A stretch of DNA of 64,000 nucleotides from Lepraria neglecta (lineage: Eukaryota > Ascomycota > Lecanoromycetes > Lecanorales > Stereocaulaceae), in the NCBI GenBank assembly GCA_033220425.1, contig CM065647.1:1-64000 (forward strand), read 5' to 3'. The notes under the pieces were generated by a model. It was not told the origin of the DNA, searched no databases, and worked only from the letters and a program-made list of their open reading frames with translations. Position numbers and translations under genes: made by a program. Of this stretch, positions 1-64,000 are shown piece after piece. Each line of letters begins with the position of its first letter. Within the stretch, counting starts at the first letter, position 1.

Positions 1-341
1 GCCTCTGAGCCTCGCTGGTATATAAAGCTACCTGCGGCCAGATGGCCGGCGGTCCAGCCAGGCCTGGAGTAGGGCTATACTAAGGGGCGCCGCTTAATCT
101 CAGGTCGCTCAACTAGGTGCCGACTATATCAGCGCCGGTCGCTATAGTCCAGGTAGTAGGTGGCGGTAGAGCTATAGAGGGTCGAAGAAACTGATTCACT
201 AATATAGAAAGGGCTTAAAGGATTTAGTAAGAAGACGGAGAGTATTAAGAAGAAGAGAATAGATTTGAAAAGAAGCTTATATCGAGGTAACCGCGGGGCG
301 GGTATATATTACACAAAAATCCTGTAGTACTACCTAACTCC
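1..341 (-). other. Left-edge sequence, possible continuation of the helicase-like gene
   Basis: Mixed-composition sequence between the window edge and the first tandem repeat. On the minus strand one frame is Pro/Ala/Thr-rich and interrupted mainly by TAG codons, the pattern expected from C-to-T change at CAG. That would fit a linker of the gene at 1090-4390 continuing off the left edge, but no recognisable domain is present. Positions 200-290 are purine-rich. I assign no function. Confidence 0.25.
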
Positions 342-1075
342 GGCTATTCTAATTTTCAGGATAAAAACTAAATAGCTCCTTAATAAATTAAGTAGGATTG
401 AAGTTGATAGCTAGCTGATTCTGCTTTGAACCTTTGCCTTGATATATTAAGTAAAGGGTAGACCCGGCAATGGTTTGCCGGCCACCTCTAGCACCGTCTA
501 ATCGAGGCTATTCTAATTCCGTCCTCGGATTGAAAAACGGACCACTCCCTGGCGAGATAGAGAGGGATCTAAGTTGATAGCCAGTTCCGAATCCGCTGAG
601 GACCTTTACCTTAATAGTATAGGTAAAGGGTAACCCTGGCAGTAGTTTACCGGCCACTTCTAGCACTATCTGATTAAGGCTATTCTAATTCTGTCCTCGG
701 ATTGAAACACGGACCACTCCTTGGCTAGATAGAGAGGGATCTAAGTTAATAGCTAGTGCAGAATCCGCTAAGGACCTTTACCTGGATATCCTAGATAAAG
801 GGTGGCCCTGGCAGTAGTTTACCGGCCACTTCTAGCACTATCTGATTAAGGCTATTCTGATTCCGTCCTCGGATTGAAAAACGGACTACTCCTTAGCTAG
901 ATAGAGAGGGATCTAAGTTAATAGCCAGTGTAGCATCCGCTGAGGACCATTACCTATATATCCTAGATAAAGGGTGACCCCGGCAATAGTTTGCCGGCCA
1001 CCTCTAGCACCGGCTGATTAAGGCTGTTCCGATTCCGTCCTCGGATTGAAAAACGGACTACTCCTTGGCAAGATA
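342..1075. repeat. Tandem array, ~171-bp unit, four copies plus part of a fifth
   Basis: Units start at about 342, 506, 679, 850 and 1022, giving periods of 164, 173, 171 and 172 bp. Each contains the block GTCCTCGGATTGAAAAACGG or a close variant, followed later by a small inverted repeat of the form CCGGCAA-TAGT-TTGCCGG. The first unit is the most diverged. C/T and G/A differences between copies fit RIP. The array lies directly downstream of the Gln-rich segment of the gene at 1090-4390. It could be an expanded stretch of that gene or a subtelomere-like satellite; periods that are not all multiples of three argue against intact coding repeats. Confidence 0.85.
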
Positions 1076-1089
1076 GCGGCGGCGGAAAG

Positions 1090-4000
1090 GAGGGGATCGA
1101 TAAATAGGCTATATAGACTACTCCCTGTTATATTTCACCGCCTCCCAGACGGAGGATATACTAGCTCTTCCTATACTGTATGATTTGAATAAGGAGCTGT
1201 AGCTGCTGTTGCTGATGCTGCTGAAATAGGAGTAACTGCTGGTGTAAATGCTGCTGGAGGAGCTGCTGCTGTTATAAGTCTATCGGTAGAGACGGCGTCG
1301 CCGGCGCTGATATAGCGTTTGGCGGAGGGAGATCGGCTGCCTCTATCGCAGGCTCTCGTAACTGGGGGAGAGAATCCGTCGGAGCGGGTCGTTTTCTACC
1401 CCGGGGCTCAGGACTTGTCTCGAGACGTTCAGACCCGTCTATACCTAGGAAGTGGGACCTACCGTCGGCGGTACTTATAGGACCCTCCGCCGAGAGATTT
1501 GAATTATCTCTAGGCGGTATGCTATCCGATCGTCCTACCGATTCAATAGTTGAATCTTTACCTCGGTCCTCCTGTAATGGTTAAGCGGGCTCCTCAGCTG
1601 GCTGCTCCTCTACCGGGGGCTCTAAGGGCTCTGAGGGCGCCTCCTGCAGCCAGAGCGTATGCCATAGTAGGCTAACCCGGCGATATCGCTCGCGAAACTC
1701 CCTGATCTGCCCATCACCGTCCTGGACTAGACGCCCGTATATCGTGCCGGCCGTGTTGTTCGAATGGCAAGCCTGCCGGTCAAGGGTTTAACTCGTCTCG
1801 CTGTCGGCCTCGCGATCGAAATACGTCCCCTTGGGGATAAACTCGCGCGAGATAGCGATAGCGGTATGGCGCCAGGACGAGATCGTCAGCGGCACCTGGA
1901 GCTCCCGCGCGGATTCCTGCCGCAGGAAGTGGGATAGCTGGCTCGGGTCCCACGTCGTCTCCGCCCTGGCCTAGAGGAACGCCGAATCCTCAGGCTGATC
2001 ATAGACAAGACGGCTGAGCTGCTGGGAGAAGGGTAGAACCAAGACAAGGTATTGAACGACGACCTGGCTGAGCGCCGGGGGTAAATATTGATAGATAATC
2101 TTTAGGGATCCGCCGATAGAGTAGCCTTTATGGTACAGGGTGACAAATCCTAGCAGACCCTGCTCGATATAGATGTTTCGATAACCGCCGTAGAAGGTGT
2201 TACGGTATCGCAGACTGAATAGCTCCGTCCCCCTCGCGGGCTGCCCGCTGAGGATAAAGATTAGCATCGATAGCCGCGTCAGAAACCGTCGAAGGAGCTC
2301 CAGATACTGTCGGACGCGGGCTACCTGCCATTGAGGCTCCTTCGGTGGTTGACCGGCGACGCGCCGCTCTAACTGGAAGAACTGCTCGCGTAGTATACGC
2401 TGGTCCAGCACGCGATTAATAAGCCACTCCTGCCACCGAGCCAGATCGTTCTGCGGCTCCTGCAGGAAGGACCAGCCGGTTTGAGCGTTAGCGGGGTTAT
2501 CCCTCAGCTTACCGAGATCGAACCGTGGGATACTCTGCTCGTACGGCTGCGGTAGGCAGAGCTCGCTTAGCTCGGCGCAGAGGGCCTCGGTTTGCTGACG
2601 CAGAAAGCCCCGAAACGCTTTAATATCCAGAGTGATATCTTTAAAGGTGAGACTGGACCGATCATCCGCCCACGTGATATAGCCGGCGCTCGTCGTATTG
2701 TTCCGAATCCGTCTACCCTGGGAGCGCAAGGTGAGAATCCAGCCAAACGGTGTATGGCTGTCCCGAAGCAGGCAGCGGGCGCGGTAGGCGCGAAGCATAT
2801 CGGCGGCGTGCTCTACCTTACCGGCCTCCTCAGCGTAGACGCTCGCCTGAATGGTAAGCAGCTGGGTGATTTTAACAAAGGCGGATAGGGTTGGGGTGTA
2901 ATTGCAGGCGTCGTAGAAACGACCCTATCGAGCTTGGATCAGCAGGGCCGGGGGGTAGGGGGAACGGTAGAGATTAGTTGGTAGGAGAAGGGAAGAGAGG
3001 GAGGAGCTCCGTACCTGCTTCTCGTCGATCCTGAGGATCGCTAGGAACCCGACGACGGTGGACTGGTAGATGCTCTGGGGCAGGATATGCTCCAGCAGCG
3101 CCATACACAGCCGCGCCAGGACTCGGTCCAGCTTCTAACGGCGCTCATTCAGCGCTTCTACGGTAACACCCTCTCGGCCCTGAAGCCCGACCAGCGTATA
3201 GGCCTCGCGGATACTCCGCCGCAGTCCGGTATACTGATTCCGCGTCAGGATAAACAGAAAGGTCGGATTGGCCTCGTCTCTCGATATACTATCAGTATCA
3301 AGATCCTCGACGGCGGCAATAGCGGTCTAGACTTCAGGATCCGCGGTCCGATATAAGAAGCACCGATATACGAAGCACAGCAGGCGCTTCCATACGTTCT
3401 TATACTCCCGGTACGTCCCTTCTCGGAGCTGCGTGGTTAGCGGTCGTCCCGCCTTGGTTGCGTGGTCGGTAAACATATTGATCATGGTCTGGTCGAAGAT
3501 GTTGATCCGTTCCGTCAGGACCGAGGTACGCGCTTCCTCAATGATCCGATCTAGGCTCTGGCTGAATTCGCGCAGGATCGTCTCGGTCGGTGGGGGGGTC
3601 GACCAGAGGCAGGATCTTCCGTAGCTCGTAGCCCTTGAGGAATTCGGCCCACCGCGTGATCCGGAGCCAGGGATTCGCCTCGGTCCGATCGGCCGGGGCG
3701 AGGATACCTAGATGATCCTGCTGCTGCTGCGCCGTCGCGATCGTCTGTAGCTAGGTTCGTACGCGCTGCTGGATCCTCGCCGTATATACAGTCTCGGTAC
3801 CTATCTCGATCTCCGTGGGGATACCCGGCGGGTTCTGAGCTGGAGGGTGAGCAGCCGCAGCCGCCGCTACTGCAGTCGTAGCAGGTTCAATAATTTCTAG
3901 GAAGAAGCTGCCGGTACCTGCGGTGAATAGCCGCTGGCATCGAACACCGCAGCGCTACGGCTCCGATCCTCGGTTTCTGACGCTGGCGGTGCTCGGCCGG

Positions 4001-4390
4001 CCCCGTCCTTGTTGCCTGTAACCCCCGTGGGCGCTCTGGTAGTGATCTATAAGGGTCCGCTCGGATCGGCCGATGAAGGGGCGGGGGGTAGTTGAATCGC
4101 ACTGGCGACATCGCAGTCCGTCCTCGAAGAGAGGAATATAGGGGATAGGGATATCGAGGCAGCGTGGGAGGAGGGATAGAAGGTCCTCTCGCCGCGCTAG
4201 AGAGACCTTGTCGATAAAATACTATAGGACGGCCTGACGGCGGCTCGACAGAAGGTCGGGATGGAAGCGCCTCAGGTGGGCCTTTAGCCCGGGGTTAGGA
4301 ACACCGCCTTGACAGCGCGTGCAAATTATAACACGAAATGGGGCATAGTATTCAAAACATTCGACGGCTCCATCAGGTATCGTATATCAG
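1090..4390 (-). pseudogene. RIP-damaged DUF3505 / tyrosine-recombinase-like gene (front half of a telomere-linked RecQ-helicase type protein)
   Basis: Reading on the minus strand: a C2H2-like finger at about 4320-4255 (CTRCQ...HLRRFH) and a second at about 4110-4020 (CRQCD...HYQSAH), the pattern of DUF3505. A segment at about 3640-3010 ends in FLAILRIDEK. A likely intron with a GTACGG donor occupies about 3014-2928. The recombinase-like domain follows (about 2927-1650): SGQPARGTEL (presumed first Arg), SSWRHTAIAI and HSNNTAGTIYGR (presumed His and Tyr), then a Gln/Leu-rich coiled segment (1270-1170). The frame stays open from 2798 to 1971, then meets one TAG where related proteins would have Gln, and continues homologous to about 1600. 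Further stops occur near 3330 and 3750. These domains normally precede a RecQ-like helicase in subtelomeric genes; no helicase motif is visible here. The start codon is not identified. Confidence 0.72.
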
Positions 4391-4539
4391 GTAGACCCTC
4401 CCCCTGATAGTATCTATTTATTTAATAGTTAAAAGATAGCCGATAGACGCGACCATCAAAACAGACCCCGCGTCCGCGTACGCGTACATATCGCGCACGC
4501 GTACACGGAGGTATGCACGCGCGCGCAGAGATATTAAGA

Positions 4540-4685
4540 GTCGAGGTTCAACGGAATTGATGATTAGCGGGTAGAGGTTCACCGGGATTGATAATTGGCG
4601 GGCAGAGGTTCACCGGGATTGATTATTAGTAGGGAGGGGTTGACTGGGATTGATTATTAGCAGGGAGGGGTTCACCGGGATTAGG
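4540..4685. repeat. 31-bp minisatellite, about 4.6 units
   Basis: GAGGTTCAACGG and its variants recur at 4543, 4574, 4605, about 4635 and 4666. Each unit reads roughly GAGGTTCACCGGGATTGATT plus GGCGGG-type filler. It lies just upstream of the degraded DUF3505 gene and is preceded by a CG-rich alternating purine/pyrimidine stretch (about 4470-4530) unlike the AT-rich flank. Confidence 0.85.
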
Positions 4686-4710
4686 GTTCGGGCGAACCCT
4701 AATTCCGGTG
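4673..4710. repeat. 38-nt near-perfect palindrome containing TTAGGG/CCCTAA
   Basis: Two 18-nt arms around a GG centre match at 17 of 18 positions; the single mismatch is a C/T difference. The inner arms read TTAGGGTTCG and CGAACCCTAA, so one telomere-type hexamer faces another. It closes the 31-bp repeat array. Only one hexamer per arm is present, so this is not a telomeric tract. Confidence 0.8.
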
Positions 4711-5992
4711 AGGGTTGAGGGGAATTGCCTAAGACTTTAGAGAGAGAGATAACTAATCGATATTAATAGATATTTAATATATATTAGATAAATCCTAAGG
4801 AATCTAGTAGGAGGGGGGTAGGGAATCTAGAGGATTCTTATAGCGTTATAGCTAATTCTTCTACCTTAACTTAATACTTTATACTTATTACTTAATAGTA
4901 CCCTAAAGACTAAATCTTCTCTAACTTAGTAACCTAATAGGTTTAATACTATTCTAGACTATCCTAAAGTTTAAGCCGGATCTAACTATAAAAGGGAATT
5001 CTAGTAAAGGGGTCGAAATTAAATCTAGAGAACCCCTCTATACTAGAGAAACTGCGCGCTATAGTAAAAATCCTACCCTAGGGATAATTCTAGTAAATCT
5101 TAATAAGAATTACCTAAGACTTTAGAGAAATAAATAAATTTAATTATAGCTAGTATTTAAAATATAAATAATACTCTAAATTAAAGCTAAATTAAATTTT
5201 ATTAATAAAGCTTTATATATATAAGTAATAAAGGTTCTTTTTAATAGCTATATATAACTTATCTAGTTAAATAGTATTATCTTCTTTAAAATAATTAATT
5301 AGTACTAAAATCTAGATTAACTCTATCATTTAGATTTAGAAATCTCTCCTTAATTGTATTAATTTTAAATTATATTAGGTAGTAAATTAAATATATAAAT
5401 GAAGAGTATACTTTATTTTTAAGATTTATTTAATATAGATAATAAAGAAGAGGATTTTATTATATCTATTAAGAAATATCTTTAGATCTCTTTTATCTCT
5501 AGTATTTAATAGAATAAATAATTATATTAATAACTAAATAATAGTTTAGCTATAAAGTATATTTAGAAAGATTTAATTAATAAATTCTATTAAATAGAAT
5601 AATAGATTTATCTAAGATAGAATTCTTAGCTAAATTATTTATAATTTATAATATAGATAGCTAATTAAGAGATTTAATTATATATCTATTTCTTTCTAAA
5701 TTACTAGATATATTAATAATAAAGTCTATAGTATTCTATTATTATTTAAATATCTAAAAAGCTTATTAAAAGGATTATCTAACTAGTTATTTATCTTTTA
5801 AATATATATAAGATAATTCTAATAATTCTAGTAAAAGATTTAACTAGAGAATAATAACTAGAACTAGAATAGATAGATATAATTAATATTAAAGTTTAAA
5901 GAACTAGAGTAGATAGATAGTACTAATTAATTAATATATATATTAATTCTAATTAAAAAGAAAGGAGAGTTTTTATAAAGTTTTTAACTAAT
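4711..5992. other. AT-rich RIP-degraded sequence, unclassified
   Basis: Very AT-rich, dominated by TA, TAA and TAG words and almost without CA/TG. No protein motif survives in any frame. A short direct repeat (CCTAAGACTTTAGAGA) occurs at about 4727 and 5113. The stretch is probably one or more old transposons beyond recognition. Confidence 0.5.
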
Positions 5993-6413
5993 TATTATAA
6001 ACCGTACGTCCCGGTATCGTATTAGGGATTAATTCTTAATAGGAATAGAAGTATAGCTAACAAGAGTATAAAGTAGGCTTTAATATAATACTAAGCGGGT
6101 CTAGTATATAATCAGATAATATATATATTTAGTATCTAGCCTAAGAGATCTATTATATATATTAAAGTACTAGATATAAACCGAAGATAAGAAGTTAATT
6201 AAGTATAATACTCTAAGTAGTAAGTAAATACTCCTATATATAGTAATAGGAAATCCTACTAAGCCTTTCTATTCGAACTATTCAATAACTAATTAGTTCG
6301 AACGCTAAGACCTTGTTCGAACTATTTAACGACCGATTAGTTTAAACGCCAAGAGCTATATCTACTTCTGCGCGTTATATATATACTTATAGTCCTAATT
6401 TATAGTTCTAATA
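5993..6413 (-). repeat. LTR of element D (3' LTR)
   Basis: Starts TATTATAAACCG and ends TTCTAATA; the undamaged form in element E is TGTTACGAACC...TTCTAATA. About 420 bp. Its left end is closely like both ends of the LTR of element J, indicating one related LTR family. Confidence 0.8.
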
Positions 6414-6990
6414 TTAGCTCCCTCTCCCAGATTTCTCGTCCCGAGAAACTATCTATCCTTTATACTATCTATACGCTCTAATGAATCTAAGTCGAGTATC
6501 TATAGGCGCAGACTCGTCGATTCCTTCGTTATTCCTACTAAAGTAATACGCGTCTATAAGAATTACGAATCCGCCGGGAAGCCGGAGATATATAAGATTA
6601 GTAGTTCTTCTAACCGTTATGTAGAGTACGCCCGTTATAGCTACTCCTATAACCTAGCTCTATTTTCTCCTTCAAGATAGGCCTACCTTCGGCGATAGCG
6701 TAAAGCGAAACTTAAGGAGGCTAAAGATACGCTATCCTAATTTACCCGCCTTTAATACGAGGTTAAAGTTCTTAAAATAAAAGAGTATAAGATAGTTAAG
6801 GGGGAGTTAGTAAATATTAAGGAGCTCGAATATAATAAAGGGGTCGTACTATTCTTTAGGCCTAATAATCTCCTCTTCGATATATCCTCTAAATAGCTTA
6901 AGTTCCCTGACCCCTCTAAGTAGTTATCTCTTATTCCCTCCGATAGAACTCTACTAGATACTCCCTATAGTTCCCCGCAAGGTTCCTAGG
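6414..6990 (+). pseudogene. Antisense reading frame inside element D
   Basis: The plus strand between the 3' LTR and pol matches the antisense frames of C (51690-52264) and E (62735-63310): it starts after CAGATTTCTCGTCCCGAGAA and continues through degraded versions of the basic, Cys-containing and coiled-coil segments. It has many TAG/TAA codons. It is not pol, which is read on the other strand. Function unknown. Confidence 0.55.
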
Positions 6991-8992
6991 TATTTTCCGT
7001 TTTATTATAACCTTTCTATTTAACTAGATAGAACTAATTCTTTCTATCTAGGATCCTCTTAACCTTTATACTCTATTTCTTCTTCGATATTATAATAGAA
7101 TATCTCTTATAGCGGCGTATTAGAGTCCGCTAGTTCTAAGAGTAATATATAAAATACCGGATATACCTTAGCGTTAGGTAGTAGTTAGAGTTTATAGTTG
7201 ACTGGTCCCTTAATCTATTTAATTAAGAATAGTCCGACTTTAATATAATCTAGTTTCTTACTTAGTCTCGTTATTCTTATATTTTTTATTAGGAGGTATA
7301 CTTTATCCCTCTCTTTTAGCTAAGGAATATTCTTTCTTTTCCTATTAACTTATTCCCTTAATCTATTATTTAAGCTTTTAATAGATCTTTATATATCCTT
7401 ATATAAATTCTTTAGCTCTTCTACGTTTACTAAGGCTTTTTCTATATTAGGTCCTTTTCTTAGATCTAGAAATATATTTATATTCTTTCCGAAGTTAGTA
7501 AAGAATAGGGTTAGTCCTATTATATCTAACCTCTTATTATTATATACTAGTTATACTATTAGAAGTAGTAAAACCTAGTTATCTTGCTTCTAGTTCACGT
7601 AGTATCTTAAGTATACTTCTATCGTTTGATTTATATATTCTATCTATCTATTAGTCTATAGATAGTATACTATTAATATCCGAGATTTTATTCCAATTAC
7701 TACTATAAGCGTTCTCTAGTAGTTAGAATAAATAACTTATCTCTATTAGATATTATCGACTTTAGTATACTATAATCCCTTATTAGCTTATCGAGTAATA
7801 TGAAGGCTAATTAATCCGCTTTATAGGTTTCTTTAAATAGTATTATAATCGTATATTTCGTTAGTTTATCTATAATGACTATAATAGAATCAAAGGTATC
7901 CTATATAGCCGGATCCCTCGATAGTAGTAGCTTAACTATAAAGTCTATTATAATATCATCCTATAGTAACTCTAGTACAGGTATAAACTATATTTATCTA
8001 TACTTGGTATATCGTGCCGCCTTATTCTGCTAGTACTTAATATATTCTTTAATATATTACTTAATACGCGCTCGAAGCTTCGGCGCCGCGTATCCTCGTT
8101 CTAAGAGTTCTATTATCTTAGATACTCTAGGGTAACCTTATAAAGGGTTATTATAGTAATCCCTAATTACTTCTTTAACGTATATATTAGATAAGTAGGT
8201 CTTATCTTAGTATTTAAGTAATATTAAACCTTATTAATTCTTCCTCAGGTTTATTACGAATATATTACTATTATAGGCCTTTACAATCCTATTAGTTATA
8301 TTAGGTCCTAATATATAAAGGGTCGTAGCTAATACCTAGTATAGTACTAATAATCCGTTCGCTTCTTTCTTTAGGATTAGTCGTTCTATAATATTCTTTT
8401 CTTCTATATAGTCCGATCGTCTACTAAGGGTATTTACTCGACTATTATCCTTTTCTAGAGTATAGGTTATCTTGAATTTATATTGATCTAATAGTTCTAA
8501 CTATCGAACCTATCTTCTATTTAACTCCTTTATTATTATAAAGTTAAGAAGGTTCTTATAATATATAAAGATGGTTAGATCCGAGTAGCTTTCTGCGTAT
8601 ACTTGCTAGTTTTATAATATATATACTATAGTAAGTAGCTCCTTATTATATATATTATAATTCTATTCTACTACTAATATCTTCCTTGAATAATATGTAA
8701 CTAGATACTACTTTTAGTCTTTTATTTAATATAGGTATATCCTAATTACAAGATCCGAGGTATCTATTTTAATATAGGTCGGTGTGTTAGCCTGAAAGGT
8801 ATAGAGTACTAGTAGATTCGTATATACTTTCTTTAATATATTAAATGATTTCTATTAGTCTCTCCCCTATATAAATCCGATATCCTTCTTTATAATATCC
8901 GTTAGTAGTAGTACCTTCTTTAAGTAGCCCTCGATAAATTTCCTATTAAAATTAGCAAATCCTAAGAAGCTTTATACTACTTTAACGTCCTA

Positions 8993-10107
8993 TTACGGCT
9001 TAGCCTTTACTTACTATTAGTACCGATACGCGTAGTATAGAGTATAGTTATCGAATATGGTTATCGAACGTTCGATTACCGCTTATAGCTAGCGGCTTAG
9101 CGCGTCTCTAAGACGCGTAGGCTTTATATATCTATCTTCTCTCCTTAGATATATTCTTCTAGTTATACTTTACCCCTTTCGACTCGCTCTAGGCAGGCCC
9201 CTAATATTAGAACATATCTCATCCTTATCCCGGCCTTATACGCTTATTAGCGAGGTTAAATAAACGGTAGGGCTCGTAAGCCAGTCAGCGAGTCTAAACA
9301 AACGATATAGAAGGTCCCTAAGTCTATACTGCAGGAGTAGTTACTAAGTCTATACTACCCGATTTGCATCGACAGGGTCGAGACGCGATTAGCTATAGGA
9401 TAGTAAGAGCTCTACGGAGTATACTAGAAAGAGAAAGGCATACCAGTCTGCCTATAGCCAATACGAGTTGCCGTATTAAAGAAAGACACCCCTATACTAA
9501 AGAATCGACTATATACGCTATAGTACGAAGCCTACCAGGCGAACCTATACCCCGAGATACCGAGTAACAGCGCGACGATATCCTATAATACGCACAAGCA
9601 CACCGACGCGTATTAGTTATTCCTTAAGATGCGTCTGCCGGTACTAAAGATACTGAGACTCTATAGGATATTAGTAATATACCTTAAGTATAATACTAGG
9701 CCAAGTATTAGCTGGCTCAGCTACTATAATCCCTCGAAGAACTCCGATAGGAGTGTAACGCCGTCCTCTCTTATATTAAAGAATAGAGTAATATAGTCGA
9801 TAAGGTCGATCGAGCTAACGATACTACTATATTAGTATAATACTAGAGGAAAGTAGCTTAAGAGAAGGTCCGAACGCTATAATTATAGAATATAGACCTA
9901 GAAGATTAGAATACTCGCCTAAAGGAATATATTAGCGAATTATAAGCGGATAGATCTCTCTAGCGCTAGGAGACTCCAAGTTTAACCGTTAGCGGATCCA
10001 AAACTCGTATACTAAAGGTACCTAACCTACTACTATATTACCAGATAGATAGTAACCTTGCTATTAAGGACTAGACCTAGTAAATTCGCGATAAGCTTAT
10101 AATCAAC
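8993..10107 (+). mobile_element. Retroelement G, left part: presumed LTR and start of gag
   Basis: 8993-9360 is probably LTR-derived; it carries TATCGAACGTTCGATTA, like part of the J LTR. From about 9364 a plus-strand frame is open for 67 codons and then continues with RIP stops as a Gag N-terminus: a coiled-coil stretch (LQNIDLEDQNTRLKEYISEL) and a segment ending IREKLIINYQN. Element F interrupts it at 10107 with the duplication TCAAC; the Gag frame resumes at 16677 on the far side. Confidence 0.6.
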
Positions 10108-10519
10108 TATTAGAACTAGCGGTTCTAACAGGACTGTCGCGCAGGACAGAGAGACTCGGACAGGATAGGCAAGTAGAGCGATGAGCACAATGAGCGTAGT
10201 ATACTCAAAGCGCTCAAGAATGATGAGCGCAATGAGCACTGTGCGACTAGTGCGCTTATGGGATGCTTGGCGGGATTTCCTATTGCTATATATAGGAGTA
10301 CTTGCTCACCACTTGGAGTATCGTGCTTAACTTACTATTCAATTATTTACTATATACGATAGATCTCTTAGGCTAGGCACTAAATATATATTATCTAATT
10401 ATATACCAGACCTACTTAGCATCTATTGAAGCCTGCTTTATACTCTTACTCTATACACCTCTATCCAAGTGAGAATCAATCCATAATAGGATCGTAGGTA
10501 CGTAACACGGTTCGTAATA
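10108..10519 (+). repeat. 5' LTR of element F
   Basis: 412 bp, from TATTAGAACTAGCGG to CGGTTCGTAATA; the 3' copy keeps the TG start. It contains repeated GATGAGC/GCGCTC words forming several small hairpins. Sequence right after it is CTTTAAGCACCCTCAAGG, with no TGG primer-binding start. Confidence 0.93.
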
Positions 10520-13500
10520 CTTTAAGCACCCTCAAGGATAAGTACTATACTAAGAGACCCTAGGGTACCTACCCTAAGCTCCTTAGGAGGGAGTAGATAA
10601 TAGAGACGCCCGATGATCGACGAAGGACTTAGTAGATATGTTAAGATAGCCTAGCCCGACTTATACTATAGAGAAAGAGACAAGCTTAAGGGATAGCTAT
10701 CCTAGGTATTATTATATTTGAAGTTTTAAGGAGACCTTATACCTATATAACGATATCTAACCTTCGCAATTACCTACTTATGTAGAAGAGCCCAAAAATA
10801 GGTTGATCCGTTCCTAAAGAAATATATAGAAGACGACGACGAAGACGGCGAAATCAAATTATAGATAGAGAGTATGGCTATATTTAGACTCGAAATCCGC
10901 TATATATTCGGTCCGATAAACGAAGTCAATACGGTAATACAAACTATTTAGTACTTGACTTAGAAGAAGTCTATATCGGAATATTTGACCTAGTTTCAAT
11001 AGTATACGGCAAAGACTAACTAGGATAATAATATATTGATAACTATATATTAAAGAGGTCTTAAGGATAATATTAAAGACGAACTTATACGATTAGGGAT
11101 TATTATTAATACCCTAGATAAATTAATCGAAGAAGTAATCGAAATTAATAATAAGTTATTCGAGAGAACTATAGAGAAAAGGTATAACGGGGGAGTTAGC
11201 GGAATAGGACACTCAAGCTTTTATACTAAATCGAAGAGCTACTACCTAGGATATAAAGGAGAACGCGACCCTTACGGATATACGCCTATAGAACTAGACT
11301 TCACGGAGAAGAAAGGAAAGTAAGCCTTTAGAGGGCCTATAAGGGGCAAGAAGTAGTAAGAGGGCAAGAAAATACTAAAGTATTATAGCTATAGCAAATC
11401 GGGCTACTTCGCTAGAGACTATAAGTCGAAAAACATAGTGTATTAATAGCAGCTGAACGTACTAGAAAAAGTATATACCTAGGACGATATAGACGATACG
11501 TCTAAGGAGATTCTACTAATATAGGAAGAAGTTGAAGAAGACGTCGACTCCTAGTATAATAGGATGATATAAGATGAACTCGACAATGAATCTAATAACG
11601 AGGACGAATTTATAGAGGACGTTGATTTGTAAACTAGAGAAGACCTAGATATTAGAGACGGTAGTAGTACTTACGAAGAATCTAAATAGGATTAGGAAGA
11701 AGAAATAGATCTAGAGTAGGAAGAAACCCTCAGCACGTTAGAGGACGAATAGGAAGATATACGACTACTAAGGAGATTAATACCTAGATCTACTGCGTCT
11801 AAGGAAAAAGAAGACTCTAAGGAATTATAATAGGATGATGAAAAATCGGATTATTAATAAGATCGGAATTATCGGAGATATAAGGAGTTACTATAGGAAG
11901 AATGTGCTACGCTTTACTACGTATAGTATAGAATGCCAAGAAGCTACAGGAAGGGACTAGTAAAGAAAGCCTACTACGGATAAGACTTCTACTATAACTA
12001 TAAAAGGAATAGATACTTATAGTATCTAGCAATAAAGAGACTTTACCAGTTCTTCCTAGGAAATGATATAGATTAGTTAGAACGCGTCAAGAAAGAAATA
12101 ATATACTATCTATATATAGAGAAGTGCTATCTAAAAGAATAGTACGCCTATTTATATAATAACTGTACGGAATATATAAAAGAAAAATCTAAAGCAGAAT
12201 TCCTACTCCTAATAGTAAAGTAGATAGAATCTATAGCCGGATTTCTATAGGGAAAAGAGTAATCCCTTACGGCAGGGGTAGCCACGAGGAGATTAATATA
12301 TTAACCCCTAAACAATATTTGTGTTCCGCGCAATATAATATATATATAAAAATACTAATAATCGTTAACGAGCAGCGGACTATTGCGATAATAGATTCTG
12401 GAGCTACTAGAAACTTTATTTCGCGAGACTTAGTATAATTAACTAGATTACTAACCCGAAAGAAGTTATAATAGTACGACCTTTAGATAGCTAATAGGTT
12501 AATACTATTAACAGGAAAGGTAAACGAAGAAATATATTTATTACCTATTATAATTCAGCGCTACTATAAGGAGATTACCTTTGACGTTATTAGGATAGCT
12601 ACTTATTATATAATTTTAGGAATACCTTGGTTAAAGAAGTATAACCTAATAATTAATTAGGCTCGAGGAGTACTCAAGATAGATAGATCTAGAAATATTA
12701 CTAAGATCTTACCTATATATTAATAGCGTTCGATAGTAGATAAGAAGTCGAACCGAAGACCGGTCGAGGTATATATTACCTTAGCTTCGTATAAGAACGA
12801 TACTAAATAGTAGTCTAACTCTATAGTTACTAGTAAAGGTTAGCGGGACAAAAAAGTAAGAGTTAGGGGAGGAATTAATATACCTTCCGTCCCTTAAGAA
12901 TATAGTAGATAAGCGTACTTATTTAAGGAAGAGACGAATATAGAAGTATTACCTAGGTACTAGCTATAGGATTATAAGATCGAACTCGAACCTAGTAAAT
13001 AGCTAATATTTAGATCTATTTATATATTATTAGAAAAGGAACTTAAAGTACTTCGTAGGTATATCGATAAGAACCTCAAAAAGGATTTATTCGGGAATCT
13101 AAATTACTAGTAGGTTATCCTATCCTCTTTATACTAAAGAAGGATAGAAGCTTAAGGCTATAAGTCGACTATCGAAAGTTAAATAATATTACTATTAAGA
13201 ATAGATATCTATTACTAAATATAGGTGAGCTACAGGATCGGCTCGGTAAAGCAAAGATATTTACTAAATTAGATCTTAGAGGTATATATAACTTAATTAG
13301 GATAAAAGAAGGCGAGGAATAGAAAACTACCTTCCGAACAAGATATAGCCACTATAAGTATCTAGTAATACCGTTTAGACTTACTAACGCACTAGTAACC
13401 TGCTAAGTACTTATTAATAATATTATATAAGTATACTTAGATCGAATAGCGATAGCGTACCTCGATAATATACTGATTTATTCTAAAAACAAGGAAGAAT

Positions 13501-15720
13501 ATATTAAGTATATATAGGATATTATCGAATACCTATTATAAGCGAAACTTCTCCTTAAACTAGAAAAGTATAAATATTATTAATAAGCGGTAGAATTTCT
13601 AGGATTTATAGTTAGTATAAAAGGTATTAGTATAAGCCTAGAAAAGATTAAAGCTATTACTAAATAGCCTATACTATAGGACGTCAAAGTAGTATAAAGC
13701 TTTTTAGGTTTTGCCAACTTTAATAGGAAGTTTATCAAGGGCTACTCTAAGAAAGTACTACCTTTAATAGATATTATAAAGAAGGATATTAGGTTTATAT
13801 AGGGAAAAGACTAATAAGAATCATTTAATATATTAAAGAAAGTATATACAGATCTACTAGTACTCTGTACCTTCTAGATAAACGAGCTAGCTCGTATTGA
13901 AATAGACGTATCGGATCTTGTAATTAGAGTATACCTATATTAAATAAAAGACTAAAAGTAGTATCTAGTTACCTACTATTTAAGGAAGATATTAGTAGTA
14001 GAATAAAACTATAATATATACGATAAGGAACTACTTACTATAGTATATATATTATAGAACTGGCGAGTATACGTAGAGAGCTGCTCGGACCTAACTATCT
14101 TTACGGATTATAAGAATCTTCTTAACTTTATAACAACGAAGGAATTAAATAGAAGATAAGTTCGATAGTTAGAACTATTAGGTTAATATAAGTTCAAGAT
14201 AATCTATACCCTAGGAAAGGATAATAGTCGAGCGGATACCCTTAGTAGGCGATTAGACTATATAGAAGAAAAGAATATTATAGAAAGACTAATCCTAAAG
14301 GAAGAAGCGGACGGATTACTAGTACTATACCAGGTATTAGCAGCGACCCTTCGTATATCAGGACCTAATATAACTAATAGGATCGTAAAGGCCTACGATA
14401 ACGATATATTCGCAATAGAACTACGGAGGGATTAGTAGGATTTAGTATTGCTTAAATACTAGGATAAAACCTACTTGTCTAATATATACGTTAAAGAAGT
14501 AATCAGGGATTACTACGATAACCCTTTATAAGGTTATCTAGGAGTATCTAAGATAATAGAACTCCTAGGACGAGGATACGCAGCGCCGAAGCTTCGAGCG
14601 CGCGTTGAACAGTATATTAAAGAATATATCCAGTACCAGTAGAATAAGGCGGCACGATACGCCAAGTATAGACAAATATAATTTGCTTCTATACTAGAAT
14701 CACTATAGGATAATATTATAATAGACTTTATAGTTAAACTACTACTATTAAAGGATCCGGCTATATAGGATACCTTTAACTCAATTATAGTTATTATAGA
14801 TAAACTTATAAAGTATATAATTATAATACCTTTTAAGGAAATATATAAAGCAGATTAATTAGCCTTTATACTACTCGATAAGCTGATAAGGGATTATAGT
14901 ATACTAAGATCGATAATATCTAATAGAGACAAGTTATTTACTTCTAACTACTAGAGAACGCTAATAGCAGCAATTAGAACTAAACTTCGGATATCAATAG
15001 TATATTACCTATAGACTAATAGATAAATAGAACGTGTAAATTAGATAATAGAAGTATACCTAAGATATTATATAAACTAGAAGTAAGATAACTAGGTTTT
15101 ACTACTTCTAATAGTATAACTAGCGTATAATAATAAGAGGTTAGATATAATAGGCCTGATACTATTCTTTACCAACTACGGAAAGAATATAAATATATTT
15201 CTATAACCTAAGAGAGGACCTAATATAGAAAAAGCCTTAGTTAAGGTAGAAGAGCTAAAGAATTTATATAAGGAGATATAAAGATCTATAGAAAGCTCTA
15301 ATATTAAGTTAAAGGAATAGGTTAATAGGAAAAGAAAGAATATTTCTTAGCTAAAAGAGGGGGATAAAGTATACCTCCTAATAAAAAATATAAGGATAAC
15401 GAGACTAAATAAGAAACTAGATTATATTAAGGTTAGACTATTCTTAATTAAATAGATAAAAGGACCGGTTAACTATAAACTCTAACTTCTACCTGACGTA
15501 AAGGTATATCCGGTATTCTATATCTTACTCCTAGAGCTAGTAGACTCTAGTATACCTCTTTAAGAAATATTTTACTATAATATTAAGGAAGAAACAGAGT
15601 ACGAGGTTAAGAGGATCCTAGATAGAAGAAATTAGTTTATCTAGTTAAATAGAAAGGGTATAACGAGACGGAAAATACCTAGGAACCTCTTAGGAACCTT
15701 GCGGGGAACTATAAGGAATA
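10520..15720 (+). pseudogene. gag-pol of element F (nonsense-riddled)
   Basis: Gag starts within 20 bp of the LTR. A degraded CCHC knuckle lies at about 11382-11430 (YSYSKSGYFARDYK, the Cys codons turned to Tyr). Protease is at about 12370-12430 (AIIDSGATRNFIS). Reverse transcriptase is at about 13140-13580 ([20 protein letters not shown] in place of YLDD). The RNase H lead-in is at about 13670-13740 ([18 protein letters not shown]), integrase at about 14450-15150, and a chromodomain-like end at about 15430-15680 (YEVKRILDRRN). All have in-frame TAG/TAA. The Asp-to-Asn change in the catalytic YLDD box also fits RIP. Confidence 0.85.
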
Positions 15721-16264
15721 TCTATAAAAGTTCTATCGGAGATAAGAGAAGACTAGTTAAAGCTCTCAGGGACTTCTATCCTGCTAGAGAGATCGAACTA
15801 CTCGGACGAGACGTTAAATATTAAATCGTTAGAAGATTCAGGGGCGGTACGTTAATCCTCCTCTAATTCCCTAATATTCTATAACTCTCGGTCTACTATT
15901 CTCTTCTTCTCCTTCTTAATAGATTTAAACTATTTTTATAAGTAGCTCGCTTTTATAAGGGTTTCGGAAAGCTCTTACTATATTTCGTTACGACGTTTTT
16001 TAACACGACGTATTTCAAGGACTAATACTATAAGGTCGTATTTCCTACTACTATCGACGCAGCTCGAGCAGCGGTCGGAATCGGTACCTATAAGACATTG
16101 CTTCCCAGCAGCGATACATCGAGAATAAGGACGCATAACTATTTCGGATAACTCGCTGGCCAGTTCCGTTCTACGGATGGCCTATTTATTTGAATATTTA
16201 GTACGGCGGGGTGGTATAAAGGATGGATGGTTTCTCGGGACGAGAAATCTGGAGGGGGAGCTAG
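15720..16264 (-). pseudogene. Antisense frame in element F
   Basis: The segment between pol and the 3' LTR, read on the minus strand, corresponds to the antisense frames of C, D and E (it includes TTTCTCGTCCCGAGAAACC near 16230). The region is heavily mutated. Conservation of its place and orientation in four copies is the main evidence that it was once a gene. Confidence 0.5.
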
Positions 16265-16676
16265 TGTTAGAACCAGCGGTTCTAACAGGACTGTCGCGCA
16301 GGACAGAGAGACTCGGACAGGACAGGTAAGTAGAGCGATAAGCACAATGAGCGTAGTATACTCAAAGCGCTTAAGAATAATAAGCGCAATAAGCACTGTG
16401 CGACTAGTGCGCTTATAGGATACTTGGCGGGATTTCCTATTGCTATATATAGGAGCACTTGCTTACCACTTGGAGTATCGTGCTTAACTTACTATTCAAT
16501 TGTTTACTATATACGATAGATCTCTTAGGCTAGGCACTAAATATATATCATCTAATCATATACCAGACCCGCTTAGCATCCATTGAAGCCTACTTTATAC
16601 TCTTGCTCTATACACCTCTATCCAAGTGAGAATCAATCCACAATAGAACCGTGGGTACGCAACACGGTTCGTAATA
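16265..16676 (+). repeat. 3' LTR of element F
   Basis: 412 bp, TGTTAGAACCAGCGG to GGTTCGTAATA; differs from the 5' LTR mainly by C/T and G/A changes. Followed by the TCAAC duplication. Confidence 0.93.
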
Positions 16677-16877
16677 TCAACGAGGATTACTTTAAGGATA
16701 ACGCTACCTAAATAATCTATATTATCTCTCGTATAGAAGATACTATAGTAAAGTATATCCAAGCCTATTAAATAAATAATCCCGAGTACTTTATAAATCT
16801 AGAAGAAGTCTTTAGTACGCTAAGCGATATTATAGAGAATCCGAATAAAAAGGATAATATATACCGTAGTTTCAAGA
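16677..16877 (+). mobile_element. Retroelement G, continuation of gag
   Basis: After removal of F the frame runs on from the G segment ending at 10107 as a typical retrotransposon Gag core: IIYIISRIEDTIVKYIQAY and NPEYFINLEEVFSTL, then the signature ENPNKKDNIYRSFKTLRV (compare DPNR...A...F..L in Ty3-type Gag). It is cut at about 16878 by a Helitron-end fragment. Confidence 0.75.
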
Positions 16878-17250
16878 CGCTTAGGGTTATATAATATCGA
16901 GATAATTTCATAAGTTTTGGAACCAAGCATGCACTTTCCAACGCGGTTCGAATTTTGAAATTCGGCTAAGATTTAGCTAAGGAAAGCTCAAAAAAATATT
17001 TTGGCCTACGGAGTTCCCTAAAGCTACCCCCGCAGCCGCCCCCGAAGTACTAATATACTAAATCCTTAATAAATTTTGCCCTATTAGGGTTAGGGCTTAG
17101 CTTTATATATATAATATATAATATAAATAGAAAGCTTTCTAATTCTATTTAAAATTTCTAATCGAGTATAAAATAAGCGAGATATAGCCGTTTTTACGGT
17201 AATCTTCTATAAAGATTACGGGTACTTACTTGTAAGGTATAGTACCTCTA
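16878..17250 (+). mobile_element. 3' end fragment of a Helitron-family element
   Basis: Same sequence as the right part of the element at 59511-60533: the AAGTTTTGGAACCAAGCATGC block, an AT-rich middle, then the terminal hairpin arms GTAATCTTC and GAAGATTAC and the end ACTTGTA. Only the 3' ~370 bp is present. The hairpin loop here is TATA-like because of RIP changes. Confidence 0.75.
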
Positions 17251-18861
17251 CCTTATCCTAAAAGAAATTAGTTAGTATATATATAGTATATTCGGTATAG
17301 AGGCGGAGTTAGGATAAGTAGTATAATAGAATGATGAAAAGAAAAGGAGTAGGATATAACTTACCTTCTACGGCGAGTTAGCGGAGTTAGCTTATAGATT
17401 CAGATTTCTTACTAATACTCGTACCCTCCCTTCTAGGTCGGCTACCTACTAAGCGCAATAATAGCCTAATATAGCGGGGGTTATACCGTAGTCCTTATAC
17501 TACTAGATAATCTACTAAAGCAGATCTCTAATACGCTAGACTAACGGGCGTGATATATCTACTACCGCTATATTACTAGCTGACTCGGTAGAGAGCGCCG
17601 AGGCCTCTACTCTAAACTCTAGTAGTATCTTTGATATTAGCGGAACGTAGATAGAATATTAAGTAATATCTATACTATAATATAACGATTCACTCTATAT
17701 TATAGCCCCTTATATCGAGTATAAGGAGGTACTAGCCTATAGTAGCACTAGATTTATACCTGAAGGCACGGCCTATATAGGAGGTCCGCTACTATAAATA
17801 TTCGTAGCGCTCTAATAACGGAGCTCTTACGTATTAAATTACACTTACTTCTACTACTACTACTACTATTATTAACTATTAAACTATTAATATCATTTTA
17901 TAATAACTCTATAATAGCTCTATTTATTTAGGAATCGAGAATAGTTATAATAAGATAATCTATTATTAATTAGAGTCTATATCTATAAAAGGAATATTAG
18001 ATTATAGAGTATATACTATAAGTAGTAGGAGTTATAAAAGAAGAAAGTAAAAGGGGAATCTATAGGGTTTTAATATAGCGATAGCGGTTAGCTAGTATTA
18101 TACGAGATTTACTTCGAAATAAATTCACCTTATAATTTCGTTATAGCGATAGCGATTAGTTAATTTACGTAACATTTACTTCAAAATAAATTTACCTTAT
18201 AATTTCGTTATTTCGATAGTAGATATACTTATATTATCTTAGAGCTTATATAAAGTAGAGACTCTTTTCCCTCCTTTTTCCTATTGGGTTTTAGAAGGTT
18301 TTTAATAAGCTCTACCTAATAATTATCTAGCCTCTCTACTATATACGCGCCACGAAGGTGCGTCGCTATAGGTTTATACTAGAGGGCTAGTACTTAAGAG
18401 GGGAGATAATTATAATACTAACTATTATATTAGAAGAGTCTATCTTATTAGTAAAGCTATACCGATATCTTCTAGTATATAGAGCGCTAGCGTAGATCGG
18501 GATAATATTTAATCGACTTGGTAGACGTTAGGAGCTAGGCTCTTAGTAGTACGCTAGCTACCTGATAGCGGCTATATATTACCCGTAGGAAGAAGCTTAA
18601 GGAGCGGTCTATCTACTTCTTTCCTAAGAATCCTTAGTAATTAGTTCTAATATAGAACTATCTATACTATACTAGTAATATCACTATTTCACGTCCTTGA
18701 ATACCTTTGTATATAGTAGCATAGCAACGGTAGAAAGCTGAGCCGTAGCCCAACATCGTAGCGCTAGCGGGACACAGTTCCCAGGGCGTAGCAACGGTCC
18801 GCTAGCGAGGAGCCTATCTTATAGAGCGATAACGGCCCGCTGACGGGGAGTATACCTTACA
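17251..18861 (-). mobile_element. Ty3-like element K (family H), truncated
   Basis: Reverse-complement match to the left part of element H: the antisense-gene segment (about 17300-17830), the spacer (to 18410) and one LTR (18411-18861, ending GGGGAGTATACCTTACA). No pol is left; the Helitron fragment at 16878-17250 cuts it. Confidence 0.75.
18411..18861 (-). repeat. LTR of element K
   Basis: 451 bp, the same length as the H LTRs within one base, ending in the complement of the H LTR start (TGTGAGGTATGCTCCCC). Confidence 0.8.
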
Positions 18862-19832
18862 AGAAGAGTTACTAAGTTATAGAATTACTTGAATAAAGGT
18901 ATATACTCTACTTTTATTCGCTAGCTATTAATATTTTATAGATAGAGGCTTCTAAGCCTAGTTTTATAGCGCTTAATAAAATCACTAGTTTAGTTCTTCT
19001 CTACCGGCCGGCCAATTATCTCTTATGCTAAATTACGTATAATTTGGCTGGTAGGAGGTATTCTACGATCGATTAGGCTATTGATTAAGCCTATTAAGGT
19101 CTCTTCTCAAGCGAAAGTAAGGTATTAGTAATATTCGGAAGAAGTAGCTTGCTTGGACAGCTGTCGGCCTTGGTATCGGCGTTTTAAGGTCGTATTATTA
19201 ACGGCATGTTTTCTAGCGGTAGCCTTGAAATTAGGCTTCTCTTACTAATACAAATCAGCGACTACGAGATCAATACGAGTATTATAGGTAGAGCAATCCA
19301 TGATTGAAAATTTGATGATTTTTTCGTGTAGGGTGTCGCTGGGCCGGAGGTGTCGTCGGGCCGGGATAACTTCTAACCTAGGCTCCGATTTTCATCTCCA
19401 GTCTTCAGTTACATATAGGACTTCAATATCTCCTACTACGCCTCGTCTGCCAAGTCATGACTTCTACACTTTATACCGGACCCGCTTAGAGCCAGTAGGT
19501 CTTCTTTTGCGCCGAACGATTGCAATAAGGTGGTAGACATATACTCATTGCGATAGCAGAGATAGAGTGAGCACATATTCTATTCTTACGTCAAATGTTA
19601 TATCTTTTGCCCCGCCTCTGAATTCCTAGTTCCGACTATTCCCTGTTGCCTTTACGACGTTAATCCCTTTGATCCACATTCGAAATCAGCTTTATCTCAT
19701 ATTGAAAGAGCAACAACAACTTCATGAAAAACCATCCGAAACTGTTCGCTCCTCAACATGTCCATCCATCCCATACGATCTCCCCGCCTCAAAGGTCCAC
19801 AGTAGCATGGCGATGCAACTCGATCTAAGCAT
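18862..19832. other. Transition from RIP-degraded DNA to the gene islet; no gene recognised
   Basis: Up to about 19090 the sequence is AT-rich and TA-heavy; it contains an imperfect inverted repeat CCAATTAT/ATAATTTGG near 19010-19060. From about 19100 base composition becomes balanced and CA/TG words return. A 78-codon open frame at 19300-19536 (plus) shows no domain, signal peptide or repeat and is probably chance. 19540-19832 is presumably 3' flank of the precursor gene. Confidence 0.5.
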
Positions 19833-20199
19833 CTAGCCCTGGTAGTTACCGTCGGCCTCGTCGGCGTCGTTGGCCCGCTTTCCTTGGTAGTTACCGTCGG
19901 CCTCGTCGGCGTCGTTGGCCCGCTTTCCTTGGTAGTTACCGTCGGCCTCGTCGGCGTCGTTGGCCCGCTTTCCTTGGTAGTTACCGTCGGCCTCATCGGC
20001 ATCCTTAGCATCCTCAGATCGTCGGGTAGGAATGACATTGAGCGCCATGGGAGAGAGAGGAGCTCGGGCGGCAATGTCTGTTCACATATTAGTTGCAAGC
20101 TCTTCAGAAGATGAAGTGTTTACCTTTGGTGGATGCTACAGGAGCGCATACTGCTAGTGAAGCTCCCGAGAGTAGGAGGAGGATTGTTTGAGGAAGCAT
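19833..20199 (-). CDS. Putative dikaritin-type RiPP precursor: signal peptide plus four Kex2-spaced repeats
   Basis: Two exons on the minus strand, 20199-20124 and 20077-19833, give 106 residues. The 46-nt intron (20123-20078) has GTAAAC, a CTAAT branch site and an ACAG end, in phase 1. Residues 1-19 form a classical signal peptide (MLPQ, a Leu run, cleavage likely after AVCA). After a short pro-region with Arg-Arg at 44-45 come four units: residues 46-61, then three of KRANDADEADGNYQG (62-106), the last ending directly at TAG. The KR sites at 62, 77 and 92 suit Kex2; each unit ends Asn-Tyr-Gln-Gly, with Tyr as the likely crosslinked residue. This is the plan of UstA/PhomA/AprA-type precursors. 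Two UstYa-family genes lie within 5 kb. An in-frame upstream ATG (20313) would bury the signal peptide, so 20199 is preferred. Core limits, product and activity are inferred or unknown. Confidence 0.85.
19836..20018 (-). repeat. 45-bp coding repeat array of the precursor gene
   Basis: Four in-frame 45-bp units. The three downstream units are almost identical at the DNA level even at silent sites; the unit nearest the pro-region has drifted at its start and lacks the KR codons, and a single G/A change marks the last Gln codon. Such uniformity points to recent unit duplication or gene conversion, as usual in fungal multi-core precursors. Confidence 0.9.
20078..20123 (-). other. Intron of the precursor gene
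   Basis: 46 nt, donor GGTAAAC, branch AACTAAT, acceptor GAACAG. Without removal the signal-peptide exon meets TGA nine codons past residue 25, and the repeat exon has no secretion signal. Splicing joins a signal peptide to the repeats in the only open frame, which is strong support for the model. Confidence 0.85.
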
Positions 20200-21437
20200 C
20201 TTGAACAAATCGTCGTATACTTGAAATATGCTGGAAATCTGGTCCTTGCTGAAGTTTAAGGATCTGGTATGAAGGCTGGATGTTCCTTGGACCACTACGG
20301 GGCAGTTAGCCATAATTATACTGATTCACTAACCACGAGTTCCAACCGCCCCAGAGAATCTCAACACAGCATCTCTCTGCTCGACGGCTCAAGGCCCTAG
20401 GCTTGCTTCGCTGTCCTCGAAGATCTTGATGCCGAATGGTTGCGTCGATACTAGGTCTTCTCTGCTCTGCCGTGTCTGAACGCCTCGACCGTCATTCTCA
20501 TGCAACCTCTGCCTATCCATCACTGAGGATCGCAACATTGAGGCCATGCCAGTCCAAGAATCAGCTGAAAAGTGCAAGTCGGACAGAGACTAGACTACAA
20601 GATCTCCGAATCTACCTTCCTGATTCAATACGGCATAAGACACGGAGCTTGAAGCCATCAACAACTATCAGGGATCGTCACTGACGTCAATGGCTAAGGC
20701 GCTCAACTCTTCACCAGCCTTCACCTCGCATATGCATCTACAGGATCTCCGAATCTACCTTCCTAATTCAATACGGCACCAGACACGGAGCTTGAAGCTA
20801 TCAACAATTATCAAAGATCGTCAATGGCCAAAGCACTCGTCCTTGTACCGCGTACGTATGCAGGGACCTAGAGCTATCAACGATTATCAAAGATCGTTAA
20901 TGGCTAAAGTGCTGGCCCTTGTATCGCGCACGCATGCAGGGACTTGGTGTGCCCTAATAGACTTTGTTTTGCGCCAAGAGCGTTCGGCGTACGCGGCAAA
21001 TCACGGATCATCGTCCTGCAGATTCGGCAATCCTGGCTGACTACTAAGATCTACGAGACAAGCTTCCTTGACCTGACGCCTGTTGAAGATCATCTATGAT
21101 CGTTGATCGCGATCTTCGCCTAGAGTGATTCATAGAAGCGAAAGCAAGGTTAGCCAACGAAAACAGGAAGACCGTTCCTCCTAGTTGATCGGCGATGGCC
21201 TGCGCTCCTTTGCGCGTCCTACTTGCCTGACTCAAAGACTTTGCCGGATCCGATTTTGGCCGACTTCGGCATTTCTTACACGACTTCGACTCTACACCTC
21301 AGGCAACAGCATGCTTCACGGCCTCCTTAACCCTCAAGTCCTTCATCGCACTCGACTAGGCAGTATTCTCGCTCTATACTAAATGCCGGATCTCCACATA
21401 TTAGCAATCTCGCTCTATCACAATATCACCATCCACA
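20200..21437. promoter_or_regulatory. Divergent intergenic region between precursor and first UstYa-family gene
   Basis: 1.24 kb separating the minus-strand precursor from the plus-strand UstYa gene, presumably holding both promoters. Part of it is duplicated (20594-20945, separate entry). Several 60-116-codon open frames overlap on both strands here without any domain; I regard them as chance. No binding site is assigned. TATACTAAATG and CT-rich text at 21374-21436 lie just before the UstYa start. Confidence 0.5.
20594..20945. repeat. Partial tandem duplication, 143-bp then 76-bp spacing
   Basis: GATCTCCGAATCTACCTTCC followed by an AATACGGC...ACACGGAGCTTGAAG block occurs at 20601 and 20744. 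The later part (AGCTATCAACAATTATCAAAGATCG and the following ATGGC..AAGC) recurs at 20796 and again at 20872, giving a third, shortened copy. Differences are scattered and not RIP-like. It sits in the shared promoter region of the cluster. Confidence 0.8.
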
Positions 21438-22533
21438 ATGATGTCCGAGAAGAATGTCATGTACGATGAACTACGAGCATCAGAGGAAGCTCTACTCCCA
21501 AACGATAAATTCCATGTTCCTTTGCAGCTAGCTCCATATTCTCAGAGCCGCCGGATTATAAAGGGCATTTCCAGACGTCTCGATCGTGCGCATTCGAAGA
21601 TCAACTACCGTCTAGCGATACTCCAGGTTCTGCTTATCGCCATTTATACCGTTGTATTCATCGTTCTGCAATCGCAGATACTTGAAATTGACAACGGAGC
21701 TCTCATACCATGTGAGTGCCTTGAACGGAGCTAGCCGCCGTTCAGAAAAGCTCACAAGACCGCGTTGTAGCACCAGCAAGACCTGCCATCCAGATGGAGC
21801 GCAGAACGCTTCACAACTCCGTCAATGCTTCGAACCCATACAAAGGCCCTCCAAGTCCAGAGCTAGACCTGGCATGGCACAATTTGCTTAGGCGTAAGTC
21901 GTTGCGTTATGGACGCCAAGAGCCTCGAGGAGCTGACCTTATACCTAGATGGTAACATTCGCCTGAGCGCACAAGAGTTGCGTGAGATGGGCAAAACGTC
22001 CGTCGAATTGGCGGATGACTCTGGAGACTATATTGGAGCTTTGGGTATGTCACAACAAGCACCACCGGTGGCTGATGTGCGGATTGAAAGGCTCACCATT
22101 ATCAGATGCCTACCATGAGTTGCACTGCTTGAAATATATCCGACACTATATCTATCGCGACTCGTATCCCATTATAAAGACGAATGTACCGAGTCTGGAT
22201 CACGTTGACCACTGCATCGACAGTCTTCGCCAGCTGGTGATGTGTCGCACTGATGTGGCTATGCAAACTTACTCCTGGATTCCCACCTTGCGCATCCCAT
22301 GGGCCAATTTTGAGACCGAACACGAGTGCCAGAATTGGGACGCCCTCGACGGCTGGGCTTCGCAGCGTGCATTCGACATCTACGATCCCAAAATGCTGCG
22401 TCATCCTACTCTAGGTAAAGCAACCGCTTTCTCTCCATTCACTTTTAACCCTAGGTTATGCTAACCCCCCTATCTTACCATAGGTACCTCGTTCCCTCCC
22501 GGGTGGGACGAGCAGCAGGAGACGGAGAATTGA
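21438..22533 (+). CDS. UstYa-family (DUF3328) oxidative cyclisation enzyme, copy 1
   Basis: Five exons: 21438-21711, 21759-21893, 21949-22044, 22106-22414, 22484-22533; 287 residues. Introns of 47, 55, 61 and 69 nt have GTGAGT/GTAAGT/GTATGT/GTAAAG donors; clear branch sites are CTGAC (intron 2) and CTAAC (intron 4). A cytosolic N-terminus is followed by one membrane segment (about 59-78). Then come NPYKGPPSPELDLAWHNLL (the family's conserved block before the catalytic part) and both HxxHC motifs, H172-H175-C176 and H201-H204-C205, the latter followed by IDSLRQ and MCRTDV. DUF3328 proteins such as UstYa/UstYb install macrocycles by C-H oxidation on Kex2-released peptides in the secretory pathway. 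Divergent neighbour of the precursor gene. Every intron keeps the frame, and length is normal. The first intron's acceptor (21758) is the least certain boundary. Confidence 0.9.
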
Positions 22534-23989
22534 GCGAATGTTTTATTGTGGCGTGATTGGGTCCGGCCTACCCTCGCCATGAAGCGGGTAGTCCCATAGG
22601 AAGTCGTACTCTTTGAACAATACATTGGGTTCTACCGAGCCCTCATGAATACCCCGATGTTGATCTTTGCTCTTCATCGTCAATACGTGATAACATCGAC
22701 TCGTGGCGCCGTAGTCAATCTTATCCTATTCGTCTGTATAGCAGGGGCGTCCTGTTCATTCTGCCAATCTTTAGTCTGGGGTCCCGGGATTGCCATCTGG
22801 CGTTGGAGCGAAGCTAGCCATGCAGAGATACCACAACAGAAGCTGGGATACGAGTATAGTTTCAACATTCTTCGCTACTTGTAACGCCCCCTCGCTCATA
22901 GACCCTAACGATTGGGGCTTTACGATAGTCGAACTATACGGCAATATCTGTCACTGGGCTCGCGGATGCGCTCGCCAACAAGCCTTGCGACGGAATAGAT
23001 GCGCGCGCCACCGAGTTATCATTCAACCCTTGCGGTTCGCTTCGGCCCTTTAAGGTTGTGGCTTCTGGCTTGCCTGTTAGTCGCGGACTAGAGAGCGGCC
23101 CCGCAGGCGCCTCTTTTGCCCCGCTTCGACGTTGGCCAGATGCGCTTCCAACTCCATTTGATGCTCATTCGTGGGAGTTTACTTCTATGTCGATAGATGT
23201 TGCTGGCGTGGGTGCATGCTCCTGTCCAGCAGCCTAGCAAGAGTGGATGATCTCGCTTGGTCTGACCATTCCCACCCCGGACCGGCGCCATGCATCCTGT
23301 TTTCCAGTGTTCAGGGTCATAGCGAAGTCTCCATCTTCCAAAACGCCATCCCAAGGGAGAAACTACTGAGAAGGCCCGAGCCACGCTTGGCATTGTGCGC
23401 TAATCCACGCCATCCTTTGCGTCTGACCTCTCGAGTCTGCAGCTACCGTCGAGGCACCCGACGATCCCTTCAATCCCGTGCTACAGTGCCTTAGCCTCGA
23501 TCACGAAAAGCTTCAACTCCCGCAGATCTACCATCTTCGGTCTCTGCATGTCTGCGGTCTACACGGCTTGGATGAATCCGGAAAAGGTCAAGTGCACTCG
23601 AAGATGCGATCAACCACTTTCTGCCGAGTCTCGGGTTGATCGCGAATGGCTTTAATTTTTGTAAATCTGCGATCTGCACGGCCTGCAGCAATTGGCCCGA
23701 CGACTTAAATACTTCGTTGCTGCCTTGTCGTCTTTCTTGAGGCATCAGCTCGAGCGGTGACTCCACCCTTCTGCATATGCACTGTGATAGATCTTCAAGA
23801 GACGGAGTTGGAGCTTCAGAGAGGATTCGGGGCAGGATCGCAGATCAACGACATCAACGACATCAGAGGCGCACCTTGCGTACTCGACGATAAATTGGAT
23901 GGGAATATCGCATGGTGATCCTAATTCCTTCTCCCAGTTCGTTATCATACTCTGATAATATCTACTATCCCTCGCCCGTTACGGCGTAA
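22534..23989. other. Spacer between the two UstYa-family genes; no confident gene
   Basis: Balanced base composition, no RIP. A 79-codon plus frame (22645-22884) is hydrophobic but resembles nothing I know. On the minus strand near 23693-23637 and 23580-23500 two stretches look alike (QAVQIADLQKLKPF; QAV-stop-TADMQ...LRELKLF), perhaps a decayed repeat protein. Neither HxxHC nor tyrosinase, P450 or methyltransferase motifs are seen. It may be the remains of a lost gene. Confidence 0.4.
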
Positions 23990-24084
23990 ATACTCTTACC
24001 TCTCTTACCTCTCGTCTTTCACCTCACCTCACCTTAACCATCTACCTCTTCCCTTTCCAAACACCACCAGCAAATTCCACCAAG
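23990..24084 (+). promoter_or_regulatory. Pyrimidine-rich core promoter / 5' leader of the second UstYa-family gene
   Basis: Repeated CTCTTACCTCT and CACCTCACCT words followed by CTTCCCTTTCC, then AAACACCACCAGCAAATTCCACCAAG immediately before the ATG at 24085. CT-tracts ending in an A-rich leader are typical just upstream of the start in filamentous ascomycetes. Confidence 0.6.
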
Positions 24085-25068
24085 ATGCTGCCATCCCTCC
24101 ATATCTACAGACCGATCAGCCCCAGCGCTGACGGCGACTGGCACGAAAAGCCCTCATCTACCGCCTCCTCCTCTTCCTCCGTCACCGACGGCGACTCTGC
24201 GCTTCCCTTCTTCGAGTATGCTCATCTGCCTCACGCAACCCACCCCTTCCGCCCTCTTCTCTGCACCCTCGGGTACCTTCTCGCCGCCACGGCCTTCGCT
24301 GCTACTACTCTTTTCTTTGTCATCCATCCTGCCCGCGGCCCCTCTCCAATTCCCGTTTTTCCAACCCAAACTCTCATCTTTCATCCAGAGCCCGCCTATG
24401 CCGCACCCGCCTCCCCCTCCAGCGATGCGCTCTGGGACGCCAATCTGCCTAGCGGCAAAGGCTTCGTGCTGCTGGAAGACGCAGGTCAATACAGCCTGCC
24501 GCCCGGCCTACCCAGCGCGGGCGGTAACGCGACGGGCGTGTACGGCGTGACCTGGACACACGAGTATCACTGCCTGGTAAGCCCTGCATCCTCATATCAT
24601 CCGTGATCCGGGCAGCGCTGACTCTATCGGAATGCAGAAGCTAATACGCATGGAGTTCTGGAACGCTCTGGACGGCATAAGCCGGCTGTACGGCGGCGAC
24701 AAGGCGCAGCCGCCACTGGATATTATGGACGTGCGGCGACTTCATCATGTCCAGGTAAGTAGCGCGATGGGCGGTGAGGATGTTAATAAGTGCTAACACG
24801 CAGGACAGCACTGCATGGATTACATACGCCAGCTGATCATGTGCCGCGCGGACATGACTGTCGAGTGGGCAGCGCCATACCCAGACGCGCTGGGCAACGA
24901 GCACCATATCGATGGGTATGGCGTGCCGCATACGTGCACAAAATGGGTGAGTCGATGGCCAAAAGCGTGTGAGAGGAGGGTGAATAGCCGCTGACGACAA
25001 CGTAGGACGATATGTACGATTATATGATAGAGAACAAGCCGCGACGGCATCAGCAGCACGAGCATTAG
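24085..25068 (+). CDS. UstYa-family (DUF3328) oxidative cyclisation enzyme, copy 2
   Basis: Four exons: 24085-24576, 24638-24754, 24809-24946, 25006-25068; 269 residues. The three phase-0 introns (61, 54, 59 nt) have GTAAGC, GTAAGT and GTGAGT donors and CTGAC or CTAAC branch sites. A Ser-rich N-terminus and one membrane segment (about 58-80) precede SSDALWDANLP, a block ending YSLPPGLP, and a possible glycosylation site NAT. Both HxxHC motifs are present, at H159-H162-C163 and H201-H204-C205 (followed by MDYIRQLIMCRADMT). In intron 2 the acceptor must be the second AG (24808); the first gives an immediate stop. GC-rich with third-position C, unlike copy 1, so the two are old paralogues, not a recent duplication. 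Same inferred role on the repeat precursor. Confidence 0.9.
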
Positions 25069-25375
25069 CCGCTGAGGCGCCGATAGGGGTGAGCGCTGAG
25101 GGGAAGCTTCTATAGACTCTAAGTCTGGCGGATTATATCGTAGATTCGAAAAACCTGTTGTAGCGCGGTTTTGATTATCGATTGGCGCGCGCACACACCA
25201 AAATCTGAACAAAGTCGGCTTTTGTATATGAATCAAGTATCGTACCAAATATATATATAAAGCTTCCTAAACAGGCAATTGTGGGGTTTCTAGCGTGGTG
25301 TTACTATCGCCTCTAGGGTTGCAGCCCTATTTACCACCCCGCCGACATCCAACCTTGCTATTAACTCCTACTATA
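25069..25375. other. 3' flank of the second UstYa-family gene
   Basis: Contains no further gene. A short AT run (ATATATATATAAAGC) near 25248 may serve 3' end formation. It ends at the CTATA target duplication of element A. Confidence 0.5.
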
Positions 25376-25525
25376 TGTCACGAAATAGACGATGATGGAT
25401 CGATAAGATCTGATTGGTTGGTTGAATACAATATATGAGTTGATGATCTCTACGCGGAGTTGCAAAATCTGCTTATATGCGGGCCCCAGCCCTAAATGGC
25501 TTGGCAGCAGAGATGGTCCATCATA
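25376..25525 (-). repeat. 3' LTR of element A
   Basis: 150 bp. Plus-strand reading starts TGTCACGAAATAGACG and ends GGTCCATCATA; the last bases have drifted from the GGTCCATGACA of the other LTR. Confidence 0.88.
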
Positions 25526-26185
25526 ACATGCCCGCAAAAAAGTCAAAAAAAGCGACGTCCCCGTTGCCCAATAGCGTGCCCAGCTTGTATAAGCTTTCCG
25601 ACCAATCACAGTGTAGTATCCAAGCTCTTAAGGTAGCGAGGCTACCGCTGAGTGACCCTACTTGGTCCTGCGGAGGTTCGCGTATACGGAATTGGTGACG
25701 GCGAGACAGCGTCAGCGAGACAGAAAGCTGCGGACCAAAGATGCTTCGGGCGTTCTGATAGGTCTATTCGCTAAGGGTAGCGTTGGTAGAAGTAAAAAGA
25801 ATAAGTGGTTGCTGCTGAGTAGAATATGAAATTTTGTATGCGGAGGGCTTAGCGCAATTTGGTTAAGCAAATTCGGTAGGCCCCAGAAAAGTCAGAAAAG
25901 TCGATTGGCGAGGTCTTTGCGTTTAATATATGTTTAAATACGCTAACCGGATTCGGTATAGCCTGGTGCTCGCTTATAGAACTGGTTATGAGTATCTTCT
26001 TCCTTGTATAATACATGCCTATCAGGGGTGACGTCGACTAGGAACGCATACGCCTTGCCGTCGCTTAGCGGAACATGGCGTTGATGTCCTCGTGGGTCAC
26101 CGCGGAAAGGCGTGCTGCTGTAGGGTCACTGCTGCTGCTGTGGCGGTAGGAGGCCCCGCTAAGGTGGTTGTCCAGGCCCTGGATC

Positions 26186-27150
26186 CTATAGGCGCCGCTG
26201 TGAGAGCTCTTTCCAGATGCTCGTTTTGGCGTCGATTTGCTCATAAAATTGGCTGAGAGTTGTAGATGACGTAGGCTCGGGGATATGCTGCCTCAGGTCC
26301 ACATGCATATGGTTCCAGGCAGTAGTGAGCTGCAGCTGCATAGACTCAAGTCCTATAGATCTTGCTAAACTGCGTACTTTATGCATATAAGCACGCGGAG
26401 TAGTACCTTGTCGGAGTTCTCGTATCCCGTATATTAAAGCTTCCAATTGGACTATTGCTTCTGCCGTCCTAAGCTTAAGGTCTCTTAATATTGCGGTACA
26501 CTATTAGTCGAAATTTGCCTTATGCAGAAGCTCCTTCTCAAGCTCAGTAAGGTCGGTGAACTACTATAGACATCGACCTTTTAGACACGGGTAGATAAGG
26601 TCCCGAATTATATCTTTGCTGTGTCTAGCGACTAAGTCTTTAAGGCGTTCGACAAATACAAAGACGTCTGTATACGTCATTTATATAGATCCCTTCTCTT
26701 CTATATATTCGGTGTTAAAAAACCCGATATCTGCTGGCTTTGGCTTATAGGGCGCTAACGTATATAGCGCTAGAGGAAGGTTCTGCTGCTGGCGCTGAGT
26801 TCTCTACGGTAGTGAGAATTCGACTAAAGGAGATATATTATTGAAGCGGCGTTCTATACGGTCGAAGAAGGTCTTAAGCTTAGTGTCCAGCTTAGAGTTG
26901 AAAGTATTGAATTGAGTATCTAATCGGGCGTCCAAAAAGCGCTGCAGAGCTAATATCTACTCGGGAGAGAACCATTGAATCAACGCTGATTGGCCGATAT
27001 CCTGGCTAGTTACGGCGTGTTCTTGCCCTGATATAGATAAGTAGATAATAGGCAAATTCCGCTGGTCCGGCGGCGGAGATTCTTCTTCCGCTATATGCTG
27101 TCGGGAAGGTACCTTCTCCTTCTAGCTGCGTCTACTTGCTACAGACATAG
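26186..27150 (-). pseudogene. Gag-like gene of element A (broken)
   Basis: The most intact part (26446-26186) is 86 codons and ends in LSQFYEQIDAKTSIWKEL. Upstream, out of frame or behind stops, are DVFVFVERLKDLVARH and LKGRCL..FTDLTELEKELL. Both blocks recur in element B, so this is one gag protein decayed by stops and probable indels. Confidence 0.7.
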
Positions 27151-27321
27151 TAAGGACCTAGTAAAAGGCTCAGGGGACTCGATAGGGGGTAAGTCGCTGA
27201 ATATATCGAGAATTTTGATACTGAGGTAGAGAGAGCTCAGGGGGGCAGCTGAGGCTAATATATAGCGAGCGGAAAGCGACGATGAGGTCTATAAACGGTT
27301 CTTAGTCCGTTGCTACCATGT

Positions 27322-27471
27322 TGTTATAAAATAGACGATGATAGATCGATAAGATCTGATTGGTTGGTTGAATATAATATATGAGTTGATAATCTCTACG
27401 CGGAGTTGCAAAATCTGCTTATATGCGGGCCTCAGCCCTAAATGGCTTGGCAGCAGAGATGGTCCATGACA
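27322..27471 (-). repeat. 5' LTR of element A
   Basis: 150 bp, TGTTATAAAATAGACG to GGTCCATGACA on the plus strand; differs from the other LTR mostly by C/T and G/A changes. Confidence 0.88.
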
Positions 27472-27631
27472 CTATACCTCTAGAAACCACCCTCCCCTCC
27501 CTTAAACGACTCGCCGTCGTGGTCTCCCTATACTACTATCTATAGTACCACCCTCTGCGACTCCGAAGCCCCCTATAGCCCGTAAAAAGCCTGCCCCCAG
27601 GTGTCTAAGCAAAGCGCCCAAACCAAAGAAG
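27472..27631. other. Right end of the gene islet
   Basis: Duplicated CTATA then balanced, C-rich sequence (CCACCCTCCCCTCCC...) continuing the pre-insertion DNA at 25375. No gene seen. It ends where the LTR of J begins. Confidence 0.6.
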
Positions 27632-28132
27632 TGTTACGAACCGTGCGTCTCGGTGTTACAAGCCACAACTATACTATATTGAACGTATAGTTGTCGAACG
27701 TTATCGAACGGGCTTAGTATAGGGTACAAGTCGAACGAATTAGTATTCGACTCGGACAGATCCTGAAAGGGCTTGGCGCGTTAAGCGATAAGCGTAATAA
27801 GTATAGTACGATCAAAGTAATTATAGATGATAAGCGCAATAAGCGCAGTGCGATTAGTACGATCAAGAATACTTAGTATAGATTTCGTATATCTATATAT
27901 ACGGAGTACTATTTACTACTTAGAGTATTATACTTAACTTCCTTACCTTTTATATCTAAATTATAAGTAATAGATCTTTTAGGCTAGGTACTAAATATAT
28001 ATTATCTAATTATATACTAGACCCGCTTAGTATTACTTAAAGCCTACTTTATACTCTTATATAGTAGTATACCTATCCCTATTAAGAATTAATCTATAGT
28101 ATAATACCGGGATATACGATTTATAATACTTT
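27632..28132 (+). repeat. 5' LTR of element J, with long terminal inverted repeats
   Basis: 501 bp. It starts TGTTACGAACCGTGCGTCTCGG and ends with the RIP-mutated complement (CCGGGATATACGATTTATAATA), so the LTR itself is bounded by inverted repeats of roughly 25 bp, far longer than the usual TG..CA. The following base run is CTTTGAGTACCCTTAAGG. Confidence 0.8.
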
Positions 28133-29185
28133 GAGTACCCTTAAGGATAAGTACTCTACTAAGAGACTCTAGGGCTAGTACCCTAAGCTCCTTAGAAGGG
28201 AGCGGATAATAATAATAGTAATATCTAACTATAGATAAAGGAACTAGTAGATACGTTAAGATAGTCTAGCCTAACTTATACTACGGAGAAAGAGATAAGC
28301 TCGAGGGATAGCTATCTTAGATTAATTTATACCTAGCTTTCTAGAGAGACTTTATACCTATATAAAGATATCCTACCTTCGCTATTACTTACTTATATAG
28401 AAGAGCCTAAAAATAGGTTAATCCGTTTCTAAAGAAGTATATAGAAGAACTAGAGGACGACAATAATATAGAAATCAAATAGTAGATAGAGAGTATAGCC
28501 ATATTTAGGCTCGAAATCTACTATATATTCAGACCGTCTAATAAAGTTAATATAGCGATACGGACTATCTAGTACTTGACCTAGAAGAAATCTATATTAG
28601 AGTATTCGACTTAATTCTAATAGTATATAGCTAAGACTAACTAGAACGATAATATATTAATAACTATATACCGAAGAGGTCTAAAGGATAATATTAAGGA
28701 CGAATTTATAAGATTAGAGATTATTCTTAATACCTTTAATAAGTTAATAAAAGAAGTAATTAAAATTAATAATAAGCTATTTAAAAGAACTATAGAAAAA
28801 AGGTATAATAGAGGAGTGTCAGGAGAAAGAAGCAAAAGAGCTCTCTATACAGATGTTTTGAATAATATATTGAATATATATGATGATAAGAAACCTATGG
28901 AGCAAATTCTGCATATAAGCATACGCCAAGCTAGTGCTGAGATGTACCGCATGGTAGACTGAGATATGCGCCCATGAGGTATGTATATAGAACCATGACA
29001 TTTGCCGCCAAAAAGAGAAAAAATGGCGACGTCCTCGTTGCCACAGCGGTAGTAGGGGTCCATAGCATAGATTGACCAATCATATCATAGTATTCCAGCT
29101 CATATATATGCTCAAGCAGTATATGGCATAGCGCGAGCTTGCAATTGCCGAAGCATACGTGTAGTCAAATCGCTCATATATAGAC

Positions 29186-29758
29186 TCAGCCAAATGCACT
29201 GAATCTGGCGACTAGCACTGAGGTCCAGGCACCACTACTAATAGTAGGATGCATAAGCTTATGTCTTCGGGGATAGCCAATGGCGTCGGTGCTTGGCGTT
29301 TGGCTGAATTGAGTTGGTGGAGTAACTTTTGGCTGAGCAAATTGGGTGGGATGCGACTGAATTTGCTCAGGGGCAAAAGTCTGCATGCGGGGGCATTCCC
29401 ACTGATCAGGAATTGACTCATCTTCATTATAGTTTGGGGCCGTATCAGTCCGAGATGCTAGGGCATGCTCAGGAGCAAATTCCTGTGTTGCAGATGCAGA
29501 GGTTTCAGGTTCAGGCTCAGGGGCAAATTGCGGAGGTGCAGTAGCAGCTGCAGCTGCAGTAGCAATTCCAGCTGCGTATTGCGTCATAGCTTCTCTGATA
29601 GCAAGCTGAATTGACTCATATAGCTCATATCTTTGCCGCGGTGTGAAACCTGGATATCGAGAGGCAGAACTCTCGTTCCAAGCTGAATAGTCCCATAATG
29701 TAGACATCTCATTTGTAGTGCTTTTTCCAGCTGATTTGGCAGCTGATTTGGTAGGCAA
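29186..29758 (-). CDS. Gag-like / low-complexity protein of element L
   Basis: 190 codons, uninterrupted. The N-terminus is Lys/Ser/Ala-rich, then a block YPGFTPRQRYELYESIQLA, an Ala run, and a Pro/Gln/Glu-rich C-terminal half with QFAPE-like repeats. No zinc knuckle, protease or polymerase motif. Position (only frame between two LTRs) suggests the element's Gag or a passenger; I cannot tell which. The open frame and normal codon use contrast with the RIP-ruined surroundings, so it may still be expressed. Confidence 0.55.
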   Translation of the reverse strand: MPTKSAAKSAGKSTTNEMSTLWDYSAWNESSASRYPGFTPRQRYELYESIQLAIREAMTQYAAGIATAAAAATAPPQFAPEPEPETSASATQEFAPEHALASRTDTAPNYNEDESIPDQWECPRMQTFAPEQIQSHPTQFAQPKVTPPTQFSQTPSTDAIGYPRRHKLMHPTISSGAWTSVLVARFSAFG

Positions 29759-29836
29759 TTTGCTCGGTGACGTAGTGTAGGCGTCGCAGCAGCTGGTGCT
29801 CAGAGGGCGACACGATTGGTTAGCAGTGAGTGCTGC

Positions 29837-30090
29837 TGTTGGCGTCTCTGGATCAGGGCAGGTGGGCGTAGGATGTAATTGGTTGGTAGTAGAGTACTAC
29901 CGTTGGCGTCTCTGGATCAGGGCAGGTGGGCGTAGGATGTAATTGGTTGGTAGTAGAGTACTACCGTTGGCGTCTCTGGATCAGGGCAGGTGGGCGTAGG
30001 ATGTAATTGGTTGGTAGTAGAGTACTACCGTTGGCGTCTCTGGATCAGGGCAGGTGGGCGTAGGATGTAATTGGTTGACAGCTTAGTGAG
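29837..30090. repeat. 64-bp minisatellite in element L
   Basis: GGCGTCTCTGGATCAGGGCA recurs at 29841, 29905, 29969 and 30033, an exact 64-bp period with nearly identical units; each contains GGGCAGGTGGGCG and the hairpin GGTAGTAGAGTACTACC. Two further GGGCAGGTGGGCG words follow at about 30145 and 30185. Confidence 0.92.
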
Positions 30091-30238
30091 ACTATCTACA
30101 AACGAGTATCTAGCGAAGGAGTCGTTTGCTCGGCGAATAGATCAGGGCAGGTGGGCGTAATTCGATGTTGAGGCAGGGAGATCAGGGCAGGTGGGCGAAG
30201 CTGATTGGTTGGTGGATACGGTGTCCGTTGCTACTAAT

Positions 30239-30412
30239 TGTCAGGAGAAAGAAGCTCTCTATTTGAGTGTTGAATAATATTGATAATAAATATAATGATA
30301 AGAAACCTATGGAGCAAATTCTGCATATAAGCATACGCCAAGCTAGTGCTGAGATGTACCGCATGGTAGACTGAGATATACGCCCATGAGGTATATATAT
30401 AGAACCATGACA
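30239..30412 (-). repeat. LTR of element L (5' LTR in minus-strand sense)
   Basis: 174 bp; matches 28817-29000 with small indels in the first 60 bp. Confidence 0.88.
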
Positions 30413-30785
30413 AGGAGTTAGCGGGATAAGATACTTAAGCTTTTTTACTAAATCGAAGAGCTACTACCTAGGCTATAAAGAATGCGACCCCTACGGACTA
30501 GTACTAATAGAACTGGATTTTACGGAGAAGAAAGGTAAATAGGCCTTTAGAAGGCTAGCTAGAGATAAGAAGTAGTAAGGGGGTAAAAGAAAAATATTTA
30601 CGTGTTATAGCTATAGTAAACCGAGCTACTTTACTAAAGACTACAAGTTAAAAATATAGTATATCAACCGTAGCTAAATATACTAGAGAAAGTCTAAGAC
30701 TATAATAGTAATTCTAGTAGAATCTTACTAATATAGAATAAAGTCTACGGTTAGTAGTCTAATAAGGGATCTAACTTAGGAGATA

Positions 30786-31402
30786 CATCGCGCTTTCCCA
30801 AAAGATTATGTCATTAGCGTCACAGCTAGTTTTGCGCTATCAGCAGGCCGCATGGCGATCAGGGTCTGCATCCTATGTCAATTGCGAGCCGAGAAATCAG
30901 CAGGATCAGCAACTCCGGGTTGCTGTCAGCAACTCCAAGTTAACCAAGCAGCACCTAAAAATCATCCCCGAAGTCATACGACCGCGCGCAATGATTACGA
31001 TACTGCGACGCTATAACTAAACCCCCAAGGTCGCTGCGAACATCAACCTCGCGAGGATTTAGGCCCAATCGCACGATTCCGGGGTCCGTTTTCAGCTGGT
31101 GTTGATGGTGCTCCGGGGGAGTCGCTGCCGTCGATGGCGACGATCATAGAAAATCGACCTTTTGCTTAGTCATCAATCACGTGATTTACTGAATGCTTGC
31201 TGATCCTGCTGATCCTGCTACTAGCAAGCCGGACTTGCTAAATGCGCTGAAATCGCGCTGTTAGCGGGCGCTATTTGCTGATTGCGCTGAAATCGACCCA
31301 TTAGCGGGCGCTATTTGCTGATCCTGCTGATAGGCTAATTTCAGCCCTATCCGCGCGTCCAGCAAATCAGAAGTTTTCAGCAAGATTTGGGAAAGCGCGA
31401 TG
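30786..31402. mobile_element. 617-bp MITE with 17-bp terminal inverted repeats and TA duplication
   Basis: The left end CATCGCGCTTTCCCAAA is the exact complement of the right end TTTGGGAAAGCGCGATG, and both are flanked by TA, the Tc1/mariner-type target. The interior has no transposase; a 70-codon frame (30808-31020) has no recognisable domain. Repeats GCGGGCGCTATTTGCTGAT occur twice near the right end. Base composition is normal inside RIP-ruined element J, so it arrived after RIP or escaped it by being short or low-copy. Confidence 0.85.
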
Positions 31403-33293
31403 TAAGGAGTTCTTCGATAATAGCTTTACGAATAAAGCTAATTACTTAGATAGAGATACTATATATTAGGGATAGTAGTAATACTTAGGGAAAGTAGCCT
31501 AAGTAGGATTAGAATAAGGAAGAATCGGAATAGGAGGTTACTATTAGAAGAAAAGAACTACTAATAATATCTAAACCTAGATCTACTATATCTAAAGGGA
31601 GATAGGAGTATTTAGAGGAAGAAAGACTAAAAGAATTCTAGAATAATTTTAGTACCTTAGACTTTAGATATAACTACTATTACCCTAAATATAAGGAAGT
31701 CTATTAGAGATAGTATATAGAGAATAGTTATAACTATTATAGAATTAACCGCAGAAAGGAACTAGAAGTCCTAATAAAATTATTCTATAGTAATTACTAG
31801 TACTATAAATATAAGGACGATAGATACCTCTAGTACTTAGTAAGAAAATAATAACTATAATACTTTCTATAGAAGAAGGACGAAGAGGAGATATACTATA
31901 AGAACTAAATAAGATATTAGAGTCTAGAAGTAAACCAGTACTACCTCTAATAGTAGTACGCGTATTTATATAATAACTATAAGAAATACAAGTTTAAGGA
32001 ATAGCTTATAGAATTCCTCCCTATATAGGGAAAAGAGTAATCCCTTATAGTAGAGGTAGCTATAAGAAGATTAATATATTAACCCCTAAATAATATCTAT
32101 ATTCTATATAATACGATATATATATAAAGATATCGGTAATTATTAATAGATAGCGGACCGTTATAATAATAGATTCTAGAGCTACTAGAAACTTTATTTC
32201 GCGAGACTTAGTATAATTAACTAGATTACTAACCCGAAAGAAGTTATAATAGTACGATCTTTAGATAGCTAATAGGTTAATACTATTAATAGAAAAGGTA
32301 GACGAAGAGATACTTTCATTATCTATTATAATTCAGCGCTACTATAAGGAGATTACCTTTAATATTATTAGGATAGCTACCTATTATATAATTTTAGGTA
32401 TACCTTAGTTAAAGAAGTATAACCTAATAATCAATTAGGCTCGAGGAGTACTTAAAATAGATTAATCCGGTAATATTACTAGGATTATACCTATATATTA
32501 GTAGTATTTAATAGTAGATAAGAAGTTAAACCGAAGACTAATTAAGGTATATATTACCTTAGCTTCGTATAAGGACGGTACTAAAGGGTAGTCTAACTCT
32601 ATAGTTACTAGTATAGGTTAGTAGGATAACGAAGTAAGAGTTAAGAGAGGAACTAATATACCCTCTATCCCTTAAGAATATAATAAATAGATATATTTAT
32701 TCGAGGAAGAGACGAATATAGAAGTATTACCTAGGTACTAGCTATAGGATTACAAGTTTAAACTTGAATCTAGTAAATAGCTAATATTTAGACCTATATA
32801 TATATTATTAGAAAAGGAATCTAAAGTACTTCGCGGGTATATTAATAAGAACCTTAAAAAGGGATTTATTTAGGAATCTAAATTACTAGTAGGTTACCTA
32901 ATTCTCTTTATACTAAAGAAGGATAGAAGCTTAAGACTATATATCGACTATAAGAAGTTAAATAATATTATAATTAAGAATAGATATCCTTTACTAAATA
33001 TCGGCGAGCTATAGAACTAGTTTAGGAAAGTAAAGATATTTACTAAACTAGATCTTAGAGGTATATATAATCTGATTTAAATAAAGGAAGGCGAGGAATA
33101 GAAAACTACCTTCCGAATAAGATATAGCTACTATAAATATCTAGTAATACTATTTAGACTTACTAACGTACTAGTAATCTACTAAGTACTTATTAATAAT
33201 ATTATATAAGTATATTTAGATTAAATAGCGATAGTATACCTTAATAATATACTAATTTATTCTAAGAATAAGAAAGAATATATTTTATATATA

Positions 33294-34262
33294 TACAAGT
33301 TAGTGCCTGTAATCTTCACAGAAGATTACCGTAAAAACGGCTATATCTCGCTTATTTTATACTCGATTTAGAATATTTAAGCTGAATTGGAAAGCCCTCT
33401 ATTTATAGTATATATTATATACATAAAGTTAAGCCCTAATCCTAATAGGGCAAAAGTTATTAAGGATTTAGTATATTAGTGCGTCGGGGGCGGCTGCGGG
33501 GGTAGCTTCAGGGAAGTCCGCAGGCAAAAACATGTTTTTTGAGCTTTCCTTAGCTAAACCTTAGCCAAATTTCAAAATTCGAACGGCGTTGGAAAGCGCA
33601 TGCTTGGTTCCAAAGCTTATGAAATTATGATGATATCAGATGACGTATGTGGCGCGGGGCATTGCTGCGAAGAAGTTGCAGTGCGCACAACTTTTGATGT
33701 TCCAGGGTCCGGGGGTGCCAAGCTCAGTGCTTGGCATCTGGCACCGCCAGAAAAACATGGCGAAAACGCTTCTTTTGCTCATAACTTTTGCGCAAATGGA
33801 CCGATTTTGAAAATTTCGACGATGTTGGAAAGCGCATGCTTGGTTCCAAAACTTATGAAATCATCTCGATATCATATGACGTATGTGGCGCGGGGAAGTA
33901 CTGCAAAGAAGTTACGGTGCCCATTCAGCTCAATGCTTGGCATTTGCCACCGAGCTCGCGGTGCATGCAAAACATGGCGAAAACGCTTCTTTTGCTCATA
34001 ACTATTGCGCAAATGGGCCGATTCTAAAAATTCTTGATGCGCAAGCAAGCTAATGGTTGACTCCAAAACATATGAAATCATCTCGATATCATATGACGTA
34101 CGGGGCGCGGGGAAGTAGTGCGAAGAAGTTGCGATGCGAATTCAAGTTTTGGTGGTTGAAGGCGCTAGCCGAGAGAGGGAATGCAGAATATAGGGCCAAT
34201 CTGATTGGCTACAAGTGCGGAATTGCTCCGAATTCCCTCATAATCTATTATTAGAAGAAAGA
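33294..34262 (-). mobile_element. Non-autonomous Helitron-like element with internal tandem repeats
   Basis: In sense (minus) orientation it starts TCTTTCTTCTAATAATAG (an A precedes) and ends with the hairpin GTAATCTTC-loop-GAAGATTAC then ACTAACTTGTA. The same 3' end lies beside the autonomous Helitron at 45731/47920. About 225 bp of the middle, containing GGAAAGCGCATGCTTGGTTCC and GACGTATGTGGCGCGGGG, is repeated three times (about 33573, 33800, 34024). No coding capacity; open frames here are chance products of the repeat. It joins J to X. Confidence 0.7.
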
Positions 34263-34895
34263 TACTAAGTATCTCCTACCTTTAAAATTAAAGATATAGA
34301 GTAGTAATAATATATATCCCTTCGCTAATAAATAGGATATTAGTTATCTATATATTAAGAAAATTACTATCTATTTAACTAGTATACTAAAGTAAAGTAT
34401 TATTCTTATTATTATACTAGCGAAAGTAATAGGTAACTAGTTATAAGAGTAGATAAAGATAATTAATACTTAATATCTAATATTAAAGCTATAGTACTTC
34501 TATATCTATATAGGCAAAATATATATAATAATATTAATACTACTCTATTTATATTAGAAAATACTAAACTACTTTGGTATAAAAAGAATAGAAAATCTAA
34601 ATCTAGATAGGAGTATATTCTACTCCTTATAACTAAAGGCTTATATAATAGATATATTAAGGAAGTACTATAGGACTCTAAGTCTCTATTTATCTATAAC
34701 TTCTATATCGGCTAGATCTTTATTAATAAATTCTATAAGATAAGGATAGTAAAGAGTAAATATCCTAAGACAGTCCTTAGTATTAAGGATAAGATTAGTA
34801 CCTAAGTTCTAGTAAAATACTAGAGGATAATAAGAACGAGTAGAATACTATAGATGATTAGTATATAAAAATATACCGATTATCTTTACCCTAGG
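34263..34895 (+). mobile_element. Unclassified RIP-degraded element X, left segment
   Basis: AT-rich, with plus-strand frames broken by TAG/TAA. Parts (about 34300-34450) match 61850-62050. It continues at 42156 on the other side of element H, whose CTAGG duplication marks the insertion point. Confidence 0.5.
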
Positions 34896-35347
34896 TGTGA
34901 GGTATGCTCCCCGTCAGCGGGCCGTTATCGCTCCGTGAACTAGGCTCCTCGCTAGCGGACCGTTGCTGCGCCCTAGGATCTGCGTCCCGCGGGTGCTACG
35001 ATGTCGGACTGCGGCTCAGCTCTTCGCTAGCGTTACGCTACTATATATAAAGGTATTCAAAGACGTGAAGTGGTCATATCACTGGCACAGTATAGATGGT
35101 TCTGTATTAGAACTAATCACTAAGGATCCTTAGGAAAGAAGTGGGTAGACCGCTCCTTAAGCTTCTTCCTGCGGGTAATATATAGCCGCTATCAGGCAGC
35201 TAGTGTACCACTAAGAACCTAGCTCCTGACAGCTGCTAAGTCGGTCGAACATCATTCCGATCCACGCTAGCGCTCCGCGCACTAAGAGATATCGGAATAG
35301 CTTCACTAATAAGGCAGACCCCTTCTAATATAATAGTTAGTATTATA
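34896..35347 (-). repeat. 3' LTR of element H
   Basis: 452 bp, TGTGAGGTATGCTCCCC to TAGTTAGTATTATA. Differs from the 5' LTR by RIP-type transitions. Confidence 0.9.
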
Positions 35348-35829
35348 ATTATCTCCCCCCTTAAGTACTGGCCCTCCAGTGTAAACCTGCAGCGGTATAT
35401 ATTCGCAGTATATACCGATAGTAGGGCTAGATAGTTATATATAGAGCTCGTTAAAAACCTTCTAAAACCCGATAGGAAAAAGGAGGGAAAAGAGTCTCTA
35501 CTTCATACAAGCTCCGAAATAATATAAGTATATTTACTACCGTAGTAACGAGATTATAAGGTGAATTTATTTCGAAGTAAATCTTATATAATACTAGCTA
35601 ACTACCGTTACAATATTAAAAACCCTATAGATTCCCCTTTTACTTTCTTCCTTTGTAACTCCTACTACTTATAGTACGTAACCTATAATCTAATACTCCT
35701 TTAATAGGTATAGACCCTGATTAATAACAGATCATCTTATTATTATAATTTTCGATTCCTGAGTAAGCAGAGCTATTACGGAGTCGTCGTAGAATACTAT
35801 TAATATCTTAACAGTCAATAACAGTAGTA

Positions 35830-37030
35830 GTACTAGAAGTAAGTGTGATTCAATGCGCAAGAGCCCCGCTATCAGGGCGCTACTGATATTCGCAGTGGCG
35901 GACCTCCCGTGTGGGCCGTACCTTCGGGTACAAGTCCAGTACTACCGTAGGCTAGCACCTCCTTATACTCGGTATAAGGGGGTACGATATAGAGTAAACC
36001 GTTGTGTCATAGTATAGGTATTACTTAATATTCTACCTGCGTTCCGCTGACGTCAAAGGTACTACTAGAGTTTAGGGCAGAGGCCTAGGCGCTCTCCGCC
36101 GAGTCGGCCGGTAGTGTAGCAGCGGCGGGCGTGTCACGCCCGTTGGTCTAACGCATTAGGGACCTGCTTCAGCAGGTCACCCAGTGGCGTAAGGACCACA
36201 GTATGACCCCCGCCATATCGGGCTATCAGTCGGCTCGGCAGGTGGCTAACCTGGAGGGGAGGGTACGGGTATTAGTAAGAATTCCGAATCTATAAGTTAA
36301 CTCCGCTAACTCGCCGTAGGAGGTAAGTTATATCCTATTCTTTCCTTCTCTATCCTTCTATTATACCGCTTTTCTTAACTCCGCTTATACGCCTTATACG
36401 CCACGCGTATACTAACTGATTTCTTCTAGGATAAGGTAGAAGGGCTACGCGTTATAAGCGCGGAGGCGAGCGTAGCGGAGGAGAGTAAGGAGGAGGAAGA
36501 GGAGAGTAAGGAGGAAGAGGAAGAGGAAGAGGAAAAGGAAGAGGAGTAGGAGGGGTTTAGGGAAAGTAGGGAGGATAATAAAGAGGAGGTAGAGGAAGAA
36601 GAGGAGGTAGAGGAAGAGGAGGTAAGCTCTAGCGTACCGCCTGTTACCGCTATATACTAAGTTATATAGCTACCTATAAGCCAACCTCGGAGCGATATTA
36701 TTCGAGGTACTATATTAGAGGATCTAGAGGAGAGGAGGATAGAGGAGAGGAGGGCAAGGAGGAGAGAGAAGAGAAAAGAGAGGAGGAGAGCTATAAAAGT
36801 AGCGAAGAGGGTAAGCGATATCGCTCTACTACCGCCGCTTATACTAACTTTCCAGGCTCGGTCCTCTTAGATTATATTCTTGCTTTTTCCTTTTAGTATT
36901 CTAGTATTTAGTAGCTTAGTAATAGAACTGCGGGGTTTTATAGTTATATTTAATCAAGATAACTTTCTCCTATACTTCCTTCCGCGTCCTGTATACTCCT
37001 TATACTTCCGCTTAAGGACTGGCGCATTAA
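35830..37030 (+). pseudogene. Antisense, apparently intron-containing gene in element H
   Basis: The plus strand reads opposite to gag-pol, between pol and the 3' LTR. Segments: RIRDLLQQVTQWRKDHS, SGYQSARQVANLEGRVRV, a very acidic Glu-rich stretch (36480-36620), then a basic stretch (about 36730-36810). Between them lie three intron-like pieces: 36333-36429 (GTAAGT ... TACTAAC ... TTCTAG), 36622-36668 (GTAAGC ... ATACTAAG ... ATAG) and about 36811-36862 (GTAAGC ... TATACTAAC ... TTCCAG). In-frame TAGs look like former CAG. The first part recurs in K. Coiled, acidic protein of unknown function. Confidence 0.55.
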
Positions 37031-37049
37031 TAAGTTCATCCTCTAGTAA

Positions 37050-40000
37050 CTATTGGTTGTAGATATTACCCTATCTAGTCTACTTAACCTTATACTATAT
37101 ACCTTCCTTATTCTTTACCTTATTAATAATTTCTTCTACCTCCTACTATTCTTTATTATCGATAAGTTCTAGGGGCTATATAAAATCCGCTAACTCCGCG
37201 CTATTATATAAATAATAGGGTTTAAGTAAGGATATATAAAAGGTGTTATAGATACGATAATCCGGGGGTAGTATAAGTCGGTACGCCTGCGCTCCGACCT
37301 TATCTTTAATTCTAAAAGGGCCGATAAACTAATAGGATAGCTTCTTACTTAGCCGCCTTTGCTTAAGGTTTTTAGCCGATAGTATTACTAATTAGCCTAC
37401 TTAGTACTCTTTAGGCTTGTATTCTTGGTTATAATACTTCGCCTGCGCCTTGATAGCTCCCCGCTAATACTCCTTAATCGTTTTACGATAGTGCTATAAC
37501 CGCTCTACCCGTTCCTTTACTAATAGTATCTCCCCCCTTAGGGAACCGTCCCCGGCTTCCTAATGAATTTCGGGGTTATAACTATATCCCGTAAAAAACG
37601 GCGAGTAGCCAACGGAGCTATAGAGGCTATTTATATAAGCAAATTCGGCTACGGGCAAGAGCTTTACCCAGTTTGTTTGTTCTAAATTCGCAAACGTCCG
37701 TAAGAAGTACTCTAATGTCTGGTTTTGGCGTTCTGTCTAACCATCCGTCTATAGGTAAAAAGCGGTGCTTATACACCGCTTAATCTTTGTATAATAGTAA
37801 ACCGCTAACCAGAACGTACTTATGAACACAGAGCCTCTATCGCTTATAATACCAGTTAGTATACTATATCGGCAGATAACTTTATCAAAGAAGAGTTCCG
37901 CTAGCTCAGCGGCGGCGATAGTTTTAGTAGTAGGCAGATAACGAGCTATCTTAGTAAATCTATCTACTACTACCAAAATCGAGTTATATATAACGCCGCC
38001 CCGTTTACTCGGAGGTAATCCCGTTATAAAATCTATAGTTAATTCCTGCTATAGACCTTTTAGTAATAGTAATAATTATAATTCGCTATAAGGACGATAT
38101 CTAGCTACTTTAACCCTTTAATAGATATCGTATATACGTACGTAGCTCTACGCCTACTCCGCGATATTATACTAATAGTACTTACACTATAGGAGCTCCA
38201 GCGTCTTTTCAGCTCCAAAGTATCCTACTAGGGGGTCATCGTAGCATTTACCAATCAATTCTTATCTCAAAGTACTATCTTCAGGGATATATAGTCATCC
38301 CTTATACTAAAGGAGGTTCTTGTTATCAAAAGACCAATCTTAATCTAGAAGGCGTAGGCGCCCCTCTGACTCTACGCTGTTACTTCTATATTTCCTAACC
38401 TACTTATTATAGTATTATAAATCAGAAATTAGCGACTTAAGTAGTCTTTAGGTATCTATATAAGGCCCTTCCTTAAGATCTCTAACGGTTTTCCTTAGTA
38501 TAACCACCTGAATACCTATAACTTACGACCCTAGCTATAGCATCGCCTTATCGGCGCGCTTATATATACTTATATCCTCTATAGACCAAAGTGCCAGCTT
38601 ATTCTATAACGTTAGTAATAGCTTAGTATTTAATAGCGAGGCCCCTTCATAATCTAGGCGTCTAGAAGGAGGATCAGCGGGATTAGTTTTGCCTGCTCTA
38701 TAGATTATCTCGAAGTTATAAGCTACGAGCTTCAGTACCTAGCGTACTTACTACGGTATTAACTCTTTCAGCTTTATAAATCCCCGTAGATTATTATAAT
38801 CCGTCAGAACCTCTACTAGGAAAAGGCTTCCTTCTAGGTAGTATCGCCACTACTTAAACGCCGCGATAACTATGAGTAATTCTTGGTTATACACTTCATA
38901 ATTTTACTTAGCAGGAATCATTTTATGAGACTAGAATATAACTAGCCGCCAGCTCCCCTAGTCATCCGGTTATAACAGGATACCCGCAATAGTAAAATTC
39001 GATGTATTAGTCTTAACCCTGATTTTCTAAGACGGATTAAAATATTATAGTAGGGGGGCTTCGGTAAACTTCCTATATAGTTATTAGAACGCCGTCTGCG
39101 CGTTATTAGACTACTCGAGTAGTCCCGTTTTCCTTCTATCCTTACTACCTTTTAGTAGGCTAGTAAGTAGCGCTATAATAGCCGAATAATAATAGATAAA
39201 ACGACGATAGAAATTCGCAAAGCCTAGGAATACCTGGACTTCTCGATAAGTCTTCGGTATTAGCCAATCCCTAATTATCTCAACTCTGCGCGTATCTATC
39301 TCTACACTAGCGGTAGAGACGATAAAGCCTAAGTACTCAACCCGGGTCGTAAAAAACTCACACTTCTTCCGGTTCGTATAGAGTTAGAATTACTAAAGTC
39401 TTTAGAGCACTCCTTTAACGTACCTCTAGTAGTCCGCTAGGGTTTCCGAAAAAACCAAGATATTATCCAAATATACCACATATATCATATCGACTAGGCC
39501 TATAAGGGCCCGATTGATATACGCTTGAAAAGTAGCAGGGGTATTCGCTAACCCAAATAGTATAATAAGATATTCAAAGTGACCGTAACGCGTGCGGAAC
39601 GCTGTCTTCTATTTATCGCCACGCTTAATTTGGATACGGTAATACATATCCTTGAGGTCCAACTTTAAGAATACTTTAGTACCGCTTAAGCGGTCCAGTA
39701 TCTCGGTGATTAGGGGTAATAGGTGCCGATTCTTGATCGTCACCGTATTTAACCCTCGATAATCTATATAAAGATATAGCCCCTATCCTTTTTCGGTATA
39801 AAAAGTATAGGTACTCCTACCGGCGAAATAGAGTAGTAAATCTACTTCTTTCCTAGCGTATTGTCAAGGTACCGCCGAAGCTCCGTTAACTCCGTCCTTA
39901 ATAGATTATAGATAGGACTATAAGGTAGCTCCCTACCGTCTAACTTAATAGCGTAGTCTCCCTACTTTTATTTAGGCAAGATCCCTACTTTCTTATTTAA

Positions 40001-41650
40001 GAAGATATCTTTAAACTCCCGTAATTCAGGAGGAAGGGTTATATCAAACTCGTTAGTCCGAGGTTGCTCCGCTATCGTAGCGCCAGCGCAAATCACAGCG
40101 AACACTTTCTATTCCTATTGCAAAACTTTGCCAAATTCGGTCAGTCTATCTAGCTATATTAGCCTAGGATTTATTTGGTACCGCCATTAGCGCGCTAGCG
40201 TATCGACTATAATACCTGACTTATGAAGCGCTGGCATCCCGATAATCAAGTTAGGACCCTCCTGGTCTACGGCGTAGAACAAGGAACTACATTCCTTTTC
40301 TTACCCCTAGTTATTAGTAGCTATATAGCTTAACTGAAACGCCCCATAATAAAAGGCGCCTTATCCGCTCGGCCATACCGGCGTCGGTAAGACAGCGCGT
40401 TCTAGCTATAAATTATATTGTACCACGAACCGCTGAGAGACCAAGCTAATCGTCGCCCCAGGGTCAATCAGCCCCTTAATAGGCTGTCGACTACCTGGGA
40501 GGATTACTTGTCCCGTAAGGTAAAGAGGTTCTAAGGCTTCTATTCGTCTATCTTCCCCCGCTTACTTAGTAGTAGTAGGGTACTATCTTTTTTTAACTGC
40601 ATCGCATTAATAGGGGTAAAGCTTGGATTATCCCTATAGGGACATTCTGGTTTCTAATACCCCGTCTTACTATAATAATAATAACTATTATTACGATAGT
40701 CAGGGTCAGCCTTAGGTACTAGATAAGACTTGGAATTTCGTCTCCTCTTACTACCTTGCTGATATCCCGCTAGCTCTCCGCCAGCGGACTTAGTCGGAGT
40801 ACTAGACACCTATTCTTTTAAAGGCCTACCCTTACTACTAGATCTAGGTATTAATAGGTAACGCTCAAGGTTCTTTTCCTATATAATCGCAAGTACTAAG
40901 AGACTATCACGCGTCGTCGGGATACTACCAGTACTTAGGATTTTAGACTTTAACTCAGGGCGGAGTTTGGTCAAAAAGCTATTTACCCGGAACTCTTCTG
41001 ATAGGGGAGTAATATAGCTTTCTAGTTCTTCTAGGTAAGCTTTAAAGACGGAAACCTTCTATCCCTACTATTACTTAGCGCTATTTAAGCGCTCGTAGGC
41101 AAGCAGTCGGCGATTCACTAGGTCTGCTACTAAATCTAAGAGAAACTAAGAAAAGTTCTCAAAAGAGTAATTATCTAGCTGTTCCTTCCGAAAGTGTTAG
41201 CGCTACTATATCGCTGTATCCCCTTCTAGGGACTATATATAGTAGAGGATTTTCGCCCTATTGGTAGTGAAATATTTAGGACTTAGGAGGAATTTGATTT
41301 CGACGTCGGCGAACCAGCGGATATACTCTCCTTCGCTGTTACCGTAATAGAGCTATATCTTTTCAGGGCGTATTATCTTTACCGCTAGTAAGACTAATAG
41401 CGCCTCGCTATCGCTAAGCCCCTTAAAGTCTTCTATATCGGCTTCAGCTCCCAGTCGAAGCTCTATATTCCGAGCTTCTAACTCCCGGACGCGTTTTTCT
41501 TCTAATAAGTATTAGTTTTCTGCCTCAAGTTAGGTAATCCTCTACTAGAGTACCGGAGATAAAAGGGTCGAGTCCGAGGACTCTACTGTCGGTGGGTCAT
41601 CGGGGCGCGTAGTCTCCGGTTCTAGTTCTTCTAAAGAGCGCGGTTATCTT
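37050..41650 (-). pseudogene. gag-pol of element H (nonsense-riddled)
   Basis: On the minus strand: Gag about 41650-40600 with knuckle remnant near 40690-40630 (YYYSKTGY...PECPY); protease about 40500-40440 (GLIDPGATISLVS); reverse transcriptase about 40000-39300 with YLDNILVFSET (YLDD changed to YLDN) near 39480-39440; RNase H about 39100-38650; integrase about 38400-37600, of which 37976-37749 is still open (DRFTKIARYLPTTKTI ... GIISDRGSVF, two catalytic Asp positions visible); chromodomain-like end about 37330-37050. Multiple TAG/TAA codons throughout. Confidence 0.85.
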
Positions 41651-41703
41651 ACTATAATATCCTACTCCGGGCCTTTAGCCTCAAAGGTTAGAGTAATTAG
41701 AAC

Positions 41704-42155
41704 TATAGGGTATACTCCCCGTCAGCGGGCCGTTATCGCTCTATAAACTAGGCTCCTCGCTAGCGGACCGTTACTATACCCTAGGATCTGCGTCCCGCGG
41801 GCGCTACGATATCGGACTACGGCTCAGCTCTTCGCTGGCGTTACGCTACTATATACAAAGGTATTCAAAGACGTGAAGTAGTCATATCACTAGTATAGTA
41901 TAGATGGTTCTATATTAGAACTAATCACTAAGGATCCTCAGGAAAGAAGTGGGCAGACCGCTCCTTAAGCTTCTTCCTGCGGGTAATATATAGCCGCTAT
42001 CAGGCAGCTAGCGTACCACTGAGAACCTAGCTCCTAACAGCTACCAAGTCGGTCGAACATCATTCCGATCCACGCCAGCGCTCCGCGCACTAAGAGATAT
42101 CGGAACAGCTTTACTAACAAGGCAGACCCCTTCCAACATGATAGTTGGTATTACA
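41704..42155 (-). repeat. 5' LTR of element H
   Basis: 452 bp, TATAGGGTATACTCCCC to TAGTTGGTATTACA. Confidence 0.9.
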
Positions 42156-45100
42156 CTAGGTATAGGGTTTCTCCGCTATATCGTAGATATATAATCTAAC
42201 TAACTACTTAGCTATAATCTATATAATTAAGTAGCCTTAGTAGTATACTATTAAAGAGTATTAATATATAACTTATAACGAAGTCGAGGTTATTAGGAAA
42301 CTAACTACTAGCTACTAAAAGTAAAAGAATCTAGTTAATAAGAGTAAGAATAATAAGAATATTATAGATATAAAAGCTATCTTAAACTCTATTAAAATTA
42401 AGTAGATATCTATAACTATAGATATTAATAGAACTACTAAGCTTATTAAGCTACCTCTGTATAAGACTCGTTATATTATATACTTACTTAATCTAGAGTA
42501 AAAGGTAGCTCTTTATACTAAGGATTAGAGGATCTAAGATATAGTAAAAGCCGAATATACTAGAGAATATATAATTACTCGTAAGGCTGGTAAGGAGATA
42601 CCTATACTAGTAATTAATAACTACTTTAAATATATCTATAAGCTACGCGCTACTACTATTATCCTAAGCCTTCTAGAATTCTCTTAGTATAACTACCTTA
42701 CTCTTATTTAGGATAAGCTTAAAGAGGGGCCTTTATATAATAGCGGAAAGGATTATATAGATTTTATAGAGTTAGCTAGCCTAATATAGAATTAGGCCAA
42801 GATACCGCTAGATAGTATTTATACTAAATATATTGATAAACTTACTAGTAATATACCGAAGTTAGTAAAACTTAAAGAGTTAGTCGGCTTACTAGGGGAA
42901 GATATCTATAGGTAACTAGAGAAACTAGTTATATTTACTAGTTCTCCTATTATTATATATATTCTAGCGGTAGTAAGTCTATATCTCTTCCGCTATTCTA
43001 CCTTAACCTTATACTAACCTTACTCTACTAGTTTAAAAAGTATTTTCCTAGTAAATAGCTATAGTATAGCTCGACTATACCTTCCGAGAAGCGAGATAAG
43101 TTTTATATATAGCTATTCTAAGAAGAGGATAATAAGGACTTCTTTATCTCTATAAAATATATCCTTAGAACTAGTATTACCCTAATCTATATATTCAGAA
43201 GTATAAATATAGATATAGACTAGATATAATTCTATAATATTTAGTATAATAGATAGGTAGTTCGGTTATCTTAGCGAAATCTAAAGATATATAACTACTA
43301 CTTTATTATAGATAATAAATATAGAGTAGATTAGAAGGTATTATTTAAATAGAGTAGAGATAATATAACAAGATAATAGGTATATAAATAAGCTAGATAT
43401 TTCTAGCTAAGTAATAGCGCGCTTTTACAGGTTTCTTTTCTTCTACTTAGCGGTACTTTAACTTCGTATAAGATAGATATAAGACTCTTATTACCCTTCT
43501 ATAGTAATATTAAATCTAATCTATACTAGTTCGGGAAGACTTGAAAGTACTTAGATTACTAGCTATTCCCCTTTGCTTTCTCCTATCTTTAGTAGATATT
43601 TCGCGCTATAGTCTTCCTTGAATATTCGCTACCAAAATCTAGATATACTATATACTTATATACTAAATATAAGCTATAGGTAAAAGGGAATATAATTTAT
43701 AGCCCTAACTTGCTAGATTATAATCGTATTTGATACGAACTATATACGCTACTATACTCCTTTATAACGTATTATCTTAAGTTATAATCTTCTTTATAAT
43801 ACCCTTCTATTAATATAGACTCTTTTAACTAAGACTATTATTAGATAAAGAGAGAAATCTACTTAAAAGTTAAGTAGTTATATCTATACTTAATATAGAT
43901 ACTATATAGGGAATAGCCTATATATCGAATAATATCGAGTATTAGATAGTATTCGAGTTAAATAACTCTTAATATCCGAGTTAAACAGCGCTTAATATAC
44001 TTAGTATTCGAGTTAGATATTATTATTTATACGCTAATTACTATAGACTTAATATAGAATTATTCTTTATATATTATATATTGACCTTTTAATCCTTTTC
44101 TATACTCCTTTCTCTTACTACTAATATATTAATTAATACTCTATATCTTATATATATACCCGCTATAGAATACTAGTATAAGCCTATAGCTATTACCGCT
44201 AGTATTTCCCTCTCCTCTCTAGCCTCTTTACCTTCTACTAAATTCTATAAAAATACTAACCCTAGGAATTAGACGGTCTTAGTTATTTCGCGTAGCTTTA
44301 TAGTTAAATAGGCCTACTATAAGGAGATTTAAGTAGTATTAAAGAAAGAGATAGAAAGGAGATATATTATTAGTATATCCCTAGGGATACTAGAGAACTA
44401 GGCTAAATTTAGTAAGGCCTTATAGTAGTTAGAAATAGTATTTCCCTCTATTTTTATACCTAGAATCCCCTAACCCTAGCTAGAGAGTTATAAATTAGGT
44501 CTAGCTAGAAAGATTAATAATATCTATAATTACTATTATAATTATAGAAGGCGTACTATACTATCTCTCTCTATAGATAGTACTCTATATATAGTATATC
44601 CGCTTATCTTTAATAAAATAGGATTCTATATCCGGTTAATCGAGATAATAGTAAATATACTTTTCTTCGCCTCCGATATTATTAAGGAGAAAAAACCTCT
44701 AGCTAGTATTATATTAGATAAGATCGAATTTAGAATATTTAAAGAGGTCTTATATAAGGATAGTATCTATAATAGCTTAACTAACTAAATTCTTTATTAT
44801 ATTAGTATAAATGATATTAAAGTTAATTACGCCTATAAATTCAAGGCGGCTACCTTATAGATATATAATATAGGCGAGAATCCTATCTTATTTTATATAA
44901 AGACACGTCTATAAGGTATATATCTTATACTTTACTTCGATCGCGCTCCTACTAACTATACTCTAGTAAAATAGTAGGCCTATATAAAATATTGAATAAT
45001 AAGTATACCCTATATCCGTTTCTATAGTATATTAGTAAACCTAGTTAATTACGGTACGCTAATACTATTAAATTATATACTCTAGTATTCTTCTTTATTC

Positions 45101-45730
45101 TAACTTAGCGAAGGGCCTCTACTTCTTTATATTTTATTCTTCCTATTATTACTATCCCTATTATACCTCTATATAACCTTACTAGACTAGATATTCTTCT
45201 CTTATAGTATAACCTAAGAATATAATTTATAATATATAGAATCCTCTATATAAAGACTCTACTACCTCTCTCGCTAAATCCTCTACCCTAAAGCCTTATA
45301 AATTCTCCCCTTTAATTAAGTAAGCCTACTAGTATTTCCTACCCGGCCTCTAAATAATCCTATATTTATCTATTCTAATATATATAATAGTAGTTATACT
45401 AGTAATTAGGAAGAGAAGGAGTAAAAGGAGGAAGGGGATACTATAGAAGAGGATAAGGAGAAGGTATTAAAGGTTGGTAAGGCCTATAATAGTAATGTTC
45501 CGAAGTTATATAATATTAAGATAGATAGGGTAATAGTAGCTAGAGTAGCTATAAAAGATCTAGAGGTATTAGAATAGGAGGATTATAATAGGATATAGGT
45601 ACTTTAACCTCTACTTTACTATTTACTTACTACTAAATACTACCCTAGTATTAATATAACTAGGGTAGAGGACTATCTATAATAGTCTTAGAAAATATAG
45701 TAGTATATAGAGTTATTATTTTAGCTACAA
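42156..45730 (+). mobile_element. Unclassified RIP-degraded element X, main segment
   Basis: Plus-strand frames, though full of TAG/TAA, read like protein over long stretches: KAEYTREYIITRKAGKEIPI near 42560, GKDYIDFIELASLI near 42760, YLILYFDRAPTNYTLVK near 44930, and KVGKAYNSNVPKLYNIKIDR near 45480. About 62200-62308 repeats the first block. No reverse transcriptase, DDE or recombinase motif can be recognised. Likely a DNA transposon or unknown family with one or two large proteins. It ends at the Helitron terminus (45731). Confidence 0.5.
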
Positions 45731-46229
45731 GTTAGTACCTATAATTGTCATGGACCATCTCTACTGCCAAGCCATTTAGGGCTGAGGCCCGTATATAAGT
45801 AGATTCTGCAACTCCGTATAGGATCATCTTCTATATTATTCAAACAACCAATTAGATTATATCGATCTACGTCTATTTCGTGACAATATAGTAGTAACGG
45901 GCTAAGAACCTTTGTTCCTGTCGCTCCTCGCTATATATTAGTCTTATACGCTATAGTAAGCCCTTACTACCTTAACACCTATTCTCGTCACGTATTCTAC
46001 CCTAGTACTTAGCAGCTATACTAAGCCTCTACTATATCTATTCGTGATTATACCGACCCTTTTATTAGGTATATCGGCCGGTAGACGTAGCCGGAAAGAT
46101 AAGTAGCCAAGTATAGAGTATAAAGATAAGAATAAGGGATAACTCGCAGAGTCAACTAGGCAAGAGCTAGCTACTACAAATATATCTGCTAAGTAGTATA
46201 CGCTTATTATAGGCTTTTCTCGCGAGTAG

Positions 46230-47370
46230 TCTCGGTCCCTAGAGACCTATCTAGACACCCGATTTAACTCTTTTGAAGTAAGGATGGATAAGAAGCTAAA
46301 TACAATGAACGCTAGTCTATAGCTACTTCTTGCGCGCCAGGGGCTTCAATTAGAAGCTTCTCCGTCAGTAGAATTCTCGCCGCCGCCTTAGGAGCAATAG
46401 CCACCCCGTCGACAGCCTCCGCAGCGCTAGCAGCGACTACAGCCTACTCAGATGCCTCCTCCTCCGCAAGCGCTACCTATATTATACAAGAAACAGAAGG
46501 AGCTGAAGCTAGAGATTATAGGATTTTTTGACACGGAGCATGGCAAAGAGTATGGAAATTCTATACAGGCCCATGGGGACCTAGTCTCAGGGAGCAGCAA
46601 CGTCACCTACTATAGGGATGTATTCAGCTTTGTTGAACGCCTCAAAGATCTAGCTGCAAGACACGGCAAACCCGCCGTTCGAGACGTTATCTATCTATAC
46701 CTCAGAGGTCGATGTCTCGGCTGGTTTACAGATCTCGGCGAGCTGGAGAAAGACCTCCTTAGGGACGTATCTTTTGACTAATAGTATACGGCGCTAATAC
46801 GAGAATTCAAGATAGATATATCGCAAGCGCTCAGTTAAATTGCCAACTAGACATATTCAATAAGAGACCTTAAACATACGTCACCGCGGCGTTTTATTCA
46901 GCAGATACTCTATCTGGCAAAATCAGTTGATTTACCAACTACGCACAGCCAGCTTACTATAGTCTGGAATCAACTATATATGGACCTCAGAAATGACATC
47001 CCTCGGCTAACACTATTAACAACCCTGAGTTAGTTCTATGAGCAAATAGATGCTAAAACTAAGATCTGGACAGAACGCGTAATGAGGCCTCAGAGACCTT
47101 GGGATCCAGGTCCTTGGCAGTAGCAACGAGCTCTCTAGCCGCCGCAGCAGCAGTAGCGACCCTACAATCGGCAGCAGCAGCAGCGTATAGGCTATGGCCG
47201 TAGCAAACCCTTCGCCGGTGATACTATACTACCCCGCAGAATCCCATTTGGCGACGACAATAAGGCACACGCTTTTCTAGTGGATGTAGGCGATGGCTAT
47301 AGGGTCTATAAGGATGAGCAAGGGCAGGAACATTATATACCAGAAGAGGAGCTAGCCGATTCGGGCTAGC
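46230..47370 (+). pseudogene. Gag-like gene of element B
   Basis: An open stretch of 109 codons (46452-46781) covers SNVTYYRDVFSFVERLKDLA and RGRCLGWFTDLGELEKDLL, ending at consecutive stops. Homology then continues in frame with further stops: QFYEQ-type block with IDAKTKIW at about 47045, a Gln-rich stretch, and a C-terminal block DNKAHAFLVDVGDGYRVYKD at about 47258. No zinc knuckle or enzyme domain. Partner of the gag in element A. Confidence 0.7.
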
Positions 47371-47779
47371 GCGGCACTAAAAAAGTTTTGATTTTGAAAA
47401 GGGCGCTATTCGACTTAACTTGCTAAGATTTCAGTATACGCTAAGACCTCCGCTACCAGTCGGTCAACTACTTGCTCACCTACTACGTACTTAATATATC
47501 ATTATTGATTTCAGTTCTATATATACGCCGCCTGTTAATTATATCATGGGGTACATCCGGAGCATCTTTGGTCCGCAGCTTTCTGTCTCGCTGTCGCTAT
47601 CTCGCCGCTACCAATTCCGTATGCGCGAACCTCCGCAGGACCAAGTAGGGTCACTTAGCGGTAGCCCCGCTACCTTAAGAGCTTGGATACTATACTATGA
47701 TTAGTCGGAAAGCTTATACAAGCTGGGAACGCTATTAGGCAACGGGGACGTCGCTTTTTTGACTTTTTTGTAGGTATAT

Positions 47780-47919
47780 TATCATGGACTATCTCTACTA
47801 CCAAGCCATTTAGGGCTGAGGCCCGCATATAAGCAGATTCTGCAACTCGGTATAGGATCATCTTCTATATTATTCAAACAACCAATTAGATCATATCGAT
47901 CTACGTCTATTTCGTAACA
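47780..47919 (+). repeat. 3' LTR of element B
   Basis: 140 bp, TATCATGGACT to TATTTCGTAACA, the RIP-altered partner of 45746-45885. Confidence 0.88.
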
Positions 47920-50900
47920 GTAATCTTCACAGAAGATTACCGTAAAAACGGCTATATCTCGCTTAGTTCATACTCGATTTAGAAAATTTAAGCGGATTCA
48001 GAAAGCCCACTATTTATAGTATATTCCATATATATAAAGTTAAGCTCTAACCCTAAAACTTCTGAAGTTATTAAAATAGTAAGATTTTAATACTAAGGAG
48101 CGAGCCTAAAGGTCCAGGATATAAAGATACGCGCGCGCTCGGCTATTTCTCGGGTCCGGAATCAGCGCCGGTTAGCTAGATATTTCATAGATATACGCTA
48201 GTGCTAGGCCTATAAAATCCTAATTAGCTAAACACGCGCGCTATAAAGTCGGGGTTAGTATAGGGCTAAGGGTTATCCGATATTTTTGCACCTATCGACG
48301 GCGAGGTTATATAATAGTAATATAGCGATTATTTACAAAGAAACCATACCGGGGCCGCGATATAACTTATATCTATGCGCCTGTAAGCCTATTAGCTAAT
48401 ATCTTTAAGCGTTAAGATATAGTCGCCGCCATTTATAAGTCTAAGTAGTAGCTATTTCTATACTAAGTAAAAACTAACCCTAAATCTCGCTGAAAAGTCG
48501 ATTAGTATACTTTACAAGTTTAATACATATTCCTAAAGAGGCTTAGCGCCGTTCCGAGCAACTCCTACTAGCTATAACCGTTCTATATACACTAGATCTA
48601 TAGTAGTACCTACTTATAGACCGGGTTATTTATAAGCTTATACCTAATATAGTTATCCGAATCTAGACTAATTATATATAGATTCGACTCTATAGTAACG
48701 CGCGAGTTATTAATATAGAATTATCTATAGGTAAACGCTGGACGGGACCGTAGGTTAAGTCCTATATACTTCATCGACTGGCCCTATAACTTATTAATAG
48801 TTATTACGAAGACAGGGCGTATAGAGAACTATTTACGGGTGAACGGGGTAGGGATATACGTATTACTATCCTTGGACTGCAAAGGGATCTTGTATAAGAC
48901 TATCTCGCTACTATTAAAACTCCTACCTATAATATTACCCTTAAGGATATATCTCCTATATTCGGTAAGTAGAATACGGGTCCTATTATAGAGACGGGGT
49001 ATATCTAGGTTCCTTATTAACATTACTGGTATCTCTACCTTTAACTATAGCTTATACGGTAGTAGTAAGGGCTTATAGAATTTATTCTAGTATTCGTTAG
49101 GGAAATATCTCGTTTTCCTCAGGATTCACCGCTTGATCGAAACTCTAGTACTTATAGTAGTCGCCCCGTATACGGTCGAGAATATAGTTATTTACTCTCT
49201 AGACATCCTTATTTATAATAGCTCGAATTACTCGTTTAGTTAGATAGCGCCGGTCCAGAAGATCTCTGCTAATAATAGGATAAATTTTGTCAATTAGTAC
49301 GTCTATAGTGTTCCCTAGTAGGTATCTATATTTCTAGAGAGACTTCTTATCCTTAGTAATTAGGTTAACTATATTACCTTTGCTATTACTAATATATAGG
49401 AGAGCTTTAGTAAATTCTACTATTTATCGCCTACCTTCTTCGGTAAGACCTCTATTACTTAGATATATATTAGTAGTAAGGCGAAGAATGGTCACCTCGT
49501 CCCAGAACGCCGCCTTCTAGATATAAGTATTAATAATAACGTCTGTAGTCCCGCTAGGGACTACTAGCAAGGTCTAACGGAAATCGCCGCAAAATTAAAC
49601 GACCTTACTACTAAAGTAAATACCGTTATTACCGCAAACATCCTATAAAGAATAGCTAACGCATTTAATAGCGAAGCGACTCTATATAGGTACTTCGTCC
49701 TAGAAGATAACGTAAGCCCGCTTAATTAGCTCTACGAGGTTAGTCCCTTTCTAAATACTATAACTGGATATACTCTCAGCGTCCAATAGGATCTTAAACC
49801 GCGAATAGGTAGTATATCTACTATCTAATAGAGTCGTAGTAATACCTAAAGAGGCTACTGCTAAAGTAATACGCTTCTAAGAACAAAGCTTCTTTAGAAT
49901 AGTATTCTAGACTATAATCTTCCTAGTACCGCCAGCGCCATTTAAAAAGAATAGTATACCTATACTATATTCGTTATTATTATTCTTATCTATAGCTATT
50001 ATAATCTTTTCGGCGGCTAGGCGCTAGTTAGTATTAAGCTTCTGCCATTTAACTTCTATATCTTCTAGTATAATATTATAAGATATCTCCTCGCAGAGTA
50101 GATAGTTCTAAATTCGCGATTTATATAGAAGATCGAATAGAATCATAACTAGCGGAAGGTTAAATAGCTCTAGGCTAAGGCTGCTTTCGGCTATAGACTG
50201 GTAGTCTAACTGGCCTGAAATCAAATATAGAGTATATTACTCAGTTTAAAATACTAGGTCTCGTACGTGTTCGTCCTTATAGCCCTAGAGGATATCTATA
50301 TAGTAGGCGAAATACTCATTTAATATGCGAGTATAGTCGTCTAATATACTATTTCAATAGTTAGAATATATAGTCCGACTTAGATAGAGAATATAGTTCG
50401 ACTCGGTTAAATATAATCCGATTTAGATATAGAATATAGTCCGACTCGGATATAGAATATAGTCCGACTCGGATAGAAAAATAATGACTATAGTAATAAA
50501 AATAGATATATACCTTACTTTAAATTTCTCCTAAAGCGCTAAAGGGTCCTCCGGGTATAGTTCTAACAGGATAGTTATAAAAAGACCTTATAGTACTACT
50601 AGTAAGCAAAGAGATTTTACTTCCTCTAGTATCTTAACGTAGTACTTATTATTCTCTACTAATCCGAGTCGAATATAGGCTACTTTATATATTAGAAGCT
50701 CGCCGTTAATAGTCCGTAGATTATTAAATAATATCACCCCTCGATAGTAGGTAAGAAGGAGTCGGCAATAGTATAGATTACTCTGTTTAGGACTAATTAT
50801 ATATATACGTCTAATTACCTCCCCCTTCTCGCGAAACAACTATATCCATTTCCTCTTATCCTATATAAAATATATAGGAAATTCGTTATATAGGTAGTCA

Positions 50901-51274
50901 AGGGGGTTCGTATCTAGAAGGTATAGTTACCTATTTTTTCTTCTGAACGGCAGAGGCTAATCGTTCTCTAAGGCTTCCTTAGCAAGATGATTTATCTTAA
51001 AGAACTCTATTAACTATATCTTGCGTAATAAGTCCTTATTAAGAATAGTCTCGATAGTCTCCCTATCTAGATTAACGCTAATCTACTACTCCTTAGGTAA
51101 ATAAATCTATAGGCGTTTAATATAAGGCTTAATCCCCTCTATACTAAACCTAAAGATCTTCTAGCAAGCTTCGGAGCTTCCTATCTAGCGACTTTTATAG
51201 AATTCTATAACCTTATTAACCAATAGAGGCTCTAGCCGTTACTACCCTAGCGGTATAGGGTTTCCCTAAGGCAT

Positions 51275-51687
51275 TGTTACGACCCACGTCTGGTCGTTTA
51301 CCTAATGGTGCGATAACCGACGTAGGGGTTTCGTGTGTCTTATGCTTCTGTGGGAGAGGAGTCACTCAGGTAGAATGGCAGTCTTGTGGTTGTAGGTAGT
51401 CAATACGTTCTATATTAATAACTAGTAAAGTATAGTGCAAGGAGTACCAGGAAGATTAACCAAGTTGAACACGCTGTTCCAAACAGTGGGCAAAGCCCCG
51501 TATATATAGACATAAGAAATCCTGCCAAGCAATCCATAAGCGTTATGAGCGCACGGCGCTCATTGCGCTCATCATTCTCGAGCGCCATGAGCGCACGTCG
51601 CTCGTTGCGCTCATCGCTTAAGCTGCTAGTCCTGTCTGTAGTATCTTGTCCTACAGGACAGTCCTGTCAGAACCAATGGTTCTAATA
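51275..51687 (-). repeat. 3' LTR of element C
   Basis: 413 bp, TGTTACGACCCACG to GGTTCTAATA. At about 51545-51630 it has ATGAGCGC-ACG-GCGCTCAT and several overlapping GAGCGC/GCGCTC inverted repeats. Confidence 0.92.
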
Positions 51688-51689
51688 CT

Positions 51690-52264
51690 AGCCCCCTCCT
51701 CCAGATTTCTCGTCCCGAGAAACCATCCGTCCTTCATACCTCCTCGTCGAAATATCTATTCTAAAGATCCCCTCGTCCGTCGCAAAGAGCTTTCCGGTAA
51801 ATTATCCCGATTCGTGATACGTCCTTATACTCTCTATACGAAGGGCAATAAGTAGTGCTTAGTGGGTGTCCGTTTAGACCGTTGTTCTAACTGTGTTGCT
51901 GCGGGCAAGAAGTATAACCTAGTTATGTCCGTTAACGAGATGCGTCGTATTAAGAAAGTACGCGATAATACTTGGTTAGAAATAAAGGAAACGCAGGCGA
52001 AACTTATACGCCTCTAATTATAATTCGATCGAGTCTAGGATAAAGAGAAAAAGTTGGTCGAGCGCGAGTTATAGAATATTAAGGAGTTAGAGAGAGATAA
52101 GGGTCTTCCCTTTAATACTCCTGATGGTCTAATATTCAACGTCGGCTCCGAGCAGTTCGACCTCCCCCCCGGCCTAGAGGGCCCTGAGAGCTTTGACTGG
52201 TCTTCTCTTATCTCCGATGAAACTCTTATAGGCGTTCCCTATAATTCCCAGCAAGGTTCCTAAG
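51690..52264 (+). pseudogene. Antisense frame in element C (Cys-pair plus coiled coil)
   Basis: On the plus strand, opposite to pol, the translation is readable almost throughout: KELSGKLSRFVIRPYTL, then LDRCSNCVAAGKKYNL (CxxC), then a heptad-like stretch LEIKETQAKLIRL...ELQNIKELERDKG, then LIFNVGSEQFDLPPGLEG and GPESFDWSSLI, ending GVPYNSQQGS. Only a few stops interrupt it, at CAG-type positions. The same protein is readable at 62735-63310 in E and in degraded form in D and F. It resembles small Cys/coiled-coil proteins common in fungal genomes, but I cannot name a family. Confidence 0.65.
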
Positions 52265-52269
52265 AGGTT

Positions 52270-55200
52270 CCCAGGTACTTTCTATTTCGTTATACCCTTT
52301 CTATTTAACTAGATAGAACTGATTTCTTCTATCTAGGATCCTCTCGACCTCGTACTCTATTTCTTCCTTAATATTATAATAAAACGTCTTTTAGAGTAGT
52401 ATATTAGAGTCTACTAGCTCCAGAAGTAAGATATAGAATACTAGATATACTTTGGCGTCAGGTAGAAGCTCGAGTTTATAGTTAACGGTCCCTTTTACCT
52501 TCTTGATTAAGAATAGTCCGACCTTAACATAATCTAGTTTCTTGCTTAGTCTCGTTGTTTTTATATTTTTTATTAGGAGGTATACTTTATCCCCCTCTTT
52601 AAGCTGAGGAATATTCTTTCTTTTACTATTGACTTATCCCTTTAACTTATTATTTAAGCTTTTAATCGTCCTTTATATATCCTTATATAAATTCTTCAGC
52701 TCTTCTACCTTAACTAAGGCTTCCTCTATATTAGGTCCGTCTCTAGCTTATAGAAATATATTCGTATTCTTTCCGTAATTGGCAAAGAATAGTGTTAGAC
52801 CTGTCGTATCTGATTTTTTGTCGTTATACGCTAATTATACTATTAGAAGTAGTAAAACCTAGTTATCTTGTTTTAGGTTCATATAATACCTTAAGTATAC
52901 TTCTATTGTTTAGTTTGCACATTCCGTTTATCTATTAGTTTATAGATAGTATATAGTTAATATCCGAAGTTTAGTTCCAATCGCTACAATTAGCGTTCTC
53001 TAGTAGTTAGAAGTAAACAACTTATCTCTGTCGGATATTATAGACTTGGGTATACTATAATCCCTTATAAGCTTGTCGAGTAGTATAAAGGCTAATTGGT
53101 CTACTTTATATATCTCCTTGAATGGTATTATAATTGTATACTTTATAAGTTTATCCATAATAACTATAATTGAATCAAAGGTATCCTATATAGCTGGGTC
53201 CTTCGAAGGTAGTAGTTTAACTATAAAGTCCATTATAATATTATCCTATAGTAATTCTAGTATAGGCGCAAATTGAATTTGCCTATACTTGGCGTATTAT
53301 ACAGACTTGTTCTGCTGGCATTAGATACATTCCTTAATATACTATTCAACGCGTATCCGAAGTTTCGGTACTGCGTATCCTCGTCCTAGGAGTTCCATAG
53401 TCTTGGACACTCCAGGGTAACCTTATAATAGGTCATCGTAGTAATCCCTAACCACTTCTTCAACGTATATATCAGGTAAGTAAGTTTTTTCCTGATATCT
53501 GAGTAATACTAAATCCAGTTAATCCTGTCGTAGCTTTATTGCGAATGTATCGTTATTATAGGCCTTTACGATCCTGTTAGTCGTGTCAGGTCCTAATATA
53601 CGAAGGGTCATTACTAATGCCTGATATGGTACCAATAATCCATCGGCTTCTCGTTTTAGGATTGGTCGTTCCGTAATATTCTTTTCTTCTATATAGTCTA
53701 ATCGCCTGCTAAGCGCATCTACTCGACCATTATCTTTTCCTAGGGTATAGGTTATTTTGAACTTATATTATCTGAGTAGTTCTAACTATCTAACTTGTCT
53801 TCTATTTAACTCTTTCGTTATTATAAAGTTAAGAAGATTCTTATAATCCGTGAAGATGGTTAGGTCTAAGTAGCTTTCTACGTATACTCTCTAATTTTAA
53901 AGTGCGTATACTACGGTAAGTAGTTCTTTATTATATATATCATAGTTTTATTCTACTACTAATATCTTTCGTGAAAAGTAGGTAACTAGATACTACTTTT
54001 GGTCCTTTATTTAATAAAGATATACTCCTATTACGAGATCCGAGGTATCTATTTTAATACGAGCCGGTTCGTTAGCTTAAAAGGTATAGAGTACTAGTAG
54101 ATCCGTATATGCTTTTTTTAATGTATCAAACGACTTTTATTATTCTTGTCCCTATATAAATCCGATATCCTTCTTTATAATATCTATAAGTAGAAGTACT
54201 TTCTTTAAGTAGCCCTCGATAAACTTCCTATTAAAGTTAGCGAATCCTAAGAAACTTTGTACTACTTTAACGTTATATAGTATAGGCCATTCCGCTATAG
54301 CTTTAATCTTTTCTAGGCTTATACTAATACCTTTTATACTAACCACAAATCCTAGGAACTCAATAGAGTCCCTGTAAAATTCACACTTTTCTGGTTTAAG
54401 GAGAAGTCCTGCTTGCGACAGGTATTCGATAACGTCCTATATATACTTAACGTATTCATCCTTGTTCTCAGAGTAAATCAAGGTATTATCGAGGTATACT
54501 ATCACTGTTCGATCTAAGTATACTCGTACGACATTATTAATAAGTACTTAGCAGGTTAATAGTGCGTTAGTGAGTCTAAACGGTATTACTAGATACTCGT
54601 AGTAGCTATATCTGGTCCGAAAGGCAGTTTTCTATTCTTCGCCTTCTTTTATTCGGATTAGATTATATACGCCTCTAAGGTCTAGTTTCGTGAATATCTT
54701 TACCTTGCCGAGCCGATCCTATAGCTTACTAATATTTGGTAAAGGGTAACGATTCTTGATAGTAATGTCGTTTAACTTTCGATAGTTGATATATAGCCTT
54801 AAGCTTCCGTCTTTCTTTAGCGCGAAGAGGATTAGATAACCTACTAGTAATTTAGATTCCCGAATAAATCCCTTCTTAAGGTTCTTATCGATATACCCGC
54901 GAAGTATAGTAAGTTCCTTTTCCGATAATATATAGATAGGTCTAAATATTGGCGCCTTACTAGGTTCGAGTTTAATCTTATAATCCTATAGTTAGTACTT
55001 AGGTAATACTTTTATACTCGTCTCTTCCTCGAATAGGTATACCTACCGTTTATATTCCTAAGGGATCGCAGAAGGTTCGTCCTTTCCTTTAATAGCTCTC
55101 TCTTTAGTATCCCGCTAACCTTTACTAGTAACTAAGGAGTTAAGCCTTCTCTCTTAGAAGTTACTCTTATCGTTTAAGAATAAAGTAATATATACTTCGA

Positions 55201-57387
55201 CCGGTCTCCGGTCCTTTCTCTTATCTATTATTATCTACTATTAACTAATAGGTCTAATACTAGTGACATCTCCAGATCATCCGAATTTAAGTACTTTTGT
55301 CTTCCAGTTGATTTCTAGGTTATACTTATTTAACCAAGGTATTCCTAAAATAATATTATAAGTAGCTATCCCAACTATATCGAATATAATCTCCTCGTAG
55401 TATTACTAAATTATTACTGGTAGGGAGCGTATTTCCTCCTCTACTTTTCCTGTTGAAAATACTAACCCGTTAGCCAGGCGTAGCTCGTAAGATAATTTCT
55501 TCTTTCGGGTTAGTAGGCCGCTTAAGTCTACCAAGTTCCTTAAGATAAAATTTCCTGTAGCTCCGCTATCTATTATCGCTATAGTCCGCTATCCGTCGAT
55601 ATTCACTAGTATAATAATATAAGTGTGATACTGCGCGGCACATAATTGTTGTTTGGGGAATAATATATTAATCTCCTTATACTTCCCTGTAGCATAAGAG
55701 ATTATTCTTTTCCCTATAATAGTAGGAATCCGTATACTTCCTTTATACCTTTATACAGGATATATTTATTATATAAGCAGCTATACTATAGTACCTAGTT
55801 ACAAGCTCCTCTTTTAAAGACTTTAAGCGAGTTGTTTCTTTCTTTTTCCCACTTCTCCGTAAAGTATAGGAAGTAGTAATACTTCCTCTTACTTGCAAGA
55901 TGCTACTAGTATCTATCTTCCTTATACTTATACTACTATATCTCCCTATAGTAAGCTTTCTTAAGTAGGGGTACCGTGCGTTCTTCCGCTAGACGGCCCC
56001 TTTCTTCTCTATATACCGAATAATCAGGTAATATATACTCAGTATATAGAATCTCGCTATATTATTAATATTCCCTATTATATCGATAGTCTTGTATAGG
56101 TTCGTCCCATTTGGGTTTTACAGATAATTGCTTATTTAATATACCTCGTACTTTATTTTCGATTTCGTCGAAGAGTTTATATTTATCTTCGTCCGATTAA
56201 GGTTCTCTAATTTCTAGTAATTTTCCTTCTACTTAGGATATAGTAGATCCAGGTTCGGGTATCAATACTAGTCTCTCTAGACTAGCTTTCCGCTGTTCCT
56301 AATCCGCCTTGTATTATTAAGATCTATTACCATCCCTATAGTAATATCTCTATACTTCTTTATTGAATTCTAATTCGAAGGTATCGTCTTCCGAATCCTA
56401 ATCTAATTCTTTTATGTCGTAGAGTGGCTATATTTCTTCGGAGTTTTCCTCGTTATCTAGAGGTCCTCCTTCTATTACGTTAATCTGCGGTCGGTGTACT
56501 ATATTCTTCGACCTGCAGTCTCTAGCTATATAGCCTAGTTTACTATAGCTATAGCAAGTAATTACTTTCTTTCCCCCGTGCTGCTTTTTCCCTTTAAAGT
56601 TTCCTTTCTTCTTTCCTATCTAAATAAAGTTAATTTCTATTAGCACTATACTACGGTAAGTATTACGTTCTCCGTAGTCTTATTAGTAATTCCTCGTTTT
56701 CGAAAAGAATCCCTTATATCGGGTCCCGCTAACTCCTCCGTCATACCGCTTCTCTATAGATTATTTGAATAGCTTATCGTCGATCTCGATCGCGTTTTCT
56801 ATAAGTCCGTCTAGAGTATTAATTACTCCTCCGAATCTTATAAGCTTATCTTTAATATTATCTTTAAGGCCTTGATAGTATATTATTATCAGCGTATTAT
56901 CATCCTAACCTATTTTAGTAGCGTATATTTGAAACTAAGTTGAAAACTCTGACGCTGACTTCTTCTACTTTATATACTAGATGATATATATTACTACGTT
57001 TACCTTGTTAGAAGGTCCGAATATACGGCGGATTTCGACTATAAACTTTGGTATACTCTCTATCCAAGATTTAATATCGCCGTCCTCGTCGTCGTCTTCT
57101 ATATACTTCTTTAGGAAAGGTTCGACCCACTTTTAGGCCCGTCCTTGTAGATACGATATGGCGAAGGTAGTATATCTAGTTACTAGGAGCAAGTCTCCCT
57201 GGAACAGAAGGTATAGTTGTACTTGTGTAAGCCATGGCTCAAGCTTATCCCTATCTCCGTAGTACAGGTCTAGTACTACGACCTTAATCCTTTTTCCAGA
57301 TCCTTTATCTATAGTATAGCGTCTCTGGCCAGTAACCGTTGAGGTGCTTAGGGTAGGGTTTCTGCCTGAAGTTGTTGAAGAACTCAT
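52270..57387 (-). pseudogene. gag-pol of element C
   Basis: Gag starts at 57387, 18 bp inside the LTR, and stays open for 84 codons (LEPWLTQVQLYLLFQGD). A CCHC remnant is at about 56550-56500 (CYSYSKLGYIARDCRSKN). Protease is at about 55590-55548 (IIDSGATGNFI), reverse transcriptase about 55060-54350, RNase H lead-in at 54346-54152 (open; [18 protein letters not shown]), integrase about 53750-52560, and a chromodomain-like end about 52500-52290. It is the best copy for judging what D, F, J and E have lost. Confidence 0.88.
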
Positions 57388-57405
57388 CCTTTAGGGTATT
57401 CAAAG

Positions 57406-57818
57406 TGTTATAACCCACGTCTAGTCGTTTACCTAATGGTGCGATAACCGACGTAGGGGTTTCGTATGTCTTATGCTTCTGTAGGAGAGGAGTCACTCAG
57501 GTAGAATGGCAGTCTTGTAGTTGTAGGTAGTCAATGCGTTCTATATTAATAACTAGTAAAGTATAGTACAAGGAGTACCAGGAAGATTAACCAAGTTGAA
57601 CACGCTGTTCCAAACAGTGGGCAAAGCCCCGTATATATAGACATAAGAAATCCTGCCAAGCAATCCATGAGCGTTATGAGCGCACGGCGCTCATTGCGCT
57701 CATCATTCTCGAGCGCCATGAGCGCACGTCGCTCGTTGCGCTCATCGCTTAAGCTACTAGTCCTGTCTATAGTATCTTGTCCTACAGGACAGTCCTGTCA
57801 GAACCAATAGTTCTAACA
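57406..57818 (-). repeat. 5' LTR of element C
   Basis: 413 bp, TGTTATAACCCACG to AGTTCTAACA; keeps the CA end that the other copy has lost. Confidence 0.92.
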
Positions 57819-59510
57819 GGCATCGTTATTAATCGAGTAACCGAAATATTTACCTAGTCTAGACCCTTATAGAAGTACTTGAATAAGTAAAATATAGACT
57901 TAATAGAGGCGTAGATCTTAATATTTAGATAAGTACGGTACTTCTTTAGAAGCCAGGGTTATAGGGAATAACCCATTAGTTAGTATAGCCCTTCGGAGTA
58001 GGCTCTATATACGGGCGTTAATAATATAGATATACTCCTTTAGGATCGAATAATAACTTATTACAAATATCTTTAGGGAAGAACTTAGAGTACTAGTTCT
58101 TCTCTTTATCCTAGTAAATATTAGAGGCTAAGTAATAGTAATAGATTATATAAGTAGTTACTAACTTATAGAGTACTAGATCCTTCGTCTTATCAGGAAT
58201 AACGGCCTATATAGCGTCATCTATCTAGAAGACGTATCTAATTTTATCCTCCTTACAAACGATAAGAAGGATATAGGTATATAGTAGACCTCGCTTTTAA
58301 AATTTAACTATATAGTAATAACCAATATAGACGCCTAAGATATATCTCTCGAAAAGATCCTTAAGAAGCTCCCTAAGCTTCATATTAAAAACCTATACCT
58401 ATATATTATAAACCTCTATCGTTGATAAACCGGGTTAAATTAAATAGCGGACGTTAGTATAGTTTAGGTTATATATAAAAGTTATAAAGAAGGCAGGATT
58501 ACCTTAATACCGTACTACTATTAAAGCATCCTCTATATCTACCTTTATAGCTCTAGGGCTACCGGCTATACTAGATAGTAGAATAGTAACCTTACTGCCG
58601 AGATCGCTGAGCCCTAGATCTAGATCCTTATATAGTCGATCGATTAAGCCTTTATAGCTAAGTACTCGAATTTTATACTAATACTTGATATACTAACTCA
58701 GATTATTCTATTTAATAGTAGCGTAAGTATTAGTAATAAAGTAACTAAGGAGATACTCGGAATAGAGTAATTAAGAGAATCTACCCTTATAGTACTATTA
58801 TAGTATTAGTAGAAGAATTCTTTAAAATATTAAATTTTGCGAGGTCTACCCCGCAGAGAAATTTTGTTTTAAAAACTTAAAAATACAATATAAATTTTCT
58901 AGTCGTCGATTATTTTAGTACTATTTTAAGTAATATATTAATAGTTCTATATAACTTATATTTAGAACGAAATTCTTTCTAGCTTACTTATATCGGTTAA
59001 TATATATCTTCTATAACTATCGACGGCGATATCTATAGCTACTACTATAAAGCGCTATATATCTAGCGCTTATAGGGGTATTACTAAGATAGTATAGGAG
59101 GGGGGCGGCGCTTCTTAGAAGAAAAATAATAGAAGATTATAATATCCTATATAAAGATATAAAGTACTAGAAAATATAATCTTACTAATATAAGGGTAGA
59201 CGTTTAAAAGATATGAAATAGGCTTACCTATAGCCAATAGCGATAGATCTAACTCCTTATAATATATATAGACCCTCTATTACCTCTCGGAGTAGCTCTA
59301 TCTCTTTCTAGCTCTTCCTCCTTATTACTATATTTAGGCTAGTTAGGGTCCTAATATATACCGTAGTACTAAGTAGTTCCCTGCCTTATATTTAACCTGC
59401 GGGTAGCGAAGAGATATCCTTCTAGGAGCCTATTGTATCCCCGTGGCGGTAGACTATTATACTAGCTCTATTCCCTATAAGGGAAAGGTAGGATATATCG
59501 TAGGGCTATA

Positions 59511-60533
59511 TCTTTCTTCTAATAACAGATTATGAGGACTTTCGGAGCAATTCCGCACTTGCAGCCAATTAGAACAGCCCTTTAGAGCTGTATTTCCTCT
59601 CTCGGCTAGCGCCTTCAACCACCAAAAGTTGAATACGCTACGTACTTCTTCGCAGTACTTCCCCGCGCCACATACGTCGTATAATATCGAGATAATTTCA
59701 TAAGTTTTGGAGTCAATCATTAGCTTGCTTGCGCATCAAGAATTCTTAGAATCGGCCCATTTGCGCAATAGTTATGAGCAAAAGATGCGTTTTCGCCATG
59801 TTTTGCAGGCAGCGCGAGCTCTATGGCAAATGCCAAGCATTGAGCTTGGCGCCCCCGGACCTAGAATATCAAAAGTTGAATACGCACCGCAACTTCTTCG
59901 CAGTAATACCCCGCGCCACATACGTCATATGATATCGAGATAATTTCATAAGTTTTGGAACCAAGCATGCGCTTTCCAATACCGTCAAAATTTTCAAAAT
60001 CGGTCTATTTACGCAAAACTTATGAGCAAAAGAAGCGGTTTCGCCATGTTTTACGGGCAGCGCAAGCTTATAGCAAATGCCAAGCATTGAGCTTGGCGCC
60101 CCCGGACCCTGGAACATCAAAAATTGAATGCGCACCGCAACTTCTTCGCAGCAATACCCTGCGCCATATACGTCATATGATATCATTATAATCCTGCGGG
60201 TTTTAGAACCAGCTATACGCTTTCTAATACCGTTCGAATTTTGAAATTTAGTTGAAATTTGGCTAAGGAAAGCTTCAAAAACATGTTTTTGCCTGCAGAG
60301 TTCCCTGAAGCTACCACCGCAGTCACCCCCGAAGTGCCTCCGGAGCACTCAAATATTTAACCCTTAATAACTTTCGATATATTAGGGTTAGGACTTAGCT
60401 TTATATATATAAAATATACTATAAATAGAGGGCTTTCTAATTACGCTTAAATATTCTAAATCGAGTATAAAATAAGCGAGATATAGTAGTTTTTACGGTA
60501 ATCTTCTGTGAAGATTACGGGTACTAACTTGTA
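59511..60533 (+). mobile_element. Non-autonomous Helitron-like element, full length
   Basis: Begins A|TCTTTCTTCTAATAACAG and ends GTAATCTTC-TGT-GAAGATTAC then GGGTACTAACTTGTA. Opposite orientation to the autonomous Helitron beside it. The ~225-bp internal repeat (GGAACCAAGCATGC, CCCCGCGCCACATACGTCATA) is present about three times. Codes for nothing. Confidence 0.75.
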
Positions 60534-60838
60534 GGATAAATACTATTTAAGTACCCTTATAAGGCCTCTACCCTTAACTTCAATATAAATATCGTATATT
60601 ATACGTCCCTTAGCGCCGTCAGGAGGAGTAATTATAATATAGGCCACTTTACTAGAAGTAGGGCGGTTATATATATCGCGATTAGTATACCTAGAGTTAT
60701 ATTATATAATATAGACGTTTATAGTCTATAGAGGGTATCTTACCTTATTATCTAATAAGTATTCCCGGCAAGTCTTAAAGCTCTATATATAGGGGTTAAT
60801 ATCTCGAAGAAGTCGCTAAAGAAGAAGTACTATATCTA
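60534..60838. other. RIP-degraded spacer between two Helitron-like elements
   Basis: 305 bp of AT-rich sequence with no recognisable motif. It may be part of the autonomous Helitron's 5' region, of element X, or of an older host element. Confidence 0.35.
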
Positions 60839-61602
60839 TACAAGTAAGTGCCCGTAATCTTCACAGAAGATTACCGTAAAAATGGCTATATCCCGCTTAT
60901 TTTATATCTAATTTAGAAAATTTAAGCGATATTAGAAATTTATACATTTATAGTATATTATATTTCTATAAAGCTAAGCCCTAATCGTAATAGTCCAAAG
61001 GTTATTAAGGATTTAGTATATTAGTACTTCGGGGGCGGCTGCGGGGGCAGCTTTAGGGATCCCCGCAGGTAAAAACATAATTTTAAGCTTTCCTTAGCCA
61101 AATCTTAAGCAAATTTTAAAATTCGAGCGGCATTGGAAAGCGCATGCATGGTTCCAAAACTTGTCAAATTATCTCGATATCATATGACGTATGTGGCGCG
61201 GGGCATTGCTGCGAAGAAGTTGCGGTGCGCATTCAACTTTTGATGTTCCAGGGTCCGGGGGCGCCAAGCTCAATGCTTGGCATTTGCCACTGAGCTTGCG
61301 CTGCCTGCAAAACATGGCGAAAACGCTTCTTTTGCTCATAACCATTGCGCAAATAGGCCGATTCTAAAAATTCTTGATGCGCAAGCAAGCTAATGATTAA
61401 CTCCAAAACAGATGAAATCATCTCGATATTATATGACGTATGTGGCGCGGGGAAGTAGTGCGAAGAAGTTGCGATACGAATTCAACTTTTGGTAGTTGAA
61501 GGCGCTAGCCGAGAGAGGGAATGCAGAATATAGGGCCAATCTCATTGGCTGCAAGTGCGGAATTGCTCCGAATTTCGCCATAATCTGTTATTAGAAGAAA
61601 GA
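60839..61602 (-). mobile_element. Non-autonomous Helitron-like element, short form
   Basis: Same termini as 33294-34262 in the same orientation but 764 bp long; the internal repeat occurs only twice (about 61119 and 61366). The loss of about 205 bp relative to the 969-bp copy is close to one repeat unit. Confidence 0.75.
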
Positions 61603-62308
61603 TTAGCTATACTATATAGCTTAGATAATATAGTAGGCTTTCTAATAGGAGAGAGCTATCTACGGGCGAGATTCTAGTTTAGAGATATCTAAACTAAATT
61701 ATTACTTCTATTAAGGACTCTAGTCAACTTAGATAATATAGATATTCAACTTAGACAACACTAATATCCGACTCTATCTAGATCGAAATCTATATATATA
61801 AAATTATCTAGTAATTCGAAATATCGCTTTATTATAATAAGTATCTCTTGCTAGAGAGATTAAAGCTATAGAGTTATTATAATATATATCTATCGGCTTA
61901 TAAATGGAATATTAGTTATCTATATATCAAGAATAGCGCCGCCCGGAATATTAGCGTAGCGAAGTTAGGTATTATTCTTACTACCGTGCTAGCGAAAGTA
62001 GTAGGTAATTAGTTATAATAGTAGACAAAGATAATCGATATAAAGCGGATACTATATACTTAAGATATCTCTAGAACTACCGATCTAGTATAACTACCTC
62101 CCTACGAGATTTGTTATATTATATACCCGCCTTTACTAGTATAAAATATAGCTCTTTATACTAAGGATTAAAGGATCTAAGATAAAGCAAAAGTAAAATA
62201 TACTAGATAATATATAATTACTTGCAAGGCTAGCAAGAAGATACCTGCGCTAATAACTACTAACTACTTTAAATATATATATGAACTACGCGCCGCTACT
62301 ATAGTTCT
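61603..62308 (+). mobile_element. Fragment of element X
   Basis: 61850-62050 matches 34300-34450, and 62200-62308 matches 42560-42660 (GGCTAGCAAGAAGATACC..., CTACTAACTACTTTAAATAT). AT-rich with RIP stops. Interrupted on its right by element E. Confidence 0.5.
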
Positions 62309-62731
62309 GTTACGAACCACGTTGCGTGCGGTAGTCGTATATAGATTGATTCTTAATAGGGATGGAGGTATAGCCAATAAGAGTATAAAGCAGGCTTCTT
62401 CTAATGCTAAGCGGGTCTGGTATATAATCAGATGATATATATGTTCAGTGCCTAGCCTAAGAGATCTATTGTATATAGTAAGGTACTAGATATAAATAGA
62501 AGTAAGGTTGAGCACGATACTCCAAGTGGTGAGTAAGTGCTCCTACATATAGCAACAGGAAATCTATACCAAGCTTCTTTGATCGCTATGAGCGCACGGC
62601 GCTCATTGCGCTCATCATTCTTGAGCGCTATGAGTGTACGGCGCTCGTTGCGCTCATCGCTTCAGTTACTAGTCCTGCCTGTAGTACCGTGTCCTTCAGG
62701 ACAGTCCTGTCAGAACCCTTAGGTTCTAATA
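62309..62731 (-). repeat. 3' LTR of element E
   Basis: 423 bp, TGTTACGAACCACG to GGTTCTAATA, with the GAGCGC/GCGCTC hairpin cluster at about 62585-62665. Confidence 0.88.
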
Positions 62732-62734
62732 CTA

Positions 62735-63310
62735 GCTCCCCCTCTAGATTTCTCGTCCCGAGAAACCATCTATCCTTTATGCTACCCCGCCGAGTCACCC
62801 GATCTAAGGACCCTATTATTCGTTACAAGGAACTTTCCGGCAAACTCTCTAGATTCGTGATACGTCCTTATACCCTTTGTACGAAGGGCTACAAATAGTA
62901 TATAGTAGGTGCCCGTTCGGATCGCTGTTCCAACTATATTACTGCAGGAAAGAAATGCGACCTGGTCGTGTCGGTTAATAAAATACGTCGCATTAAGAAA
63001 GTACGCGACGATACTTAGTTAGAAATAAAGGAAACGTAGGCGAAACTTATACGCCTTTAGTTATAATTTGACCTTGTCTAAAACGAAGAGAAGAGGCTTA
63101 TCGAGCGCGAGTTATAGAATATCAAGGAGTTAGAGAAGGATCAAATACTTCCTTCCGCTGCCCTCGATAGTCTAATATTCAACGTTGGCTCCGAATAGTT
63201 CGATCTCCCCGCCGGCTTAGAAGGCCCCGAGAGCTTCGACTAGTCCTCTCTTATTTCTGATAGAACTCTTATAGATATTCCCTATAATTCCCCGCGAGGT
63301 TCCTAAGAGG
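62735..63310 (+). pseudogene. Antisense frame in element E
   Basis: Plus-strand match to the antisense protein of C: KELSGKLSRFVIRPYTLCTK, DRCSNYIAAGKKCDLVVSVN (one Cys of the pair changed to Tyr), the coiled-coil region and LIFNVGSE...LEGPESFD. In-frame stops sit mostly at positions where C has Gln or Trp. Confidence 0.6.
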
Positions 63311-64000
63311 TTCCTAGGTATTTTCCGTTTCGTTATACCCTTCCTATTTAACTAGATAGAACTGATTTCTCCTATCTAGGATCCTCTTGACTTTATACTC
63401 TATTTCTTCCTTAATATCGTAATAAAACGTCTCTTAGAGAGGTATACTAGAGTCTACTAGCTCCAGAAGTAAGATATAGAATACCGGATATACTTTGGCG
63501 TCGGATAGTAGTTAGAGTTCATAGTTAACAGGTCCTTTTACCCGTTTAATTAAGAATAGTCCGACCTTAATATAATCTATTTTCTTACTTAGTCTCGTTA
63601 TCCTTATATTTTTTATTAGGAGGTATACTTTATCCCCCTCTTTTAGCTGAGGAATATTCTTTCTTTTCTTATTAACTTATTCCTTTAACTTAGTATTAGA
63701 GCTTTTAATAGACCTTTATATTTCCTTATACAAATTCTTTAGCTCTTCTACCTTAACTAAGGCTTTTTCTATATTAGGCCCTTCTCTAGGTTATAGAAAT
63801 ATATTCGTATTCTTTCTATAGTTAGTAAAGAATAGGGTCAGGCCTATTATATCTAACCTCTTGTCGTTATACGCTAGTTACGCTATTAGAAGTAGTAAAA
63901 CCTAGTTATCTTGTTTCTAGTTTATATAATATCTTAGATATACTTCTATCGTTTAATTTACGTATTCTATCTATCTATTAGTCTATAGGTAATATACTAT

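Follow-up and report, generated by a model that had tools for sequence, protein, structure and literature searches.

Organization of the locus

The window analysed here covers the initial 64 kb of a contig of 5,985,804 bases from the lichen-forming ascomycete Lepraria neglecta. Within it, a two- or three-gene group was identified, which looks like a pathway for a short, modified peptide released from a repeated precursor. The group consists of the following features:

19833..20077, minus strand: exon 2 of the precursor gene, coding for the leader DIAARAPLSPMALNVIPTRRS and four KR-separated units, each with NYQG at its C-terminus
20078..20123, minus strand: precursor intron of 46 b, of the GT-AG type (GTAAAC..AACAG), with the same splice in the deposited protein
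20124..20199, minus strand: exon 1 of the precursor gene, coding for the signal-like start MLPQTILLLLSGASLAVCAPVASTK (from hydropathy, not SignalP), equal to the N-terminus of OEA41_002627
20200..21437: upstream region of 1,238 b shared by the precursor gene and the UstYa1 gene, which are divergent
21438-22533, plus strand: UstYa1 gene, 283 aa, with exons 21438-21711, 21771-21893, 21949-22044, 22106-22414 and 22484-22533
24085-25068, plus strand: UstYa2 gene, of uncertain membership in the group, 269 aa, with exons 24085-24576, 24638-24754, 24809-24946 and 25006-25068

Outside the precursor, the island containing the cluster has a TA/AT ratio of 0.69-0.76, as compared to 1.42-1.56 at 5-19.3 and 32-64 kb, where the dinucleotide ratios are RIP-like. 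For the precursor stretch a TA/AT ratio of 1.2 was obtained, from 368 b that are repetitive and dominated by one 45-b repeat. The start of the window was not taken as a telomere, since the window contains no TTAGGG array, and is regarded as a contig end only.

Imperfect direct repeats, 89 and 72 b in length, occur in the shared upstream region, and the part of this region that was searched (20560-20960) has itself as its sole match in the genome. A plus-strand reading with the letters INNYQG at 20639-21037, upstream of UstYa1, was examined because these letters are shared with the precursor core. By eye, it arises from the imperfect direct repeats with the frame shifting between copies, and it was treated as chance.

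The repeat precursor

The precursor gene runs from the ATG at 20199 to the stop codon at 19833-19835 on the minus strand. After splicing it codes for 106 aa, which match the deposited OEA41_002627, a 'hypothetical protein', with 100% identity. The original prediction of a spliced gene joining a signal-like start to four Tyr-containing units split by KR, including an intron at 20078-20123, was thus confirmed. The first unit is preceded by RR, and the units are encoded by a 45-bp tandem array at 19840-20000 with 3.6 copies and 99% matches. The protein has the traits of a Kex2-processed repeat protein (KEP), namely four units with KR between them and a signal peptide, the latter recognized by hydropathy only. 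The plus-strand frame across the array is also open and contains RR-ended repeats. It was rejected as a precursor because it lacks a signal-like start, whereas the minus-strand frame has one, and relatives were sought with the minus-strand protein only. A GoLoco match of the precursor was disregarded as weak (15.8 bits versus a cut-off of 25.1).

One relative of the precursor was found, designated P0002, on a metagenome contig of 9,347 b. P0002 keeps the leader, the RR and KR sites, the repeat frame and the pattern N-Y-x-G, with the cores NYVG, NYSG and NYSG, and the NDADEA spacer is kept in two of its three units. By eye, its start resembles a read-through of the intron up to the same acceptor. 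Failure of the repeat frame to persist in homologues had been named beforehand as an outcome that would speak against the cluster, and in this one relative the frame is intact. Judged by their sequences, the P0002 cores are as expected for a repeat precursor in which one position of the core is free to vary. In the literature collection searched, no match was obtained that joins NYQG, NYSG and NYVG with one another or with a RiPP.

The UstYa proteins

Both enzyme genes were assigned to the UstYa (DUF3328) family by Pfam, with values of 1.9e-50 for UstYa1 and 5.3e-23 for UstYa2. UstYa1 contains the motifs HELHC and HVDHC, and UstYa2 contains HEYHC and HVQHC, so that the prediction of two DUF3328 genes with both HxxHC motifs each holds on the five- and four-exon models. 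The motif pair HxxHC(x)nHxxHC used as the criterion for CctR-type proteins is present in both, and work on CctR has tied the HxxHC motif to a two-copper centre (PMC12435403). A hydrophobic stretch was seen by eye in both proteins. In the deposited model OEA41_002628, the part of exon 4 bearing both HxxHC motifs of UstYa1 is omitted. No PDB entry matched UstYa1 by sequence at E up to 1.

While UstYa1 stands head-to-head with the precursor, it is uncertain whether UstYa2 belongs to the cluster and is linked to the precursor. UstYa2 has 11 matches (61-91% over the covered part), including one from an Alectoria sarmentosa MAG, a 269-aa relative with 88% over the full length; no Alectoria protein is among the 10 matches of UstYa1. 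UstYa2 may therefore lie outside the cluster. A structure model of the UstYa2 relative P0013 places a helix at 56-81 and both motifs on helices, and was set aside as evidence because its mean pLDDT is only 48.

Accessory genes and class assignment

A Pfam search on the 122 window ORFs of at least 70 aa yielded 4 families with E values of 0.001 or below. No methyltransferase, transporter or peptidase domain was among them in the window, in a search from which short exons could escape. For tyrosinase, a genome search with PF00264 gave 16 exon matches, none of which lies in the window and only one of which, at 5.41 Mb, lies on this contig.

In the broad sense, dikaritins are defined by DUF3328 as the class-defining enzyme (as cited in PMC12048977), and here UstYa enzymes with two HxxHC motifs lie by the precursor. 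Of the five-gene dikaritin set of Ding et al. (as cited in PMC12048977), the locus has several DUF3328 genes and a precursor in which repeated cores follow a leader; neither a tyrosinase nor a methyltransferase, nor a transporter or peptidase, was detected in the window. The combination of a Kex2 repeat protein with UstYa is of a kind already known, for which one survey reports 1,647 ascomycete cases (PMC7329392), and the cluster is no new class. The prediction of a compact arrangement with an ustiloxin-type repeat precursor beside UstYa genes was sound, while the statement that known pathways combine 'exactly' such a set was not supported, since a tyrosinase is required as well for ustiloxin and phomopsin (PMC7329392) and none is present in the window. 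Nor is the compact form new, since a single DUF3328 gene is present in the asperipin-2a pathway (PMC7329392).

Precursor candidates at other UstYa loci

In the L. neglecta genome, 22 UstYa loci were listed, and at 11 of them a candidate for a repeat precursor with dibasic cleavage sites was observed, mostly divergent from the UstYa gene; this is what is new here. Three or more units were counted at eight loci, namely the minus strand of the window, L011, L012, L013 (628-975), L016 (2639-3049), L018 (5338-5547), L022 and L027, and two units with a signal-like start at three, namely L015, L020 and L026 (minus). Nine rows were left out of the count: window + 27718, window + 19829, L013 - 788-985, L016 - 2626-2985, L018 + 7773, - 7745 and - 7669, L021 + 7700, and L026 + 2703. 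A signal-like start was seen in one of these (L018 + 7773), at a locus already counted.

With the strict repeat rule, 7 of 3,845 six-frame ORFs from 26 regions matched, whereas none of 20 composition shuffles gave a matching ORF. The relaxed scan gave 20 rows, compared to 4 matches in total over 10 shuffled sets. Three regions without UstYa (29.7 kb, a small background) gave no repeat candidate, and the rest of the window gave one two-unit row, at 27718-27873, without a signal-like start. The nearest UstYa exon is divergent from the candidate at 8 of the 10 tabulated loci and, by arithmetic, also at the eleventh, L026. The gaps between precursor and UstYa range from 0.6 to 4.1 kb, as distance alone, whatever genes lie between.

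Proposed pathway and alternative readings

We consider it likely, with a probability of roughly 0.7, that the locus represents a RiPP cluster of the ustiloxin type in compact form. The signal peptide, suggested by hydropathy, would direct the precursor into the secretory pathway, and Kex2 in the Golgi would cut after KR, and after RR ahead of the first unit. Cleavage would free four copies of an acidic spacer with a short core, most probably NYQG. From its family, UstYa1 is expected to act as a membrane-anchored copper enzyme that oxidizes the core, most probably at Tyr, resulting in a cross-link or a hydroxylation. The spacer would then be trimmed by proteases encoded elsewhere. A further oxidation may be carried out by UstYa2, which may alternatively be a conserved neighbouring enzyme that acts independently. 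The 'new cyclic peptide' of the original prediction is putative, with ring closure, core boundaries and expression all being predicted. In the published survey, DUF3328 genes peak beside Kex2-repeat genes, and 65.6% of the repeats there contain Tyr (PMC7329392).

The alternative that survives best, though unlikely, is that UstYa1 hydroxylates the core and closes no ring, as CctR, a hydroxylase of the UstYa/DUF3328 family, does with its substrate (PMC12435403). The residue following the core Tyr varies (Q, V, S), so that no constant aliphatic residue is seen with which Tyr could form an ether; however, each of the three has a beta carbon that could serve, and in three pathways ring closure is described as requiring the DUF3328 proteins encoded beside repeat precursors (PMC7329392).

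Rather improbable is a linear fate, in which the units are secreted unmodified as signal or surface peptides and the adjoining UstYa genes act on other substrates. Such a fate is common, with 6,120 of 7,878 published Kex2 repeat proteins having no DUF3328 gene nearby (PMC7329392). Against it stand the head-to-head arrangement with a UstYa gene at 1,238 b, the divergent pairing at most other candidate loci, and a chance of about 0.0014 that a given gene falls within 1.3 kb of a UstYa locus, with the 22 loci placed at random. In addition, repeat genes with a mating-factor or pheromone annotation are reported not to lie beside DUF3328 genes, with three exceptions (PMC7329392).

Least probable is a silent or decaying cluster that looks intact but is not used, at a contig end riddled with RIP. 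This would be in line with the RIP-like flanks, the precursor TA/AT of 1.2 and the sparse Pfam domains in the window, but is opposed by introns of the consensus type and uninterrupted reading frames in three genes, the low TA/AT in the remainder of the island, the motifs kept in UstYa relatives elsewhere, and the short, repeat-dominated stretch behind the precursor ratio.

Comparison to known systems

The favoured RiPP cluster shares with the ustiloxin and phomopsin systems the signal peptide, the repeats cut by Kex2, whose short core contains Tyr, and two or more DUF3328 genes near the precursor (PMC7329392, PMC9233826). It differs in that no tyrosinase or methyltransferase was detected in the window, in having Tyr second rather than first in the apparent core, in the core sequence otherwise, and in its lichen-forming host. 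Asperipin-2a likewise pairs a repeat precursor with a DUF3328 enzyme; however, its core is different, and the Lepraria core has one Tyr and the window two UstYa genes. The epichloecyclins (GigA) have a multi-core Kex2-type precursor, DUF3328 enzymes and a Tyr internal to the core, but the cores are of nine residues and the likeness is by description only. From Lecanoromycetes, a 2025 survey of 111 lichen genomes, which does not name L. neglecta in its main text, describes the RiPP clans R1 and R2 with DUF3328 genes bearing HxxHC motifs (PMC12048977). For these two Parmeliaceae clans, the survey reports that no repeated precursor was found and lists other accessory genes, whereas in Lepraria a repeated precursor lies beside the enzymes (PMC12048977).

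Implications for lichen-forming fungi

On a wider scale, it is possible, though we hold it to be somewhat doubtful, that Lecanoromycete lichens contain a rich unread repertoire of ustiloxin-type RiPPs based on a head-to-head module of repeat precursor and UstYa with a common upstream region, including an NYxG family with a tyrosinase-free Tyr cross-link. If so, the leader, the spacer, Asn, Tyr and Gly of the NYxG family would be fixed and the third core residue free. UstYa would be the sole detected tailoring enzyme, and Tyr would be cross-linked without a tyrosinase-modified ring. Since the deposited UstYa1 model lacks the catalytic part, surveys using deposited proteins could miss such clusters. 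From a single lichen genome assembled in long contigs, concrete precursor candidates were obtained that lie beside UstYa genes and whose cores can be read, so that predicted masses can be searched for in thalli and the pathways can be rebuilt in laboratory hosts. For NYQG, the calculated [M+H]+ is 481.2041 in the linear form, 479.1885 after loss of 2 H and 477.1728 after loss of 4 H; the values for GNYQG are 538.2256 and 536.2100. Such small pairs of substrate and enzyme would offer a way to ask what UstYa enzymes do without helper oxidases.

Organization of the Cluster

The region at ~19.8-25.1 kb is an intact-looking, compact RiPP cluster of the ustiloxin type, for which product and chemistry are putative. 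The following genes were identified:

20199-19833, minus strand: precursor gene, with a signal-like start, an intron, a leader with an RR site and four units separated by KR
21438-22533, plus strand: UstYa1, five exons, 283 aa, Pfam UstYa 1.9e-50
24085-25068, plus strand: UstYa2, four exons, 269 aa, Pfam UstYa 5.3e-23

After splicing, the precursor matches the deposited Lepraria neglecta protein OEA41_002627 with 100% identity, and its 46-b GT-AG intron follows the hydrophobic signal-like start. Each of the four units has NYQG at its end, and units 2-4 are the same in protein. Since the array is 99% alike at the DNA level, the units by themselves tell little about selection. In the upstream region common to the precursor and UstYa1, imperfect direct repeats of 89 and 72 b (20595-20943) were identified, which are possibly regulatory; a genome search with them returned self-matches only.

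The original prediction placed two DUF3328 genes with both HxxHC motifs beside the precursor, and this was borne out by the two Pfam matches and by the pair of motifs present in each protein. Introns were chosen by splice signals and relatives, with alternative acceptors possible at some. The protein deposited at UstYa1, OEA41_002628 (217 aa), agrees with our gene model up to the third intron, into which it continues, rejoining exon 4 past both HxxHC motifs, so that the part of exon 4 carrying them is missing. For UstYa2, no L. neglecta entry was present among 11 protein matches, and the gene seems to be without a deposited model. Surveys using deposited proteins could therefore overlook the cluster.

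The 10 matches to UstYa1 comprise seven partial proteins without a name, the incomplete L. neglecta entry and two longer sequences (37-40%), of which one is from Xylaria. The 11 UstYa2 matches showed 61-91% over the covered part and included a full-length relative (88%) in an Alectoria sarmentosa MAG. Because the 10 UstYa1 matches include no Alectoria protein, UstYa2 may be an older neighbour rather than a partner of the precursor. Matches elsewhere in the L. neglecta genome share 27-48% with UstYa1 and 30-37% with UstYa2 over exon-sized stretches.

Genomic Setting

L. neglecta belongs to the Stereocaulaceae (Lecanoromycetes) and is called lichen-forming by the title of its genome publication. 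The genome comprises 42.0 Mb in 11 contigs, and the one containing the cluster, C2, has 5,985,804 b, of which the window covers 1-64000. A telomere repeat was not found in the window. AT-rich stretches (GC 32-39%) at 5-19.3 and 32-64 kb show RIP-like ratios of 1.42-1.56 for TA/AT and 0.27-0.52 for (CA+TG)/(AC+GT); dinucleotide ratios of this kind are read as RIP. Milder values were obtained at 1-5 kb (GC 53%, TA/AT 1.21) and 26-32 kb (GC 42%, TA/AT 1.3). The cluster lies within an island at ~19.3-25.1 kb with GC of 45-59% and TA/AT of 0.69-0.76 outside the precursor stretch, which has a value of 1.2 over only 368 b, mostly one 45-b repeat.

Among 122 stop-to-stop ORFs of at least 70 aa in the window, Pfam (E up to 0.001) identified UstYa in two ORFs and SH3_Tf2-1, rve and OrsD in one each, a search which small exons can escape. 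None of the 16 exon matches to PF00264-type tyrosinase in the whole genome falls in the window, with the same reservation for small exons. A tandem array of 64-b units (29815-30077; 4.1 copies, 97% alike) overlaps the start of a minus-strand ORF (29189-29896) which has no Pfam match.

A Relative of the Precursor

A search with the spliced precursor at E up to 1 identified, besides OEA41_002627, a single match, the metagenomic protein P0002 (78 aa, E 1.2e-14), encoded on an ENA contig of 9,347 b. In the alignment, P0002 retains TDIAARAPLSP, the RRS site and the KR sites; N-Y-x-G is common to its three units, two of which also have the NDADEA spacer, while position x changes from Q in the precursor to V, S and S. 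Unlike the array units, P0002 is thus informative on selection, with leader, sites and N-Y-x-G kept while x changes. Loss of the repeat frame in homologues, which would count against the original prediction, was not seen in this single relative. On visual inspection, P0002 appears to begin with an intron read through to the same acceptor as in the precursor. The NYSG core is also an N-glycosylation sequon (N-x-S), which NYQG and NYVG are not.

Precursor Candidates at Other UstYa Loci

At least 42 UstYa exon matches in the genome were grouped into 22 loci including the window, two of them only 11 kb apart on contig C10. The six-frame scan covered all 22, with 21 taken as stretches of ~10 kb. 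A strict rule (at least three pieces bounded by [KR]R sites and matching at their ends) identified 7 of 3,845 ORFs, one being the window array read on the plus strand and the others lying in six loci (the window, L013, L016, L018, L022 and L027); 20 ORF-composition shuffles gave no positive ORF. A relaxed rule added L011 and L012 with three units, giving at least three units at 8 of 22 loci. Two-unit rows with a signal-like start were present at L015, L020 and L026 (20 rows tested alike), so that repeat candidates occur at 11 of 22 loci in all. Under the relaxed rule, each of ten shuffled sets yielded at most one match; as a small control, 29.7 kb of background in three UstYa-free regions yielded no match, and the remainder of the window a single row of two units lacking a signal start. 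The mean of 5.25 repeat genes per ascomycete strain printed in PMC7329392 corresponds to an expectation of 0.03 over 220 kb (window counted as 6.5 kb), a rough guide, as the published repeat-gene rule differs from the one used here.

At 8 of 10 tabulated loci, candidate and nearest UstYa exon are divergent, a pattern observed post hoc; the arrangement is tandem at L015 and convergent at L018, where a second UstYa is divergent. At L026, coordinates place a divergent UstYa ~1.5 kb away. The gaps range from 0.6 to 4.1 kb and may contain intervening genes. The candidate gene models vary in quality: a signal-like start with an intron was identified at L012, L013 (second candidate), L016, L018, L022 and L026, and one without an intron at L015, L020 and L027; it is weak at L011 and missing from the first L013 candidate.

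Candidates at L016 (2639-3148, minus strand, units ending YPDSY, KR) and L022 (8264-8624, plus strand, units ending YPDY, RR) have related units. They lie on different contigs, each with a divergent UstYa gene beside it, and point to a family of cores with two Tyr. L013 contains two related candidates ~2.2 kb apart (628-975 and 3146-3552, minus strand) beside one UstYa gene; their units contain FIxTPIEK or similar, in imperfect repeats variable from unit to unit. At L014 (C1:6120600-6130500), two UstYa genes are grouped with a tyrosinase (C1:6128511-6129131), which resembles the ustiloxin and phomopsin gene sets; the repeat scan found no precursor in this stretch.

Proposed Maturation and Relation to Known Systems

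From work on the hydroxylase CctR, DUF3328 proteins have been proposed to be binuclear copper enzymes anchored in the membrane (PMC12435403), and those adjoining Kex2 repeat genes are regarded as closing rings via Tyr (PMC7329392). By analogy, the precursor would be secreted and then cut by Kex2, and UstYa1 would oxidise the NYQG core at Tyr. Since the position following Tyr is variable (Q, V, S), we expect a bond needing no particular aliphatic partner, or hydroxylation. In gene content, the asperipin-like case is closest, because the available text of PMC7329392 names tyrosinase as required for ustiloxins and phomopsins only.

Clusters of this kind are well known, since 1,647 ascomycete repeat genes had a DUF3328 neighbour in a 2020 survey (PMC7329392). 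For lichens, the accessible part of PMC12048977 reports 987 RiPP clusters and DUF3328 genes with HxxHC across Lecanoromycetes, with no repeated precursor found in the two clans studied and no RiPP from Lecanoromycetes ever characterised; the part of PMC11353741 consulted likewise knows of none. In the portion of PMC12711211 covered, 1,186 RiPP clusters were counted without naming precursors. Searches for Lepraria RiPPs, lichen precursors and core strings (NYQG and relatives), mostly in non-subscription literature, found no report of this precursor among the papers listed and no paper on the strings. Within the reach of these searches, what is new is the NYxG family of precursors, together with its lichen host and the recurrence of precursor/UstYa pairs in one lichen genome.
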